Shown here: piece after piece, positions 1-64,000 of the stretch | Layout of the letters: each line of letters starts with the position of its first letter | How positions within the stretch are numbered: position 1 is the stretch's first letter | The notes under the pieces: model-generated | What the model was told of the DNA's origin: nothing | The model's input: the letters and a program-made list of their open reading frames with translations, nothing else | Database searches by the model: none | Position numbers and translations under genes: made by a program | Source: Oscillospiraceae bacterium | GTDB taxonomy: Bacteria > Bacillota > Clostridia > Oscillospirales > Oscillospiraceae | Direction of reading: 5' to 3' | Assembly (NCBI GenBank): GCA_015067835.1 | Contig: SVLS01000003.1 | Coordinates: forward strand, 50,883-114,882 | DNA length: 64,000 nt

Positions 1-848
1 AAAAGGAATACCAACAAAGCTACCAGCATCAGACCGGCAACAATGGCAAAATAAAGATAGTAGTTCATAAAGACATTGCCAGCCGCCGAGGTTTTAAGTA
101 CGATACCCAATCCCAAAATGGCAATACCGCCTGCTGTTCCCATCAAATTGATGACTGCATTGGCCTTGCTTCGCAATGGCTTGATCGTAACATCCGGCAT
201 CAATGCCACCGCCGGAGACCGGAAGATGGACATGGAAACCAGAATCACCAGCAGCACCGCAATAAAGATTATCAAAGCACTGGGGTCCTGGGCTGTGATA
301 TCTGCCACACAGGCTTCCCGGGCAGGCGCAACATAATTGGTATAAGCATCAGAAACCTTATCTTTTCCGGTAACAGGATCCTTCTCATTCATTTTGATTT
401 GAGAGAATTCCTCTTTTGTAAATTTATCATGCAGGACAAATTCGTCGCCTTCCGGCGTCTTCAGCGTGGCATCTGCCTGCTGCTCATAAATACGCACCAG
501 GGTCTGTTGGTCATCAATTTTGGTATACTCTGAGATTTTCTGCAGCTGCATATTATCAACAAAGGAAAGTGCAACCAGTGTTACCGCTGCAATGGTCGTA
601 CCAATGATAATAAACGGCGTACGTCTGCCCCTTCTGTTCTTGCACTTATCAGACAAAGCACCAAACAATGGGAGCATAAACAGCGCCAAAATGTTGTCCG
701 CCGCCATTATCACACCGGACCACAGCTGAGACATTCCGAATTTATTTGTTAAAATAACAGGAATTGTGGCATCATAGGCCTGCCAGAACGCCATAATCAG
801 GAAAAATGCAAAGCCCACTAAAATCGTACGCTTATAATTCAGTTTCAT
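1..848 (-). CDS. MFS / GPH-type sugar transporter, C-terminal part cut by window edge
   Basis: Minus-strand reading frame starting ATGAAACTGAATTATAAGCG at 848; MKLNYKRTILVGFAFFLIMAFWQAYDATIPVILTNKFGMSQLWSGVIMAADNILALFMLPLFGALSDKC...RRGRRTPFI, typical MFS loop 2-3 motif. Confidence 0.85.
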   Translation of the reverse strand, partial: MKLNYKRTILVGFAFFLIMAFWQAYDATIPVILTNKFGMSQLWSGVIMAADNILALFMLPLFGALSDKCKNRRGRRTPFIIIGTTIAAVTLVALSFVDNMQLQKISEYTKIDDQQTLVRIYEQQADATLKTPEGDEFVLHDKFTKEEFSQIKMNEKDPVTGKDKVSDAYTNYVAPAREACVADITAQDPSALIIFIAVLLVILVSMSIFRSPAVALMPDVTIKPLRSKANAVINLMGTAGGIAILGLGIVLKTSAAGNVFMNYYLYFAIVAGLMLVALLVFL

Positions 849-923
849 CGTAAAACCTCCTTGAAAACGATACTATTATTATAACCATTTCCCGGGAAAT
901 GTCCAGTAAAATGTTATCAAAGC

Positions 924-953
924 AAAAGCCCCGGGCATAGCCGAGGCTTTTGA
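924..953. terminator. Terminator-like hairpin between MFS gene and tyrS
   Basis: CAAAAGCC...GGCTTTTG inverted repeat. Confidence 0.45.
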
Positions 954-971
954 ATATTTTATACTGCACAA

Positions 972-2195
972 TTAAGCCAGAACCGCTTTGTGGAAAACCT
1001 TTTTACCCTTGCGGATTTTAACACCCTGAGACAGCATATCCCGGGAAACCAGGAAGGTAGGTGCAGGTACTTTCTCATCGTTAACAAACACACCGCCCTG
1101 CTCCACCAGCTGACGGGCCTGCTTGTTGGAGGGTGCCAGACCGCAAGCTACCATCAGGCTCAGGATACCGATGTTGCCATCGTTCAGCTGCTCTTCCGTA
1201 ATCTGCGTTGTAGGCATATTGGCATCATCACCGCCGCCGACAAAAAGAGCCTTGGCTGCATTTTGTGCCTTGACAGCCTCATCCTCGCCGTGTACCAGCT
1301 TTGTCAGCTCAAAGGCCAGGATTTCCTTGGCTGTATTGAGCTGGGCATCCTTCCAGTCTGCCATTGCATCGATTTCCTCCAACGGCAGGAAGGTCAGCAT
1401 CCGGATGCATTTCAGCACATCCTCATCACCTACATTGCGCCAATACTGGTAGAATTCAAAGGGAGATGTCTTGTTGGGATCGAGCCAAACCGCACCAGAG
1501 GCCGTTTTACCCATCTTCTTACCCTCGGAATTAAGCAGCAAGGTGATGGTCATCGCATGGGCATCCTTGCCCAGCTTCTTGCGAATCAGCTCTGTACCGC
1601 CCAGCATATTGCTCCACTGGTCGTTGCCACCAAACTGCATATTGCAGCCGTATTCCTTGAACAGGTAGTAAAAATCGTAGGACTGCATAGGCATATAGTT
1701 GAATTCCAGGAAGGAAAGACCTTTTTCCATTCTTTGCTTGAAGCATTCCGCCCGGAGCATATTATTCACAGAGAAGCATCCGCCGATTTCCCGGATGAAA
1801 TCCACATAATTCAGCTTCAGCAGCCAATCACCGTTGTTGACCATCATTGCCTTGCCTTCGCCGAACTCAATAAAGCGCTCCATCTGCTTTTTAAAGCAAG
1901 CACAGTTGTGCTGAATGGTCTCCTGAGTCATCATAGAACGCATATCTGTACGGCCGGAGGGGTCGCCAATCATTGCCGTACCGCCGCCAATCAATGCAAT
2001 GGGGCGATTGCCGGCCATCTGCAGACGCTTCATAAGGCAAAGCGCCATAAAGTGACCGACATGCAACGAATCAGCTGTAGGGTCAAAGCCAATATAGAAG
2101 GTTGCTTTGCCGTTATCAATCATTTCACGGATTTCATCTTCATTGGTTACCTGCGCAATCAGGCCACGGGCAACCAGCTCGTCATACAATTTCAT
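972..2195 (-). CDS. tyrS: Tyrosyl-tRNA synthetase
   Basis: MKLYDELVARGLIAQVTNEDEIREMIDNGKATFYIGFDPTADSLHVGHFMALCLMKR...; class I TyrRS motifs and C-terminal S4-like domain. Confidence 0.97.
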   Translation of the reverse strand: MKLYDELVARGLIAQVTNEDEIREMIDNGKATFYIGFDPTADSLHVGHFMALCLMKRLQMAGNRPIALIGGGTAMIGDPSGRTDMRSMMTQETIQHNCACFKKQMERFIEFGEGKAMMVNNGDWLLKLNYVDFIREIGGCFSVNNMLRAECFKQRMEKGLSFLEFNYMPMQSYDFYYLFKEYGCNMQFGGNDQWSNMLGGTELIRKKLGKDAHAMTITLLLNSEGKKMGKTASGAVWLDPNKTSPFEFYQYWRNVGDEDVLKCIRMLTFLPLEEIDAMADWKDAQLNTAKEILAFELTKLVHGEDEAVKAQNAAKALFVGGGDDANMPTTQITEEQLNDGNIGILSLMVACGLAPSNKQARQLVEQGGVFVNDEKVPAPTFLVSRDMLSQGVKIRKGKKVFHKAVLA

Positions 2196-2205
2196 TACCA
2201 ATTCC

Positions 2206-2480
2206 TCCAAATAAAACACCCTCCGTCCCCATTGGGACAGAGGGTGAAAATTCACGGTACCACCTCTGGTTCAGCTCTGCCTCACGGCACAGCCCTCACG
2301 CCGTCTGACAACGGCTTGCGCTGTATCGGGCGTACCCGTCGCATCCTACTTTGTTCAGAAGCGCCACTCCGGGAGGTATTTCATCAGAATTTCCAGGCTG
2401 CCTTGCACCATCCGGCAGTTCTCTGACAGGAAAGCTTCCGATTACTTCATCCCATCGCTGTGTTGTGCCTATTTTAGCGA
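2206..2480 (-). promoter_or_regulatory. T-box leader of tyrS (Tyr specifier UAC)
   Basis: Minus strand contains AGAGGTGGTACCGTGAATTTTCACCCTCTGTCCCAATGGGGACGGAGGGTG (T-box antiterminator sequence plus terminator) and GATGAAATACCTCCCGGAGT (candidate specifier loop with TAC). Confidence 0.92.
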
Positions 2481-2524
2481 AAAAAGCAGGATTTGTCAAG
2501 GATTATATTCCAATTCCCTTTCTC

Positions 2525-3304
2525 CTACGGATTTAGATAGCTCAAAAATGTGGGGTCCATCAAATCGCTTCTGCGCAGGAATCTTTTGGAAGCATCTACA
2601 TAGCGGTAAGCGCTGTTATCGGTTTGTGTCAGCTTTCCTTCTCCATCGCCGTAATATACCTCCATGTGGAGCATCTCGGTTCCGGAATCGGCACGCAGGA
2701 TTGCCCCAATAACACTTCCCTGTTCTACCCGGTCACCGACTTGCAAATCTGTAGAAATTTCGCAGTAGCGAAGAATGGAACCGTCATCATTTTTCACTTC
2801 AACCGCCCAGGTGTTTTGATAAAACAGTGCAACTCGCTGGACAACGCCGGAGGTAATTGCATACACCTTTGTGCCCTCAGGTGCAACAAAATCCAGCCCT
2901 GCATGAGCACGCTTCCCACCTCCACGGGAGGATGCAAAGGTTCTGCTTCCTACAATTTCACCGAAGGAATCTCTTACCGGGCACCTCCAGGCGATCATCT
3001 TCTCATTGACAAAAGCCTCTACCTTTGGATTGTCCGATACCGGTCTCGTCGCCGGTTGAGTGGCCGGCTTTGTGGTGGGTTGCGTCGGTGCTGTGGTTGG
3101 TGACGTTGTTGGTTGGGTAGTTGGCGGCGTTGTCGGTTGGGTAGACTCCGACGGTGCTGTTGACTGAGAAAGCGATGTGCTTTGACTTGATGACGTATCA
3201 GGCGGTGTGCTTCCGATTTTCAATTCCAGCCAAACGCACATTCCTATCAGGGCTGTCAGCACAAGCCCCAGGAGCAGTGCTGTGATTGTTAAAATTTTCT
3301 TCAT
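2525..3304 (-). CDS. M23 family metallopeptidase (LytM-type) with Pro/Thr-rich linker
   Basis: N-terminal TM, PTTQPTTSPTTAPTQPTTKP linker, then SSRGGGKRAHAGLDFVAPEGTKVYAITSGVV...LHMEVYYG. Confidence 0.88.
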   Translation of the reverse strand: MKKILTITALLLGLVLTALIGMCVWLELKIGSTPPDTSSSQSTSLSQSTAPSESTQPTTPPTTQPTTSPTTAPTQPTTKPATQPATRPVSDNPKVEAFVNEKMIAWRCPVRDSFGEIVGSRTFASSRGGGKRAHAGLDFVAPEGTKVYAITSGVVQRVALFYQNTWAVEVKNDDGSILRYCEISTDLQVGDRVEQGSVIGAILRADSGTEMLHMEVYYGDGEGKLTQTDNSAYRYVDASKRFLRRSDLMDPTFLSYLNP

Positions 3305-3329
3305 TTTTCTATCTCACACAAAGGATGCA

Positions 3330-4979
3330 CTACGGATGCAGCATTTCCTCCGCACTCTTCAAGGTTGTTTCTGTAATGTGGGTGCCGCCGATAATCCGGG
3401 CAAGCTCCCGCTTGCGCCCTTCCATATCCAAGGGCGTTACGGATGTAAAGGTTCGGCCATTGCGCTCTTCCTTGGAAATCAAGAGGTGATTCTGGGCCAA
3501 AGCAGCCAGCTGCGGCAGGTGCGTCACGCACAAGACCTGCTTGTGGGCAGCCACGCTGCGAAGCTTTTCTGCAACCTTCTGGGCTGCACGGCCGGAAACA
3601 CCGGTGTCCACCTCATCAAAGATAAGCGTAGCAACCTTGTCACGCTCAGCCAGTACATTTTTCATTGCCAGCATTATGCGTGCCAATTCACCGCCGGAAG
3701 CAACCTTATTCAGCGGCTTCAAATCCTCACCGGCATTGGCTGACATATAGAACGCAACACTATCCGCCCCATTTCCGCTTAACGGAATTTGTGCAAAGCG
3801 GCAGACAAACTGCACACGAGGCATATCCAGCTGGCTTAACTCGGTCAAAATCCGTTCTGACATCGCCTGTGCCGCTTCGGTACGATTTTCTCGAAGCTTC
3901 AAAGCCGCATTCCAAGCCTTCTCCTCTGCCTGCACCAGCTTTGCTTTCAAGCGTTCCAGGCGGTCGTCAGCAAATTCAATCTCGTCCAGCTCCTGCTTCG
4001 CTTTTTCAAGGAAGTCCAGAATATCCACGCAAGTCGCACCATACTTCCTGCGCAGCTTATGTATCACATCCAATCGGCTTTCAATCTGCTCCAGCTCCTC
4101 TGCGCTGTAACGCAGGTCATCTCTGGCATCGCGTACCATTTCAGCCGCATCCTGAACCTGATACATCAGGTCAGCCACTTTATCATGGAGCTCTGAAATT
4201 GTTTCGCTGTATTTAGCAATTCTCGCCAAAGCATATTCTGCCGATGACAACATCCCAGACGCGCCATCCGTATCATCATCACCGTAAAGGCACATCACAG
4301 CCTCATTCATACCGTCAGAAATCTTTTCTGCACTTTGCAGCAGCTTCCGACGCTCTTCCAGGGCTTCATCCTCCCCAGCTTCCAGCTCGGCCTTTTCAAT
4401 TTCCGCAATCTGAAAGCGCAGGGTTTCCATCCGCCGTATTTTTTCACCTTCGTCCATGGTCAGCGAATCAATTTCACGGCGCAGCTGCAGAACCTCTGCA
4501 TATTTTTCGCTGTATTCATTGCGCAAAAGCTCATTGTCTGCAAACGCGTCCAGAAAGGATAGATGATTGTCCTCATCGAACAAGGACGCAGAATCATGCT
4601 GCCCGTGAATGTTTATCAGCTGATTGCCCAGCTTGTGCAAAATAGAAACAGAAACCAAGCTGCCGTTTACCCGGCAGATATTTCGTCCGTCCAGAAAAAT
4701 CTCCCGGTGAATGACGGTCTCACTGTCATAGTCCACCGCGTTTTCTTCAAACCAGGGAAAGCGGGGTACATCGGTAAACACAGCACGCACCGACGCTTTT
4801 TCCGCACCGGTACGAATCATATCCCGATAGGCTCTTGCGCCCAGAATTGCCGAAATTGCATCGATAACAATGGATTTACCGGCACCAGTCTCACCGGTCA
4901 AAACCTGAAAGCCGCAGTCAAAGGAAATGTCGGCGCATTCTATGACCGCAATATTCTCAATATGCAGAAGACTGAGCAT
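3330..4979 (-). CDS. recN: DNA repair protein RecN
   Basis: MLSLLHIENIAVIECADISFDCGFQVLTGETGAGKSIVIDAI...; ABC/SMC-like ends with LIFDEVDTGVSGRAAQKVAEKL. Confidence 0.96.
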   Translation of the reverse strand: MLSLLHIENIAVIECADISFDCGFQVLTGETGAGKSIVIDAISAILGARAYRDMIRTGAEKASVRAVFTDVPRFPWFEENAVDYDSETVIHREIFLDGRNICRVNGSLVSVSILHKLGNQLINIHGQHDSASLFDEDNHLSFLDAFADNELLRNEYSEKYAEVLQLRREIDSLTMDEGEKIRRMETLRFQIAEIEKAELEAGEDEALEERRKLLQSAEKISDGMNEAVMCLYGDDDTDGASGMLSSAEYALARIAKYSETISELHDKVADLMYQVQDAAEMVRDARDDLRYSAEELEQIESRLDVIHKLRRKYGATCVDILDFLEKAKQELDEIEFADDRLERLKAKLVQAEEKAWNAALKLRENRTEAAQAMSERILTELSQLDMPRVQFVCRFAQIPLSGNGADSVAFYMSANAGEDLKPLNKVASGGELARIMLAMKNVLAERDKVATLIFDEVDTGVSGRAAQKVAEKLRSVAAHKQVLCVTHLPQLAALAQNHLLISKEERNGRTFTSVTPLDMEGRKRELARIIGGTHITETTLKSAEEMLHP

Positions 4980-4998
4980 CCCATTTCCCTCCTAAAGG

Positions 4999-5451
4999 TT
5001 AATCCAGCAGGTTCTTAATTTCTCCGCAAAAAGCTGCTGCGGCATTGTTGTCCCGCATAACGACGAAAACCGTATCGTCACCGGCCAATGTTCCCAAAAC
5101 AACACTAAGATTCATTGTATCAATGGCAGACGCTGCCGCATTTGCAAGACCCGGCAGGGTGTGAATGACCAGGATATTTTGGGCATAGTCGAATTTTGTA
5201 ATACACTCCCGGAAAATGGTGTTCAGTCTTCCGGAGAAGGTATTGCTGACCTCGTTGGTAGAAACAGCATAGCGATAAGTTCCAAAGCTGGTCAGCTCCT
5301 TAATAATGCGAAGCTCCTTAATATCTCTGGAAATGGTGGCTTGCGTACTGCGATAACCGGCTTTCTGAAGCTCCGCCAGCAGCTGCTCCTGGGTTTCTAC
5401 ATTTTTATTGGAGATGATCTCCATAATTTTAGCTTGTCTTTTAGATTTCAT
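4999..5451 (-). CDS. argR: Arginine repressor
   Basis: MKSKRQAKIMEIISNKNVETQEQLLAELQKAGYRSTQATISRDIKELRIIKE...GTLAGDDTVFVV. Confidence 0.96.
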   Translation of the reverse strand: MKSKRQAKIMEIISNKNVETQEQLLAELQKAGYRSTQATISRDIKELRIIKELTSFGTYRYAVSTNEVSNTFSGRLNTIFRECITKFDYAQNILVIHTLPGLANAAASAIDTMNLSVVLGTLAGDDTVFVVMRDNNAAAAFCGEIKNLLD

Positions 5452-5461
5452 TGTTATTCCC

Positions 5462-6328
5462 TCATCTGCCATCTCTAAACTTCTGATTCACCACATCATA
5501 GAAGCTATGCTTTTTCAGGCGAATCAGACTGGTTTCCAAATTTGACTTCTTAATGGTGGTTACATCGCCCATATTCAGGCGAACGGATTTTCCGCCATCC
5601 ACCGACAAATAAGCATTGCGGCGGGCATTTCTTGTAAGCTTGACGGAAATCACGCGGCGGTCAGAGGCCACCATGCAGCGGCTCCCCACGTCATGGGCAC
5701 AAATCGGTGTAATTAAAATGCTGTGTGCCTCCGGCTCCACAATGGGACCGCCGGCTGAAAGGCTGTATGCTGTTGAGCCGGTAGGTGTTGCAACAATCAC
5801 ACCGTCGCCACCGCACTCCATTGCCTGCACACCATCGCATTCCACTGCCAGATGGACAATACGGGCAACTGCACCCTTGGTAATCACCACATCGTTGAGA
5901 CAAATATCGTGGAACATAATATCCCTGTCCCGAAAGACCGTTACATCCAGCATCATACGCTTGTCCACCGTATAGTCACCGGTTGCAAGACACTTCAGCT
6001 GCTGCAGCTCTGTGCTTTCCAGCTCTGCCATAAAGCCCATTGTGCCAATATTCACACCCAGAATAGGGATGCCGGCCCGTGTTGCGGTCTTGGACATGTG
6101 AAGAATTGTTCCGTCACCGCCAAAGCAGATAATAAAGTCCGCTCCCGGCAACTCCTTATCCAATCTTGAAAAGCGCAAATCCTTGGGCAAATCGTAGGTC
6201 CTGTCCACCTCAAAGGGCAGGCACAGCCGCACTTCCATTCCAGCCTCTTCCAGAATCTGAGCCGCTTGGCGCACGGTTTGAAAATCTTTATCCCGGTATG
6301 GATTCGGCGTCATAATTACTTTCTTCAC
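5462..6328 (-). CDS. nadK: NAD kinase
   Basis: FGGDGTILHMSKTATRAGIPILGVNIGTMGFMAELE; PTGSTAYSLSAGGPIV. Confidence 0.96.
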   Translation of the reverse strand: MKKVIMTPNPYRDKDFQTVRQAAQILEEAGMEVRLCLPFEVDRTYDLPKDLRFSRLDKELPGADFIICFGGDGTILHMSKTATRAGIPILGVNIGTMGFMAELESTELQQLKCLATGDYTVDKRMMLDVTVFRDRDIMFHDICLNDVVITKGAVARIVHLAVECDGVQAMECGGDGVIVATPTGSTAYSLSAGGPIVEPEAHSILITPICAHDVGSRCMVASDRRVISVKLTRNARRNAYLSVDGGKSVRLNMGDVTTIKKSNLETSLIRLKKHSFYDVVNQKFRDGR

Positions 6329-6332
6329 ATCG

Positions 6333-7136
6333 TCACCCCTTTAGTGTTTGATGAGCCTGCGCCACAACGGACGCAGTATCCGGGATAATTCCCGGTACAT
6401 TTTCCAAAGTCAAATGTCCTAAAAATTCAATATTCCCCTCCGGACCTTTTACCGGTGAGAAGGTCAGCCCCAGAATGGTAAAGCCCAGCGCTGTTACCGT
6501 TTCCACGAAGCTATCCAGGACCTCCTGATGAATTTCCGGTTCCCGAACAACTCCTTTTTTACCCACCTTTTCCTTGCCGGCCTCAAATTGAGGCTTAATG
6601 AGGCACAGCACCTGTCCTGAAGGCTTCAAAAGTGCCTTGATGGCAGGCAAAACAATTTTTAAGGAGATGAAGCTGACATCAATAACCGAAAGGTCCAGCG
6701 GTTCTCCTAAATCCTCCGGTGTTACATAGCGAATGTTGGTACGCTCCATCACCACAACCCGCTCATCGGAACGAATCTTCCAATCCAGCTGACCGTAGCC
6801 AACATCAATGGCAAAGACCTTCTTTGCCCCCTGCTGAAGCAGACAATCGGTAAATCCACCGGTGGATGCGCCGGAATCACTGCATACGAAGCCCTCCGGG
6901 TTCACGCCAAAATCCCGCAGCGCCTTTTCCAGCTTCAGTCCGCCACGGCTGACATAAGGGCAGGCTGCACCCCGTACCTCTATCTGAACCGTTTCCTCAT
7001 AGGAAACACCCGGTTTATCCGCCTTTTGACCGTTGACATAGACCTGCCCGGCCATAATAATCGCCTGCGCCTTCGCACGGGTCTGCGCAAACATTTGCTC
7101 CACGAGTAAAACATCCAGGCGCTTTTTAATTTTCAC
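6333..7136 (-). CDS. tlyA: TlyA family rRNA methyltransferase / hemolysin-like
   Basis: S4 domain KKRLDVLLVEQMFAQTRAKAQAIIMAGQVYVNG and FtsJ-like SDSGASTGGFTDCLLQQGAKKVFAIDVGYGQLDWK; GTG start at 7136 overlapping the dxs stop. Confidence 0.95.
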   Translation of the reverse strand: MKIKKRLDVLLVEQMFAQTRAKAQAIIMAGQVYVNGQKADKPGVSYEETVQIEVRGAACPYVSRGGLKLEKALRDFGVNPEGFVCSDSGASTGGFTDCLLQQGAKKVFAIDVGYGQLDWKIRSDERVVVMERTNIRYVTPEDLGEPLDLSVIDVSFISLKIVLPAIKALLKPSGQVLCLIKPQFEAGKEKVGKKGVVREPEIHQEVLDSFVETVTALGFTILGLTFSPVKGPEGNIEFLGHLTLENVPGIIPDTASVVAQAHQTLKG

Positions 7137-9018
7137 TATCAAGCACCTCCGTGATTTTTCTTGCAAGTGCATCGGCATCCAGTCCATAATGCCGGTACAG
7201 CTCCCTGACACTTCCGTGAGTTACAAAATCCGGACCCAAATCCATAGAATGAACCGTCAGATTTCGGTTGTGTTTCGCCAGCTCACAACAAAATGCAGCA
7301 TAAATGCCTGAGCCTGTGCAAGCTTCCTCTGCCAGAATAAAATGCTTACAATCCCCGGCAAGTTCCAGAATCCGCTCCACAGGAAACGCAGAAAGGCAGA
7401 GCAGCTGCAGCACTGTTACCTCAACGCCAAACTGGCTGAGATGGTCTGCGCAGCGAACCGCTTCATTGGTCAGCGTGCCATAGGTTACCAGGACGGCATC
7501 CTTACCTTTCCGGTGGCAGTAAACTGCTCCCTGTGCTGCAAGATTCTGATTCCCGGTAAAATTGGACTCCTGTAAAATGCCATTTCCCCCTCTGGGATAG
7601 CGAATGGCTATCGGCCCATCATAGCTTTCTACTGCCCAGCGAAGCATTGCAGACAGCTCGCTGCAGGTAGCCGGGCACAATACTGTCATTCCGGGAATCT
7701 GACGCAAAAAGCCTACATCGAAAACACCGTGGTGGGTTTCTCCATCCTCACCCACAAGTCCGGCACGGTCGACAGCCAGAACAACATGAAGCTTCAGCAT
7801 TGCAATATCCTGCAAAAGCTGGTCGTAGGAACGCTGTAGAAAGGTAGAATACAAGGCCAAAACGGGCGTCATCCCCTGTTTGGCCAAGCCGCCTGCCATA
7901 GAAGCAGCGTGTTCTTCTGCAATACCGACATCAAACAACCGGTCAGGAAATTGCTCTTTCATTTTCAGCAGACCCGTACCACCGGGCATTGCCGCAGTAA
8001 TGGCGCAAAGGCGGGGATTCGTCTTTGCCAAATCCACCATTGTATCGCCAAAGGCATCGGAAAAAGTGTAAGCTTTGCCCTGAGGCAGCTCGCCGGTATT
8101 GGGGTCAAAGCTTCCGACGCCATGGAATTGAGAAGGTTTTTGCTCCGCCGGCAGATAGCCGTTGCCCTTTTGGGTATAGATATGGAGCAGGGTCGGAGTT
8201 TTCATATCCCTTGCAACCTTCAGCAAACGAACCAGCTCATTTACATCGTGACCGTCCGCCGGTCCCAGGTAAGTAAGACCCATATTTTCAAACATACTGG
8301 TAGGCAGAATAGAGCGTTTTACCCAAGCCTTAAAACGGCTGGTCATACCATAAAACGCTTTACCTCCCGGCACCTTACTTAATGCATCGCGATAACGGCG
8401 CTTCATCCCAAGATAGCGTTCCTTGGTACGCAGGTTGGACAGGTGCTTGGATATACCGCCTACATTGCGGTCAATGGACATCTCATTGTCATTCAAAATG
8501 ATGAGCAAAGGCTCCTTGCTGGCCGCCGCATCATTCATCCCTTCATAAGCCATACCGCCAGTTGCCGCACCGTCACCCAACAATGCAATGACATGGTAAT
8601 TCTCTTTCAAAAGTGTTCTTGCCCGTGCCATTCCAAGGGCAACCGAAACGGAGCTCGATGCGTGACCTGCCACAAAGGCATCTGCATCACTTTCAGATGG
8701 TTTCGGAAATCCGGCGATTCCGCCAAATTGCCGTAAATGCTGAAAATCCGCCTGGCGACCGGTCAGCAGCTTATGCACGTAAGACTGATGACCTACATCG
8801 AACACCAGACGGTCCTTTTGGGTATCAAAAACCGTCTCCAAAGCGACCGTCAGCTCCACAACGCCCAAATTCGACGCCAAATGACCGCCTGTTTTGGAAA
8901 CAGATTCAATTAAAAATTCACGAATTTCACAACACAGCTGGACTCTTTGCTCCTCGTTCAGAGAAAGAAGGTCCTTATGGCCGTTGATATTTTCCAATAT
9001 GCTCACAACGCGACACAA
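7126..9018 (-). CDS. dxs: 1-deoxy-D-xylulose-5-phosphate synthase
   Basis: GGHLASNLGVVELTVALETVFDTQKDRLVFDVGHQSYVHKLLTGR; GDGAATGGMAYEGMNDA; DIAMLKLHVVLAVDRAGLVGEDGETHHGVFD. Confidence 0.97.
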   Translation of the reverse strand: MCRVVSILENINGHKDLLSLNEEQRVQLCCEIREFLIESVSKTGGHLASNLGVVELTVALETVFDTQKDRLVFDVGHQSYVHKLLTGRQADFQHLRQFGGIAGFPKPSESDADAFVAGHASSSVSVALGMARARTLLKENYHVIALLGDGAATGGMAYEGMNDAAASKEPLLIILNDNEMSIDRNVGGISKHLSNLRTKERYLGMKRRYRDALSKVPGGKAFYGMTSRFKAWVKRSILPTSMFENMGLTYLGPADGHDVNELVRLLKVARDMKTPTLLHIYTQKGNGYLPAEQKPSQFHGVGSFDPNTGELPQGKAYTFSDAFGDTMVDLAKTNPRLCAITAAMPGGTGLLKMKEQFPDRLFDVGIAEEHAASMAGGLAKQGMTPVLALYSTFLQRSYDQLLQDIAMLKLHVVLAVDRAGLVGEDGETHHGVFDVGFLRQIPGMTVLCPATCSELSAMLRWAVESYDGPIAIRYPRGGNGILQESNFTGNQNLAAQGAVYCHRKGKDAVLVTYGTLTNEAVRCADHLSQFGVEVTVLQLLCLSAFPVERILELAGDCKHFILAEEACTGSGIYAAFCCELAKHNRNLTVHSMDLGPDFVTHGSVRELYRHYGLDADALARKITEVLDSEN

Positions 9019-9020
9019 CC

Positions 9021-9617
9021 TTAATTTTTGTTTTTCCTTTTTGTGCCAAAAATAGAACCGATATGACTAATTGCGTAAATCAATCTGCCTGCAAAATGCA
9101 CGATTTTGGTAGAGGAATTCACTGCAAAGCTCTTGCCGATTGCCTTACCGCCGACAGTCAAGCCAGAAACCACCGCCGACATTACAAGGCTTATCAATCT
9201 GGGCCAGGAAAACTCAAAATTCTGAAGAATCTGCGCCGCAATTGTAGCTGATGCCGCACCGGACACAACGCCGCAAATATCGCCCACCACATCGTTACAA
9301 ATCGAGCTGACCCGCTCTGCCCGGCGAAGCAGGCGCAATGCCTCTCTTGCACCCGGCACCTTGCGCGCCGCCATAGAATGAAAAGGGCTGTCATCCGCGG
9401 ATGTTACTGCAACACCAACAACATCGAAAATGATGCCAACGAAAACGATAATCAGCAAAATAGCAAAAGAGGTAATCATACCGCTTTTGCTCATCAGTTC
9501 ATCAGATACCAGCGTAATCAGCGACGTGGTCATCACCGTCACAAGAAATACGGTAATCACCCACCGGATATTCCGGTTGCGCTCCTTTTTTGATTGACTT
9601 GGGTCTGCTTTTGCCAC
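9021..9617 (-). CDS. oapA: OapA-like (OLE-RNA-associated protein A) multi-pass membrane protein, DUF21-like
   Basis: GTG start with AGGAG RBS; GIIFDVVGVAVTSADDSPFHSMAARKVPGAREALRLLRRAERVSSICNDVVGDICGVVSGAASA; lies between dxs and a 0.6 kb ORF-free structured region, the arrangement described for OLE loci. Confidence 0.83.
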   Translation of the reverse strand: MAKADPSQSKKERNRNIRWVITVFLVTVMTTSLITLVSDELMSKSGMITSFAILLIIVFVGIIFDVVGVAVTSADDSPFHSMAARKVPGAREALRLLRRAERVSSICNDVVGDICGVVSGAASATIAAQILQNFEFSWPRLISLVMSAVVSGLTVGGKAIGKSFAVNSSTKIVHFAGRLIYAISHIGSIFGTKRKNKN

Positions 9618-9644
9618 AGGAATTTCTCCTTAATTTTTTATAAA

Positions 9645-10263
9645 AGACGGCGACAAACAGGATAAATCTTACGGCTTAGGTCGGGTTGGATTTCCCCAGA
9701 CAGAACCTGCCGTTGCCGCGCAGGCCGTTTCCGTTTCATCTGTCCGCTTATGCGTTGCCAATCATAAATACCCGATTGCCACTTAGTCCGTACTGTAATC
9801 CCCTGTTTGCCCAGTTACGACAGCCTAGGTGATTTCCACAGCGAAATAAACCATAATCTTAGCCTCTTTTGCAAGTAAGATTTCCAGAGGCAATATCGGT
9901 AGTCACTATGGCCATAGCGACCAACCGCGTGAACCTCTTTCCCAACATACTCACTCAAGGCAGGCTACACTGCACGTAGCAACACGATTCTGCGCACCAC
10001 GCTACAGGTTCATACCAGGCCCGTACGCGAAGGAGGCTTCCCATAAAAGGAGTTCCCATTCTTCGTCGCACAAAACCAGGTCTCCACGGAAACCGGGTCG
10101 TATGCCCCATGCCATTGGAGCGCGCCCGGGATCCTTAACCCCCAGCATCCACCCTAAACTGGGCGTAAAAAGCAGACACCAGGGACTTCATCGATGTGCC
10201 CTTCAAAGGATTTTTAGGCCCTTCCTTGAAAATGGACATTCCGACTAGGATACTGCACCGTCG
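9645..10263 (-). ncRNA. ole: Candidate OLE RNA (ornate, large, extremophilic noncoding RNA)
   Basis: About 620 nt with no reading frame in the ORF track, ending just before oapA; preceded by a good promoter; internal self-complementary stems (e.g. GTCGCTATGG/CCATAGTGAC; AATCTTA/TAAGATT); operon context oapA-dxs-tlyA-argR-recN. Ends are approximate. Confidence 0.8.
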
Positions 10264-10269
10264 GGTTAG

Positions 10270-10298
10270 ATTTTAGCATACTTTTTGTGAATATACAA
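10270..10298 (-). promoter_or_regulatory. SigA-type promoter of the candidate OLE RNA
   Basis: TTGTAT (10298-10293), 17-nt spacer, extended -10 TGC-TAAAAT (10275-10270). Confidence 0.75.
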
Positions 10299-10339
10299 GT
10301 ATTTTTTCATAAAATACGGTTTTATTTATAAAACATTCA

Positions 10340-10855
10340 TTATTTTGGATATTCATTCCCTTTTATGAACCAATCCTCAACAATGTCACTATGGGTAACA
10401 ACGATGGAAATCTCCTGCAGCTGCTCTGCTGTAAACCAATGCAGCTGCTTTGATTCCTTGCTGATTTTCAGCTGCGTTGATTCCGGCAGCTCCAGTAAAT
10501 AAGCAACAATCACCATCCGCCAAATGCTGCCGTCCCGGTATGCGGCAATCCGCCCCGGTTCTCCATAGACTGCCAGCTTACGGAATTTTTCCTTTGCAAC
10601 GCGGATACCCAGCTCTTCCCGGACTTCTCTGGCAATGGCATCAAGTGGTTCTTCCCATTTTTTGACTCCGCCGCCAATCAGTCCCCAGGTATCAGAATCC
10701 CGGCGCTTTTCCAGCAGGATTTTATTGCCGTCCACAATGATTGCATTGGCACCCAAATGAGCAGGCATCGTGGTCTTGGGTGCATTGGGATCATTTCGAT
10801 AAAATGTCACAATCGGTTTCATTGCATCTTTTGCCCTCATTTCACTAAAATTCAT
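10340..10855 (-). CDS. NUDIX hydrolase
   Basis: GGGVKKWEEPLDAIAREVREELGI NUDIX box. Confidence 0.93.
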   Translation of the reverse strand: MNFSEMRAKDAMKPIVTFYRNDPNAPKTTMPAHLGANAIIVDGNKILLEKRRDSDTWGLIGGGVKKWEEPLDAIAREVREELGIRVAKEKFRKLAVYGEPGRIAAYRDGSIWRMVIVAYLLELPESTQLKISKESKQLHWFTAEQLQEISIVVTHSDIVEDWFIKGNEYPK

Positions 10856-12122
10856 CCGGTACAGGCTTGGTCACACCGGTGCGACGCGCCTTATCAAGGC
10901 CGCCGGTCATGTGGCCCTGGGCATCCTTGGCAAACTTTGCCCGGCGAATGACATCTTCCCCATATTTGTCCCGGAGGGCATCCACCGTTTCGTCCAGCCG
11001 CAGCTTCTTTTCATACTGCTCCGGGGTCACACCGGAAAACAGATCAAACTGCTGATAAGGCTCTGCTGTGATTTTCGTCATCTGCACACCGATTTGCCGT
11101 AAGGGTGTCACACCATCCCACGCTTCATCAAATATCCGGCAGGCTTCCTTGAAAATCTGACCGGTAATATTGGTGGCTCCGTTCAGCTGAGATTGATGGG
11201 AAAAGTGGCAAAAATCGTTGGTGCGCAAATGAACTGCAATGCAGCCACCGCATTTTCCATCCCGGCGCATCCGCATTCCTACCGTCTCACAAAGCCCCAA
11301 CAGCACCTGGTACCCTTGCTCCGCTGTTACAACATCAGAGGAAGTGGTAACGGAGTTTCCGTAACCCTTATTTTCTGCCGGCTCCGGTGTCACTGCATCT
11401 GCGTTGCGCCCATTGGCAAAATGCCAAATGGTCTCCCCGTGCTTTCCCAGCCGGCGGCGAATCAGGTTCAAATCTGCCCGTGCCAAATCTCCCACAGTAT
11501 AAATGCCCATCAGCTTCAGCTTCCGCTCTGTGGCCGCACCTACCAAAAACAAATCCCGAACCGGCAACGGAAAAAATTTCTTCTCCATCTCCTCCGGGAA
11601 AAGCGTATGAACCTTGTTGGGCTTTTCAAAATCTCCTGCCATTTTTGCCAGCAGCTTATTGCTGGAAATGCCGATATTGACCGTAAAGCCCAATTCCTCC
11701 CAGATTCTTTTACGCATCTGCTCCGCCGCAGTCAAGGGGCTTCCCCACAATCGCTGTGTGCCGCTCATATCCACCCAGGCTTCATCGATGGAATATTGCT
11801 CTACCTTCGGGCTGAACTGCCGGAGCATTTCTACAAAATGCCGGGAGGCCTCCACATACAGCTCATAATCCGGAGGGATTACCACCAAATCCGGACATTT
11901 TTCCAACGCCTGAAAGAGCGGCTCTCCTGTTTGAATGCCATATTTTTTTGCAGGACCGCTTTTCGCCAGGACAATGCCATGGCGAGAGGCCTTCTCCCCG
12001 GCTACAACCGACGGTATTTCCCGCAGGTCTATCTTCTCCCCCAGCACCTTTAACCGATAGGCTGCTGACCAGCTCAGAAAAGCCGAGTTGGCATCAATAT
12101 GAAATATAATCCGCTCACTCAT
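10845..12122 (-). CDS. dinB: DNA polymerase IV (Y-family)
   Basis: MSERIIFHIDANSAFLSWSAAYRL...YSIDEAWVDMSG...GISSNKLLAKMAGDFEKPN. Confidence 0.95.
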   Translation of the reverse strand: MSERIIFHIDANSAFLSWSAAYRLKVLGEKIDLREIPSVVAGEKASRHGIVLAKSGPAKKYGIQTGEPLFQALEKCPDLVVIPPDYELYVEASRHFVEMLRQFSPKVEQYSIDEAWVDMSGTQRLWGSPLTAAEQMRKRIWEELGFTVNIGISSNKLLAKMAGDFEKPNKVHTLFPEEMEKKFFPLPVRDLFLVGAATERKLKLMGIYTVGDLARADLNLIRRRLGKHGETIWHFANGRNADAVTPEPAENKGYGNSVTTSSDVVTAEQGYQVLLGLCETVGMRMRRDGKCGGCIAVHLRTNDFCHFSHQSQLNGATNITGQIFKEACRIFDEAWDGVTPLRQIGVQMTKITAEPYQQFDLFSGVTPEQYEKKLRLDETVDALRDKYGEDVIRRAKFAKDAQGHMTGGLDKARRTGVTKPVPDEF

Positions 12123-12388
12123 CAGCAAACCTTCCTCATTAAGCACCAGCTGTGGGTGCGAATGGTGTATTTCAGTTCAAACAGCGTTTTCTTCCCTTCC
12201 ACGGTGGCGCGGCACAGAAAAATCTGCGCCTCAATGCCTACATACTGCACCTTGCGCACACTGATGACCTCTTCAATATCAATCCGCAGCAGCTGATGGG
12301 TCTCCTCCAGCCGCAGGCGCAGAGGGCGAATTTCTCCACAGGCACTGCACATTGAAATCACATCCACCGGACACATATTCATTTCCAA
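12122..12388 (-). CDS. Hypothetical protein (88 aa) whose stop overlaps the dinB start
   Basis: ORF MEMNMCPVDVISMCSACGEIRPLRLRLEETHQ...; translationally coupled to dinB; CxxC motif. Confidence 0.6.
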   Translation of the reverse strand: MEMNMCPVDVISMCSACGEIRPLRLRLEETHQLLRIDIEEVISVRKVQYVGIEAQIFLCRATVEGKKTLFELKYTIRTHSWCLMRKVC

Positions 12389-12597
12389 AACCCATCACCT
12401 CCGCTTTTTGTTTTATTATAGCACATTTGTTTGCAAATAGCAAGCAGAAGTTACAGGCAGGAAATACTTTCCGGAAAGCGCTCTTTCTAGAAATATCATA
12501 GCTTTTTTCTGCAGAAAATTCAACAACCATTATATTTGCATATTCAGTACTTTTTTGTTATAATACTAAAAGAAATCACGCTGAAAGGATTGTCCTT

Positions 12598-13071
12598 ATG
12601 AGACCTGTTAAAAAAGTCGCCGATTCCCTGACGGAGCAGCAATATCTGGTTCGCCCTTCTCACATCAATCACTACGGCCGTTTGTTTGGCGGTCAATTAC
12701 TGAAATGGATTGATGAAATTGCAGGCATTGTCGCTATCCGCCACGCAAACGCAACCGTCACGACTGCTGCCATCGATAATCTGCAGTTCAAGGCACCGGC
12801 ATACGAAGGAGATTTGATTGTTCTGACCGGACAGGTAACCTATGTAGGACACACTTCAATGGAGGTACGTGTGGACACCCATATTGAAACCATCTATGGT
12901 GATCACATTATGATCAATCGTGCCTATATCGATATGGTCGCCATTAACAACGAAGGCGTAGCCATTGAAGTCCCGGATTTGCTGATTGAAACAGAAGAAC
13001 AGCGTTTGGAATACGAAGCCGCTGTCAAGCGTAAGGAAATGCGCAAGCAGCGCCGTCTGGAAGGATTTTAA
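12598..13071 (+). CDS. Acyl-CoA thioesterase (hotdog fold, YkhA/YciA type)
   Basis: LVRPSHINHYGRLFGGQLLKWIDEIAGIVAIRHA...; AAIDNLQFKAPAYEGDLI. Confidence 0.92.
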   Translation: MRPVKKVADSLTEQQYLVRPSHINHYGRLFGGQLLKWIDEIAGIVAIRHANATVTTAAIDNLQFKAPAYEGDLIVLTGQVTYVGHTSMEVRVDTHIETIYGDHIMINRAYIDMVAINNEGVAIEVPDLLIETEEQRLEYEAAVKRKEMRKQRRLEGF

Positions 13072-13084
13072 CAGGGATGCACTT

Positions 13085-13657
13085 ATGAAAAAATATCTCT
13101 CACTTTTTCTTTCCTTTTTCAAAATCGGCTTGTTCACTTTTGGCGGCGGATATGCAATGATTTCTCTTCTGGAAAACGAATTTGTCGAGCGCAAAAGATG
13201 GATCGACCACGAAGAGTTTATGAATGTAGTGGTGATTGCGGAATCCACACCCGGACCTATTGCGATCAACTCCGCCACCTACATTGGTTATAGGGTTGGA
13301 GGAATCCCTGGCTCGCTGTTGGCAACGCTGGGTATTTGTATTCCCTCCTTTACCATCATTTTTCTGATTTCTTTGTTTTTTGACCGCTTTATAGAAATGA
13401 AGCTGGTGGCCGCAGCTTTTAAAGGCATCCAGGTCTGCGTAATCTATCTCATTCTGTCGGCCGGTATTAAAATGCTGAAGAAAATGAAAAAGCAGGTCTT
13501 TACCGTTTGCCTAACAAGTGCAACTGCCATACTTATGATTCTGCTTACCCTTTTCTCCCTATCCTTCTCCACTATTTTTTACATCATCGCCGGTGGTGCG
13601 CTTGGGATTTTTTATTACCTATGCACAGACAAATTGAAGAAGGGAGAAAAGCTATGA
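13085..13657 (+). CDS. Chromate transporter family, half-size subunit 1
   Basis: FFKIGLFTFGGGYAMISLLENEFVERKRWIDHEEFMNVVVIAESTPGPIAINSATYIGY. Confidence 0.92.
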   Translation: MKKYLSLFLSFFKIGLFTFGGGYAMISLLENEFVERKRWIDHEEFMNVVVIAESTPGPIAINSATYIGYRVGGIPGSLLATLGICIPSFTIIFLISLFFDRFIEMKLVAAAFKGIQVCVIYLILSAGIKMLKKMKKQVFTVCLTSATAILMILLTLFSLSFSTIFYIIAGGALGIFYYLCTDKLKKGEKL

Positions 13658-14229
13658 TTTATCTTGAACTTTTCCTGACCTTTCTTCAGATCGGAACCAT
13701 CTCCTTTGGCGGTGGTTACGGGATGATTTCGCTGATCCGCGAAGAATGTCTGGCAAGAGGTTGGCTGACAGAGGAAGCATTGATGAATTTCATTGCAGTT
13801 GCAGAATCAACACCGGGGCCGATTGCCGTAAATATGGCCACCTTTGTCGGTTCTTCGCAAGCGGGCTTCTTTGGTTCACTGATTGCAACACTGGGTGTGA
13901 TTCTTCCTTCGTTCATTATCATTTTGCTGATTGCTGCACTGTTCAAAAATCTGATGAAGCTGAAAGGTATTCAGGGTGCGCTTTATGGCATTAAGCCTGT
14001 GGTAATCGGACTGATTCTATCCACTGCTGTTACCCTTTTCCTTTCTAATTTACTGGGGCTTACAACCGTTACCGATTCCCTTTCTGTCAATGGCAGCGGG
14101 CTTGTTATTTTTGCCTGCATGCCTCTGCTTTCTGTGTGTTACCAAAAAATGATTAAGAAGCCCATTTCCCCCATTATCTTGATTCTGTTCTCCGCAGCCC
14201 TTGGAATTGCGTTCTATGGATTTACTTAA
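13654..14229 (+). CDS. Chromate transporter family, half-size subunit 2
   Basis: FLQIGTISFGGGYGMISLIREECLARGWLTEEALMNFIAVAESTPGPIAVNMATFVG; overlaps preceding stop. Confidence 0.92.
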   Translation: MIYLELFLTFLQIGTISFGGGYGMISLIREECLARGWLTEEALMNFIAVAESTPGPIAVNMATFVGSSQAGFFGSLIATLGVILPSFIIILLIAALFKNLMKLKGIQGALYGIKPVVIGLILSTAVTLFLSNLLGLTTVTDSLSVNGSGLVIFACMPLLSVCYQKMIKKPISPIILILFSAALGIAFYGFT

Positions 14230-14257
14230 AAAATGCCGCCATTGGGCGGCATTTTTT
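14228..14257 (+). terminator. Rho-independent terminator
   Basis: AAAAAATGCCGCC-ATTG-GGCGGCATTTTTT. Confidence 0.85.
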
Positions 14258-14265
14258 ATTCTGTG

Positions 14266-14294
14266 GAATGAATGGTATAAATCAGCACATACTA
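14266..14294 (+). promoter_or_regulatory. SigG/SigF-type forespore promoter of spoVAD
   Basis: GAATG (14266-14270), 17-nt spacer, CATACTA (14288-14294). Confidence 0.7.
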
Positions 14295-14314
14295 CCTTCA
14301 AAAAGAAAGAGGGA

Positions 14315-15340
14315 ATGATTATGCCGAAAAACAAGCGTGGAAAACAAAGCTTTGTGCTTCCCGAAATGCCGGTTATTACTGCCTGGGCCAGTATAGCCGG
14401 TAAAAAAGAAGGCGAAGGGCCGTTGGCGCACACCTTTGATATTGTCTCCAACGACACCTATTTCGGTCAAAAAACCTGGGAACAGGCGGAAAAGCAAATG
14501 CAGAAAATGGCAATGGATACCGTCATTGAAAAAGCAGGCCTGCAAAAGAACCAAATCGGTTTGGTGTACTCCGGAGACCTGCTGAATCAGTGTATCGGCT
14601 CATCCTTTACTTTGCGGAACACAGGTATCCCCCACTTGGGTCTTTATGGAGCCTGCTCCACAATGGCAGAAGGGCTGCTCTCGGCATCTATGGCGGTCAG
14701 CGGCGGCTTTGCAGACAGGGTAATTGCACTTACCTCCTCTCATTTTGCATCCTCAGAGCGGCAGTATCGCTTTCCTCTTGGTTATGGCGGTCAGCGAACA
14801 CCTACAGCGCAATGGACAGTCACCGGCGCTGGAGCTGCATTACTATGTACTGCAGGCACCGGTCCCCGCATTGACTGCTGTACCATTGGCACTGTAACAG
14901 ATCTGGGGATAAAGGATGCCAATAATATGGGTGCATCTATGGCACCGGCCGCCTATGCAACCATCAAGGCTCACCTGGAGGATATGAAAAGGTCTGTAGA
15001 GGATTTTGACCTGATCATCACCGGAGACCTTGGTCAGTTGGGCAAGGAGCTTCTGATGGAATTGGCGCGGCGGGACGGCATTTATCTGGGCGGACGCATT
15101 GCCGACTGCGGAACATTGGTTTTCGACACAGCCAAACAAGATGTGCACTCCGGTGGCTCCGGCTGTGGCTGCAGCGCCATTACTCTTTGCGGCGAGCTGC
15201 TGGGAAAGCTGAACAGTGGCAAATTGCGCCACATTCTGTTTTGTGGCACTGGTGCATTGCTCTCCCCCACTTCTATACAGCAGGGCTTACCCACTCCCGG
15301 CGTATGCCACGCCGTTTCGATCATAGGAGGGTCGGATTGA
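14315..15340 (+). CDS. spoVAD: Stage V sporulation protein AD
   Basis: KQSFVLPEMPVITAWASIAGKKEGEGPLAHTFDIVSNDTYFGQKTWEQAEKQMQ...; thiolase-like SpoVAD. Confidence 0.95.
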   Translation: MIMPKNKRGKQSFVLPEMPVITAWASIAGKKEGEGPLAHTFDIVSNDTYFGQKTWEQAEKQMQKMAMDTVIEKAGLQKNQIGLVYSGDLLNQCIGSSFTLRNTGIPHLGLYGACSTMAEGLLSASMAVSGGFADRVIALTSSHFASSERQYRFPLGYGGQRTPTAQWTVTGAGAALLCTAGTGPRIDCCTIGTVTDLGIKDANNMGASMAPAAYATIKAHLEDMKRSVEDFDLIITGDLGQLGKELLMELARRDGIYLGGRIADCGTLVFDTAKQDVHSGGSGCGCSAITLCGELLGKLNSGKLRHILFCGTGALLSPTSIQQGLPTPGVCHAVSIIGGSD

Positions 15341-15341
15341 T

Positions 15342-15698
15342 ATGGACTATGTAATCGCATTTATCATCGGTGGATTATTCTGCCTGATTGGGCAAATTTT
15401 GATTGACAAAACGACCCTGACACCGGCACGAATTCTGGTCAGCTATGTCGTAACCGGTGTTGCTCTCACCGCTCTTCAGCTATACCAGCCCATTGTGGAT
15501 TTTGCCGGAGCAGGTGCTACCGTTCCCTTGACCGGTTTTGGCTATTCTCTTGCCAAGGGCGTAAAAGAAGCCGTTGATACCCACGGCTTTCTTGGAATCT
15601 TTATGGGAGGCTTGAAGGCAACAGCTGGCGGTATTACTGCCGCTGTGATAACCGGGCTGCTTGCCAGTTTGATTTTTAAAGCACGGGATAAATCTTAA
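15342..15698 (+). CDS. spoVAE: Stage V sporulation protein AE
   Basis: MDYVIAFIIGGLFCLIGQILIDKTTLTPARILVSYVVTGVALTALQLYQPIVDFAGAGATVPLTGFG. Confidence 0.93.
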   Translation: MDYVIAFIIGGLFCLIGQILIDKTTLTPARILVSYVVTGVALTALQLYQPIVDFAGAGATVPLTGFGYSLAKGVKEAVDTHGFLGIFMGGLKATAGGITAAVITGLLASLIFKARDKS

Positions 15699-15714
15699 TA
15701 AAAAGGGCATACTA
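15686..15714 (+). promoter_or_regulatory. Putative SigG/SigF-type promoter of the N/Q-rich peptide gene
   Basis: GGATA (15686-15690), 17-nt spacer, CATACTA (15708-15714). Confidence 0.6.
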
Positions 15715-15759
15715 ATGACGCGGCAAGTCCGCAGTACAGATAATTTTGGAGGTAGAATC

Positions 15760-15870
15760 ATGAATAACAAGCAGAATCAGCAGAACCAGAACAATCAGCA
15801 GAATCAGCAGAACCAGAACAATCACCAGAACCAGAATCAGAACAATCAGCAGAACCAGAACAATCGCTAA
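15760..15870 (+). CDS. 36-aa Asn/Gln-rich peptide (candidate spore peptide, gamma-SASP-like in composition)
   Basis: GGAGG RBS then ATG...TAA: MNNKQNQQNQNNQQNQQNQNNHQNQNQNNQQNQNNR; followed by a strong terminator; below the ORF-track length cut-off. Confidence 0.72.
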   Translation: MNNKQNQQNQNNQQNQQNQNNHQNQNQNNQQNQNNR

Positions 15871-15912
15871 AAGAATGTGGCCTGTTGCGAATGCAACAGG
15901 CCAGTATTCTTA
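15871..15912. terminator. Bidirectional terminator between N/Q-rich peptide and addA
   Basis: AAGAATGTGGCCTGTTGC-GAAT-GCAACAGGCCAGTATTCTT, 10-bp perfect core stem. Confidence 0.85.
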
Positions 15913-18900
15913 TTGAACGGCAACCGCTTGATTGTTTCCAAAGAAGTAAAGCCAGGCTTCCTTTACCGGACGCTGATAGATTTGACTCATTGCCTGGGCA
16001 TAAGCAAGAATTTGCGGACGGTAATGTGTTACCTTATCCGCCAGATTCCCCTGCGTTACATAATCGGTTTTAAAGTCAATGACGACGATTCCATCCTCAT
16101 CTACCATTGCGCAGTCCACAACACCCTGAAGCAGGATTTCTTCTCCGGCAAGGGCATCATCATAAGCTTCGGCATTTTCCAATACCGTGAACTTAAATTC
16201 ACGTAAAACATCCTTGTGCTTTTGCAGGCGTTTGCCCAATTCCGTATTGAAAAACGCCGCAATTTTCCGGCAGTCCACCATTTCCCCCTGCTCTACCGTC
16301 AGAAAATGCTCCTGTATCAGCCGCTGCACTTCCTTTTGAACGCCTTGTTCGTCTGTGCAGCAATCGTAGCGAATGTACTGCATTACAGCATGGGTCGCCG
16401 TACCTGCTGCCGCGCCATCTTGCTTTTGCTTTGAGAATGTGGGCTTGCGCCAAGTGGGACGGAACGCTTCATTGGATACAGCATCCTCCTGCGCCTCCGC
16501 ATCCTTTTGACGACCCTTTCGCTGGGTTGCTGTTTGCTTTGATGCTACCAGAGTTGCCGCCTGATGTCCATACACAAAGGAAAGCCCTGCTTGCATCTTC
16601 TCAATATATTCCTTCGGAATCTCCGGTGTGACAGATGCTTCCATTTGGCTATTGCCGTATTCAGCCTGCCGAACCAACCCGATTTTCCAGGGATGCTCTC
16701 CAACATGGGTCTGAGGTGTTGTATCGCACAAGGCTAAGAATTCGCCTGCTTCCGTGCGTTGCAGAGCCGCCATCATCACCCAGTCTCCCAGGCAGGAAAC
16801 ATCCTGAATCAGCTGCTCACGCTCCACAAGGCTCATCCTGGCGGCAAGCTCTGAAATACTTTCCTTCAGTTTTTTGGCACCATAGGTCATAATCAGCCTG
16901 TCTCTGGCCCGGGTCAGTGCAACATACAACACCCGGATGCTTTCGGAAAGACCGTCCACATCGATTTTCGCTGCAACCGCGTTTTTCGCAAAAGAAGGAT
17001 ATCGGACGCGGTTTTTATGGTCAATGGTCGTCATCCCCAGTCCCAAGTCCTTATCGCAAAGGAATGCACCGGTTGTACTCTGGCTGCTGAAGGTATGGGC
17101 AAGGTCACTGACAAATACAACGGGATACTCAAGACCTTTGGATTTATGGATGGTCATAATGGTAACGGAGTTGCCGCCGCTTTGCTCCTTCAGCGGAACC
17201 ATGCCCTTTTTCCCGAAGCCCTGAAGATGCTGCAGGAACTGCTCCAAATCCCGGCGGCCGATTTTTTCGTAGGAAACCGCCTGCTCATAGAAGGTCTGAA
17301 GATTCTCCTGTCTCTCAAAACCATTCGGCATTGCGGCAAAAATGCTGTCCATCCGGGTCATCGCAAAAATGGATTCCACCAATTTTGCCAGTGGCTGCAA
17401 TCTGGCGTCCCTGCGCCACACGCTCAGGCAGCGCAGAAATTCAAGGATTTTAGGATTGCTTGAAGACTGAATGGCATCATAAATGCAACCGTAGCGATTT
17501 TCGCTGCGGATTTGTGCCAATTCATCCGCTGAAACACAGAAAATGGGACTTGCCAAAACCGCCAGCAACGGAATATCCTGTCGGGGATTGCTGATTACCT
17601 GCAAAATTGCGTGCAGCAGCTGCCCTTCCTGTGTTTGAAGAATATCCTCTCCACCTTCGGAAGTACAGGGGATTCCACGCTGTTCCAAAGCTTTTTTGTA
17701 ATGCACTGCCACATTGCTTTTCGTCCGAAGCAAAATGGCAATATCCCCCAGCTCTATTGGCCGCAAGCCAGTCTTCGAGCGCACAAGATGGGTTCCATCC
17801 GTCAGCTCCCGAATTCTCTGGGCAACAAAGGCTGCTTCATCCACATAAGCACCGTTCTCCGTTTCAATGGCCCAAAGCTCCACTTCCGGTTCACCTATGG
17901 ATTCGTGAGGAGTCCCCTCCTCCAGCGCCTCTTCTTTTCCGTAAATCAGGCCGCCCACATCCGTGGACATACAATAAGAAAACACATCATTTGCACCAGC
18001 CAGTACGCCACCGCCGGAACGGAAATTGCTGGAAAGTGTCACCTTCCTGCTTTGAGGACTGACTGCTTGCTTTACCGGAAGATATTCATTGTACTTTTTC
18101 AGAAAAATTCCGGGGTCTGCCTGTCTGAACTGGTAAATAGACTGCTTCACATCTCCGACCATAAAGCAGTTTTGACGAGCCTCCGTCAAGGTCATATAGA
18201 TGGCATCCTGGGTGGCGTTGGAGTCCTGATACTCATCAACCATAATCTCACGGAAGCGATTGCTTATCTCTTTTGCCGCAGCCGTTGGTCCGCTTCTGCT
18301 TTTTCCCAAGAGCAAATCCAGCGTATAATGCTCCAAATCGTTGAAATCCACCATCCGCATTCTGCGCTTTGCTGCGGTATAAGCCCGGTCAAAGCTCTCA
18401 AGCAGCTTGATTAGCCCACGGGTAGCCGCCTGAGTTTGCTGAATATCTTCGAAAAGAACCTCGCTTTTTTCCGTAAAGACCTTCAGGCGCTCTGTGAGCA
18501 TATCCTTGCAGAATTTATGCGTTGTTCTTAAGCTTTCAATCAACTGCTCATCCACATTTTTTCTTGGAAAGTTCAACCGCCCAAAGTCAATTTTCTTTCG
18601 CTCAACCACCTCATCCCAGGTTCGGGCTTCCTGTAAATACTGAAGGCTTACTGCAATGCTGCGAAACAGCGTTGCGGGATTGGAAAGTCCACCCTCATCT
18701 GCCGCCTGCGCCAGTTTTTCGTAGGTTTTGATTTGCAAGGACAGGTATCGCTGCAGATTGTCAATCAAATATTCGCCCCAGGGCGTTTGTCCCATATCGT
18801 TAACACCGGAGGTTTGTGTTCTGTCAATGCAGTTTTGAAACCATTCCCTGGGATTCAGGCTGCACCGGGCATTGTCATAGACCTTCAAAAGCAAGGGTAC

Positions 18901-19416
18901 AATGGCATCATCATTGCGCCCCCAGCCCTGACTGTCAATAAATGCATAAAAGTCCAAATCCTCAGACTGGGTGTACGCCTCCTCCAGGCATTGATTCAGG
19001 CAGGCATCTCTTAAAATGGCACATTCATTTTCATCTGCCACACGAAAATCTGCCGGCAAATCCACCTGATAGGCATATTCCCGTAAAACATCTGCGCAAA
19101 AGGAATGGACTGTGGATATTTTTGCAAGGTACAGCCGCTGCATCTGCCGATGCAGATGGCGATTTTCCGGGAACTGTGCCATCAGCTCGGAAAGCTTGTT
19201 GGAAATTTTGGTTCGCAATTCCGATGCCGCAGCCTTGGTAAAGGTAATAATCAAAAAGTCATCCAGGTTTGCCGGATTTTCCGGGTCAAGAACATAGCTC
19301 ATCAGGCGGTCAACCAGCACCTTTGTCTTGCCGGAGCCGGCAGCGGCGGAAACCAGCAATCTGCCGCCACGGTCATATACAGCGTCGCGCTGTTGAAGTG
19401 TCAGTTCTTCAGCCAT
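15910..19416 (-). CDS. addA: ATP-dependent helicase/nuclease subunit A
   Basis: LTLQQRDAVYDRGGRLLVSAAAGSGKTKVLVDRLMSYVL (UvrD-type Walker A), VDEYQDSNATQD, C-terminal nuclease DFKTDYV. Confidence 0.96.
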   Translation of the reverse strand: MAEELTLQQRDAVYDRGGRLLVSAAAGSGKTKVLVDRLMSYVLDPENPANLDDFLIITFTKAAASELRTKISNKLSELMAQFPENRHLHRQMQRLYLAKISTVHSFCADVLREYAYQVDLPADFRVADENECAILRDACLNQCLEEAYTQSEDLDFYAFIDSQGWGRNDDAIVPLLLKVYDNARCSLNPREWFQNCIDRTQTSGVNDMGQTPWGEYLIDNLQRYLSLQIKTYEKLAQAADEGGLSNPATLFRSIAVSLQYLQEARTWDEVVERKKIDFGRLNFPRKNVDEQLIESLRTTHKFCKDMLTERLKVFTEKSEVLFEDIQQTQAATRGLIKLLESFDRAYTAAKRRMRMVDFNDLEHYTLDLLLGKSRSGPTAAAKEISNRFREIMVDEYQDSNATQDAIYMTLTEARQNCFMVGDVKQSIYQFRQADPGIFLKKYNEYLPVKQAVSPQSRKVTLSSNFRSGGGVLAGANDVFSYCMSTDVGGLIYGKEEALEEGTPHESIGEPEVELWAIETENGAYVDEAAFVAQRIRELTDGTHLVRSKTGLRPIELGDIAILLRTKSNVAVHYKKALEQRGIPCTSEGGEDILQTQEGQLLHAILQVISNPRQDIPLLAVLASPIFCVSADELAQIRSENRYGCIYDAIQSSSNPKILEFLRCLSVWRRDARLQPLAKLVESIFAMTRMDSIFAAMPNGFERQENLQTFYEQAVSYEKIGRRDLEQFLQHLQGFGKKGMVPLKEQSGGNSVTIMTIHKSKGLEYPVVFVSDLAHTFSSQSTTGAFLCDKDLGLGMTTIDHKNRVRYPSFAKNAVAAKIDVDGLSESIRVLYVALTRARDRLIMTYGAKKLKESISELAARMSLVEREQLIQDVSCLGDWVMMAALQRTEAGEFLALCDTTPQTHVGEHPWKIGLVRQAEYGNSQMEASVTPEIPKEYIEKMQAGLSFVYGHQAATLVASKQTATQRKGRQKDAEAQEDAVSNEAFRPTWRKPTFSKQKQDGAAAGTATHAVMQYIRYDCCTDEQGVQKEVQRLIQEHFLTVEQGEMVDCRKIAAFFNTELGKRLQKHKDVLREFKFTVLENAEAYDDALAGEEILLQGVVDCAMVDEDGIVVIDFKTDYVTQGNLADKVTHYRPQILAYAQAMSQIYQRPVKEAWLYFFGNNQAVAVQ

Positions 19417-22400
19417 TGCGGTTTACCTCCTTTTCTACATCTGCCCAAAATTCCTGCGCAGAAATTGTCTTATAATCCCGGCGCTCCGGCACATCTTTCT
19501 GATGGCAAATGCTTCCATAGGGGCAATATCTGCAGGCATTGTGACTGCTGCCGCGGGTATAGGGATTGGCTTGCACGCTTCCTGCGGCAATTTCGTCAAT
19601 CATATTGCGCAGCAATGCAAAGATGTATTGCTCAAGTAGCTCAAACTGACCGCTGTCTGCCAAATCGCCGCTCAGCTCCCCATCCGGTGACAGCTTACAG
19701 CACACACGGTACATATTTTCGCCGGGGTTCATCGCTTCAATGACTTGTGCATTATTTAACAGCAATCCGCTTCGCTTCCAATTTGCTCTGCGCTTTAAAT
19801 CCGCCTTTTCCTTAGCAAGACAGCTATCTGCAGAAATAACTGGCGATCCGGCGGTAAAATACTGAACACCCGCCGCAACAGGGCTATTACCCACCACTTT
19901 CTCTCCATTTCTGCGCAATGCGAAAAGATACAGAAGCATTTGCAGACCAACGCCGTTATAAATATCACAATAGTCCAGAGACTTTTTTCCCGTCTTGTAG
20001 TCAACAACGCGGAAATAATGCTTTCCGCCCTGCTCCCAAATATCCATACGGTCCACTTTACCACGCAGGAAGGTGGGAATTGCCGCACCGTCAATGGATA
20101 TGGCCGGCATATCGCCGTCTTCGTTGCTGAAATTAAGCTCAAAGGCTTCCGGACGGAACTTGGCATCCTTTAATTCACACCACAGCTCCTCCAGAATCAA
20201 CACAAGCTCATTCCAGTTCCGTTCGAACAGATAGCTAACCCGCTGAGAATCTACCTGACTGAAGCGCTGACCGGCATAAGCCTCGGACTCTTTCTTTGCA
20301 ATCTCCAATGTCTCTTCCAACGACACGGTTTCAAAGCCGCCGCGAGCCATTACTTCTTTGGCAGTATGCTCCAAAACATCGTGGACATAAGTACCGAATT
20401 CTGCCGCATCGATGGTGATTTCCTTCCGTTCCTTCGCGCGCAGACCATATTTCAGGAAATAGGACAGTCGGCACTCGGCAAATTGATTAATTTGAGAAGC
20501 AGAAAGATTCAACTGACTTCCATACAGCTTTTTGACCGCATCTTCAGACACCTTTCCCACAGAATACTCCATTCTGTTTTTGGTGTCATAGTACCACTTT
20601 TCAACACCAAGCGCCTTCGCAGTTTTGACATCCTGCCAACGGGCCAAATAAGCACCGCTTTCCCGCATATCCACGCCTGCCGCACCAAGCGATTCCTTTA
20701 TGGTCTGCTCACCACCGGCAACCTTCGCAATACGGCGATAGAGGTAAGACCCCTCTCCACCGGGGTAGGAAATATATACGGATTCCGTCGCACCGCAGAA
20801 AAGGCCGTAAATTTCAGCAAATTCTGCCTGCAAGCCTTCCATTGCGCCGCCGGTCAGAGGTACGCCCATTTGACGCAGTGCCACTCGCTCCTGGTCGGTC
20901 AACAGCCCTTTGGAGCCGCCATAGCCGGGCAATGCACCCTCCGATGCGCCCAATACCAGCAAATGCTTTGCCTCCTGACAGCGCATTGCGCTGACAGAGC
21001 CAAATGTAACCGCATCCAAAGCCGGTGGAATTGTCCCCACCTGATACTGCGCCAGAAGAATGGTCAAAAGGCGGATGAACATCTCCGGCTCCCAAACTGT
21101 CTGACCCAGCATATCATACATCTGCTCCAGCGCAGACAAAAGAATTTCCCAAATCTGATTGAGAATTTGAACCTCTCTCAGCTGTCCGGCTTCCTCCATT
21201 TGAGCAGACAGCTTCTCCAGCTTCTCTACAAAGGAAATCTCTTCCAGGAAATCATAAAGTGCCTGCACCTGCTGGCTGAGATTTGTTGCCCTTTTGAAAT
21301 TCTGCTGCAGCTTTGCCAAGGGAGAAATCGCCATCTGCCGCGCCTCATTCAGCGTTTCCAGTAATTTCGTTGCCTGGTCGTTCCAATCCTTCCCCAAGCC
21401 CTCCGGATGCCCATCCCAGCTCTTCAGGAAGCCATTGTAGCGAATGCCCCAGGTAATGACATAATTTTCCACCTGGTCGCAGGTATCCGTATCCAACGGA
21501 GAGAGAAGGGATTTTAGGTAGCGCAGTACCGCAGACTGCTCGAAGCCGCCCAAGGCCGCATCCAGCGCGGACAGCACCGTAGAAATCACTGTTTTCTGCA
21601 GAATGTCCTCTCTTCCCGATTGATACAGCGGGATTCCGTACCGGCGGAAATTCAATTCCATCACGCTCTGGTACTGGTTCATATCTGCACACACAATGCT
21701 GATATCCCGGTATCTGCAGCCACTTTGCACCAGCTCCATCACACGGTCTGCGGCAGACAGCACCTCCACATGGATAGAATCTGCGCAAACTGCACGAACA
21801 CGGTTATGCAGCTCTTCCGACTCCGGCAATTTTCCCTGAAACAAAGAATCGTACAGCAACATCATTGCATCTGTTCGGCTTTCCACCGCCTCAATTTCCA
21901 CAGGAATTCCGGCATTTTTAGCGCAACGAAGCAGCTGCTTTGCTGTATCACCTGCCTTTTCAAAGGCCAGGTTATCCGTTTCGATGCTGTCGCAGTTCAT
22001 GCTGATCGTAACCGAGGGTGACTCTTTGATTAAATGCTCCAGAATTGCCAAATGCTGGCGGGTAAAATCCGGGAAGCCGTCGATGTAAAAGGTATGCTCC
22101 CGGGCGAAGGAATCCTCCTCCAGCTGCTCCAAACACCAGGTCATCTGGTCCCGCGGGTCACGGCGACCTTGGGCGCAAATGGCATCATAGGCATCCAGAA
22201 TCAAAGCCAGCTCCTCCAGCTTAACCGACAAGGTGCCATCGGTCATTTTGGACGCTGCCATCAAATCCTGGGATGTGATGCAGCAGCGTTTGAACTCGTC
22301 AACTGCATCCACCAGCTCCTTCAGAAACTCCGGCTTTGTTTCAACCGATGCATAGGCCTTGATTTTGCTATGTAATTGATGGGTCGCAGCTGCCATGGCA

Positions 22401-22672
22401 ATCATCCGGCCGCCATTATCCAGACAAGAAGCTGCCGTATTTCCAACCCGGGCTGCCACACGGGTCGCCAGGCGGGGAAAAGACAGCACCTCCGCATAGC
22501 GGCTTACTGTATTGCCTGCTGCTTTGCAAAGTCTGCGTTCTACATCATAGCTAATCAGCTCCGGGACAATCAAAACTCTTCCCGGCAGTCCGTTTGCCAC
22601 ATCTGAAGCGATGCAGGACAGTATTTTATTACGACCGGCAATCCAGTCTTTGGAAAGCAAAAGACGCAGCAT
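19409..22672 (-). CDS. addB: ATP-dependent helicase/nuclease subunit B
   Basis: Partner of addA; VVDYKTGKKSLD nuclease motif and four-Cys cluster CRYCPYGSIC. Confidence 0.95.
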   Translation of the reverse strand: MLRLLLSKDWIAGRNKILSCIASDVANGLPGRVLIVPELISYDVERRLCKAAGNTVSRYAEVLSFPRLATRVAARVGNTAASCLDNGGRMIAMAAATHQLHSKIKAYASVETKPEFLKELVDAVDEFKRCCITSQDLMAASKMTDGTLSVKLEELALILDAYDAICAQGRRDPRDQMTWCLEQLEEDSFAREHTFYIDGFPDFTRQHLAILEHLIKESPSVTISMNCDSIETDNLAFEKAGDTAKQLLRCAKNAGIPVEIEAVESRTDAMMLLYDSLFQGKLPESEELHNRVRAVCADSIHVEVLSAADRVMELVQSGCRYRDISIVCADMNQYQSVMELNFRRYGIPLYQSGREDILQKTVISTVLSALDAALGGFEQSAVLRYLKSLLSPLDTDTCDQVENYVITWGIRYNGFLKSWDGHPEGLGKDWNDQATKLLETLNEARQMAISPLAKLQQNFKRATNLSQQVQALYDFLEEISFVEKLEKLSAQMEEAGQLREVQILNQIWEILLSALEQMYDMLGQTVWEPEMFIRLLTILLAQYQVGTIPPALDAVTFGSVSAMRCQEAKHLLVLGASEGALPGYGGSKGLLTDQERVALRQMGVPLTGGAMEGLQAEFAEIYGLFCGATESVYISYPGGEGSYLYRRIAKVAGGEQTIKESLGAAGVDMRESGAYLARWQDVKTAKALGVEKWYYDTKNRMEYSVGKVSEDAVKKLYGSQLNLSASQINQFAECRLSYFLKYGLRAKERKEITIDAAEFGTYVHDVLEHTAKEVMARGGFETVSLEETLEIAKKESEAYAGQRFSQVDSQRVSYLFERNWNELVLILEELWCELKDAKFRPEAFELNFSNEDGDMPAISIDGAAIPTFLRGKVDRMDIWEQGGKHYFRVVDYKTGKKSLDYCDIYNGVGLQMLLYLFALRRNGEKVVGNSPVAAGVQYFTAGSPVISADSCLAKEKADLKRRANWKRSGLLLNNAQVIEAMNPGENMYRVCCKLSPDGELSGDLADSGQFELLEQYIFALLRNMIDEIAAGSVQANPYTRGSSHNACRYCPYGSICHQKDVPERRDYKTISAQEFWADVEKEVNRNG

Positions 22673-22756
22673 TGCATTCCCTCCTTTTATGTTTGACTTA
22701 TTATAGCATATTAATTGCAAAAAGGACAGGCTTTTTTCAAAGCCTGTCCATATTAT

Positions 22757-23368
22757 TTATCCTGCGTAAAACAGGTTCTCAATCCACCCCAGACAGTCCA
22801 TCACAAAAAACCGGGCGCGGTATGGGGGTTCGTCTGTTAAAGCTCCTGTCAGGGAGTCTCCAAAGCCGGCACCGGCTGCAGTATCTTCAAATGCCTCCGT
22901 CGTTGCACCGAAGCACAGCCCGGGAAAAACAACACACCACCAGTTTTTCCCTTCCCCACTGCCGATGGTAATGCGCAGGGATTCATAAATACCGGACGGG
23001 AGAGAGAAAGTGTCATACTTCCGAGCCGGAAAGGCTTCCTTGGCAAAACTCACAACTGCCTTGCAGCCTTGCCCCGCCTTTTCCAAAACCTCATTGGCAA
23101 TCCGCTCCAGCTCCGGGAGCTGCGCCTGGATATATTCCCTGGCAGATTCCATATCGGGAAGGCTGTTTACCGCACTTTGAAGCTTATTCAGCACTGCGTC
23201 TCTTACCTGAAGCTTGATGCTTTGAGCCTCTTCAGAATCAGAATCCGCAACCACATGCAAGCGTATGACACTGTTTTGCAGCGCTCTTATATCCGCCGTT
23301 ACACTTCCAAGCCAGAATGCCGCCACAATCAACAGCAATGTACAAACGAATTTCAAAAACTTCTTCAT
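22757..23368 (-). CDS. spoIIR: Stage II sporulation protein R
   Basis: VIRLHVVADSDSEEAQSIKLQVRDAVLNKL...YDTFSLPSGIYESLRITIGSGEGKNWWCVVFPGLCF. Confidence 0.95.
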   Translation of the reverse strand: MKKFLKFVCTLLLIVAAFWLGSVTADIRALQNSVIRLHVVADSDSEEAQSIKLQVRDAVLNKLQSAVNSLPDMESAREYIQAQLPELERIANEVLEKAGQGCKAVVSFAKEAFPARKYDTFSLPSGIYESLRITIGSGEGKNWWCVVFPGLCFGATTEAFEDTAAGAGFGDSLTGALTDEPPYRARFFVMDCLGWIENLFYAG

Positions 23369-23416
23369 AAAAAACACCATCCATACCGGTTATACTACCA
23401 GTATGGACGGTTTCAG

Positions 23417-24283
23417 TCAAAATGATACAGGTTTGGCAATAAATACTTGCGGATAGTTTTCTTTCAGCATCTGACAAATCACAGCAGCGTACTCAAATTC
23501 CGGAGTAATACAGAATACTGCTGAGCCGGAGCCGGTCATTTGCTGACCGATAGAGCCGTATGCATTGAAAATGGATTTGATATAATTCAGTTCCAGATGC
23601 TCAGCCGTCACCACCGGGTCAAATACATTGTACAAATTCTGGGCAATTTCCGGTAAGTTACCGGTGACAATTGCTTTTTCCATCAAAAGATGCTCCGGAC
23701 GCTTGCCGATGGGAGTTTCGTCAAGTTTTGCATATAATACCGGTGTTGATACGGAGAAATCCGGCTTGCACACCACAAAAATACAATCCGGCATATCCGG
23801 CAATTTCCGCAGTTTTTCACCCCTGCCTTCCACGAGAGCAGTCCCCCCTATGACGCAGAAAGGCACATCGCTTCCCACCAAGCTGCCCAATTCCGCCAAT
23901 GCTGCAACAGAAAGCGGTGAACCGTAATGACGGTTCAAAGCACGGAGCACAGCTGCCGCATCCGCACTGCCGCCACCCATACCGGCCTCGCTGGGAATTC
24001 GCTTTGTAATGCGAATTTCGATGCCGTTGGGGTCGATTTTAACAGTCTCAAAAAAGACCTTTGCCGCCTTCCATGCAAGATTGCGCTCATCACAGGGAAT
24101 ATCATCCCGGTCGCAATGCAGACACCAGGGCTTACCTGTCTCCACATCGATTTCCACATCATCCCGCACAGAAATCGTCTGCATCACGCTTTTCAGGTCG
24201 TGATAGCCGTCCGGGCGCTTGCCCAGAACATCCATTGTCAAATTCAGTTTTGCGTATGCACCTTCATACAGCGTCGTCATCAT
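23417..24283 (-). CDS. ispE: 4-diphosphocytidyl-2-C-methyl-D-erythritol kinase
   Basis: AYAKLNLTMDVLGKRPDGYHDLKSVMQTIS; KRIPSEAGMGGGSADAAAVLRALN. Confidence 0.96.
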   Translation of the reverse strand: MMTTLYEGAYAKLNLTMDVLGKRPDGYHDLKSVMQTISVRDDVEIDVETGKPWCLHCDRDDIPCDERNLAWKAAKVFFETVKIDPNGIEIRITKRIPSEAGMGGGSADAAAVLRALNRHYGSPLSVAALAELGSLVGSDVPFCVIGGTALVEGRGEKLRKLPDMPDCIFVVCKPDFSVSTPVLYAKLDETPIGKRPEHLLMEKAIVTGNLPEIAQNLYNVFDPVVTAEHLELNYIKSIFNAYGSIGQQMTGSGSAVFCITPEFEYAAVICQMLKENYPQVFIAKPVSF

Positions 24284-24410
24284 CAGCGCTCCTTTAACCG
24301 TTATGCCAGCCATTATAACGAATTTTTATCTGTTTTTCAAGAGGATGAATATTTTGCATTTCAATGGGGATTCTATAAACAGCCACAAAATGGAATGGAG
24401 GTAACACATA

Positions 24411-24614
24411 ATGGATACAATCGCATTGATTCTCTCTATCATTGGTAGCCTGAACTGGGGTCTGGTCGGTATCTTCCAGTTTGACCTGGTAGCGTGGCTT
24501 TTCGGCGGTCAGGATGCTATCATCAGCCGCATTGTCTACACCCTTGTGGGACTGGCAGGTCTGTGGTGCATTTCCCTGCTGTTCCGCAGATGGAAACGTG
24601 TGGATGGAGAATAA
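24411..24614 (+). CDS. DUF378 family small membrane protein
   Basis: MDTIALILSIIGSLNWGLVGIFQFDLVAWLFGGQDAIISRIVYTLVGLAGLWCI. Confidence 0.92.
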   Translation: MDTIALILSIIGSLNWGLVGIFQFDLVAWLFGGQDAIISRIVYTLVGLAGLWCISLLFRRWKRVDGE

Positions 24615-24615
24615 G

Positions 24616-24652
24616 AAAAATCACCAAAGTCCTGGACTTTGGTGATTTTTTT
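24616..24652. terminator. Bidirectional terminator
   Basis: AAAAATCACCAAAGTCC/GGACTTTGGTGATTTTT. Confidence 0.9.
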
Positions 24653-24656
24653 GTAC

Positions 24657-25889
24657 TCATTCGCCAGCTTTCACATAGACCACGCAGGAATATGTAGCTC
24701 CCTCATATTCGGTAGAAACGATAACCTTGGTCAGCTTGGAAACGGTACCGCCGGTAATCTTGCTGCCGTTAATCTCTACGATACCGTCAATATCGGCTTT
24801 CCATTCCACGCCCTGTGCCTTTGCCTCGGTTTCCTTGTGCATCAGGTACAGGAAGAAGGTTTCACCCTTTGCGATTGTAACATCTGTTTTGCTAATCTTG
24901 TAATCTGTTGGCTCTGTGGGAGGCGCGGCATCAAAGGCACAAATAACCTTACAGGTTGCAGTCTGGTCACCAATGGTAGCTGTAATCATTGCTACACCGC
25001 GGTCAACGCCAACAACCTTACCGTTTTCAACAGTCGCAATGCTGGGATCAGATGTGGTCCAGGTAATATCCTCCGGCTTGATGCCAAGGGTTTCCGTGTA
25101 AAGCGTTGCTCTGCCGCCCTCTGTTGCAATGGTAATCTCGCCACTGTCCTTATAGGTCTTCAGCTTCAGGATAAAGCCAGCAGGAAGACTGGGTTCCGGA
25201 ACAGAAGGTGCAGGAGGTGTTCCCACCTTGGAATCCACCGGACACATTGCCACCACCGTGCCGCAAGTTGCGGTGATTGTGGTCTGACCGTAGCCAACAC
25301 CAACAACCAGACCGTTGGCATCAACTGTAGCAACCTCAGGGTTCTGAGAAGTGTAAATCACAGTCTTATTGGTGGTGTTCTCAGGCTCAATGACAGCATC
25401 CAGCTGGAACTGGGGTGCTGCAGCAGTCAGTTCAATAAAGCTGGCATTCAGCTTCACACCTGTGCAGAGAATCGTATCTCCTCCGGTAGGATTGTTCGGG
25501 TCATCAGAAGGTGTCGTCTGGCCTGTTGGCTCACTTGCAGGTGCACTGCTTTGTATCCACTTCACACCAACATAAATGCCTACTGCAACAATCGCCAGCA
25601 GCAGAATCACCACTACGGCAATCAAAACCATATTGTTCTCTTTGGGAACGTCATTGCGCTTCTGATTGGAATTGCGCTCAGATGCTCTGCTCTGGGTTGC
25701 ACGCTCTACATTGCTCTTTGCAAACCGACCGCCCTTTGCATACTGACCGGCCGTTGTCCGCTCCCGCTCAGGCGCTTCATCGCCGATAACGGTCTTCGCA
25801 TCTGCCACCGGTGCACAACCGCAAATCGGACAATTTGTTGCTGTATCGGGAAAGGAAGTTCCGCAAACATCACAAATAATTTTACTCAT
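24657..25889 (-). CDS. Zinc-ribbon, single-TM protein with Ig-like (BIG2-type) repeats
   Basis: MSKIICDVCGTSFPDTATNCPICGC, TM (MVLIAVVVILLLAIVAVGIYVGV), GLVVGVGYGQTTITATCG / GKVVGVDRGVAMITATIG. Confidence 0.85.
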   Translation of the reverse strand: MSKIICDVCGTSFPDTATNCPICGCAPVADAKTVIGDEAPERERTTAGQYAKGGRFAKSNVERATQSRASERNSNQKRNDVPKENNMVLIAVVVILLLAIVAVGIYVGVKWIQSSAPASEPTGQTTPSDDPNNPTGGDTILCTGVKLNASFIELTAAAPQFQLDAVIEPENTTNKTVIYTSQNPEVATVDANGLVVGVGYGQTTITATCGTVVAMCPVDSKVGTPPAPSVPEPSLPAGFILKLKTYKDSGEITIATEGGRATLYTETLGIKPEDITWTTSDPSIATVENGKVVGVDRGVAMITATIGDQTATCKVICAFDAAPPTEPTDYKISKTDVTIAKGETFFLYLMHKETEAKAQGVEWKADIDGIVEINGSKITGGTVSKLTKVIVSTEYEGATYSCVVYVKAGE

Positions 25890-26120
25890 AAAGTAACCTC
25901 CAGTCCGGACCTTAACTATAAGGTCTCTGTTTTTCGTCATTATATCATAAGATAAGCTTGATTGCAAGTATCCTTTCAAGCCATCCGTGACGAATAAAAG
26001 ATGAATTTGTCAAAAATCAATAACCATTTCCGGAAAAAACCTGATAAATATGGTTGCTTTTTTGTCAAAGATAAATTAAAATATATTTTAAGCAATGTTC
26101 AAAGGAAAGAGGCGATTATT

Positions 26121-29100
26121 ATGTCAGCACCCCAGTTGATTTCTCCGATGCTGGATGGCTTTGTGATGGGCGACCCCATCAGCGACCACGATGGCGTGCG
26201 TTCCTGCCCCGCAATGCATCTGGAATCCGAACAGAAATACATTGTAAAAATCATCTCCCTGCCGGCTTCTCAGTCCAAAATTGATGCACTGCTTTTAGCC
26301 GGTGCATTTAATGACAAGGAATCCGCTTTGTCCTATTTTAAGGACTTGGCTGATGATGTTTTAGAGGAAGCTGAATTACTGCAAAAGCTTTCCCGGTACG
26401 AGGGCTTTGTTGCATTTGAAAACTGGCAGATTGTTCCAATGACCGACGATGAAACAGGCTTTGATATTTATCTCCTCAGCCCCTATCAGCCGACTTTGGA
26501 AGCCCTGCTGAAAAGCAATGAAATGACCCATTTGAACGCGGTTAATCTGGGTCTTGACCTGTGTGCAGCATTGTCTGTCGCCCGCCGGTCCGGGTATCTT
26601 TACAGTAACCTGCGGCCTTCCAATGTTTACATCTGCAACGAGCGGGAATTCCGCATTGGCGATTTGGGCTTTATCAGCCTTCCCTCTTTACCCTATGCAT
26701 CCTTACCGGACAAGTATCGCAGTGATTATACTCCGCCGGAAATTTCCGATGCTTATTCCGCGCTGAACAGCACAATGGATACCTACGCGGTCGGTCTGAT
26801 TCTTTATCAGGCTTACAACGGCGGCAAGCTTCCCCCTGTGGGTTATGGGATGGAAGCTCCCTGTTATGCTGACAGCGAGCTGTCTCAGATTATTTTGAAA
26901 GCCTGCTCTGCCGACCCGGCCGAGCGTTGGCAGGATCCTGTGCAAATGGGGCAGGCTTTGGCAAATTATTTGCAAAGCAATACCGTCAATGATACGCCCA
27001 TCATCCCTGTTGTGGTGGAAGAAGAGCCTGTCATGGCGGTTGCCGAGGAGCAGGCGCAGAGCGACGAACCCACAACAGAGGATATTCTCGCTGAGGTGGA
27101 CGAAGCTCTGGAAGCTGCACCGGTTATTATCCCCACGGCAGAAAGTGAGCCTGTTGAGGAAGAAGTGGCCGAGGCGGAAGCCGAAGAACCGGAAGTTGCA
27201 GAAGACTCCTCCGCAGCAGAGGTTGCAGTTACAGATGAGGACGAGATTGTCGTCGCAGCTGTCACAGAAGAAGCGGAAGAAGCTGTAGAAGCCGAAGAAG
27301 TATCCGAAGAGGAAGAACCTGAGACTACATCCGCTGAAGAAACTGTCGAAGCCGAAAATGCAGAGGAGACTGAAGAAGCGCATGACGAAACTGCGCAGAT
27401 TCTGGCACAGGCAGACGATTTAATCGCCCATCAGCTCCCTGACCCGGTGGTTGCCCCGGAGGAAATTGAGGTCAGTCTCCCTACCCCTGAGGCAGAAGCA
27501 GAGCCCGAGGAAGAACCGAGTGTTGAGGTTGAGGAAGTTGCAGAAGACACTGCTGCTGCGGAGGATACAATCGAGGAAGAAGCTTCCGAAGAGGAGGATG
27601 AGGAAGACGCTCTTCTTGCCAAGCGCCAGAAGCGTCTGAAGATTTTTGGAATTGTTGCCGCAATCGTCCTGTTCCTGGGTGTTGCCGGATACCTGTTCTA
27701 TCAGCACTTTTATACACAAACCATCCACGCCATTGTTTTGAAGGGTACAGAGGATAAACTGACCGTTTCCATCGCAACAGAAATCCCCAATGAAAAGCTC
27801 TCTGTAAAATGTACGGATACTCACGGCAATGCATTGACGGAGGATGTAAAAAATGGCGTCGCCCATTTTGTTGGTCTGAAGCCCGGCACTTCCTATAAGG
27901 TAGAGGTGCGAATTGACGGCTTCCACAGATTGGTGGGCGAAACAACCAAAAACTATACTACAGTTTCTCAAACGGTTATCGGCGGATTTTATGCCGCCAC
28001 CGGCACGGAAGAAAGCTCTGTCATACTCAGCTTTACCGTGCAGGGACCGGACAGTCCTCAATGGACAGTTACATACAGCGCAGAAGATGAAGAGGAAAAA
28101 TCCATCACCTTTGGCGGTCACATGGTAACCATCAACGGCTTAACCACCGGCAAAGAGTACACCTTCAAGCTGCAGCCCTATACAACGCTGTATCTGTCCG
28201 GAACGGATACTGTAACTTATGTTCCAAAGGCTCTGGTATACGCAGAGCAGCTGCAGTTGGTCAGCTTCCTCAATCAGCAGCTGACTGTCAGCTGGGCAAC
28301 CCCGGAAGGCATCACCGTTCCAAAATGGTACATCCGTTGTTCCAACGATGCAGGCTTCGACCAAACCCTCAGCACCACAGAGAATTCCATCGTTTTTGAA
28401 GGTTTGGATGCAAATGGCGGCTACAATATCGAAGTCACCGCAGAGGGTATGACCCTTGGCGTGCGCACCTTCCTTTCTCCCAATTCCATTCATATTACGC
28501 AGATTGAGACAGACGACTCTGACCGGAATAATCTTGTTGTAAAATGGAGCTTTGAAGGTGACGCTCCTGCAGATGGCTGGCTGCTGATGTACAGTCTGGA
28601 CGGCAGTTCTGACCGGCAGGTTATCCGCTGCACGGAGGCAACCGGTACGATTACGCCCCTGATTCCCGGCGCAAAGTACACCATCGCTGTTCAGCCCACT
28701 GATGGGACGACCGCTTTCAACGGCACACTGGAATATCAGTCCCCTGCCCCGACCATTTTTAACAGCTATGAGATCAGTGCAGACGATATGGAATTTGATA
28801 TGTGTCTGACACCCAATGTAACAAATTGGGATCGGTACGATGTCAAGCAGTACACCCAGTCCTTTAAGGTTGGTGCAAGTGCTTCCTTCGTGATGCACGT
28901 CACAAAGAGAACCTCCCAGACCAGCGACAAAGTGGTTACCCTTTATGTTATTCGGGATGCACAAGGAAATGTGGTCAGCAGCAAATATGAGTCCCGCTCC
29001 TGGGATGATATGTGGCTGAACCGCTACGGAAAATTGACCATCCCGGTTATGCCTGAAGAGCCCGGTACTTATTCCGTTTCTGTTTATTTCAACGGTGCCG

Positions 29101-29135
29101 CTGTCACCAAGCAGAATTTCACCGTTACCGCTTAA
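26121..29135 (+). CDS. Membrane pseudokinase: protein-kinase-like domain, Glu/Ala-rich linker, TM, FN3-like ectodomain
   Basis: Kinase-like fold with YSNLRPSNVYI in place of HRDxKPxN and retained IGDLGF; acidic linker; TM (IFGIVAAIVLFLGVAGYLFY); repeated FN3-like GLKPGTSYKVEVR, GLTTGKEYTFKLQP. Confidence 0.82.
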   Translation: MSAPQLISPMLDGFVMGDPISDHDGVRSCPAMHLESEQKYIVKIISLPASQSKIDALLLAGAFNDKESALSYFKDLADDVLEEAELLQKLSRYEGFVAFENWQIVPMTDDETGFDIYLLSPYQPTLEALLKSNEMTHLNAVNLGLDLCAALSVARRSGYLYSNLRPSNVYICNEREFRIGDLGFISLPSLPYASLPDKYRSDYTPPEISDAYSALNSTMDTYAVGLILYQAYNGGKLPPVGYGMEAPCYADSELSQIILKACSADPAERWQDPVQMGQALANYLQSNTVNDTPIIPVVVEEEPVMAVAEEQAQSDEPTTEDILAEVDEALEAAPVIIPTAESEPVEEEVAEAEAEEPEVAEDSSAAEVAVTDEDEIVVAAVTEEAEEAVEAEEVSEEEEPETTSAEETVEAENAEETEEAHDETAQILAQADDLIAHQLPDPVVAPEEIEVSLPTPEAEAEPEEEPSVEVEEVAEDTAAAEDTIEEEASEEEDEEDALLAKRQKRLKIFGIVAAIVLFLGVAGYLFYQHFYTQTIHAIVLKGTEDKLTVSIATEIPNEKLSVKCTDTHGNALTEDVKNGVAHFVGLKPGTSYKVEVRIDGFHRLVGETTKNYTTVSQTVIGGFYAATGTEESSVILSFTVQGPDSPQWTVTYSAEDEEEKSITFGGHMVTINGLTTGKEYTFKLQPYTTLYLSGTDTVTYVPKALVYAEQLQLVSFLNQQLTVSWATPEGITVPKWYIRCSNDAGFDQTLSTTENSIVFEGLDANGGYNIEVTAEGMTLGVRTFLSPNSIHITQIETDDSDRNNLVVKWSFEGDAPADGWLLMYSLDGSSDRQVIRCTEATGTITPLIPGAKYTIAVQPTDGTTAFNGTLEYQSPAPTIFNSYEISADDMEFDMCLTPNVTNWDRYDVKQYTQSFKVGASASFVMHVTKRTSQTSDKVVTLYVIRDAQGNVVSSKYESRSWDDMWLNRYGKLTIPVMPEEPGTYSVSVYFNGAAVTKQNFTVTA

Positions 29136-29178
29136 TAAAAAAGTACGTCCACCGGATTTTTCCGGTGGACGTTTTTTA
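29136..29178. terminator. Bidirectional terminator
   Basis: ACGTCCACCGGA-TTTT-TCCGGTGGACGTTTTTT. Confidence 0.9.
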
Positions 29179-30417
29179 TTCATTGTTCTCTTGTTGGTCG
29201 GGATTATCCTTTTTCTTCTTTTTCTTCAGCCTCTCCCGCAAGGGAGTCACAGGATGGTCCTGCAGCTTTTCCTTTGGGATTCCCCGCTTTTCAAGCCGTT
29301 TTGCTGTAAACTCTCTGAGCAAGGCATAGCAGACAGAGGCAACCGGAATCAGCAACAGCATACCACTCACGCCCATTAAATCGCCACCAACACCTACAGC
29401 AACCAGCACCCACATTCCGGGCAGGCCTATGGAGCTGCCTACAACTCTGGGATAAATCAGATTCCCTTCAATCTGCTGAATAATCAGGAACATCACCACA
29501 AACCAGAATGCCATAACCGGGTCTTCCACAAGGATAAAGAAGGCACCGATAAAGCAACCGGTAAAGGCTCCTACAATGGGAACAAGGGCTGTCACTGCAA
29601 TGACTACACTGACCAGCGGCACAAAGGGCATACCGAAAATGGTCATTGCCACAGCAAACATTGCTCCCAGAATGACAGCTTCCAGGCATTGCCCGGAGAT
29701 AAATCTGGAAAAGGTAACATTCGCCATTCGCAGGACACGAATCACTTCGTCGGAGATATGCTCCGGCAGCACCGAATATAAAAGCCGCCTGCCCTGCCGT
29801 GCCAGAATTTCCTTGCGTACCAGGCAGTAAAATGCAAAGAAAATGCTCAGAATTCCGTTGAACACGCCTGTTCCCAAGCCCACTGCGGCAGCCACCACCT
29901 TATCGATGACGCTGCCTACACTTCCGGTAATGAGTGACACTGCACCTTGAATAATACTGTCCCAATTCCAGGAGCTTACATCCGCATAATTGCCAAGCAA
30001 GTTCTTAATCTGAGGATTACTCTCCAGAAAACCCACGAAGGCATTTTGTGCCCGTTCTATAAAGCCCGGAAGCTTCTGCCCCAGAGACTCAATGGTGCTT
30101 GTCAGCTGTGGGAACAGCAAATATATCACACCAACCAACACCAAAAGCACCGCAAGAACCGTTAAAAACAGCGCCAGCGCACGGCGCAGCCCCTTGCTTT
30201 TCAGCTTTTTGATTTTCGCCAAACCTGATTCAATCGCCCGCATCGGCACATTGAGGATAAAGGCAATGGCTGCACCAACCAAAAACGGCGAAAGCATATT
30301 AAAAATCCTGCCCAGGACCGCCATCACCTGACTTGTTTCATGAAGCAGCCAGTAAACAATGATACACAGGATAACGCCAATAAAAATATTTCGCAGCGTC
30401 TTCTTATTCCATTCCAC
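29176..30417 (-). CDS. AI-2E family transporter (PerM/YdiK-like)
   Basis: GTG start at 30417; multi-TM with FVPLVSVVIAVTALVPIVGAFTGCFIGAFF...IQQIEGNLIYPRVVGSSIGLP. Confidence 0.92.
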   Translation of the reverse strand: MEWNKKTLRNIFIGVILCIIVYWLLHETSQVMAVLGRIFNMLSPFLVGAAIAFILNVPMRAIESGLAKIKKLKSKGLRRALALFLTVLAVLLVLVGVIYLLFPQLTSTIESLGQKLPGFIERAQNAFVGFLESNPQIKNLLGNYADVSSWNWDSIIQGAVSLITGSVGSVIDKVVAAAVGLGTGVFNGILSIFFAFYCLVRKEILARQGRRLLYSVLPEHISDEVIRVLRMANVTFSRFISGQCLEAVILGAMFAVAMTIFGMPFVPLVSVVIAVTALVPIVGAFTGCFIGAFFILVEDPVMAFWFVVMFLIIQQIEGNLIYPRVVGSSIGLPGMWVLVAVGVGGDLMGVSGMLLLIPVASVCYALLREFTAKRLEKRGIPKEKLQDHPVTPLRERLKKKKKKDNPDQQENNE

Positions 30418-30589
30418 GATTCGTCCCTCCTTTTTGCTTATTATAATCCCTGGTCGGTGAAATTTCCATAGGCAAATGTAAAATATTCTGATATTTATGT
30501 AATTTTTCCTCTCTCCTCCGTCTGTGGCATAACCAGCCTGCTCTGCACATAGGGTTTTATGGTAGCACACAGCATCGGAGGGAAAATTT

Positions 30590-30838
30590 ATGCCTGACAC
30601 CATTGAAGAACGGGCCTGCGAATTGGCTGTGTACATGATTGAAACCGGTGCAACTGTCCGTGCGGCAGCAAAGCATTTCGGCATTTCCAAATCTACAGTC
30701 CACAAGGATTTGTCTCAGCATCTGCCTCGATGTCATCCTATTCTCTACCAGCAGGTGCGACAGGTTTTAGAGGTCAACAAGCGTGAACGGCACATCCGCG
30801 GCGGAATGGCCACCCGTCGAAAATACCGAAAAGAATGA
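30590..30838 (+). CDS. spoIIID: Sporulation transcriptional regulator SpoIIID
   Basis: ERACELAVYMIETGATVRAAAKHFGISKSTVHKDLSQHLPRCHPILYQQVRQVLEVNKRERHIRGGMATRRKY. Confidence 0.97.
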   Translation: MPDTIEERACELAVYMIETGATVRAAAKHFGISKSTVHKDLSQHLPRCHPILYQQVRQVLEVNKRERHIRGGMATRRKYRKE

Positions 30839-30876
30839 AAAGGTCTCCGGCATAGCCTTTATGCCGGAGACTTTCA

Positions 30877-31035
30877 CTATAAATCATCCACATCCTGAAC
30901 CGGATAATCTTTTCCATCTAAAGGAATTCCTGTGTAGCTGCCCTGTGGATCTGACACAATCATTCCCAACGGGTCAAATTTGTCACGGGTCATCGGCAGG
31001 TAAGAAAGAATATCCCGCTTGTTTCTCTCCTTCAT
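30877..31035 (-). CDS. Small hypothetical protein (52 aa)
   Basis: GGAGG RBS; MKERNKRDILSYLPMTRDKFDPLGMIVSDPQGSYTGIPLDGKDYPVQDVDDL; resembles short clostridial proteins ending PVQDADDL. Confidence 0.75.
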   Translation of the reverse strand: MKERNKRDILSYLPMTRDKFDPLGMIVSDPQGSYTGIPLDGKDYPVQDVDDL

Positions 31036-31098
31036 AAGCATCCTCCGTGTTGCGATTTTGGTTTCCCTATGATATAATGCCCCAAAAGGGGGATTTTT

Positions 31099-31581
31099 AT
31101 GTTTGAAATCACGTTAATCGCCATGGGAAAGCTGAAGGAAAAGTTTTACCTCAGCGCTGCAGAGGAATACTCCAAACGCCTGAAGGGCTTTTGCAGCTTT
31201 CATTTATTGGAGCTGCCGGAATACCGTCTGCCGGAGTCCCCTTCTCCCACGGAAATTGCCGCAGGTCTTGAAAAGGAAGCGGAAACGATTTTGGCAAAAA
31301 TCCCAAAGAGTGCCTGGTTCTGTGTTTTAACACCGGAAGGAAAGCAGCTCTCCAGCGAAAGTCTTGCGGGCAAGCTATCTGATGTAAAAAATGCAGGCAA
31401 AAGCAGCGTGTGCTTTCTCATTGGCTCGTCCTTCGGAATGTCTCCCCGCGTAAAAGACCGGGCGGATTTCAAACTTTCTATGGGTCCTATGACTTTCCCT
31501 CATCATCTGGCAAGAATTATGGTGCTGGAGCAGCTGTACCGGGCAGAATCCATTCAGGCCGGCACCAAATATCACAAATAA
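31099..31581 (+). CDS. rlmH: 23S rRNA (pseudouridine1915-N3)-methyltransferase RlmH
   Basis: FEITLIAMGKLKEKFYLSAAEEYSKRL...FLIGSSFGMSPRVKDRADFKLSMGPMTFPHHLARIMVLEQLYRAESIQAGTKYHK. Confidence 0.97.
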   Translation: MFEITLIAMGKLKEKFYLSAAEEYSKRLKGFCSFHLLELPEYRLPESPSPTEIAAGLEKEAETILAKIPKSAWFCVLTPEGKQLSSESLAGKLSDVKNAGKSSVCFLIGSSFGMSPRVKDRADFKLSMGPMTFPHHLARIMVLEQLYRAESIQAGTKYHK

Positions 31582-31583
31582 AA

Positions 31584-31613
31584 GAAAGGGCATCGCCATT
31601 GCGATGCCCTTTG
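31584..31613. terminator. Terminator between rlmH and rsmE
   Basis: AAAGGGCATCGC-CATT-GCGATGCCCTTT. Confidence 0.85.
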
Positions 31614-31634
31614 CAGTGCAGGCCGCACATCTAA

Positions 31635-32366
31635 TTAAAATTCACCACAATCGTACATCACTGCTGACAGGGCGCACAGCGGCGCAGTCTCACACCGCAA
31701 AATACGCTTGCCCAGCGTACAAATCTGAAAGCCCATTTCCCTGGCCATTGCCACCTCTTGCTCCTCCAGACCGCCTTCCGGGCCTGTCAGCAGGCTGACG
31801 CTTCTCTTTTCACCTGCAGAAAGCGCCATCTTAAGGGTTGTAGCTTGCTCATTTTCATAGAACAGAAGGGGTTTATCCGCCTGACTGCCCCGCTCCAGGG
31901 CTGAACGGAGGCTGGGTAATACCACAACATTTGGAATTCTGCCCCGTCCGGATTGCTCAGCTGCAGCAGCTGCAATTTTTTGCCAACGCTCCAGCTTCTT
32001 TGCCAGACTTTTTTCATCCGGTCTGGAAACGCATCTGGCAGAGGGAAACGCAACAATCTCGTAGGCGCCCAATTCCGTTGCTTTCTGAATAACATGCTCC
32101 AGCTTATCTGCCTTAGGGAATGCCATATAAACGCTGACACGCACCTGTGCCTCTGACAGAGACTGACGGCGACTGTTGACTGCCAAACTGATTTGACCGG
32201 GACTCACATCACTGATTGTGCAGATACATTCCTTACCCTGGCCATCGCATACCAGCACTTCTTCCCCGTTTTTCAAACGCAAAACCTTGGCGTGCTGAGC
32301 ATTCTCCCCTGTCAATACAAGGAAGTTGGGCTGGAGTTCCTCCGGCGAAACAAAAAAGCGTACCAT
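31635..32366 (-). CDS. rsmE: 16S rRNA (uracil1498-N3)-methyltransferase
   Basis: MVRFFVSPEELQPNFLVLTGENAQHAKVLRLKNGEEVLVCDGQGKE...SLLTGPEGGLEEQEVAMAREMGFQICTLGKRILRCETAPL. Confidence 0.96.
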   Translation of the reverse strand: MVRFFVSPEELQPNFLVLTGENAQHAKVLRLKNGEEVLVCDGQGKECICTISDVSPGQISLAVNSRRQSLSEAQVRVSVYMAFPKADKLEHVIQKATELGAYEIVAFPSARCVSRPDEKSLAKKLERWQKIAAAAAEQSGRGRIPNVVVLPSLRSALERGSQADKPLLFYENEQATTLKMALSAGEKRSVSLLTGPEGGLEEQEVAMAREMGFQICTLGKRILRCETAPLCALSAVMYDCGEF

Positions 32367-32477
32367 ACTTTCTCTCCCATTGTTTTCTCCTATCTTATCA
32401 CAACAGCAATATGGAAGCAAGTAATTTCTTGATGTCCCTTGACTTTTCCATGGTGAAATGATATAGTTTCCCAGTAC

Positions 32478-32566
32478 GGAGAGATGTCCGAGCGGTTTAA
32501 GGAGCTAGTCTTGAAAACTAGTGATACCGAAAGGTACCGTGGGTTCGAATCCCACTCTCTCCGCCA
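32478..32566 (+). tRNA. tRNA-Ser (anticodon TGA)
   Basis: GGAGAGATGTCCGAGCGGTTTAAGGAGCTAGTCTTGAAAACTAG...GGGTTCGAATCCCACTCTCTCCGCCA; long variable arm, encoded CCA. Confidence 0.98.
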
Positions 32567-32568
32567 GA

Positions 32569-32600
32569 AAAACCGACAAGTTTCGACTTGTCGGTTTTTC
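32569..32600 (+). terminator. tRNA-Ser terminator
   Basis: AAAACCGACAAG-TTTCGA-CTTGTCGGTTTTT. Confidence 0.9.
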
Positions 32601-32603
32601 AAC

Positions 32604-32781
32604 TAAATCCACCCCTTCGGGTGGGTGAAATATTGCTTCGCAATGTGAAATACGCCTACGGCGTGTGAAATTCGCCTCGACGGCGAGTGGGTGGATTTAA
32701 TTTCACATTTTGCCGAAAGGCAAAATATTTCATCCAAAACTTGTTTTGGATTTCACCGTGAGCGAAAGCGAACGATTTCAC
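32604..32781. repeat. Multi-hairpin palindromic element with GTGAAAT/ATTTCAC linkers
   Basis: Outer stem TAAATCCACCC (32604-32614)/GGGTGGATTTA (32689-32699); seven small hairpins separated by GTGAAAT x3 then ATTTCAC/ATTTCAT x4. Confidence 0.85.
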
Positions 32782-32848
32782 TAAAAGATGTGAAAGTTCA
32801 AATTCATACGCAAAACTACTGAAAATATCTTTTTCGTAGCCCATAGAC

Positions 32849-32880
32849 AAAAAAGCACTTGCTTTCGCAAGTGCTTTTTT
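32849..32880. terminator. Terminator at the 3' end of the cation-efflux gene
   Basis: AAAAAAGCACTTGC-TTTC-GCAAGTGCTTTTTT. Confidence 0.85.
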
Positions 32881-32884
32881 CTGT

Positions 32885-33790
32885 TTAATGGTGATGGTGC
32901 CCGTGGTGATGACCGTGATGGTGGCTATCCGTATGAGGTATCCCTTCACAACCGGACTCCCGGCACTCTTCTTCAGGTGCTTCACATTCCACCGTTACAT
33001 GCACAATTCCGTGCTCGGCCAATTCCTGCTTGACCAGCTTCTTAACCTGCGCCGTATCACCCGCGGTAACAACATGCAGCGTGGCAGCATTTTTATAACC
33101 GTCCATACTCCAAATGTGCAGATGGTGTACAGATTGCACGCCGTTTAGATGCGTCAAATGCTCTGTTATTTCAGCAATATCCACATTGCCCGGCGTTTTT
33201 TCCAGAAAAATGTCCAAAACAACTTTTAGATTTTTCAAGGCATTAAAGGCGATAAATACCGCCAGACAAATCGATAAGACCGGGTCAAGAAACGCCCAAT
33301 CTGTAAAGTGCATTACGACCGCACCAATCAATACAATCGCCCAACCCAGGACATCCTCTATCATGTGCAGATTGATTGCCTTGCGATTCAGCGATTCGCC
33401 ACCCGCTGTAAACCACGCAGCAATAAAATTAACTGCAAAGCCCACAATGGCAAGGACAATCATGCCGTTATAGTGAATGGGCTGCGGATGAAGCAGGCGC
33501 ATCACTGCGTGGTATATTACCAAAACAGAGCCGCCAAGCAAGATTGCAGACTGAATCACGCTGCCCAGAACAGAATAACGATAATAACCGTATGTATAGT
33601 GCTTATCCGGTTTTTTCAGGCTGACCCGTTCAAAAATGTAGGATGCGCCAATGCTGAAGGCGTCCCCAAAATCGTGAATGGAGTCCGAAATAATCGCAAC
33701 ACTTCCGGTAAAAAGTCCACCAACAAATTCTACAACCGAAAACAAAAGGTTCAAGCAAAACGCAAGAAGTATTTTACCGTCAGATTTCAT
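32885..33790 (-). CDS. Cation diffusion facilitator family transporter with His-rich C-terminus
   Basis: LNLLFSVVEFVGGLFTGSVAIISDSIHDFGDAFSIG; C-terminus HTDSHHHGHHHGHHHH. Confidence 0.96.
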   Translation of the reverse strand: MKSDGKILLAFCLNLLFSVVEFVGGLFTGSVAIISDSIHDFGDAFSIGASYIFERVSLKKPDKHYTYGYYRYSVLGSVIQSAILLGGSVLVIYHAVMRLLHPQPIHYNGMIVLAIVGFAVNFIAAWFTAGGESLNRKAINLHMIEDVLGWAIVLIGAVVMHFTDWAFLDPVLSICLAVFIAFNALKNLKVVLDIFLEKTPGNVDIAEITEHLTHLNGVQSVHHLHIWSMDGYKNAATLHVVTAGDTAQVKKLVKQELAEHGIVHVTVECEAPEEECRESGCEGIPHTDSHHHGHHHGHHHH

Positions 33791-33804
33791 GACTGCAATC
33801 TCCT

Positions 33805-34665
33805 TTACGCCCGATGAACAGGCTCTTCCTCACCGCTGGCCAAAGACCGGTAAATGGCATTGAGCACATATACGGGTGCAAAAAAATCCTCATAGCTCTG
33901 CTTTTGAGGCTTACCCTGAAGTAAATTGTGGAATTCCTTAAACTCTCTTTGGAAGCCATCCTGGAAGGTAAAGGCATAGCCCTTTACCTCCTGCTCACAG
34001 CTGATGCTAGCATAGTAGATGCTGCTGCCACCAGTAAAGGCAATACTTACATCGTAGTCCGGATACCGCACGATACAGGTAATAATGGCACCGTTTTGAT
34101 AGGCCTTCACACTCTGGGGATAGCAACCAAAAATTTCCATCATCACCTGTGCCAGATGTTGGGAATAGAAGAAAAAGCCGCCGTAGGGACTGCCCATCAT
34201 CACCGGTGCGCGCAAATATCCGCCCAGGGTTTTCCCGTACTTCTCTGTCGCAACCGCATTTTTCAGCTCCTGTACATCGTCATCCAGCACGCAGACAGAG
34301 CCGCCGCTGATAGGGATTTTCCGCTCCTTCAGCTCTTTCATAAAGGCTCTTGCGTCCTCTTCTGTGCAGGTGATGGGCTTATCAATAAAAATCGGAATAT
34401 TGCTGTCAAGATAGGGCTTGGCGTATTTATAATGATTGTCGCCGTGGCGGGCTGTGATGATAATACCGTCCACCTTGCCAACAAAGGAATCATAGGATTC
34501 TCCAACCGGGACACCATACTCCCGATTCAGCTTTGCAGAAGCTTCCGGCTCGTTGCTGTACACACCGACAAACTCCACATCATCCACAATCTTCTCCCGG
34601 ATAACCGCCTTCAGGAAATTATCAGCATGGGAGTTTTCACAGCCCAAAATTGCAATTTTATACAT
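33805..34665 (-). CDS. Gfo/Idh/MocA family oxidoreductase
   Basis: YKIAILGCENSHADNFLKAV...DGIIITARHGDNHYKYAKPYLDSNIPIFIDKPITC. Confidence 0.9.
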   Translation of the reverse strand: MYKIAILGCENSHADNFLKAVIREKIVDDVEFVGVYSNEPEASAKLNREYGVPVGESYDSFVGKVDGIIITARHGDNHYKYAKPYLDSNIPIFIDKPITCTEEDARAFMKELKERKIPISGGSVCVLDDDVQELKNAVATEKYGKTLGGYLRAPVMMGSPYGGFFFYSQHLAQVMMEIFGCYPQSVKAYQNGAIITCIVRYPDYDVSIAFTGGSSIYYASISCEQEVKGYAFTFQDGFQREFKEFHNLLQGKPQKQSYEDFFAPVYVLNAIYRSLASGEEEPVHRA

Positions 34666-36670
34666 TTTCCTTCTCCTTTTTGCTATTTTTACTCAGTTTT
34701 TGACGAAGAACGGTTGCCGTTCGGCAGGGCAGATAAATCTGCAGTCCAATCCGTCCGTCCGCATTTTTTTGCGTGTGATAGCTTTGGTGATAGATACGAC
34801 CCTGACCGCCGTAGCAATAGTCATCGGAGGACAGTATCACCTCATACTCCCCTTCCTCAACCAGGGGCACAAAATAGCCATCATAGGAGCGAACGGGGTC
34901 AAAATTGAACAGGAATATTGCTTTTCCTTTTTGATAAGCCAGCAAATGGTCGCTGTTATGAACCAGCAGCTGCCTGTCCGGGCTGCCAATCACCTTTTGC
35001 TTCTTGGCCAATGCCAGCATATCCCGGTCAAAGCTTTGCAGATATTCGTATTTCAGCTGAGGATTATCCGCCAAACTCCATTGCCGGCGACAGTAGTGAT
35101 AGCTCCAGCCATTGCCCTCTCTGGGGAAATCAATCCATTCCGGATGTCCGAACTCATTGCCCATAAAGGTCAGATATCCCTCACCGCCCAGAGACATGGT
35201 CAAAAGCCGCAGCATCTTATGAAGGGCCATACCCCGGTCAATGATGCTGTTATCCTTGCTTTTTTCCATCGCCCAATACATTTCCTGATCGCACAGGCGG
35301 AACATCAGAGTTTTGTCCCCTACCAATGCCTGGTCGTGGGACTCGCAGTAGCCGATAACACTTTCATCCGGCCATCGGTTAGTCAGCTCATAGTAAATGT
35401 GATTCAAATCCCAGTGCTCATCAGGACATTCCTTCAAAAGGCGAATCCACATATCCGGCTCACCCATTGCAAGGCGGTAATCAAAGCCGATGCCGCCATC
35501 ACGAATGCTCAGACACAGACCGGGTATTGCAGACATATCCTCTGCAATTAAGATTGCGTTGGGATTTACCTGCCGGGCAAGCTCCGTTGCCAGCTGCAAA
35601 TAGGTAACTGCCTCTGTATCCGTATTTTCCGAGAAATAATAGGAAGGATCGGTAAAGGCAGTTCCAAGCCCGTGGTCCTTGTACAGCATAGAGGTAACCC
35701 CATCAAAACGGAAGCCGTCGAAATGGTATTCCTCCAGCCAGAATTTCAAATTGGAGAGGAGGAAATGAAGAACCTCGTGCTTGCCATAGTTGAAGCATTT
35801 CGTGCCCCAGGCACTATGATCGCCCTGCGCTCCATCGTGGAAAAACTGATAGGCTGTACCGTCAAACTCATTGATACCCTCCCGGGTGTTACGGCAGGCA
35901 TGGGAATGCACCACATCCAGCAGCACGGCAATACCCATTTCGTGGGCAGCATTTATGAGTTCTTTCAATTCCTCCGGCATGCCGAACCGAGAGGATGCAG
36001 CATAGAAGTTGGTGACCTGATAGCCAAAGGATGCGTAGTACGGATGCTCCATCACAGCCATAATTTGAATGGTGTTATAGCCCAGGCGGTGAATCCGAGG
36101 TAAAACTTTCTCCCGGAATTCTGTATAAGTGCCGACCTTTCCCTCTTCCTGCGCCATACCAATGTGGCACTCATAAATCATCAGCTTTTTTTCCGGGCGG
36201 AAGGACGCATCCGTCCAGGGGAAGGGCTGCATCCGATGTATGACCGCATTCCACTGGTGATTCATCTCCTGCACCACTCTGGTGGCGTAAATGGGAATGC
36301 GCTCCAGCTCCTCGCCATCGTGAACCACAATCGCCAAGACCCGCTGACCGTCCCGCAGGGCATCCACGCCTTCCAAAAACAGCTCAAAAACACCATTGCC
36401 AATGGGCGTCATTGGATGTGCATAGCGCTCCCATCCGCAGAAATCGCCTGTCAGGTACATCTTTTGCGCACCGGGTGCCCATTCCCGATAATACCAGCCT
36501 GCGGCAGTTTGATGAAATCCAAAATAGTGATGAGCATTGGCAAAATCCGACAGCGTTCCGCCATTGGCAAGCAAGGCTTTTTTCCTTTGCCGGTAGTTAT
36601 CCATCCGCTGCTTTAGCTGTGCAGCATAGGGCGCAAGGCAGGGGTTCTTTTTCAGTATTTTCAATTCCAT
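34658..36670 (-). CDS. glgB: 1,4-alpha-glucan branching enzyme
   Basis: FDGFRFDGVTSMLYKDHGLG; GEGYLTFMGNEFGHPEWIDFPREGNGWSY. Confidence 0.95.
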   Translation of the reverse strand: MELKILKKNPCLAPYAAQLKQRMDNYRQRKKALLANGGTLSDFANAHHYFGFHQTAAGWYYREWAPGAQKMYLTGDFCGWERYAHPMTPIGNGVFELFLEGVDALRDGQRVLAIVVHDGEELERIPIYATRVVQEMNHQWNAVIHRMQPFPWTDASFRPEKKLMIYECHIGMAQEEGKVGTYTEFREKVLPRIHRLGYNTIQIMAVMEHPYYASFGYQVTNFYAASSRFGMPEELKELINAAHEMGIAVLLDVVHSHACRNTREGINEFDGTAYQFFHDGAQGDHSAWGTKCFNYGKHEVLHFLLSNLKFWLEEYHFDGFRFDGVTSMLYKDHGLGTAFTDPSYYFSENTDTEAVTYLQLATELARQVNPNAILIAEDMSAIPGLCLSIRDGGIGFDYRLAMGEPDMWIRLLKECPDEHWDLNHIYYELTNRWPDESVIGYCESHDQALVGDKTLMFRLCDQEMYWAMEKSKDNSIIDRGMALHKMLRLLTMSLGGEGYLTFMGNEFGHPEWIDFPREGNGWSYHYCRRQWSLADNPQLKYEYLQSFDRDMLALAKKQKVIGSPDRQLLVHNSDHLLAYQKGKAIFLFNFDPVRSYDGYFVPLVEEGEYEVILSSDDYCYGGQGRIYHQSYHTQKNADGRIGLQIYLPCRTATVLRQKLSKNSKKEKENV

Positions 36671-36792
36671 CCCGCCCTCCATTTCATTTTTTCATATCTA
36701 TACTATACACCATTTTGCCCCAAATGAAAAGTGGGTTTTTCTTCTTCCGGTCAGAAAAAGAAAAAAGCCCCCATCAAGGAGGCTTTTCAATC

Positions 36793-37293
36793 TCAATTAT
36801 CTAAAAAGGACAAAATATACGCTTCAACCTGGGCAGGTGTCATATCCAATACCATTGCAATCTCTCTGTCAAGAATGCGTTTTGCATCATTCAGGAAGTT
36901 TTCATCGCACTGGTGGAATTTTCGGCCGGCCGCGAGCTGCTCCTTCTTGTGGCGGCACAAAGCCCCCACCATCGCCATCAATGCTCCCCGATCTGTGCCG
37001 GAAATCAGCTGACGATAAATCTGTTTGCGTTGATTTTCATCCGCAATCCACAAGCTGTTTTGCACTTTATCAGAACGCAGGATGCTGTCCAGCTCCTGAC
37101 GTGTCATTAAAGGACGAAGCTTTGAAACTGCAACCGGATTGTCAACCGGAACCAAAAATACCGTTTGCTCCTGTTCCAACGGAACCAGCGCATAATAGGT
37201 TACCATTTTTTGCTGAACCTTTCGTTTCTCCAAAGAGGAAACCCGGCATACGCCGTGTATTCCGTAGACCACACAATCGCCGATTTTATACAT
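36793..37293 (-). CDS. CarD family transcriptional regulator
   Basis: MYKIGDCVVYGIHGVCRVSSLEKRKVQQKMVTYYALVPLEQEQTVFLVPVDNPVAVSKLRPLM. Confidence 0.93.
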   Translation of the reverse strand: MYKIGDCVVYGIHGVCRVSSLEKRKVQQKMVTYYALVPLEQEQTVFLVPVDNPVAVSKLRPLMTRQELDSILRSDKVQNSLWIADENQRKQIYRQLISGTDRGALMAMVGALCRHKKEQLAAGRKFHQCDENFLNDAKRILDREIAMVLDMTPAQVEAYILSFLDN

Positions 37294-37370
37294 TTTCTCC
37301 CTCCTGTCCCTGTTTTTCCCATTATATCACAGGAGAAATTGAATTTCACGTGGTAATTTTGCCTAAAAAT

Positions 37371-37399
37371 ATCCTGTTGCCGGTAACCGGCAACAGGAT
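37371..37399. terminator. Perfect palindrome downstream of asnB
   Basis: ATCCTGTTGCCGGT-A-ACCGGCAACAGGAT. Confidence 0.75.
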
Positions 37400-37417
37400 T
37401 CCTGGTATAGGTCTGCG

Positions 37418-39235
37418 CTAAATGGCAAGGTCAATACGATACCGCTCCAGCCAGGTATTGATTTGCAGCAGATATGCCAGCGTCTGGGGACGGCGCATCA
37501 GCTGCCCATACCACGGCCAGGCTGGCTCTTGTTCTATCAGCTGACGAACGCCGTCTGCGCTGACCAATTCAAACAGTGGCGCGTTCTTCTTTTTCAGCAA
37601 ATCTTCCATTCTCTGCTTCACCAAATGGAAATAATGCGGATCCATGGTTTTGGGGTACGGGCTTTTCTTTCGCCAAAGCACCTCGTCCGGCAGAATGCCC
37701 TCCATTGCCATTCGCAACAGTCCTTTTTCCTTACTGCGATAATCTTTAAAGGCCCAGGGAATGCCGTACAGATACTCCACAATACGATAATCGCAAAACG
37801 GCACACGCACCTCCAGACCGGAATACATACTCATTCTGTCCTTGCGGTCCAGAAGTGTTTGCATAAACCACCGCAGGTTCAGATTGACCATCTGCTTCAT
37901 CCGTACCTCCTGAGCTGTACAACCGGGAAGAATGTCGCTTTCTGCACAAGTTTTTTCATAATGTGCCCGCACATAAGCCTCTCCGTCCAAATGCTCACGC
38001 AACCCGGGACGCATCAGATTCGTACGATAGGCAGTGCTTTGCGCCCAGGGAAAGCCATCCTGGTTACGCACCTGAGGATCCCGATACCATGGATAGCCGC
38101 CAAAAATTTCATCCGCACACTCCCCTGACAAGGCAACGGTCACATCCTTCTTAATCTGTCGGCAAAACGCCAGCAAGGAGAAGTCCACATCCGCCATTCC
38201 CGGCAAATCCCGTGCATAGGTTGCATTTTCCAATTCTGCAATCAAATCCTCCGGGGACAGCACGCACCAGTGATGATCGGTACGGAAGGTTCGCTCCATC
38301 AAGCGGATGTATTCCCCATCGGAATTGGGCTGGAATTTGTTGGGAACGAAATACTTATCGTTATCCACATAGTCAACAGAAAAAGTTGGTAACGGACGAC
38401 TGCCCATTTTCTTCGCACAAACAGCAGTGATCAGACTGGAATCCAGCCCGCCGGACAGGAATGTTCCAACAGGAACATCCGATACGGTCTGGCTCAGAAT
38501 CGCATCCAGTACCAGCTGGCGTACATGCTGTGCCGCCTCCTGAAAATTTTCCCGGTGCTCCCGATCCTTCAATGTCCAATAGCTTCGGATATGCATACGT
38601 CCGTCCTCAAAACGGGCGCACTGCCCCGGCTCTAATTCCTGAATGCCGTGAAAGACCCCGCTCCCGGGTATTCTCCCCGGTCCTAACAGAAGGATTTGTG
38701 CCACGCCCTCCCGGTCCAGTCTGGCAGGCACCGACGGATGCTCCAAGATGGTTTTTATCTCCGAAGCGAACAGCAGCTTTTCACCTTGCAATGTAAAAAA
38801 TAACGGCTTGACACCCATTCGGTCACGGGCCAAAAACAGACTTTGGCGGCGCTCCTGCCAGACTGCAAAGGCAAAGATACCGTTCAGCTTCTCCAGGCAC
38901 TTCTCCCCCCATTGCACATAGCAGTGAAGCAAGACCTCTGTGTCGGAACGGCCATCAAAATGATGTCCCAGCTTTTCCAGCTCCTGCCTTAACTGAGGGG
39001 TGTTATACAGCTCTCCGTTATACACAATAGTATATGTCTCCTTTCCATCGTTAACGGTCATAGGCTGCTTGCCACCCTCGGGTTCGATCACCGCCAGTCT
39101 GCTGTGCAGCAAAGCTCCGTTTCTAAGGGGATAAATCCCCGACGCATCCGGTCCTCTGCGCTGCATTGTCCACAGCATCTTTTGCAAAATATCCTCACGG
39201 GCTTCCATCCCGATGATTCCGGCGATTGCGCACAT
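37418..39235 (-). CDS. asnB: Asparagine synthase (glutamine-hydrolysing)
   Basis: MCAIAGIIGMEAREDILQKMLWTMQRRGPDASGIY; TFLSGGLDSSLITAVCAKK; GECADEIFGGYPWYRD. Confidence 0.97.
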   Translation of the reverse strand: MCAIAGIIGMEAREDILQKMLWTMQRRGPDASGIYPLRNGALLHSRLAVIEPEGGKQPMTVNDGKETYTIVYNGELYNTPQLRQELEKLGHHFDGRSDTEVLLHCYVQWGEKCLEKLNGIFAFAVWQERRQSLFLARDRMGVKPLFFTLQGEKLLFASEIKTILEHPSVPARLDREGVAQILLLGPGRIPGSGVFHGIQELEPGQCARFEDGRMHIRSYWTLKDREHRENFQEAAQHVRQLVLDAILSQTVSDVPVGTFLSGGLDSSLITAVCAKKMGSRPLPTFSVDYVDNDKYFVPNKFQPNSDGEYIRLMERTFRTDHHWCVLSPEDLIAELENATYARDLPGMADVDFSLLAFCRQIKKDVTVALSGECADEIFGGYPWYRDPQVRNQDGFPWAQSTAYRTNLMRPGLREHLDGEAYVRAHYEKTCAESDILPGCTAQEVRMKQMVNLNLRWFMQTLLDRKDRMSMYSGLEVRVPFCDYRIVEYLYGIPWAFKDYRSKEKGLLRMAMEGILPDEVLWRKKSPYPKTMDPHYFHLVKQRMEDLLKKKNAPLFELVSADGVRQLIEQEPAWPWYGQLMRRPQTLAYLLQINTWLERYRIDLAI

Positions 39236-39289
39236 AATATTTCCTCCTCTCAACAGAAGTATCTTATGCTATCCATAAAAAAATGGTAC

Positions 39290-39318
39290 GAATAAATCCA
39301 AAAATCTACAACATACTA
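39290..39318 (+). promoter_or_regulatory. SigG/SigF-type forespore promoter
   Basis: GAATA (39290-39294), 17-nt spacer, CATACTA (39312-39318). Confidence 0.7.
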
Positions 39319-39325
39319 CCATTGG

Positions 39326-39763
39326 GTGATGAAAATGAAAGACAGCAAAGACATTCTATCCTCCCTCCTGAAAACAACCCAAATGGGTCAGGTTGGAATC
39401 CGCAGTGTTGAAAAAGCGGCAAACGGCGCAAAGTTAAAAAAGGCGCTGAAATCGCAGCTCCAGGAATACAATCATATCGAGCAGGAAGCCTACCGTCTGG
39501 CTGAGGAACGGGGCTGGGTACTAAACGAGCTGAATCCGGCCGCCCGTACGATGGCAGATATGGCCGCACGCAGCAAGCTGATGTACAACAAAAATGACTC
39601 CCGCATTGCTGAAATGATGGTTCAGGGCAACACCCGGGGCGTCATTAAGAGCCTGAAAAATCTCCACCGTTATCACCAAAACGACGGGAGCGTTACTGCT
39701 CTGGCCAACAAGCTGCTGGAGTGCGAGAACAACAACATCGCGCAAATGGAAAACTTTTTATAA
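39326..39763 (+). CDS. Helical, ferritin-like hypothetical protein, probably forespore-expressed
   Basis: KDSKDILSSLLKTTQMGQVGIRSVEKAANGAKLKKALKSQLQEYNHIEQEAYRLAEERGW...; start could be 39335 rather than 39326. Confidence 0.78.
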   Translation: MMKMKDSKDILSSLLKTTQMGQVGIRSVEKAANGAKLKKALKSQLQEYNHIEQEAYRLAEERGWVLNELNPAARTMADMAARSKLMYNKNDSRIAEMMVQGNTRGVIKSLKNLHRYHQNDGSVTALANKLLECENNNIAQMENFL

Positions 39764-39767
39764 AGGG

Positions 39768-39790
39768 TACCCCCTCTGACGAGGGGGTTT
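39768..39790 (+). terminator. Terminator
   Basis: ACCCCCTC-TGAC-GAGGGGGTTT. Confidence 0.75.
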
Positions 39791-39819
39791 CACATTTCAT
39801 ACACCTCCGGCATATAATA
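39791..39819 (+). promoter_or_regulatory. SigK/SigE-type mother-cell promoter
   Basis: CAC(A) -35 at 39791 and gCATATAATA -10 (matches CATANNNTA) at 39811-39819. Confidence 0.45.
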
Positions 39820-39829
39820 ACTCGAATGT

Positions 39830-40228
39830 ATGAAAGGAGTGATTGTTCTGCCAGCAACAGGATACATACAGGTACACGCTTATACCAGTAATGCGCAAAT
39901 TCCCTTGCAAAACGCATCTGTTTCCGTTACGGCATCAGACGGAACAGCCATTGCATTGCGATTAACAGACCGAAGCGGTCGCATTGAGCCCATTCCCATT
40001 CCCGTTCCGGATCGGGCAGACAGCTTGACACCAAATCCGCCGGAAATCCCCTTTGCTACCGTCAACATTGTCGCGCGGCTTCAGGACTATGAGCAAATTT
40101 TTATAGACAATGTGCAGGTATTTGCAGACATTGTAACAGATCAGGATTTGGTGATGATTCCCCTTTCAGAGCTGCCGGCAAGCCGGAACAAAGCGGAGGT
40201 TTTCAACACTCCGCCCCAGAACCTGTAA
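39830..40228 (+). CDS. Hypothetical beta-sandwich protein (carboxypeptidase-regulatory-like), first gene of the spore PG-binding cluster
   Basis: GYIQVHAYTSNAQIPLQNASVSVTASDGTAIALRLTDRSGRIEPIPIP...; the AAAGGAG lies just after the ATG so the true start may be downstream (GTG 39839 or CTG ~39848). Confidence 0.7.
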   Translation: MKGVIVLPATGYIQVHAYTSNAQIPLQNASVSVTASDGTAIALRLTDRSGRIEPIPIPVPDRADSLTPNPPEIPFATVNIVARLQDYEQIFIDNVQVFADIVTDQDLVMIPLSELPASRNKAEVFNTPPQNL

Positions 40229-40240
40229 AGGAGGAAGTTT

Positions 40241-41488
40241 ATGCCTGTTGTCTTACCTGCTATTCCCAGAACCATCACCGTTCATCTGGGCTCCCCCTCC
40301 TCTTACGCCGCCAATGTCACCGTCCCATTCGTGGACTATGTAAAAAATGTAGCCTCCAGTGAAATCTATCCCACTTGGGACGAAAGTGCTTTGGAAGCGA
40401 ATATTCTTGCCATCGTTTCCTTCGCTCTTAATCGGGTCTATACTGAATTTTACCGCAGCCGCGGCTATGATTTTGACATTACAAGCAGCACCGCGATTGA
40501 CCAGGCCTTTGTCAACGGGAGAAGCTACTTTGAGAATATTTCCCGCATCGTCGACCGCTTATTCAACGACTATCTCCGCAGACCGGGATTTGTAGAGCCT
40601 CTTGCCGCCAAATTTTGCAACGGCACGACCGTCACCTGTGAAGGACTCAGTCAATGGGGCAGTCAAAATCTTGCGCAGCAAGGGCTGAATTCCACACAAA
40701 TTTTGCGTAATTATTATGGAAATGTGGAAATTGTCAATAATGCTCCTATACGAGGTATCACCTCCTCTTATCCCGGGACGCCTCTGCGGCGTGGAAGCTC
40801 CGGTCCAGCTGTTGTTGTGATACAGGTGGAATTAAACCGCATATCCCAGAATTATCCCTCTATTCCCAAGGTAGCCACCGACGGCATTTTTGGCAGTCGT
40901 ACAGAGGCTTCTGTCCGGCGTTTCCAGGAAATATTCAATCTGACACCGGACGGCATTGTGGGCAAAGCCACCTGGTATGCCCTTGTTCGGTTGTATACCG
41001 CCGTAACAGATTTATCAGAACTGCGCAGCCAGGGACAGCAGTTTTATTCTATCAACTGGGAATATCCCGACCCCATTCAGGAGGGCGACACCGGCGATAA
41101 GGTACGGCATTTGCAGTATATGCTTTCTGTGCTGTCCTCTTACATCAATAACATTCCGTCCATTGCGGTAGACGGCATTTTCGGTCCTGCAACCAGAGAT
41201 GCCGTGGTTGCCGCCCAACGGTGGTTTGGCTTGCCGGAGACCGGTCAGGTTGACGACCGAACCTGGGATGAAATCTATGACCAGTTTGCCGGTATTGAGA
41301 ATACCAGCCTGCGTGACGGGGAGGTCTTCCCTGCATTGCGCAGCACAAGTTCTGCCAGAGCCGTTCCGGCATTTGCAGGCAGTGCCGCCCGTACGCGTTA
41401 CACTCAATCCACTACTTTAACAAATTTCCCATCCGAGGATTTACGCCTTGGAAGGCAGGATCCCATTTCTCAGGAGGTGATAAGATGA
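40241..41488 (+). CDS. Divergent SpoIID-like domain protein with two PG_binding_1 domains
   Basis: VPFVDYVKNVASSEIYPTW...CEGLSQWGSQNLAQQGLNSTQILRNYYGNVEIV (compare SpoIID YL.GVV..EMP..W / GMSQ.GA..MA.QG...IL..YY), then two PG-binding repeats (DGIFGSRTEASVRRFQ; DGIFGPATRDAVVAAQ). Confidence 0.82.
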   Translation: MPVVLPAIPRTITVHLGSPSSYAANVTVPFVDYVKNVASSEIYPTWDESALEANILAIVSFALNRVYTEFYRSRGYDFDITSSTAIDQAFVNGRSYFENISRIVDRLFNDYLRRPGFVEPLAAKFCNGTTVTCEGLSQWGSQNLAQQGLNSTQILRNYYGNVEIVNNAPIRGITSSYPGTPLRRGSSGPAVVVIQVELNRISQNYPSIPKVATDGIFGSRTEASVRRFQEIFNLTPDGIVGKATWYALVRLYTAVTDLSELRSQGQQFYSINWEYPDPIQEGDTGDKVRHLQYMLSVLSSYINNIPSIAVDGIFGPATRDAVVAAQRWFGLPETGQVDDRTWDEIYDQFAGIENTSLRDGEVFPALRSTSSARAVPAFAGSAARTRYTQSTTLTNFPSEDLRLGRQDPISQEVIR

Positions 41489-42021
41489 GACCGAATGAAT
41501 CATTTGTCGGGCAGCCGGTACGAAGTCTGCAAACCATGCTGCGGGTCATTGCTGAAAATGACGAATTACAGCCCAGCGTCATTCCCGACGGCATATACGG
41601 ACCGCAAACTGTCACTGCGGTTTCTACCTTTCAGCGGCGAAACGGATTACCAGTCACCGGTGTAACAGATTTGCAGACCTGGGAGCAAATTGTGGCTGTT
41701 TATGAAACAGCACTGATTCAGGTAGGCCCGGTTGCGCCGCTGGAAATTATCTTAGACCCCGGTCAGGTCATCCGTCAGGGAGAGGAAAATCCCAATATCT
41801 ATCTTGTCCAGGCTATTTTGACGGTTCTGTCCCAAACCTATGGTAGTATTTCGGCACCTGCGGTCACCGGTGTTTTGGATGTTCCCACAGCCAATGCTTT
41901 AACCGAATTTCAGCTGCTGTCCCTATTACCGGCCACAGGCGAGCTGGACCGGCAGACCTGGTATCATCTTGCACGCCAATATCCAATGGCAACAATCCCC
42001 AAAAATCAACAAATTTCATAA
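41485..42021 (+). CDS. Peptidoglycan-binding protein (PG_binding_1 repeats)
   Basis: SLQTMLRVIAENDELQPSVIPDGIYGPQTVTAVSTFQRRNGLPVTGVTDLQTWEQIV. Confidence 0.88.
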   Translation: MRPNESFVGQPVRSLQTMLRVIAENDELQPSVIPDGIYGPQTVTAVSTFQRRNGLPVTGVTDLQTWEQIVAVYETALIQVGPVAPLEIILDPGQVIRQGEENPNIYLVQAILTVLSQTYGSISAPAVTGVLDVPTANALTEFQLLSLLPATGELDRQTWYHLARQYPMATIPKNQQIS

Positions 42022-42048
42022 AGTTTCATTAATTTTCCACTTTTCCAC

Positions 42049-42077
42049 TTGATTATCCGGGACAAAGTCACTATAAT
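42049..42077 (+). promoter_or_regulatory. SigA-type promoter of pgsA
   Basis: TTGATT - 17 nt - TATAAT. Confidence 0.8.
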
Positions 42078-42123
42078 GTTACTTTAGTGAAATGGTTGTG
42101 ATTTAGTCACCGGAGGAAATGGA

Positions 42124-42723
42124 ATGTATATCAAAGATTGGAAGAAAGACGTATTTACAATTCCAAATATGCTTAGCCTGTTTCGCCTGCTTTTGATTCC
42201 GGTTTACATTGTTATCTATCTGAATGCAGACAGCGATGTGGACTATTATCTGGCAGGTGCGATTCTGGCGGTTTCCTGTTTGACGGATTTGGTCGACGGT
42301 CAAATCGCCCGGCATTTTAATATGATCTCCACCGTGGGCAAGGTGTTGGATCCGCTGGCTGACAAATTCACCCAGTTTGCCCTGATTATCTGTCTGGTTA
42401 TTAAGTACCCCATTCTTCTGGGAATGATGATCCTGTTTATCGTCAAGGAAATTTTCCAGCTTGTAGCCGGTTTTGTGGCGCTGCATAAGGGAAAAATGCT
42501 CAACGGTGCTTTGATTTCCGGAAAGATTTCCACCACGGTGCTTTTCATCAGCTTAATTGTATTGGTGCTTTTCCCCAGCATTGATGCGAAATATGTGGAA
42601 ATTATTATGTGGGTGGACACGGCCGTGCTTCTGATTGCATTTGCCCACTACGCAATTACCTACTTTACCAACGGCTCTATGATTAAGGATGTGGAGCCTT
42701 TGCAAAAAGAGGAAAAAGAATAA
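42124..42723 (+). CDS. pgsA: CDP-diacylglycerol--glycerol-3-phosphate 3-phosphatidyltransferase
   Basis: FTIPNMLSLFRLLLIPVYIVIYLN...CLTDLVDGQIARHFNMISTVGKVLDPLADK (CDP-alcohol phosphotransferase motif). Confidence 0.95.
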   Translation: MYIKDWKKDVFTIPNMLSLFRLLLIPVYIVIYLNADSDVDYYLAGAILAVSCLTDLVDGQIARHFNMISTVGKVLDPLADKFTQFALIICLVIKYPILLGMMILFIVKEIFQLVAGFVALHKGKMLNGALISGKISTTVLFISLIVLVLFPSIDAKYVEIIMWVDTAVLLIAFAHYAITYFTNGSMIKDVEPLQKEEKE

Positions 42724-42728
42724 AAATC

Positions 42729-42758
42729 GAACCCCCAACGCTCATCGTTGGGGGTTTT
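42729..42758 (+). terminator. Terminator
   Basis: AACCCCCAACG...CGTTGGGGGTTTT. Confidence 0.85.
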
Positions 42759-42960
42759 ACCTTGTATATCGGCAGGAAAGGTGTCACAGGCGCACCGTCG
42801 CCACATCCGCAGATATTTCCACGGCATCGGCTTGCCTCCATTCCCATAAGACCGCAATCAGTATAGCAGATACTTACCGGGAATCCTCGGGAAAACCGTC
42901 AGGTGTTTCTTGACTTTCCGGAAAAATTCTGCTATTACTTTCATAAAGGAGGGCAGTAAA

Positions 42961-43263
42961 ATGAAGCAACTGATCAAGAGAATCTGGATTCCTGTCGCTG
43001 TATATTGGAGCGTGTGGCTGAGTATGTACCTGTTTCTGGCAACAGCCACTGAGGAGCTTTTAATTCTGGTAATCCTGGTATTCGTCGTCTACCGTTTTAT
43101 GCTTTGGATTTCTCCCTTTCTCTTTACCCCTTTGATTTGGGGAATGCATTTTATTCGCCCACGACCGAAAGCTTGGGAAACAATTTTAGTGAATCTGTGG
43201 GTATTGACAATCAATTTTGGCTGTTACTATCTGCAATATCTGCTTATGGGCGAATGGTATTAA
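42961..43263 (+). CDS. Hypothetical membrane protein (about 100 aa)
   Basis: MKQLIKRIWIPVAVYWSVWLSMYLFLATATEELLILVILVFVVYRFML with AAAGGAGG RBS. Confidence 0.7.
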   Translation: MKQLIKRIWIPVAVYWSVWLSMYLFLATATEELLILVILVFVVYRFMLWISPFLFTPLIWGMHFIRPRPKAWETILVNLWVLTINFGCYYLQYLLMGEWY

Positions 43264-43266
43264 AAA

Positions 43267-43292
43267 ACGGCTGGCACAAACTGTGCCAGCCG
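43267..43292. terminator. Terminator
   Basis: CGGCTGGCACA-AAC-TGTGCCAGCCG. Confidence 0.8.
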
Positions 43293-43297
43293 ATATT

Positions 43298-44227
43298 TTA
43301 TTCTTCCCGGTTGCCAATGGACATAATGTCGTAAGGCGTCGTCTGGTAAACGAAATAGTTCAGCCAGTTGGAAAACAGCAGGTTTGCGTGACCACGCCAA
43401 CGAACAATCGGAGCCTGTGTATCATCGTCGTTGGGGAAATAGTTCTCCGGCAAGCGGATGGGAAGTCCCCGGGATTTATCCCGCAAATACTCCCCCTTCA
43501 AGGTCTCCGGGTCATATTCAGAGTGTCCGGTAACGAAAATCTGGCGACCGCCCTTATTCAGCAACGCATAAACGCCGGCCCGCTCTGAGGATGCCAGAAT
43601 CTTCAGTTCCGGAACTGCCTCAATATCCTCCCGGGCAATGGTTGTATGTCGGGAATGGGGTGCCCAGAAGCAGTCATCAAAGCCGCGAAGCAGAATGGAG
43701 CGCTTATACTCCACCTGATGAGGATACACGCCAAACAGCTTCTCAGGCAAGTCCTGCTTGCCGATGCCGTAATGGTAGTAAAGACCCGCTTGTGCACCCC
43801 AGCAAATATGGAATGTGGAATGCACATGTGTCTTGCTCCACTCCATAATCTGACACAGCTCGTCCCAATAATCCACTTCCTCGAAGGGCATCTGCTCCAC
43901 CGGTGCTCCGGTAATCACCATACCGTCAAATTTCCGGTGCTTCAGCTCCTCAAAGCTTTTGTAAAAGGAGAGCAAATGCTCCTGAGAAACATTCTTGCTG
44001 CGATGAGAGGTGGTATGCATAAGCTCCAGATTCACCTGCAGAGGTGTGTTTCCCAACAGGCGGCTGAGCTGTGTCTCCGTCACGATTTTCGTGGGCATTA
44101 AATTGAGCAGCACAATTTCAAGAGGACGAATATCCTGCGTGACTGCACGGTCCTGCGGCATCACAAAAATATTCTCCTGCTGCAAAACCCCGGCTGCAGG
44201 CAGGTCGTTAGGAATACGAATAGGCAA
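43298..44227 (-). CDS. metA: Homoserine O-succinyl/acetyltransferase
   Basis: [23 protein letters not shown]...[45 protein letters not shown]. Confidence 0.97.
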
Positions 44228-44260
44228 AGAAACCCCTCCTTTGCAGATTTTAGGAGTATT

Positions 44261-45229
44261 TTACCCTACATCTTCCATTTTGTCAATTCTTGTCCCCGGA
44301 TAATAGTGCAGAAGGATTTGTTCATACTGTTTGCCCTGCAACGCCATCGCCTGTGCGCCAGACTGACTCATTCCCACGCGGTGTCCCTTTCCAAGTGTGG
44401 TGACCTGAATACCGCTTTGCGTTGCCTCCATAGTAAAAGCTGTGGAATACAGCTTCAGCAGCTTGCGCAATTGGACTCCCTCGTAGGCTTTGCCGGCAAA
44501 ATACATTCTGTCCACGCCGCCACCGGTGGTATAGGTGGTCCAGCCAATCCAGCTTTTTGGCGTTCCGGACAATTCCCTTCCCAGCAGCTTTTCCAGTTCT
44601 TCCTTTGTAAAAGCCACGGTATCCTGATAGTGCTCCATTTCCTCTTCGCCGGGGCTGTCCACGGACTGCAGATACGGGTAGTCCACACCCCAAACCGCCA
44701 CTGCTTCCTCCGTCCGCCCGCCGGAGCAATGAAAATAGGTTGCCTCAATCAAAGCACCACCATAGGTTAAAACCAAATCCTTTGTGGTTTTTACTGCTTC
44801 TGCGGCAATTTCAATATCCTGTGGGAATCCCAAGCCGTCCAAATATGTATTCTCAGCAACATAAGCCTGACAGCATTCGGAATCGGTGCAAATGGCTCCG
44901 CCTGGATGCCGCCCTTCCCCCTGTCGCTTCAAGGCGTAGGTCCGTGCGACAATTGCCTGGGACTGCAAGGCCGGCAATGCATAGGAAGTGGGCATTTCCG
45001 CCAAAATTACACCCACCAAATAATCCTGCAGGTCCATTGTCACGGTTTCTTCCGTGGGAAGTAAAACCTGAATCTTCTTATTTAGTGCCGGTTGTGTCGC
45101 GGTTTCCGATGGCTTTGTCTGCTGAAGTTCCAGCGGCTGTATAGGCGGTTTACAGAGCTGTACCACCAATATAGGCAGCATTGCTCCTACCAGCACTGCA
45201 TAAAGCACCTGAAGACATTTTTCCTTCAC
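44261..45229 (-). CDS. spoIID: Stage II sporulation protein D
   Basis: VTMDLQDYLVGVILAEMPTSYALPALQSQAIVARTYALKRQ...GHRVGMSQSGAQAMALQGKQYEQILLHYYPGTRI. Confidence 0.96.
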   Translation of the reverse strand: MKEKCLQVLYAVLVGAMLPILVVQLCKPPIQPLELQQTKPSETATQPALNKKIQVLLPTEETVTMDLQDYLVGVILAEMPTSYALPALQSQAIVARTYALKRQGEGRHPGGAICTDSECCQAYVAENTYLDGLGFPQDIEIAAEAVKTTKDLVLTYGGALIEATYFHCSGGRTEEAVAVWGVDYPYLQSVDSPGEEEMEHYQDTVAFTKEELEKLLGRELSGTPKSWIGWTTYTTGGGVDRMYFAGKAYEGVQLRKLLKLYSTAFTMEATQSGIQVTTLGKGHRVGMSQSGAQAMALQGKQYEQILLHYYPGTRIDKMEDVG

Positions 45230-45378
45230 GCCGCATCCCTCCTGTAGGCATCATACCAAAAAGAGAATGCGCATTTTGCTGCAATGAGACGAAAATTTTT
45301 CCAAATTCCCCGCAGTTCTTGACAGCCACATTTCCAGTCGTTATAATTGTGTTAGAAAACCTCGAAACGGAGCATATT

Positions 45379-47091
45379 ATGAAGCGTGTATTGAAGCGTT
45401 TAATACCAATCCTACTGTGTTTGGTTGTCATATTCAGTATTATCTGGTACCTATTTTGGTACGACCGCGGCTTTACTCAGGAATTGCTGTTGGGTACTGC
45501 CAGATTCTTTGAACAGCACGGCAATCACTCGGTCGCCTCCTGGCTTTATAAACAGGCCTATAACCAGACCGGAAATGATGACAGCATTGTTATTGAGCTG
45601 GCCAACCGCTTCAAGGAAGCCGGCAACTACACCCAGGCTGAAATAGCCTTGACCAATGCCATTGCAGAAGGCGGCTCTGTTGACCTGTATCTCGCACTTT
45701 CCAAGACTTATGTGGAGCAGGACAAGCTTTTGGATGCCGCAAATATGCTGGAAAACATCACCAATCCGGAGATCAAAGCGCAGTTGGATGAAATGCGTCC
45801 GGCCGCTCCTGTTGCATCTCCCGCTCCCGGGTTTTACAGCCAGTACATGAACGTTCAGGTGAACGCTGCCCCCACTGACCGGCTGTTTATCACCACCACC
45901 GGAGACTTTCCCTCTTTAAAGGATGAGGGCAATCGGGACATCACACTTGTTGGCGGTGAAAACGCAATTTACGCCATTGCAGTTGGCGAAAACGGTCTGG
46001 TCAGCGTCCCCTCATATTTTGGCTACACCGTCGGCGGCGTTATTGAGGAAGTCTCTATCTCCGACTCGGTGTTGGATGCCTATATTCGCAACGAGCTGGA
46101 CATCGGTGCGGACACACAGCTGTTCACCAGCGACCTTTGGAAAATTACATCCCTGACTGTACCGGAAGGCGTGGAGGACTTCACCGATATTGGCCGTCTC
46201 ATTTACCTGGAAACCCTTGTCATTGACTCCCGCAGCATCGACCATCTGGAAATGCTTTCCACCTTGGCACAGCTTAAAGAGCTGACGGTTCGCAACTCTC
46301 CCCTGTCCGCTACGGATTTGGCCGTTATTGCCAAACTTCCTATGTTGGAAAAGCTGACTTTAAGTGGCTGCAGCCTTTCCAATATTACGCCCCTTTCTGA
46401 AGCTTCCAAGCTGACCTATCTGGATCTCAGCCGAAATGCAATCGCGGATGTTTCACCGCTGTCCTTTATGGAAAACCTGACAACCCTGGATCTGAACAAC
46501 AATGCACTTTCCAACCTCAACGCATTGAGTGCACTGGAGAATCTGGAGGTTTTGGATGTATCCTTTAACTCTCTGACCTCCATCGCTCCCCTGTCTGTCT
46601 GTCCTTCCCTGAAAGGGCTGATTGCCAACAACAATCAGATTTCCGAGATTCCTGTATTCCAAAATCCGTCGGTGCTTTCGATTTTGACCATTTCCAATAA
46701 CAATCTAACCAATGTCGAACCGCTTTCTCAGTACACCTCCCTGACGGGTCTGAATATCGCCTATAACCAGATTAAGGACATTACGCCTCTGGCTTCCCTG
46801 AAGCAGCTGGTGTCTGTCGATTTTTCTCACAATCAGGTAACGGCTCTTCCTACCTGGGATAAAAGCAGTATGCTTGTGGTGCTGGACGGCTCTTACAACA
46901 AAATTTCCTCTGTAAAGCCGCTGCGCGGATTGATGTTCCTCAACAAGGTCGTTCTGGACTACAATAAAATTACCAATGTGGATGCTCTGGCAGATTGCCC
47001 GCTAATGGCAGAAGTAAGCATTTATGGCAACAGCGTCAAGGATGTTTCGAAATTGACAGACCTCAGCATCATCGTCTATCACATTCCGTAA
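45379..47091 (+). CDS. Membrane-anchored leucine-rich repeat protein with TPR-like and chitobiase-type segments
   Basis: N-terminal TM; TPR-like ALTNAIAEGGSVDLYLALSKTYVEQ; FYSQYMNVQVNAAPTDRLFITTTGDFPSL; repeated SDS22-like LRRs (LTYLDLSRNAIADVSPLSFMENLTTLDLNNNALSNLNALSALENLEVLDVSFNSLTSIAPL). Confidence 0.88.
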   Translation: MKRVLKRLIPILLCLVVIFSIIWYLFWYDRGFTQELLLGTARFFEQHGNHSVASWLYKQAYNQTGNDDSIVIELANRFKEAGNYTQAEIALTNAIAEGGSVDLYLALSKTYVEQDKLLDAANMLENITNPEIKAQLDEMRPAAPVASPAPGFYSQYMNVQVNAAPTDRLFITTTGDFPSLKDEGNRDITLVGGENAIYAIAVGENGLVSVPSYFGYTVGGVIEEVSISDSVLDAYIRNELDIGADTQLFTSDLWKITSLTVPEGVEDFTDIGRLIYLETLVIDSRSIDHLEMLSTLAQLKELTVRNSPLSATDLAVIAKLPMLEKLTLSGCSLSNITPLSEASKLTYLDLSRNAIADVSPLSFMENLTTLDLNNNALSNLNALSALENLEVLDVSFNSLTSIAPLSVCPSLKGLIANNNQISEIPVFQNPSVLSILTISNNNLTNVEPLSQYTSLTGLNIAYNQIKDITPLASLKQLVSVDFSHNQVTALPTWDKSSMLVVLDGSYNKISSVKPLRGLMFLNKVVLDYNKITNVDALADCPLMAEVSIYGNSVKDVSKLTDLSIIVYHIP

Positions 47092-47092
47092 T

Positions 47093-47127
47093 AAAAACCC
47101 CGCTTTTCAGCGGGGTTTTCTTTTTTA
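47093..47127. terminator. Terminator
   Basis: AAAACCCCGCT-TTTC-AGCGGGGTTTTCTTTTTT. Confidence 0.9.
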
Positions 47128-47247
47128 CTGATGACAGCCGCTGCATTGGGAACAGTCTCCACAGCAGCCTTTTTTCTTTTTTCGCAGAAGCACAAAAAGC
47201 GCATATCCTGCAATCGCTGATAACAGCACCCAGTCCATTAAGGCCAT
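47125..47247 (-). CDS. FeoB-associated Cys-rich membrane protein (40 aa)
   Basis: MALMDWVLLSAIAGYALFVLLRKKKKGCCGDCSQCSGCHQ, overlapping the feoB stop. Confidence 0.9.
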   Translation of the reverse strand: MALMDWVLLSAIAGYALFVLLRKKKKGCCGDCSQCSGCHQ

Positions 47248-49244
47248 ATAAAACCTCCTACCATATAGACAATCCACGCAACAACCCAGGCAACCGCGCA
47301 TTGCATCAATACAATTCCCACTGTTTTCCATGTGGAATTCATCTCCCGGCGAATGGCTGCCACTGCCGCCACACAGGGAGTATACAGCAAGGTAAAGGTC
47401 AAAAAGCTGCAGGCACTGCGCATTGTGAACAGGCTGTGCAGTGCTGTTGGCAGCTGTTCATTGCCCACGCCCAAAATGACACCAAATGTACCTACCACAG
47501 CTTCCTTTGCAGTGAAGCCGGAAACAAGTGCCGTTACCATCCGCCAGTCTCCAAATCCCAGCGGTTCAAAAATCGGCGCTACAAATTTACCGATACTGGC
47601 CAAGATGGAATCGGCGCTGTCAGACACGGTGTTAAACTGCAAATCAAAGTTTTGCAGGAACCAGATGATGATGGTAATCACAAAAATCACGCTGAACGCC
47701 CGCTGCAGAAAGTCCTTCGCCTTTTCCCACATTAACAGGAACACGCTCCTTGCCGATGGAAAACGGTAATTGGGAAGCTCCATAACAAAGGGAATCGGCT
47801 TTCCCTGAAAGGTAGTGGATTTCATAATGAGTGCTGCCAAAACGCCTACAACCATTCCGCCAAAATACAGTGCAATCATCACCAGCACTTCATATCCGGG
47901 AAAAAACGCCGCTGCAAACACCGTGTAAATGGGGATTTTGGCAGAACAACTCATGTAAGGTGTCAGTACAATGGTCATTTTTCTGTCCCGCTCTGAAGAA
48001 AGCGTGCGCGTTGCCATAATCGCCGGAACAGAGCAGCCGAAGCCGATCAGCATCGGCACAAAGCTGCGGCCGGACAGGCCAATCTTGCGCAGCAGCTTAT
48101 CCATTACAAATGCCACCCGGGCCATATACCCGGAATCCTCCAAAATCGACAGGAAGAAAAACAGCACCACAATAATGGGCAGGAAGCTGAGAACGCTTCC
48201 AACGCCGGAGAAAATTCCCTCAATAATCAAGCTATGTACAACAGGGTTGATGCCCCAGCTTGTCAGCAGGCCATCCACAAAGACCGTCAGTCCGTCAATG
48301 GCATAAGCCAGCAAATCCGACAGCCACGCACCAAAAACATCAAAGGTCAAAAAGAACACCAGTCCCATCAGACCAATGAACACAGGCAGCGCCCAAATCC
48401 GATGGGTCAATACCTTATCAATATTGACACTTCGGCGATGCTCCTTGCTCTCCTGTGCCTTTACCACACACTCGCTGCACACGGATTCAATGAAATTATA
48501 CCGCATATCTGCCAGGGCTGCATTCCGGTCCAGACCGGTCTCATTTTCCATTTCAATCAGAGAATGCTCCAGAAGCTCCTTTTCGTTCTGGCTCAAACCC
48601 AGCTTATCCGTAAATTCTTCGTCGTTTTCCATCAGCTTGATGGCGCAGAACCGGCGTGAAATTCCCACATTTCTGGCGTGGTCCTCAATCAAATGGCTTA
48701 CAGCGTGGATACATCTGTGAACCGGTCCGTCAGGACAGAAGTCCACCACCTTAGGGAGGATTTGTGCCTTTGCCGTTTTCTCCAGAATGTCCACCAACTC
48801 CGAAACGCCCTCGTGCTTCACCGCGCTGATGGGAACAACCGGAACTCCCAGCAGCTCCGACATTTTTTTCACATCCACGCTGCCGCCGTTGCCGCGAAGC
48901 TCATCCATCATATTCAGGGCAATCACAGTCGGAACACGCAGAGATAAAAGCTGCAGCGTCAGATATAGATTTCGCTCCATATTGGTAGCATCCACGATAT
49001 TCAAAATCGCATCAGGTTTTTGCTTCAAAATGAAATCCCGGGTGACGATTTCCTCTTCCGAATAGGGCCGGATGGAATAGATACCCGGCAAATCCACAAC
49101 CTGATGCTCCGTTCCCCGGATGACACCAATTTTCTGGTCAACGGTTACGCCGGGAAAATTACCCACATGCTGATTGGCGCCGGTCAGAGCATTGAAAAGA
49201 GTCGTTTTGCCGCAATTTTGATTGCCGGCCAATGCAAAAATCAT
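47238..49244 (-). CDS. feoB: Ferrous iron transport protein B
   Basis: FALAGNQNCGKTTLFNALTGANQHVGNFPGVTVDQKIG; VDLPGIYSIRPYSEEEIVTRDFI. Confidence 0.97.
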   Translation of the reverse strand: MIFALAGNQNCGKTTLFNALTGANQHVGNFPGVTVDQKIGVIRGTEHQVVDLPGIYSIRPYSEEEIVTRDFILKQKPDAILNIVDATNMERNLYLTLQLLSLRVPTVIALNMMDELRGNGGSVDVKKMSELLGVPVVPISAVKHEGVSELVDILEKTAKAQILPKVVDFCPDGPVHRCIHAVSHLIEDHARNVGISRRFCAIKLMENDEEFTDKLGLSQNEKELLEHSLIEMENETGLDRNAALADMRYNFIESVCSECVVKAQESKEHRRSVNIDKVLTHRIWALPVFIGLMGLVFFLTFDVFGAWLSDLLAYAIDGLTVFVDGLLTSWGINPVVHSLIIEGIFSGVGSVLSFLPIIVVLFFFLSILEDSGYMARVAFVMDKLLRKIGLSGRSFVPMLIGFGCSVPAIMATRTLSSERDRKMTIVLTPYMSCSAKIPIYTVFAAAFFPGYEVLVMIALYFGGMVVGVLAALIMKSTTFQGKPIPFVMELPNYRFPSARSVFLLMWEKAKDFLQRAFSVIFVITIIIWFLQNFDLQFNTVSDSADSILASIGKFVAPIFEPLGFGDWRMVTALVSGFTAKEAVVGTFGVILGVGNEQLPTALHSLFTMRSACSFLTFTLLYTPCVAAVAAIRREMNSTWKTVGIVLMQCAVAWVVAWIVYMVGGFIWP

Positions 49245-49471
49245 ATCTGCTCCTCCCGCAATGTAATCTGTTTGGCATCCTCTCTGCGAATGCTTAGCTC
49301 ATAGCCCCGCAGGCGAAGCTGGATAGGGTCGCCCATTGGCGCTACCTTCTGCAGCGTCACCTTTGTGCCGGGAATCAAGCCCATATCCAAAAAACGAAGC
49401 CGCAATGCACCTTCTCCACCAACGGCGGCAATCACGCCGCTGTCGCCAATCTTCAAATCATTAATGGTCAT
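49241..49471 (-). CDS. feoA: Ferrous iron transport protein A
   Basis: SGVIAAVGGEGALRLRFLDMGLIPGTKVTLQKVAPMGDPIQLRLRGYELSIRREDAKQI. Confidence 0.96.
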   Translation of the reverse strand: MTINDLKIGDSGVIAAVGGEGALRLRFLDMGLIPGTKVTLQKVAPMGDPIQLRLRGYELSIRREDAKQITLREEQI

Positions 49472-49506
49472 TCTATCCCTCCTATAAGTTGCTTCCCGTC
49501 GCAGGA

Positions 49507-49554
49507 GTTAGTTTATGCTAACCGGAGTATATCACAAATTTTACCAGTTTGCAA
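49507..49554 (-). promoter_or_regulatory. feoAB promoter with DtxR-like operator
   Basis: -35 TTGCAA (49554-49549), 17-nt spacer, -10 TATACT (49531-49526); inverted repeat GTTAG-CATAAA-CTAAC (49507-49522) at the expected start site; second half-site GTTAGC beside the -35. Confidence 0.7.
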
Positions 49555-49611
49555 TAGCTAACACAAAATTCAGGAAAAAAGTTTGTCCGCTGCAAGCGCA
49601 GCGGACATTTG

Positions 49612-50073
49612 TTACGATAATTCCAAAACTAGTTTCAGCGCCGCTTCCACCGCCTTATGGCGAATTTGCGCCCGATCGCCGGCAAAATGGAACTGCTTTG
49701 CGATGCATTGATGCGCATCGGCATAGCCAACAAAAACTGTTCCAACAGGGTTTCCGAATTCATCTCCATCCGGACCCGCCAGACCGGTAACCGACACTGC
49801 AATATCCGCCTGGAGCGTTTCTCTTGCTCCTCTCGCCATTTCTCTGGCAACCGGAGCGGAAACTGCACCGCAGGCAAAAAGAGTATCCCGGGACACCTTC
49901 AAAAGCTCTGCTTTGACTTCATTGCAATAGCTGATGATTCCGCCCTTATATACTGCAGATGCACCGGGAACAGCGGTCAGCGCATTTCCGATTCCTCCGC
50001 CGGTACAGCTTTCCGCTGTAACAAGGGTTTTTCCCTGCAGCTTGGAGAGCACATCAAATGCGAGGCTCATCAT
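49612..50073 (-). CDS. CinA family protein (nicotinamide-nucleotide amidohydrolase)
   Basis: GKTLVTAESCTGGGIGNALTAVPGASAVYKGGIISYCNEVKAELLKV...VSVTGLAGPDGDEFGNPVGTVFVG. Confidence 0.95.
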   Translation of the reverse strand: MMSLAFDVLSKLQGKTLVTAESCTGGGIGNALTAVPGASAVYKGGIISYCNEVKAELLKVSRDTLFACGAVSAPVAREMARGARETLQADIAVSVTGLAGPDGDEFGNPVGTVFVGYADAHQCIAKQFHFAGDRAQIRHKAVEAALKLVLELS

Positions 50074-51244
50074 CGAATTTCACCCCGATTCGTTCCACTG
50101 TCTGCACAGCCTTTTCCATCAAGGCCTCCCGGTCCAGCTTTGCCTCCGCGTGGAGCAGCTGCCCAATGGTAGGCTTGGTTTTGGGATGTCTGGGTGTGAA
50201 GACGGTACAGCAGTCCTCATAGGGCAAAATGGACGTTTCAAATGCGCCGATTTTACGGGAAATAGTGACAATTTCTTCTTTATCCATACCAACCAGCGGC
50301 ATAAAAATCGGAATGTCCACCACCGCACCGGTAACCGTCATTGCTTCCATGGTCTGGCTGGCCACCTGGCCCAGATTTTCACCGGTAATCAACGCCCCGC
50401 AGCCGTCATTTTTCGCCAGACGTTGGGCAATCTCCATCATAAAACGCCGCATAATGAGGGTAAAATACTCTTCCGGACAGTTATCCCGTATGGCCTCCTG
50501 AATTTCCGTGAAGGAGACAACATTCACCGTCATTCGACCGGAGTATTTGGTAACCAGCCGTGCCAGCTCCAACACCTTATCCTTAGCAAGCTGAGAAGTG
50601 TAGGGATAGGAGAAGAAATGCACGCACTCAATTTCCACGCCCCGTTTGGCAATCATATATGCCGCCACAGGAGAGTCGATACCTCCACTAAGCAGGCACA
50701 TCGCACGACCGCCCACTCCCGTGGGAAGCCCGCCTGCACCGGGCTCTGCCGGTCCGTGGACATACGCTGCCAAATCCCGAACCTCTACATAAACGGTATA
50801 CTCCGGCTTATGGACATCCACCTCCACGGTAGGATGAGCTTCTGCCAAACGACCGCCAATTTCCCGGGAAATCTCCATAGAGTTCATAGGGAATCGCTTA
50901 TCAGAGCGCTTGGACTCCACCTTAAAGGTCCTGGCGCAGTCCAGTTCCTCGCCCAGATATTCTTCCACCGCATTGTAGATGGCATCAATATCCTTTTCGC
51001 AGGGACGGCAACGGCACAGGCTCACCACACCGAAAATGCAATGGCACGCCTCCCAGGCTCCATCCACATCCGCCTGGTCATCTTCCGGCACCACATAGAG
51101 GGTGGACTGCATAATATAGACGTCAAAATTACCGTAATGCTTCATACGGCGGCGCACATTCTGCCGCAATTTGTTTTCAAATTGGCGACGGTTGGCGCCC
51201 TTCAGCACAATTTCGCCCAATTTCATCAAAAAGATTTCTTTCAC
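50054..51244 (-). CDS. thiI: tRNA 4-thiouridine(8) synthase
   Basis: FLMKLGEIVLKGANRRQFENKL...AMCLLSGGIDSPVAAYMIAKRGVEIECVHFFSYPYTSQLAKDKV. Confidence 0.96.
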   Translation of the reverse strand: MKEIFLMKLGEIVLKGANRRQFENKLRQNVRRRMKHYGNFDVYIMQSTLYVVPEDDQADVDGAWEACHCIFGVVSLCRCRPCEKDIDAIYNAVEEYLGEELDCARTFKVESKRSDKRFPMNSMEISREIGGRLAEAHPTVEVDVHKPEYTVYVEVRDLAAYVHGPAEPGAGGLPTGVGGRAMCLLSGGIDSPVAAYMIAKRGVEIECVHFFSYPYTSQLAKDKVLELARLVTKYSGRMTVNVVSFTEIQEAIRDNCPEEYFTLIMRRFMMEIAQRLAKNDGCGALITGENLGQVASQTMEAMTVTGAVVDIPIFMPLVGMDKEEIVTISRKIGAFETSILPYEDCCTVFTPRHPKTKPTIGQLLHAEAKLDREALMEKAVQTVERIGVKFDDEPRI

Positions 51245-51259
51245 AGTATTTCTCCTTCG

Positions 51260-52777
51260 TTAACGGTTTCCCAGATTTACAGTCCGATACTGGATGGCCT
51301 CAGCAATATGCTGCGGCTGAATTGTTTCGCTTCCATCCAGATCTGCCACTGTACGGGCAACCTTCAAAATCCGGTCATAGCTCCGGGCAGTCAGCCCCAT
51401 GGCATCAAAGGCCTGCTTCATAAGGGTCTGCCCTGCCTCATCCAGCGAGCAGAAGCTCCGCATTTCATCCGGACCCATTCTGGCATTGCACATAGTGGTA
51501 TTCGCACCAAAGCGCTGATGCTGCCGCCGACGGGCCGCATCCACCCGCTTTTTAATGTCAGCAGATGGCTCTGCCTCCGCTCTTGCACGCAAATCCTCGA
51601 AATGGACAGCAGGTACTTCCACCACGATGTCAATTCGATCCAGCAGCGGACCTGAAATGCGCCCTCTGTAATTCTGTACCGACATTTCCGAGCAAGTGCA
51701 ACGGCCGGAAGCATCGCCATACCAGCCGCATTTACAGGGGTTCATCGCACAAACCAGCATAAATTCCGCCGGGTAAGTAACCGCTCCGGAAACACGGGAA
51801 ATGGTCACCGCACCATCCTCCAATGGCTGACGCATCATATCCAGCGTATCCTTGCGAAATTCCGGCAATTCATCCAAAAACAGCACGCCCTTATGTGCCA
51901 TTGAAATTTCACCGGGCTTAGGATTAGAACCGCCGCCGGCCAGGCCGGCATTGGAAATGGTATGGTGTGGTGAACGGAAGGGGCGACGGGACACCAGCGG
52001 CTCTTTTGCAGTCAGCATACCCATAACAGAATAAATCTGACTGACCTCCAGCGCTTCATCCCAGGTCATATCCGGTAAAATGGACGGCAAACGCTTGGAC
52101 AGCATACTCTTACCGGAGCCGGGCGGACCAATGAGAAGAACATTATGGGAGCCGGCTGCCGCCACCTCCAATGCCCGTTTCACATTCTCCTGACCCACTA
52201 CGTCCTTGAAATCCAAACCGCCAACCTCAGTCTGAGACGGTTCCCACAAAGGCTCCGGTTTCAAAACCGTTTCCCCGTTCAGACCGGCAGCCAATTCTCT
52301 CAGATTGCGGATACCGTAAACCTCCGGTCCGCGGGCAAGGGTCGCCTCTGCCGCATTTTCAAAAGGAACAAACAGAGCTTTAATTCCTGCCTTCTTAGCT
52401 GCCAAAGCCATGGGCAAAACGCCGGAAATCGGGCGAAGCTGACCGTCCAGACTCACCTCGCCTAAAAAGGCACTGGTGGAACGGGGTCTGCGAACGCTTC
52501 CTGCAGCGCAGAGAATGCTAAGCAAAATGGGCAAATCATAGTGCGTACCCGCTTTTTTCAGGTTTGCCGGTGCAAGATTCACCGTAATCCGACTGGCCGG
52601 AAAGGTCAAACCTGAATTCTTGGCAGCCGCTCGGACACGCTCCCGGGCTTCTTTCACTGCCGCATCCGGAAGTCCTACAATATCAAAGCCGGGCAGTCCA
52701 TTGGAGATGTAGCATTCAGCCACAACCTCCGTTCCGCGAATACCGGTGATTCCCAATGTACGAATGCTGCAAATCAC
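51260..52777 (-). CDS. YifB/ComM family Mg-chelatase-like ATPase
   Basis: GLPGFDIVGLPDAAVKEARERVRAAAKNSGL; LLIGPPGSGKSMLSKRLPSILPDMTWDEALEVSQIYS. Confidence 0.96.
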   Translation of the reverse strand: MICSIRTLGITGIRGTEVVAECYISNGLPGFDIVGLPDAAVKEARERVRAAAKNSGLTFPASRITVNLAPANLKKAGTHYDLPILLSILCAAGSVRRPRSTSAFLGEVSLDGQLRPISGVLPMALAAKKAGIKALFVPFENAAEATLARGPEVYGIRNLRELAAGLNGETVLKPEPLWEPSQTEVGGLDFKDVVGQENVKRALEVAAAGSHNVLLIGPPGSGKSMLSKRLPSILPDMTWDEALEVSQIYSVMGMLTAKEPLVSRRPFRSPHHTISNAGLAGGGSNPKPGEISMAHKGVLFLDELPEFRKDTLDMMRQPLEDGAVTISRVSGAVTYPAEFMLVCAMNPCKCGWYGDASGRCTCSEMSVQNYRGRISGPLLDRIDIVVEVPAVHFEDLRARAEAEPSADIKKRVDAARRRQHQRFGANTTMCNARMGPDEMRSFCSLDEAGQTLMKQAFDAMGLTARSYDRILKVARTVADLDGSETIQPQHIAEAIQYRTVNLGNR

Positions 52778-53051
52778 TTCTTTTCGCCCCTTTCACTGTT
52801 TACGGACATTGTAACCCATTTTTCTGAAAAAGACAAGTGGTATTCTCATTTCCCATCTGGATGTGCTTGTATTGTCTCTTTATGGAACTTGTCTGCGGTT
52901 ATATCCTGTAAAACAGCCATCTGGCAGTATCTTCTGCAGGTTCATCTGTATTTTTTTCGCAAAAGTTCGGGGATTATGGCTTTACAAATCGAATAGAAAG
53001 TGCTATGATATGTGAGTAAAAATTTGAATACTAATTAGGAGGTATTTCATC

Positions 53052-56000
53052 TTGGCAAGAAAATTCAAGACTATGGACGGCAATACCGCTGCCGCCCACG
53101 TCAGCTATGCCTTTACGGAAGTAGCTGGCATCTACCCCATTACCCCGTCCAGCCCTATGGCTGACAATGTAGACCAGTGGTCTGCTGCCGGTCGGAAGAA
53201 CATCTTCGGCGACACCGTTAAGGTCGTTGAGATGCAGTCCGAAGCCGGTGCTGCCGGTACCGTTCACGGCTCTCTGGCCGCCGGTGCTCTGACCACCACC
53301 TACACCGCATCCCAGGGTCTGCTGCTGATGATCCCCAATATGTACAAAATTGCCGGCGAGCTGCTCCCCTCCGTGTTCCATGTTTCTGCCCGTACCGTTG
53401 CAACACAGGCTCTGAACATCTTCGGTGACCATTCCGACGTTTACGCCTGCCGTCAGACCGGCTTTGCTATGCTGGCTGAATCCAACGTACAGGAAGTTAT
53501 GGACCTGGGTGCTGTTGCACACCTTGCTTCCATTGAGGGTCGCGTTCCCTTCATCAACTTCTTCGACGGTTTCCGTACATCCCACGAGATCCAGAAGATC
53601 GCCATCTGGGATTACGAGGATCTGAAGGAAATGACCAATATGGAGGCTGTGGAAGCTTTCCGCAAGCACTCTTTGAATCCTGAGCGCCCTGCAATGCGCG
53701 GCTCTCATGAAAATGACGACATCTTCTTCCAGCACCGCGAGGCCTGCAACAAGTACTACACCGCTCTGCCCGCAGTGGTTGAGAAGTATATGAACAAGGT
53801 TAACGAAAAGCTGGGCACCAACTATCAGCTGTTCAATTACTACGGTGCTGCTGATGCTGACCGCATCATCGTTTGTATGGGCTCCTTCTGCGATGTTGCT
53901 GAGGAAGTCATCGACTATCTGAATGCCCACGGCGAGAAGGTCGGTCTGATCAAGGTTCGCCTGTTCCGTCCTTGGAGCAGCAAGCACCTGTTGGATGCTA
54001 TCCCCGCTTCTGTTAAGAAGATTGCTGTTCTGGACCGCACCAAGGAGCCCGGCTCTCAGGGCGAGCCCCTGTACCAGGATGTGGTGATGGCACTGGCAAA
54101 GGCTGGCAAGAACGACATTACCGTTATCGGCGGTCGTTACGGCCTGGGTTCCAAGGATACCCATCCCGCTTCCGTATTCGCAGTTTATGAGGAACTGGCT
54201 AAGGATGCTCCCAAGAATGAGTTCACTCTGGGCATCGTAGACGATGTTACCAACCTGTCTCTCCCCGAGAAGGCCTCTCCCAACACCGCTGCAGCCGGCA
54301 CCATCGAGTGCAAGTTCTGGGGTCTGGGCGGCGACGGCACTGTCGGTGCAAACAAGAACTCCATTAAGATTATCGGTGACCACACCGGCAAGTACGTACA
54401 GGCTTACTTCCAGTACGACTCCAAGAAGACCGGCGGTGTTACCGTTTCTCACCTGCGGTTTGGTGACAACGCCATCAAGTCCCCCTACTACATCAACAAG
54501 GCTGACTTCGTGGCCTGCCACAACCCCTCCTACATCACCAAGGGCTTCAAGATTGTTCAGGACGTAAAGCCCGGCGGTGTATTCCTGATTAACTGCCAGT
54601 GGAATCTGGAGGAGCTGGAGCATCACCTGGATGCCGCTTCCAAGCGCTACATCGCTGAAAACAACATTCAGCTGTACACCATCAACGCCATCGACCTGGC
54701 TATTAAGGTTGGTATGGGTAAGCGCACCAATACCATTCTGCAGTCCGCTTTCTTCTCCCTGGCAAAGGTTATGCCTGCCGAGGATGCAATTAAGTATATG
54801 AAGGACGCCGCTGAGAAGTCCTACGCCAAGAAGGGTATGGACGTTGTTGAGAAGAACTGGAACGCCATCGATGCAGGCGCCACCGCTTACGTGAAGATTG
54901 ATGTTCCTGCTTCCTGGGCAACTGCAGAGGCTGCTGCTAATGATGTGGAATTGGAAGGACCTGCAGATACCGTTAAGGTTGTCAAGACCATTCTGAACCC
55001 CGTTGGCAAGATGGACGGCTACTCCCTGCCTGTCTCCGCATTCGACGACTTGGCAGACGGTCAATTCCCCCTGGGCGCTGCTGCTTACGAAAAGCGCGGT
55101 GTCGCTGTGACTGTTCCTGAGTGGGATGCAACAAAGTGTATCCAGTGTAACAACTGTGCTTATGTCTGTCCCCACGCTACCATTCGTCCCTATGCTCTGA
55201 CTGAGGCTGAAGCTGCTGCAGCTCCCGCTGCCGCAAAGATTGTTCCTGTCAAGGCTGGTAAGGGCAAGGGCGTTTACTCCTACACAATGGCTGTATCTCC
55301 CCTGGATTGTATGGGCTGCGGCGTTTGTGTTGGCGTATGTCCCACCAATGCCATTACAATGGTTCCTCAGGAAACCCAGCTGCCCCAGCAGGATGTATTC
55401 AACTACATGGTTTCCAAGGTTGCACCCAAGGAAGATATGCAGGATAACACCGTTAAGGGCAGCCAGTTCAAGAAGCCCTTGCTGGAGTTCTCCGGCTCCT
55501 GCGCAGGCTGTGCAGAAACTTCTTATGCCCGCCTGGTGACTCAGCTGTTCGGCGACCGGATGTACATCTCCAACGCCACCGGCTGTTCCTCCATCTGGGG
55601 CGGTCCTGCCGCAACCTCTCCCTACTGCGTCAACGAAGATGGTCACGGTCCTGCATGGTCCAACTCCCTGTTTGAAGACAACGCAGAGCACGGCTTGGGT
55701 ATGTACACTGCACAGGCTGTTATCCGTGAATCTCTGGCCAACAAGGTTCGCACCGTAATGGAAGAAACCGTTTCCGAAGAGCGCAAGGCCGCTTGTGCCG
55801 CATGGCTGGAAACCTTCAATGACGGTGAAGCAAACAAGGCTGCTACCAAGGCTTTGATTGCAAATCTGGAAGCTAAGGTTTGCTGCGATACCGTTAAGGA
55901 AATCCTGGCAAAGAAGGAATACCTGTCCAAGAAGTCCGTTTGGATCTTCGGCGGCGACGGTTGGGCATACGACATTGGCTTCGGTGGCGTCGACCACGTT

Positions 56001-56579
56001 CTGGCTTCCAATAAGGATGTCAACATCTTCGTCTTCGATACTGAGGTTTACTCCAACACCGGCGGACAGGCCTCCAAGGCTTCCAACATCGGTCAGGTTG
56101 CACAGTTTGCAGCTTCCGGTAAGGAAACCAAGAAGAAGTCCCTGGCTGAGATTGCAATGAGCTATGGCTATGTCTATGTTGCTCAGATCGCAATGGGTGC
56201 AAACCAGGCTCAGACCATCAAGGCTATTACTGAGGCGGAAGCCTACAACGGTCCTTCCCTCATCATCGGCTACGCTCCCTGTGAAATGCACTCCATCAAG
56301 GGTGGTATGATGAACTGCCAGGCCGAGATGAAGAAGGCTGTGGAATGTGGCTACTGGAATCTGTTCCGCTTTGATCCCTCCAAGGAGACCGGCAAGTTCA
56401 CTCTGGACTCCAAGGCTCCCAAGGATGGCTATCAGGAGTTCCTGATGAACGAAGCCCGTTACAGCCGCTTGACCCGCGAGTTCCCCGAGCGTGCAACCGA
56501 ACTGTTCGCAAGGAACGAAGCTGCTGCCAAGGAGCGTTATGAGCACCTGCTGAAGCTGGTCGAAATGTACAAGGATTAA
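53052..56579 (+). CDS. nifJ: Pyruvate:ferredoxin (flavodoxin) oxidoreductase
   Basis: TTG start after AGGAGG; KFKTMDGNTAAAHVSYAFTEVAGIYPITPSSPMADNVDQW; two 4Fe-4S motifs (CIQCNNCAYVCP, CMGCGVCVGVCP); TPP domain. Confidence 0.98.
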   Translation: MARKFKTMDGNTAAAHVSYAFTEVAGIYPITPSSPMADNVDQWSAAGRKNIFGDTVKVVEMQSEAGAAGTVHGSLAAGALTTTYTASQGLLLMIPNMYKIAGELLPSVFHVSARTVATQALNIFGDHSDVYACRQTGFAMLAESNVQEVMDLGAVAHLASIEGRVPFINFFDGFRTSHEIQKIAIWDYEDLKEMTNMEAVEAFRKHSLNPERPAMRGSHENDDIFFQHREACNKYYTALPAVVEKYMNKVNEKLGTNYQLFNYYGAADADRIIVCMGSFCDVAEEVIDYLNAHGEKVGLIKVRLFRPWSSKHLLDAIPASVKKIAVLDRTKEPGSQGEPLYQDVVMALAKAGKNDITVIGGRYGLGSKDTHPASVFAVYEELAKDAPKNEFTLGIVDDVTNLSLPEKASPNTAAAGTIECKFWGLGGDGTVGANKNSIKIIGDHTGKYVQAYFQYDSKKTGGVTVSHLRFGDNAIKSPYYINKADFVACHNPSYITKGFKIVQDVKPGGVFLINCQWNLEELEHHLDAASKRYIAENNIQLYTINAIDLAIKVGMGKRTNTILQSAFFSLAKVMPAEDAIKYMKDAAEKSYAKKGMDVVEKNWNAIDAGATAYVKIDVPASWATAEAAANDVELEGPADTVKVVKTILNPVGKMDGYSLPVSAFDDLADGQFPLGAAAYEKRGVAVTVPEWDATKCIQCNNCAYVCPHATIRPYALTEAEAAAAPAAAKIVPVKAGKGKGVYSYTMAVSPLDCMGCGVCVGVCPTNAITMVPQETQLPQQDVFNYMVSKVAPKEDMQDNTVKGSQFKKPLLEFSGSCAGCAETSYARLVTQLFGDRMYISNATGCSSIWGGPAATSPYCVNEDGHGPAWSNSLFEDNAEHGLGMYTAQAVIRESLANKVRTVMEETVSEERKAACAAWLETFNDGEANKAATKALIANLEAKVCCDTVKEILAKKEYLSKKSVWIFGGDGWAYDIGFGGVDHVLASNKDVNIFVFDTEVYSNTGGQASKASNIGQVAQFAASGKETKKKSLAEIAMSYGYVYVAQIAMGANQAQTIKAITEAEAYNGPSLIIGYAPCEMHSIKGGMMNCQAEMKKAVECGYWNLFRFDPSKETGKFTLDSKAPKDGYQEFLMNEARYSRLTREFPERATELFARNEAAAKERYEHLLKLVEMYKD

Positions 56580-56595
56580 TCCTTTGTAAAACCGC

Positions 56596-56628
56596 AATCC
56601 GCCCCTGTGCAAGCAGGGGCGGATTTTT
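56596..56628 (+). terminator. nifJ terminator
   Basis: AATCCGCCCCTG...CAGGGGCGGATTTTT. Confidence 0.85.
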
Positions 56629-56640
56629 AGGAGGAATTGA

Positions 56641-56796
56641 ATGTACTGCCGCATTATCGATATTCGTGGCGATTACGCCTATGTCAAATACGAGGACACC
56701 GGTGTGGTTTCTGAGGTTGCCATTGCCCTACTTCCCTTTGGTGTAGATGTAGGTGACCGGCTGCTGTTCCAAAATTATGAGTTCCAAATTGTATAA
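56641..56796 (+). CDS. 51-aa small beta-barrel-like protein
   Basis: GGAGG RBS; MYCRIIDIRGDYAYVKYEDTGVVSEVAIALLPFGVDVGDRLLFQNYEFQIV; pattern reminiscent of HypC/OB-fold mini-proteins. Confidence 0.72.
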   Translation: MYCRIIDIRGDYAYVKYEDTGVVSEVAIALLPFGVDVGDRLLFQNYEFQIV

Positions 56797-56812
56797 AATG
56801 TCAAAATTGCAC

Positions 56813-56841
56813 TTGAAATCCTAAGTAGATGGTGCTATAAT
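56813..56841 (+). promoter_or_regulatory. SigA promoter of the aro operon
   Basis: TTGAAA - 17 nt - TATAAT. Confidence 0.88.
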
Positions 56842-56873
56842 AAGGAAAATCCATCGTGAGAGGTCATTTGTTT

Positions 56874-56939
56874 ATGATTATCGCCAATCTTACTGCACAG
56901 TTTTATTTTAACTATTACTTTTATGGTGACAAAAAGTAA
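56874..56939 (+). CDS. Aromatic (Phe/Tyr) leader peptide, 21 aa
   Basis: MIIANLTAQFYFNYYFYGDKK, with 7 Phe/Tyr codons in 8; upstream GAGAGG; followed by alternative hairpins and a terminator. Confidence 0.88.
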   Translation: MIIANLTAQFYFNYYFYGDKK

Positions 56940-57026
56940 TAGCGTTTTGTGCTGCATGGATTTCTCGAAGCAAATGTAAAGATTTATCAATCGCCGCACG
57001 ATTCGCAGTCGTGTGGCGATTTTTTA
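56912..57026 (+). promoter_or_regulatory. Transcription attenuator of the aro operon
   Basis: Hairpin CTATTACTTTT (56912-56922)/AAAAGTAATAG (56932-56942); candidate antiterminator 56948-56955 with 56993-57000; terminator ATCGCCGCACGA (56990-57001)/TCGTGTGGCGAT (57009-57020) then T-run. Confidence 0.85.
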
Positions 57027-57041
57027 TTGGGAGATGATGTT

Positions 57042-58043
57042 ATGATAGCCGTGCTGAAGCAAGGTACTACACAGACACAAACAGAGCATTTGATTCAATG
57101 GCTCAAGGACCGGAATCTGGATGTGCATATTTCACAAGGCAAAGAGGTCACCATTTTAGGTTTGATTGGCGACACTAGCCGTGTGGATATGGAGCTTCTG
57201 AGCTCGCTGGATATTGTCGAAAGTGTCAAGCGCGTATCAGAGCCCTTTAAGCAGGTAAACAGGACCTTCCATCCGCTGGACACAGTCGTCGAGGCTGGCT
57301 CTGCAAAAATCGGCGGCGGTCATTTTGCAATGATAGCCGGACCTTGCAGCGTGGAATCCGAGGATCAAATTATTCAGGTAGCTTCCGCAGTAAAGGATGC
57401 CGGCGCAACCATTCTCCGGGGCGGTGCATTCAAGCCCCGTACCTCCCCTTACGCCTTTCAGGGAATGAAGGATGAGGGCATTCTGCTTCTTTTGAAGGCA
57501 AAGGCCGCCACAGGACTGCCCATCGTCACAGAAATTATGAACATCAGTACACTGGACTTGTTTGCAGATGTGGATATCATTCAGGTTGGCGCCCGGAATA
57601 TGCAAAATTTTGACCTGCTGAAGGAACTGGGTAAGACAAAGAAACCCATCCTCTTAAAGCGGGGTCTTGCCAACACCTTGCAGGAGCTGTTGATGAGCGC
57701 AGAATATATTCTGAGCGAAGGCAATGAAAATGTCATCCTCTGTGAACGGGGAATTCGTACCTTTGAGACCTATACCAGAAACACTCTGGACCTGTCCGCC
57801 GTTTCTGTTTTACAGGATTTAAGCCACCTGCCGGTCATTGTTGACCCCAGCCATGCGACCGGAAAAGCGCGTTTGGTTCCGCCGATGGCTCTTGCCGCCA
57901 CCGCAGCAGGTGCTGACGGTTTGATGATTGAGGTGCATAATAACCCCTCCTGTGCTCTTTGCGACGGCGCACAGTCCCTGACGCCGGAGCAGTTTGCAGA
58001 GCTCAACCAAAAAGTTCAGCAGATTCGTGAGGTGGTCAAATGA
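57042..58043 (+). CDS. aroF: 3-deoxy-7-phosphoheptulonate synthase (AroF/AroG-beta type with N-terminal regulatory domain)
   Basis: ATG at 57042 after the attenuator; HFAMIAGPCSVESEDQIIQVASAVKDAGATILRGGAFKPRTSPYAFQG. Confidence 0.96.
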   Translation: MIAVLKQGTTQTQTEHLIQWLKDRNLDVHISQGKEVTILGLIGDTSRVDMELLSSLDIVESVKRVSEPFKQVNRTFHPLDTVVEAGSAKIGGGHFAMIAGPCSVESEDQIIQVASAVKDAGATILRGGAFKPRTSPYAFQGMKDEGILLLLKAKAATGLPIVTEIMNISTLDLFADVDIIQVGARNMQNFDLLKELGKTKKPILLKRGLANTLQELLMSAEYILSEGNENVILCERGIRTFETYTRNTLDLSAVSVLQDLSHLPVIVDPSHATGKARLVPPMALAATAAGADGLMIEVHNNPSCALCDGAQSLTPEQFAELNQKVQQIREVVK

Positions 58044-58870
58044 AGGTCGGCATTTTAGGTCTTGGACTGATTGGCGGTTCTATGGCCCGTGCCTTTTCCA
58101 AAGCCGGACACACCGTTTACGCCGCAGAGCAGGATGAGGCCATCCGCAGCTTTGCAGAATTGGCCGGTGCAGTACACGGCAAGCTGGATGCTACCACCAT
58201 CGGAAGCTGTCAGTTGCTTCTTCTCGCAATTTTCCCGGATGGCTGTATCAACTGGCTGGCGGAGAATGCAGAAAAAATTACTCCCGGCACGCTGGTAATA
58301 GATTTATGCGGTGTTAAGGAGGAAATCTGTAACCGCTGTTTCCCTCTGGCAGAGCAATATGGCTTCACCTTTGTGGGTGGCCACCCTATGGCCGGTTCTC
58401 ACAATTCCGGCTTTAAGTATAGCCGCTCCAATCTGTTCCAGGGCGCTCCCATGGTGCTTGTTCCTCCCCGCTTTGACGACATTCAACTGCTGCAACAGGT
58501 GGAGGATAGCCTTGCACCCTGCCATTTTGGCTCTTTTTCTGTTTGCACCGCGACGGAACACGATAAAATGATTGCTTTCACATCGCAACTGCCCCATATT
58601 GTAAGCAACGCCTTTATCAAATCCCCCACCGCCCAAAAGCATAAGGGCTTTTCCGCCGGAAGCTATAAGGATCTAACCCGGGTCGCCTGGCTAAATCCGC
58701 AGATGTGGGCCCAGCTGTGCCTGGAAAACCAGGAAAATATGCTGTTTGAACTGGATACCCTTGTTCAAAATCTTGTTTTATATCGAGATGCCCTTGCCAA
58801 CCGTGATGCCAATACTTTGGTTACACTTTTGGATGAAGGGCGAAGACGAAAAGAGGAAGTAGACGGATGA
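58040..58870 (+). CDS. tyrA: Prephenate dehydrogenase
   Basis: KVGILGLGLIGGSMARAFSKAGHTVYAAEQD; FVGGHPMAGSHNSGFKYSRSNLFQGAPMVL. Confidence 0.95.
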   Translation: MKVGILGLGLIGGSMARAFSKAGHTVYAAEQDEAIRSFAELAGAVHGKLDATTIGSCQLLLLAIFPDGCINWLAENAEKITPGTLVIDLCGVKEEICNRCFPLAEQYGFTFVGGHPMAGSHNSGFKYSRSNLFQGAPMVLVPPRFDDIQLLQQVEDSLAPCHFGSFSVCTATEHDKMIAFTSQLPHIVSNAFIKSPTAQKHKGFSAGSYKDLTRVAWLNPQMWAQLCLENQENMLFELDTLVQNLVLYRDALANRDANTLVTLLDEGRRRKEEVDG

Positions 58871-59919
58871 ATATTGTAAAAGTCAATACCTCCTCCCATT
58901 ATGAGGTAAAAATCGGTTCCGGCCTGCTTGCCAGTATCGGTCAAGAGGTTGCTGCCGTTACAAAAAGCAAAATCACCGCAATCGTCAGCGACACCAATGT
59001 ATGGCCGCTTTATGGCGATATTGTTTCAAATTCTTTGAAAAACGCCGGATTTGCTGTTGTTTCCTATGTTTTTGAAGCGGGTGAAAGCAGCAAAAGCGGA
59101 ACGACATATCTGGATCTGCTGTCCTTTTTAGCCAAAGAGCATATCACCCGCACGGATTGTATCATCGCCCTCGGCGGTGGCGTGGTGGGAGATTTGTCCG
59201 GCTTTGTCGCCGCAACCTATCTGCGCGGCATCCCCTATGTTCAGGTTCCCACCACCCTTTTGGCGGCAGTTGATTCCTCCGTGGGTGGAAAAACTGCCAT
59301 CGATTTGGACTGTGGCAAAAACCTGGTGGGCGCATTTTATCAGCCGAAGCTGGTGCTTTGCGACACAGATACACTAAATACCCTTCCGAAGGATGTTTTT
59401 CAGGACGGCTGTGCTGAGGTGATTAAATACGGCGTATTGTACGATGCGGCCTTGTTCTCCCATTTGCAGGAAAAGGGATTGGATTTTGACCGTGAAAGCG
59501 TCATCACCCGCTGCGTCGAGCTGAAAAGAGATACCGTGACAGCGGATGAATTTGACACCGGTTGCCGTATGAAGCTCAATCTGGGGCATACCATCGGCCA
59601 CGGCATCGAGCTCCTGAGCAGCTATGAGATTTCTCACGGAAAGGCTGTTGCCGCCGGAATGGCGCTTGTCAGCCGTGCTGCACAGCATTACGGTCTGTGC
59701 AGTGCCGAAGACACTGCAGCCATCATCGATACGCTAACCCTGTTCGGTCTGCCGACGCAAGTCAACTATTCCCCTGAGATGCTTTATGAAAGTGCACTTT
59801 CCGACAAGAAGAGAGCCGGTAACCTGGTGCATCTGATTGTGCCGCGGGCTATCGGAAACTGCGAGATTCGTCAAACTCCCACACAAGAGCTGGAGGCCTT
59901 TATAAAGGCAGGATTTTAA
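58867..59919 (+). CDS. aroB: 3-dehydroquinate synthase
   Basis: IALGGGVVGDLSGFVAATYLRGIPYVQVPTTLLAAVDSSVGGKTAIDLDCGKNLVGAFYQP. Confidence 0.97.
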   Translation: MNIVKVNTSSHYEVKIGSGLLASIGQEVAAVTKSKITAIVSDTNVWPLYGDIVSNSLKNAGFAVVSYVFEAGESSKSGTTYLDLLSFLAKEHITRTDCIIALGGGVVGDLSGFVAATYLRGIPYVQVPTTLLAAVDSSVGGKTAIDLDCGKNLVGAFYQPKLVLCDTDTLNTLPKDVFQDGCAEVIKYGVLYDAALFSHLQEKGLDFDRESVITRCVELKRDTVTADEFDTGCRMKLNLGHTIGHGIELLSSYEISHGKAVAAGMALVSRAAQHYGLCSAEDTAAIIDTLTLFGLPTQVNYSPEMLYESALSDKKRAGNLVHLIVPRAIGNCEIRQTPTQELEAFIKAGF

Positions 59920-59920
59920 T

Positions 59921-61099
59921 ATGGATATTACAATTTATCCCCAAAAGCTTTGCGGTACTGTCACCGCAATCCCATCAAAATCTCAGGCGCACCGCCTGCT
60001 GATTTGTGCTGCTTTCGCTGACAAGCCTACGATTTTGCATTGCTTTCAGACCAATAAAGATATGCAGGCAACAGTGGCTTGTTTGGAAGCATTGGGTGCT
60101 AAAATCAACACCACTGCTGATGGCTATATCGTCAATCCGGTGACTTCTCTGCCAAAAGAAGCCGTTCTCCCCTGTGGAGAAAGTGGTTCTACCCTGCGGT
60201 TTTTGCTGCCAGTGGTCGGCGCGTTGGGTGTGGATGCGCTGTTTAAGCTGGAAGGCAGACTCCCCTATCGCCCCCTTTCTCCCCTGTGGGAGGAAATGGA
60301 ACGAATGGGCTGTCGGCTGTCCCGGCCACAGGAAAACACCGTTCGCTGTACAGGAAAGCTGAAAAGCGGTGTCTATCAGATAGACGGTGGTGTTTCGAGC
60401 CAGTTTATTACCGGCCTGCTGCTTAGCCTGTCATTGCTGGAGGGAGAAAGTCAATTACAGATTACCGGAAAAGTGGAATCTGCACCTTATATTGCTATGA
60501 CGAAGGCTGTTTTGTCGCAATTTGGCGTTGATTACACCGCTCTGGGAACGCAGCATTTTCACTCTCCCGGAGAAATCACCGTAGAAGGCGATTGGAGCAA
60601 TGCCGCCTTTTTCCTCGCTGCTCAATCACTGGGCAGTGATGTAACTGCAACCAATCTCGACCACGCTTCTGAGCAAGGTGACCGTGAAGTTGCTCAGCTT
60701 TTGCCCAAATTACATTCCGGCTGCCCCACCATCGATGCATCTGACATTCCCGATTTGATTCCCATTCTGTCTGTTGTGGCCGCTGCAAATCAAGGTGCGG
60801 TTTTCACCCACATTCAGCGTCTGCGTTTGAAGGAATCCGACCGTGTCGCATCCACGATTGCAATGCTGGAGGCCCTCGGGGGCAGCGCAACCGCCACAGA
60901 TGACACCCTCACTGTCTCCCCATCCCGGCTTACCGGCGGTGTCGTAGACAGTCACAATGACCATCGCATTGCAATGTCTGCCGCCATCGCGGCAACAGTT
61001 TGCACACAAAATGTTACCGTGTTAGGTGCCGAATGTGTCAGCAAGTCTTATCCTACATTTTGGCAGGAATATCGCCGTTTAGGAGGTAAATATGAGTAG
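59921..61099 (+). CDS. aroA: 3-phosphoshikimate 1-carboxyvinyltransferase
   Basis: IPSKSQAHRLLICAAFADKPT; CGESGSTLRFLLPVVGALG; RLKESDRVASTIAMLEALGG; DSHNDHRIAMS. Confidence 0.97.
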   Translation: MDITIYPQKLCGTVTAIPSKSQAHRLLICAAFADKPTILHCFQTNKDMQATVACLEALGAKINTTADGYIVNPVTSLPKEAVLPCGESGSTLRFLLPVVGALGVDALFKLEGRLPYRPLSPLWEEMERMGCRLSRPQENTVRCTGKLKSGVYQIDGGVSSQFITGLLLSLSLLEGESQLQITGKVESAPYIAMTKAVLSQFGVDYTALGTQHFHSPGEITVEGDWSNAAFFLAAQSLGSDVTATNLDHASEQGDREVAQLLPKLHSGCPTIDASDIPDLIPILSVVAAANQGAVFTHIQRLRLKESDRVASTIAMLEALGGSATATDDTLTVSPSRLTGGVVDSHNDHRIAMSAAIAATVCTQNVTVLGAECVSKSYPTFWQEYRRLGGKYE

Positions 61100-62180
61100 T
61101 ACCTACGGAAAAAGTTTGAAATTATCCATTTTCGGTCAGTCTCACGGTGCCGGAATCGGTATGGTTCTGGACGGGATCCCCGCAGGTCTGAAGGTGGATG
61201 AAGAAAATCTGCAGGAATTTCTTTCCCGTCGGGCACCCGGTCAGGGTGGTCACACCACCAGCCGCAAGGAAGCGGATAAGGTGGAATTTCTGTCAGGAAT
61301 TGTTGACGGCTTTACCTGTGGCGCACCCATCGCCGCCGTCATCCATAACTCCAATACGCGTTCCGAGGATTACAGCAATCTTATGGACTGCCCCCGCCCC
61401 GGACACGCGGACTATACGGCACAGGTCAAATACGGCGGCTTTCAGGATGCAGCCGGCGGCGGTCATTTTTCAGGACGGCTGACTGCACCGCTGTGCATTG
61501 CCGGCGGACTTTGCCTGCAATGGCTCTCCGATTCCGGCATTCGTATCGGTGCGCAAATTCTGCAAATCGGCAGCATTAAGGATGAAGAATTGAATGCCTG
61601 TCATCCGGAGCTTGACCGTATTGACAGCGCATTTCCTGTTGTGAATTCCGATGCAGGGGAGAAAATGCTGGATGCCATCGCACAGGCAAAAGCCCATGGC
61701 GACAGCTTGGGCGGCATTATCCAGTGCTATGCCACCGGCATCCCGGCAGGTTTGGGCGAGCCCATGTTCGGCGGCGTTGAAAATCGCATCAGCGAAATCG
61801 TCTACGGAATCCCCGCAGTCAAGGGCGTTCAGTTCGGCACCGGCTTTGCCGCAGCACTTGCTGCCGGCAGTGAAAACAACGATTCATTCTATATTGAAAA
61901 TGGCAAGGTAAAAACCCTTACCAATCATTGCGGCGGTATTCTTGGCGGCATTACCAACGGTATGCCCTTGGTATTCTCCGTTGCAATCAAGCCCACTCCG
62001 TCCATTACCTGTGAGCAGCAAAGCATTTCCCTGAGCACGATGCAGAGCGCATCCCTGATTGTAAACGGTCGGCACGATCCTTGTATTGTACCGCGGGCTG
62101 TTCCAGTTGTGGAAGCCGCAGCAGCCATTGCAATTTACGACCTGATACTCAGCAACACACAGACGAACAAAAGAAAATAA
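61092..62180 (+). CDS. aroC: Chorismate synthase
   Basis: SSTYGKSLKLSIFGQSHGAGIGMVLDGIPAGL; RPGHADYTAQVKYGGFQDAAGGGHFSGRLTAPLCIAGG. Confidence 0.97.
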   Translation: MSSTYGKSLKLSIFGQSHGAGIGMVLDGIPAGLKVDEENLQEFLSRRAPGQGGHTTSRKEADKVEFLSGIVDGFTCGAPIAAVIHNSNTRSEDYSNLMDCPRPGHADYTAQVKYGGFQDAAGGGHFSGRLTAPLCIAGGLCLQWLSDSGIRIGAQILQIGSIKDEELNACHPELDRIDSAFPVVNSDAGEKMLDAIAQAKAHGDSLGGIIQCYATGIPAGLGEPMFGGVENRISEIVYGIPAVKGVQFGTGFAAALAAGSENNDSFYIENGKVKTLTNHCGGILGGITNGMPLVFSVAIKPTPSITCEQQSISLSTMQSASLIVNGRHDPCIVPRAVPVVEAAAAIAIYDLILSNTQTNKRK

Positions 62181-62204
62181 TACGAATTCGCTGGAGGAAC
62201 AGCA

Positions 62205-63425
62205 ATGAATTGTGGTCTGTTAGGTGAAAAATTGGGGCACAGCTACTCCCCTTTTATTCACAAATATCTGGGAGATTACACTTATTCCCTTTTTGAAATA
62301 AGTTCGGATAACCTGGGAGATTTCTTGAAAAACGGGGATTTCCACGCAGTAAATGTTACAATTCCATACAAGCAGGCTGTTATTCCCTATTGTGCCTCTC
62401 TCTCCCCCATCGCTTTCAAGCTGGGTGCTGTGAACATTCTGGTACGCCAGGATGACGGCACGTTAATCGGACACAATTCCGATTATTTCGGATTTGAAAC
62501 TCTCCTGCTCCGCTCCGGTCTGCAGGTCAACGGCAAGAAGGCGTTGGTTCTGGGAACCGGAGGCGCCGCCAAGACCGCGATTGCCTCCTTGCAGAGCAAG
62601 GGCGCGAATGTGGTGGTGATTTCACGCTCCGGTGAGAATCACTACGGAAATTTGCAGCTTCACAGCGATGCCGCCGTGATTGTAAACGCCACCCCTGTGG
62701 GAATGTATCCCCACACCGGCGTTTCCCCATTGTCTTTGGATTTGTTCCCACAGCTGGAAGGCGTATTGGACGCCATCTACAACCCGGCTCGCACTCAGCT
62801 TTTACTGGATGCGGAAGAACGGGGCTTAGTGGCAATGAACGGCCTGTGGATGCTGGTAGCGCAAGCCAAGGAAGCCTCTGAATGGTTCACTGACAACAAA
62901 ATCCCTGATGAGCAAATCGATGCGCTTTACCGCATTTTGCAAAAGCAAATGCAAAATATTGTTTTAATCGGAATGCCCGGATGCGGAAAAACCACTGTAG
63001 GCAAGTTAATTGCAGAAAAAACCAGCAAAAAATTTGTAGATGCCGACAAGGTAATTCTGGAAAAAACCGGCTGTACTGCCGGGCAAATCATTAAAGATCA
63101 GGGTGAGGAAGCCTTCCGCAAGCTGGAAAGTCAGGTTTTGTCGGAATTGGGCAAACAATCATCTCTGGTTATTGCCACCGGCGGCGGATGCGTCACCCGC
63201 GAGGAAAATTTCCAATATCTGCACCAAAATGGGCAGATTTTCTGCCTGCATCGGGCGTTGGAGCGGCTTTCCACAGAAGGAAGACCTCTTTCCCAACGCA
63301 ATTCCCTTGCGGAATTATATCGCGTTCGTCAGCCACTGTATGAGCGCTTTGCAGACGAGCATATTGACAATAACGGTGATGTATCTCAGGCAGTATCCAA
63401 AATCCTTGAAATTTGGGAGGGCTGA
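62205..63425 (+). CDS. Fused shikimate dehydrogenase - shikimate kinase
   Basis: N-terminal AroE (GEKLGHSYSPFIHKYLGDYTYSLFEI; GTGGAAKTAIASLQSKGANVVVISR) joined in frame to AroK (VLIGMPGCGKTTVGKLIAEKTSKKFVDAD; ATGGGCVTREEN). Confidence 0.96.
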   Translation: MNCGLLGEKLGHSYSPFIHKYLGDYTYSLFEISSDNLGDFLKNGDFHAVNVTIPYKQAVIPYCASLSPIAFKLGAVNILVRQDDGTLIGHNSDYFGFETLLLRSGLQVNGKKALVLGTGGAAKTAIASLQSKGANVVVISRSGENHYGNLQLHSDAAVIVNATPVGMYPHTGVSPLSLDLFPQLEGVLDAIYNPARTQLLLDAEERGLVAMNGLWMLVAQAKEASEWFTDNKIPDEQIDALYRILQKQMQNIVLIGMPGCGKTTVGKLIAEKTSKKFVDADKVILEKTGCTAGQIIKDQGEEAFRKLESQVLSELGKQSSLVIATGGGCVTREENFQYLHQNGQIFCLHRALERLSTEGRPLSQRNSLAELYRVRQPLYERFADEHIDNNGDVSQAVSKILEIWEG

Positions 63426-63426
63426 A

Positions 63427-63858
63427 ATGAAAATACTTGTTATCAATGGACCGAATATCAATTTTCTCGGCATCCGTGAACCGGCTATTTACGGAAAAAA
63501 CTCATACGCAGACCTGCTTTCCCTTCTGGAGTCCGTCCAGCAGGAGGAAGGCATTTCCTTGGAGCATTTCCAATCCAACCACGAAGGTGCAATCGTAGAT
63601 ACCATCCAGGCCGCCTACCAAAAGTTTGACGGCATTGTGATTAACCCCGCGGCCTACACCCACACTTCTGTGGCCATTCTGGATGCGCTGAAGGCAGTGG
63701 GCATCCCGGCTGTGGAGGTACACATTTCGGATGTAGATGCCAGAGAGCCCTTCCGGCAGATTTCCTACCCAGGGCTGTACTGTGAAAAAACCATCAAAGG
63801 TCAGGGCATTGCAGGCTACCGCCAGGCAATTCTCTACTTGAAAGAAAAATACGGTTAA
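63427..63858 (+). CDS. aroQ: 3-dehydroquinate dehydratase type II
   Basis: MKILVINGPNINFLGIREPAIYGKNSYADLLSLLE...FQSNHEGAIVDTIQAAYQKFDGIVINPAAYTHTSVAILDAL...VEVHISD. Confidence 0.97.
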   Translation: MKILVINGPNINFLGIREPAIYGKNSYADLLSLLESVQQEEGISLEHFQSNHEGAIVDTIQAAYQKFDGIVINPAAYTHTSVAILDALKAVGIPAVEVHISDVDAREPFRQISYPGLYCEKTIKGQGIAGYRQAILYLKEKYG

Positions 63859-63875
63859 TAAAAAGGCTGTCGTAA

Positions 63876-64000
63876 TGAACTGCCCCAGTTTGTGCGGACA
63901 GCACAAAAAAGGGATTCCCTTGCAGGATAATTAAATTTCAAGCGGAGTGGCGTAGCGTCAGCGGCGCCACTCCCGTTCTGTTTTGGATTCGTTCATGGTT
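63876..64000 (-). mobile_element. IS3-family (IS150-like) insertion sequence, truncated by window edge
   Basis: TGAACTGCCCCAGTTTGTGCGGACAG IS-end-like sequence beside the transposase C-terminus NHERIQNRTGVAPLTLRHSA* on the minus strand (stop 63938-63940). Confidence 0.72.

Follow-up and report, generated by a model that had tools for sequence, protein, structure and literature searches.

The window, a 64,000-nt stretch of DNA from an Oscillospiraceae genome, almost certainly contains an OLE RNA–OapA locus. The first-pass annotation had read this region as an OLE RNP locus, and the proposal is now borne out by a match to the OLE covariance model together with the co-occurrence and fold of OapA, in an organism known here from sequence alone. 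The locus comprises the following elements.

10270..10298, minus strand: OLE promoter (position conserved ahead of OLE in relatives)
9631..10277, minus strand: OLE RNA gene (cmscan RF01071, extent as in the Rfam model; single copy in the genome; covariation in 40 sequences)
9021..9617, minus strand: oapA, encoding a 198-aa membrane protein with a GTG start (remote CNNM match; OLE co-occurrence; match to the CNNM/CorB/CorC fold)

The covariance-model check suggested in the annotation gave a match to Rfam OLE (RF01071) of 442.3 bits (threshold 50, E 2.1e-127), untruncated and spanning all 616 model positions (1-616) on the minus strand. RF01071 was the sole Rfam family at curated threshold in the 10 kb around the locus, and OLE is single copy genome-wide. 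An Rfam scan of the whole window returned the same OLE match plus one T-box, one tRNA and one Gut-1 RNA. The interval had also been described as non-coding, and indeed no ATG/GTG/TTG ORF of at least 80 aa lies within 9618-10339; stop-to-stop stretches there reach at most 61 aa on the strand of the RNA and 132 aa antisense. The outcomes named in advance as telling against OLE, namely no OLE match combined with no OapA likeness, or a hidden coding gene or other RNA, were thus not what we found. The window's OLE is full-length, with P7-P9 and the OapB end at P13 present, as seen from the whole-model alignment and from helices 5, 6, 8-11 and 17-19 in the covariation analysis. It departs from the model in one stem, whose tip (10058-10032) has 27 nt in place of the 5 expected.

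Secondary structure was analysed in 40 OLE sequences from the family sample and a second, partly overlapping genome collection, using the Rfam structure as it stands, without fitting it to the 40-sequence alignment. In the window's OLE, 155 Rfam consensus pairs have a letter at both positions; 142 of them are canonical and 13 non-canonical, and sliding the 3' partners by 1-3 bases lowers the canonical pairs to 60-70 of 155. Across the 40 sequences, standard pairs occupy 89.5% of cells (40-47% when slid), double-sided changes occur at 100 pairs, and the covariation score is 0.409 versus 0.170 in shuffles. This comparison shows the predicted OLE secondary structure to be under selection in the family. 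Profile rows L009 and L028 stood on their listed strand in the alignment behind these pair counts; minus-strand nhmmer matches inside OLE were attributed to the wrong orientation of these two rows and were set aside. That the locus is a degenerate, non-functional OLE remnant is extremely unlikely: the 13 non-canonical pairs and the origin of the sequence in an uncultured MAG could be taken that way, but the whole-model score lies within the range of complete relatives, the contact motifs and oapA are intact, and the promoter is conserved.

Cryo-EM has assigned the dimer contacts and the kink turn to OLE motif elements (PMC12286853, PMC12265935). In solved OLE structures the GGCC of L9.3 forms the kissing loop of the dimer, and the J6/7 strand partners the kink turn in the cryo-EM model (both PMC12286853). 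The OapB-binding end at P13 is often short of nucleotides in variant 1 OLE RNAs (PMC9723947, PMC11332333). The L4 motif CCTAAAAATCC and the L5.1 and L6.1 loop motifs were found in 40/40 OLE sequences, and the other contact elements in the window are as follows.

10186..10204, minus strand: J4a/5 kink-turn strand, by analogy the OapC site (GGGCA[CT]A.C..TGAA in 40/40; role PMC9723947, PMC12286853)
10081..10087, minus strand: J6/7 strand GTGGAGA, by analogy the kink-turn partner ([TC]GGAG[AG]C in 40/40; role PMC12286853)
9902..9921, minus strand: P9.3/L9.3 hairpin with palindromic GGCC loop (GGCC in 39/40; role PMC12286853)
9697..9746, minus strand: P13 region, the OapB-binding end, intact (helices 18-19 of the covariation analysis; role PMC9723947, PMC11332333)

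Two stems had been singled out in the annotation. One, GTCGCTATGG/CCATAGTGAC at 9921-9902, is the genuine OLE L9.3 helix ending in the GGCC palindrome; the other, AATCTTA/TAAGATT, is unconserved. As a candidate helix the latter pairs in 127/279 cells, only 1/40 sequences has 6 of its 7 pairs, and the Rfam alignment assigns the AATCTTA bases to another helix.

By analogy with OLE of Halalkalibacterium halodurans and of clostridia, the RNA would form a dimer through L5.1/L6.1, the A-rich loop of L4 and the GGCC kissing loop of L9.3. On the same analogy, OapA would hold it at the membrane, and OapC would bind at the kink turn and OapB at P12.2/P13. If it works as in H. halodurans, OLE may act in adaptation to membrane, Mg2+ and energy stress.

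The OLE promoter has a -35-like TTGTAT (10298-10293), a 17-base spacer and an extended -10 TGCTAAAAT with TAAAAT (10275-10270). A generic promoter scan placed it under threshold and missed it, and it was called instead by comparison across relatives. In relatives, 67% of the best promoter-like sites lie 8-13 bases ahead of the conserved block, as opposed to 9% in shuffles. Moreover, TTGTATATTCA (10298-10288, minus strand), which contains the TTGTAT -35, occurs with at most one mismatch in 46/73 non-redundant upstream regions, where 0.4 are expected. The comparison shows a putative promoter that is conserved and OLE's own, in support of the earlier claim. With the -10 at 10275-10270, transcription probably begins close to 10263, inside the Rfam extent.

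In the window and at the same place in relatives, the -35 of this promoter overlaps with a conserved element, CTTGTATATTCA (46/73 versus 0.4 in shuffles), and in some sister genera the promoter element is a palindrome, TTGAATATTCA(A). An operator function is possible for CTTGTATATTCA, and ArgR came into view as a candidate regulator because argR belongs to the downstream gene series.

We also weighed whether the interval serves chiefly as an extended 5' leader through which oapA-dxs is regulated, and not as a separate structural RNA. It does immediately precede oapA in the same orientation, with 13 bases between the Rfam end and the oapA start. However, in H. halodurans OLE is a protein-binding RNA that builds up as a ~630-nt species (PMC9723947), and covariation supports structure from one end of the interval to the other, making a mere leader very unlikely. 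Co-transcription with oapA is compatible with a structural RNA role, and both can be true.

The protein next to this structural RNA was found at 9021-9617 on the minus strand as the annotation had it, GTG-started, 198 aa long and with the quoted motifs. Against Pfam CNNM it scored 22.5 bits (E 1e-4), below the gathering cut-off of 28.4, and a search of NCBIfam with it gave no useful match. An AlphaFold2 model built with 43 homologues had a mean pLDDT of 83.7, and the top five solved folds were all CNNM/CorB/CorC (probability 0.98-1.00, TM-score 0.36-0.47, best E 3e-3), a modest match that agrees with the published link between OapA and MpfA, a CNNM exporter (PMC11332333). D109 and D113 are invariant in the 43 homologues and are spaced like D100/D104, the residues altered in OapA PM1 (PMC9723947), an equivalence drawn from spacing without an alignment to the H. 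halodurans protein. In relation to the MpfA/CorC/CorB (CNNM) exporters, the protein resembles their transmembrane domain remotely in sequence and in fold, but its 198 aa leave no room for the CBS and CorC domains, and it is tied to OLE.

This tie was seen in a family sample of 121 genomes from 106 genera. OLE was present in 34/121, and strong OapA matches occurred in exactly those 34 (34/34 OLE genomes versus 0/87 others); two OapA matches outside OLE genomes were weak and fell on CNNM frames of ~430-440 aa. In the second, partly overlapping collection, OLE lay upstream in 79/80 oapA loci, the exception beginning at a contig edge. Comparison thus shows close relatives of the predicted OapA to be confined to OLE-bearing genomes. 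The libraries used contain no OapA model, so the name was assigned from context, co-occurrence and fold, and these support the proposal that the protein is OapA, a short CNNM/DUF21-related membrane protein. A short CNNM transporter of Mg2+ that has nothing to do with OLE and lies nearby by chance would share the CNNM-like fold and the remote sequence match, but would not be expected to have its close relatives in 34/34 OLE genomes and 0/87 others, nor adjoining OLE in other loci; the probability of this is negligible.

Two arrangements differed from the usual one. In genome G029, contig C28, OLE (19811-20477) and oapA (23022-23546) are ~2.5 kb apart, unlike the usual tandem. Two oapA loci with OLE upstream (L091, L095) lie on different contigs of one MAG (RGIG5575), by duplication or in a mixed bin.

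Downstream of oapA in the window lie the following genes.

7126..9018, minus strand: dxs (TIGR00204, 686.8 bits)
6333..7211, minus strand: tlyA-like gene (by reading; order kept in 64/64 loci)
5462..6328, minus strand: nadK-like gene (by reading; order kept in 64/64 loci)
4999..5472, minus strand: argR (by reading; order kept in 64/64 loci)
3330..4979, minus strand: recN (by reading; order kept in 64/64 loci)

The order oapA-dxs-tlyA-nadK-argR-recN was kept in 64/64 loci with enough flank. The annotation had given dxs-tlyA-argR-recN after oapA, which holds, apart from the omission of nadK between tlyA and argR. It had also placed ispA among the OLE neighbours; here ispA is away from OLE, together with xseB and xseA on contig C29. 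NUDIX and dinB lie upstream of the window's OLE, and the classical xseA-xseB-ispA is absent there. In three loci from other genera (L105, L108, L109) an xseA-like and ispA-like pair, by reading, stands directly upstream of OLE. The xseA-xseB-ispA neighbourhood is not a defining feature of OLE itself.

MpfA-type exporters are known to be anticorrelated with OLE, and OapA/OLE has been proposed to cover part of the exporter role. In the window's genome, a 90.55% complete assembly, no MpfA-type Mg2+ exporter was found; its sole CNNM match is weak (E 3.9e-5) and presumably OapA itself. This agrees with that published proposal. Across the family sample, strong CNNM (MpfA-like) matches occurred in 7/34 OLE genomes versus 79/87 others (Fisher p 1e-13), with MpfA-like called by the CNNM domain only and the test ignoring kinship, so that related genomes are not independent. 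The sample is an in-family replicate of the OLE-MpfA anticorrelation. One OLE, L024 from genome G031, is without the L9.3 GGCC, and G031 also has an MpfA-like protein.

The annotation had recommended looking for OapB and OapC elsewhere in the genome. OapC (YbxF) is present at rpoC-ybxF-rpsL (G000:C14), with 45.3 bits to PF01248 (L7Ae-like) and YbxF as its best solved match (E 1.5e-16). OapB was not found in the window's genome, where a search of the KOW family gave only L24, NusG and one weak non-candidate. However, infA is missing too, and contig C6 ends just after rplR, so the map-oapB-infA stretch falls in an assembly gap. In a congener (G049) the operon runs secY-adk-map-oapB-infA (names by reading, infA by search), and in a relative the protein encoded between map and infA matches solved OapB (E 3.4e-7). 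Since the contig stops short of the operon position that holds oapB in the congener, the absence of OapB is uninformative, and the window's organism likely encodes it. OapB did not differ with OLE status in the family sample (26/34 with OLE versus 58/87 without, p 0.38).

Sister genera (L011-L029) carry an extra J5/6 hairpin beside the OapC kink turn; the equivalent in the window is TTAAGG at 10138-10133. OapC was found in 10/10 short-type genomes versus 6/19 hairpin-type genomes on the tree (6/21 with G008 and G105). The association of the hairpin with OapC loss was demoted as a finding, since the hairpin changed once on the tree and the link is therefore not independent of ancestry. It is unlikely that the family has two OLE architectures, a canonical one that keeps OapC and a sister-clade one whose J5/6 hairpin made OapC dispensable, with several later losses.

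The window's OLE clearly adds a member to a known class and is not a new kind, as OLE of gut lineages was already included in a 2024 survey with 2,822 matches in Bacillota (PMC11332333). It shares with OLE RF01071 of H. halodurans and Clostridium acetobutylicum the whole-model match, the contact motifs and its own promoter, and with classical OLE the oapA gene immediately downstream and the dxs-to-recN series. In contrast to classical OLE, the host is a gut-type Oscillospiraceae, NUDIX and dinB lie upstream, and xseA-xseB-ispA is on another contig. OLE variants 1 (TANB77) and 2 (RF39) of gut Bacillota likewise have uncultured gut hosts (PMC11332333). However, their P7-P9 are shortened or P7 and P8 are missing, whereas the window's RNA is full-length; variant 1 is often without the OapB site, and the variant clades are largely without OapB and OapC (PMC11332333), whereas the window's genome has OapC. 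'OLE RNA' and 'Oscillospiraceae' were not mentioned together in the literature searched, and the occurrence may still be published. For the OLE class overall this is an expected addition and no surprise. OLE is among the largest structured bacterial RNAs without known biochemical activity, and a full-length OLE with OapC in gut Oscillospiraceae adds mesophilic hosts to compare with the extremophile model. The patchy spread of OLE within one family (34/121) also offers closely related pairs with and without it.

The source is one Oscillospiraceae genome of 1.73 Mb in 34 contigs. It has Spo0A, which is nearly universal in the family sample (108/121 genomes). The named relatives are MAGs labelled Oscillospiraceae or Candidatus Faecousia, most of them recovered from animal guts. 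These neighbours and the Gut-1 RNA inside the same window support an uncultured gut-type Oscillospiraceae relative as host, in line with the gut-associated Clostridia proposed in the annotation. The annotation had contrasted such a mesophilic gut host with the classical extremophiles; the host is supported, but OLE in gut Bacillota was already published (PMC11332333). In the whole-window scan the Gut-1 RNA (32600-32676, plus strand) adjoins the tRNA (32478-32563), and the T-box leader (2237-2467, minus strand) lies upstream of an ORF (972-2255) that is tyrS-like by reading.

Follow-up and report, generated by a model that had tools for sequence, protein, structure and literature searches.

The window, a stretch of 64,000 nucleotides from contig SVLS01000003.1 of an Oscillospiraceae bacterium, contains a tRNA-Ser gene followed by an array of seven short hairpins. 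A sequence-only reading had described these hairpins and their GTGAAAT and ATTTCAC linkers, and all of them were found at the coordinates it gave (Table 1). The extent that it assigned, 32604 to 32781, does hold the array but is only the middle of a module of ~283 nt (32567-32849), which consists of a terminator, the hairpin array and a 54-nt tail and is bounded by the CCA of tRNA-Ser on the left and a second terminator on the right. The terminator, the tail, the targeting of tRNA ends and the S23 gene described below were absent from that reading. Complementary heptamers stand at the start and end of the array (the one at the start is degenerate in the window); the whole module, from terminator to tail, has none at its ends. 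Two other RNAs were matched on the minus strand of the window, namely the large, rare OLE RNA (RF01071; 9631-10277, 442 bits) and a T-box leader (RF00230; 2237-2467, 103.6 bits).

Table 1. Features of the tRNA-Ser locus, in window coordinates
Feature	Position	Strand	Basis
tRNA-Ser (TGA), in front of the module	32478-32566	+	ARAGORN; Rfam RF00005
Terminator-like stem GAAAAACCGACAAGTTTCGACTTGTCGGTTTTTC, opens the module directly 3' of CCA	32567-32600	+	Sequence
Rfam Gut-1 match, three hairpins and linkers	32600-32676	+	RF01706, 88.5 bits, gathering score 50
Outer stem, left arm TAAATCCACCC, overlaps hairpin 1	32604-32614	+	Sequence
Hairpin 1, CCACCC CTTC GGGTGG	32609-32624	+	Sequence, fold
Linker 1, GTGAAAT	32625-32631	+	Sequence; partner in fold is the last ATTTCAC
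Hairpin 2, ATTGC/GCAAT	32632-32644	+	Sequence, fold
Linker 2, GTGAAAT	32645-32651	+	Sequence, fold
Hairpin 3, ACGCC/GGCGT	32652-32664	+	Sequence, fold
Linker 3, GTGAAAT	32665-32671	+	Sequence, fold
Hairpin 4, TCGCC/GGCGA	32672-32686	+	Sequence, fold
Outer stem, right arm GGGTGGATTTA, array mid-point	32689-32699	+	Sequence
Second half as Gut-1 on the other strand, below gathering score	32695-32783	-	RF01706, 38.3 bits
Linker 4, ATTTCAC	32700-32706	+	Sequence
Hairpin 5, ATTTTGCC/GGCAAAAT	32707-32726	+	Sequence, fold
Linker 5, ATTTCAT	32727-32733	+	Sequence
Hairpin 6, CCAAAA/TTTTGG	32734-32749	+	Sequence, fold
Linker 6, ATTTCAC	32750-32756	+	Sequence
Hairpin 7, CGTGAGCGAAAGCGAACG, interior GA/GA mismatch	32757-32774	+	Sequence; found again in many copies
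Linker 7, ATTTCAC	32775-32781	+	Sequence
Tail GTTCAAATTCATACG..AAAATATCTTTTTCGTAGCCCATAGACA, conserved, like a tRNA 3' end	32796-32849	+	Copies in other genomes
Second terminator, probably the tRNA's own, now displaced	32849-32880	+	Same 33 nt directly behind tRNA ends elsewhere

Folded as DNA, 181 nt comprising the array reached -42.8 kcal/mol, compared with -21.7 kcal/mol in shuffled sequences (z = -7.54). The RNA fold of the same 181 nt gave z-scores of -6.51 for the plus and -6.53 for the minus strand, the two strands being about equal. The hairpin array is not a chance structure. In the predicted fold, the left GTGAAAT linkers pair with the right ATTTCAC linkers, forming a ladder with the small hairpins at its junctions, and it is because of this pairing that the linkers flip to ATTTCAC in the second half. 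The linkers do separate the hairpins, as had been read, but in the fold they are not passive spacers. An outer stem enclosing the first hairpins had also been proposed; both of its arms are present, but the left arm shares six bases (32609-32614) with hairpin 1, so that stem and hairpin are mutually exclusive. Several hairpins, namely the one at 32757-32774 of the window and similar ones in relatives, keep tandem G-A mismatches (CTGAGGC/GCCGAAG, CGTGAGC/GCGAACG), which form a stable motif in folded nucleic acids.

Copies and variation of the array

A cmscan search identified the first half of the array as Gut-1, well above the gathering score and with agreement in three hairpins and the GUGAAAU linkers. 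Weinberg et al. (2010) rated Gut-1 as certainly RNA, non-coding and restricted to the human gut (PMC2864571). The earlier suggestion of a structured RNA has a counterpart in Rfam for the first half, but Gut-1 covers 77 nt of the ~283 and was described as a stand-alone non-coding RNA; the existing family provides a name but not a full description of the module.

Gut-1 matches were present in 30 of 60 relatives, most of these genomes being metagenome assembled, with up to 48 matches per genome and many of them arranged as head-to-head plus/minus pairs. Under stricter settings, only three of 300 genomes across the phylum contained Gut-1, and the family is therefore largely confined to this order. 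The impression that such arrays are familiar from Oscillospirales proved sound, the related contigs being titled Oscillospiraceae or Clostridia. Copy number and fold z-scores together rule out a single-copy or chance array. The Gut-1 threshold was also passed by arrays with GTGAAGT (L204, L332), TGATATC-like (L152, L212) and GTTATAT/GTGATAT linkers (L214); an array with ATGATG linkers (L249) fell below it.

The idea that stems are exchanged while linkers stay fixed was confirmed in 39 distinct relatives. Their 172 inter-linker segments included 90 distinct ones and had a mean of 4.33 closing pairs, compared with 0.65 after shuffling; at least four closing pairs were found in 66% of the segments (2% after shuffling). 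The array halves are also mosaic, as illustrated by one second half that was paired with five different first halves.

Placement behind tRNA genes and the conserved tail

We inspected the surroundings of 58 arrays, at loci picked by Gut-1 position. At most 110 nt downstream of an intact tRNA, and in the same orientation, were 25 of these arrays. Of the other 33, 6 lay behind tRNA 3' fragments and 14 behind nothing but a terminator; 13 had neither tRNA nor terminator by our own rules. Several more of the rest had short tRNA 3' remnants when inspected by eye. Fewer than 0.1 arrays would be expected behind tRNAs by chance, a rough estimate that assumes the ~45 tRNAs found per 2 Mb of genome. In these genomes, Gut-1 behaves as an interspersed mobile element, most copies of which follow tRNA genes, tRNA 3' fragments or terminators. 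Identity between modules begins directly after CCA, whichever the tRNA, and near-identical module starts were found behind tRNA-Gln, -Tyr, -Ser, and -Pro in other genomes.

One clean pair of filled and empty sites was obtained, at the orthologous tRNA-Tyr of two congeneric species of the window's genus. The empty site (L319, genome G073) reads CCA/GAAAAAAGACACACCTTTTGGTGTGTC..., with the native terminator directly after the tRNA, whereas the filled site (L332, genome G079) reads CCA/GAAAAACCGAC..array..tail..ATAGATA/GAAAAAAGACACACCTTTCGGTGTGTC.... The downstream sequence is common to both, as CCA/module/GAAAAAAGACACACC... in L332 and CCA/GAAAAAAGACACACC... in L319. The L332 module scores 52.2 bits as Gut-1, above threshold; no Gut-1 was matched in L319. 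This pair shows precise insertion of the L332 module between CCA and the native terminator. GAAAAA flanks the module on both sides, a sequence with which terminators begin anyway.

At the tRNA-Tyr site, 30 species had plain terminators, arrays, long stems, or palindromes whose end duplicates the tRNA 3' end. One such palindrome, in L325, lies between the tRNA and an older Gut-1 array, which shows stacking. A Gut-1 module was absent from the window's tRNA-Ser site in all 20 congeners, two of which (L380, L381) had arrays with other linkers. The search for empty sites that had been proposed earlier thus succeeded at tRNA-Tyr, but the 20 congeners provided no exact empty site for the window copy, as the downstream sequence turns over too fast.

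Two further types of structure were observed at tRNA 3' ends. Terminator-fronted palindromes (L309, L325, L326, L310, L376, L379, L382, L383) form a second class, which begins with an inverted tRNA T-arm and ends with a copy of the tRNA 3' end. The third type comprises long stems of tandem TTCACTATT-like oligonucleotides (L316, L318, L321, L331, L253, L191), some of which have a tail or S23.

The tail contains a T-loop-like GTTCRAATTC and a CCA-like end, CCATAGACA or similar, that is followed by a terminator; this end is precise to ~1-2 nt. It was found in more than 116 stretches of public genomes from Oscillospiraceae and other Clostridia and is dispersed, at up to 97% identity, over several families of the order. 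The window tail is this universal sequence and not a copy of the 3' end of tRNA-Ser. A tRNA or tmRNA lay upstream on the same strand in 36 of 83 tails, mostly at a distance of 138-243 nt, and 16 of the remaining 47 tails were at contig ends. In two pairs of loci, the same terminator and array stand behind a tRNA end at one locus and behind a tail at the other: L253 (tRNA end) and L202 (tail) match at 95% over 216 nt, and L257 (tRNA end) and L196 (tail of a methylase gene) at 91% over 221 nt. The tail end is therefore equivalent to a tRNA end as the left boundary.

A phage origin was rejected, the viral contigs having no exact match to the tail or the array pattern. Recombination inside the T-loop was likewise rejected because the tail has no native tRNA 3' sequence after GTTCGAA; a crossover at the CCA end fits better. 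In the reverse complement of L251 (~1311), the tail end reads GTAGCCCCTGCCA, like a hybrid of tail and tRNA-Trp, a resemblance that suggests exchange near the CCA end.

S23 genes, cargo and candidate enzymes

Related arrays lie 5' of a gene for S23 (PF05635, the 23S rRNA intervening-sequence protein). By hand count, 13 of 93 S23 genes started 141-219 nt downstream of a listed Gut-1 match on the same strand (~0.015 expected). Some S23 genes were preceded by hairpin arrays, with several linker types among them; others followed long stems or lay inside inverted repeats between operon genes. On the S23 tree, the linker or flank type changed eight times, the minimum for nine types, compared with a mean of 26.7 after shuffling; the linker labels were assigned by hand, aided by an unsupervised heptamer search, with a few judgement calls. 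The tree shows that array and S23 are inherited as one element. The congruence between S23 and linker follows from this co-inheritance and is compatible with, without proving, recognition of the linkers by S23.

The window copy and its genome had no S23 (PF05635) match; the window copy is therefore probably non-autonomous. S23 does adjoin sister arrays of the same linker type. At other loci, the interval from tRNA to tail contains one or two genes, for example an S23 gene overlapping an acetyltransferase gene, or a kinase-like gene, and other tails stand directly behind a gene for a methylase, a caspase-like protein or a serine recombinase (cargo names beyond Pfam hits were read by eye). S23 genes with inverted repeats of tandem oligonucleotides were also seen between operon genes, at probable purH/purD (L337, L340, L346) and probable deoC/pnp (L344, L348), names again read by eye; there, different species had the same flanking operon genes and different repeats, as in recurrent insertion at one site.

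No transposase was seen adjoining the arrays, whose relatives encode S23 and cargo, no integrase gene lies between the window's tRNA-Ser and the tail, and we found no excision product, transposase or integrase for the module. Reverse transcriptase looks unlikely as the mover because the near-complete, array-rich genomes G039, G050, and G054 had no RVT_1 match. A large serine recombinase gene stands beside the tail in L217, L170, and L161, and in different genomes (L217, L170, L366) such a gene ends ~50 nt before the tail. Its close relatives occurred in only 3 of the 60 genomes; it was thus rejected as the common enzyme and treated as cargo. Tyrosine recombinases were present in all 60 genomes, with a single match in the array-rich G059, and are therefore not discriminating.

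Interpretation and comparison with known systems

Comparison at the sequence level showed many copies, a precise filled/empty site, a preference for tRNA ends, the equivalence of tail and tRNA end, and co-inheritance of S23 clade and linker type. We consider it likely that the array forms the main part of a small mobile element, probably non-autonomous, that is associated with S23 and targets tRNA ends. The nonautonomous, REP/MITE-like palindromic element that had been proposed at the outset is supported by the many copies, the hairpin exchange and the filled/empty site. Insertion would be precise, placing the module after the 3' CCA of a tRNA or tmRNA gene and ahead of the terminator that belongs to this gene; the tRNA would stay intact and gain a new terminator. 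Fuller relatives have the S23 gene after the array and often one cargo gene ahead of the tail. Since the tail mimics a tRNA 3' end, further modules could insert behind it and stacks could grow. The folded ladder, with its paired linkers and junction hairpins, may be what S23 and the mobility machinery recognise, and the tail and tRNA end would be the recombination sites of an enzyme supplied in trans. Most likely, this trans-acting enzyme would recombine the CCA end of the tRNA with the tail end of the module, assisted by the folded ladder and S23, and an excised circle would carry the junction tail..ACA/GAAAAACC. More tentatively, the modules may belong to an undescribed integron-like cassette system, with circularisable modules and a site mimicking the tRNA end, in which each S23 protein would recognise the linker heptamer of its own ladder. 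Such a system would cover insertion and stacking at the 3' ends of tRNA and tmRNA genes, and its cargo would include an acetyltransferase, a kinase-like protein, a methylase, a caspase-like protein, and a nucleotidyltransferase with a regulator.

Passive REP-like palindromes, amplified in trans by a RAYT or IS200/IS605-type transposase with a preference for tRNA terminators, would also be short, numerous and mosaic; we regard this explanation as unlikely, given that the linked protein is S23 and not a transposase and that the modules measure ~280 bp and end in a tRNA-like tail. Somewhat less probable still is an RNA-mediated route, in which a transcript with the tRNA-like tail is copied by a reverse transcriptase and S23 acts like its relative Avd. 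PF05635 resembles Avd, the reverse transcriptase partner in diversity-generating retroelements (PMC10053308), the tail is like a tRNA 3' end, and mosaic arrays suggest template switching; the lack of RVT_1 in the three array-rich genomes named above speaks against it.

Two further readings place the array among host features. In the first, Gut-1 would be, as published, a true host gene for a structured RNA that stands alone, with only incidental spread; this is favoured by the rating of Weinberg et al. (PMC2864571), the strong RNA fold and the covariance model match. However, there are up to 48 copies, present or absent at orthologous tRNAs, the two strands fold about equally well, and the motif of the first half recurs in the second on the opposite strand. 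The array also stands behind a terminator, and a promoter scan gave one site before the tRNA, one weak match within the array and none directly before it. We therefore hold this reading to be very unlikely. Scarcely credible is the second reading, by which the structures serve the host in tRNA 3' processing or termination and evolve where they stand: it would account for the tight tRNA association but not for the wholly different or missing structures at the same tRNA in congeners, the same module behind tails of protein-gene cassettes, or near-identical modules behind different tRNAs in different genomes.

If the array is indeed part of a tRNA-end-targeting mobile element, an Rfam family so far rated as certain RNA would need reclassification as a component of mobile DNA. 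S23, which for decades has been familiar mainly from the intervening sequences of 23S rRNA, would gain a recurring partner, a hairpin ladder with a linker type that matches the S23 clade; this match makes a binding test straightforward. The occurrence of the array in an S23-carrying family connects an RNA and a protein that both lack a known function, and it suggests a niche for gene cassettes at the tRNA ends of gut Clostridia. Within the literature library searched, no paper linked Gut-1, S23 and tRNA ends.

The array shares with Gut-1 (RF01706) its first 77 nt, with three hairpins and GUGAAAU linkers. Gut-1 was described as a lone non-coding RNA of uncultured human-gut bacteria, whereas here it is half of an inverted-repeat array within a mobile module with terminator and tail, present in dozens of copies and also in ruminant-gut genomes. 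The 23S rRNA intervening sequences have an S23 gene with imperfect inverted repeats, spread horizontally and are tied to stable-RNA genes (PMC4990558). The modules resemble them in the PF05635 gene, the imperfect inverted repeats, the horizontal spread and the association with stable-RNA genes, but sit behind the CCA of tRNA or tmRNA (tRNA-Ser in the window) instead of inside 23S rRNA and have a hairpin ladder 5' of the S23 gene, cargo genes and a conserved tail. Unlike tRNA-integrating islands, the window module has no integrase between tRNA and tail and does not duplicate the tRNA 3' end. Integron cassettes likewise combine one or two genes with a conserved site (attC) and stack at a fixed anchor; here the anchor is a tRNA 3' end, the tail does not look like attC, and no integron integrase was identified. 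Like MITEs and REPs, the modules are small, palindromic, non-coding and multicopy, with filled and empty sites, but they differ in the precise targeting of tRNA ends, in the tail, and in having S23 as the linked protein instead of a transposase.
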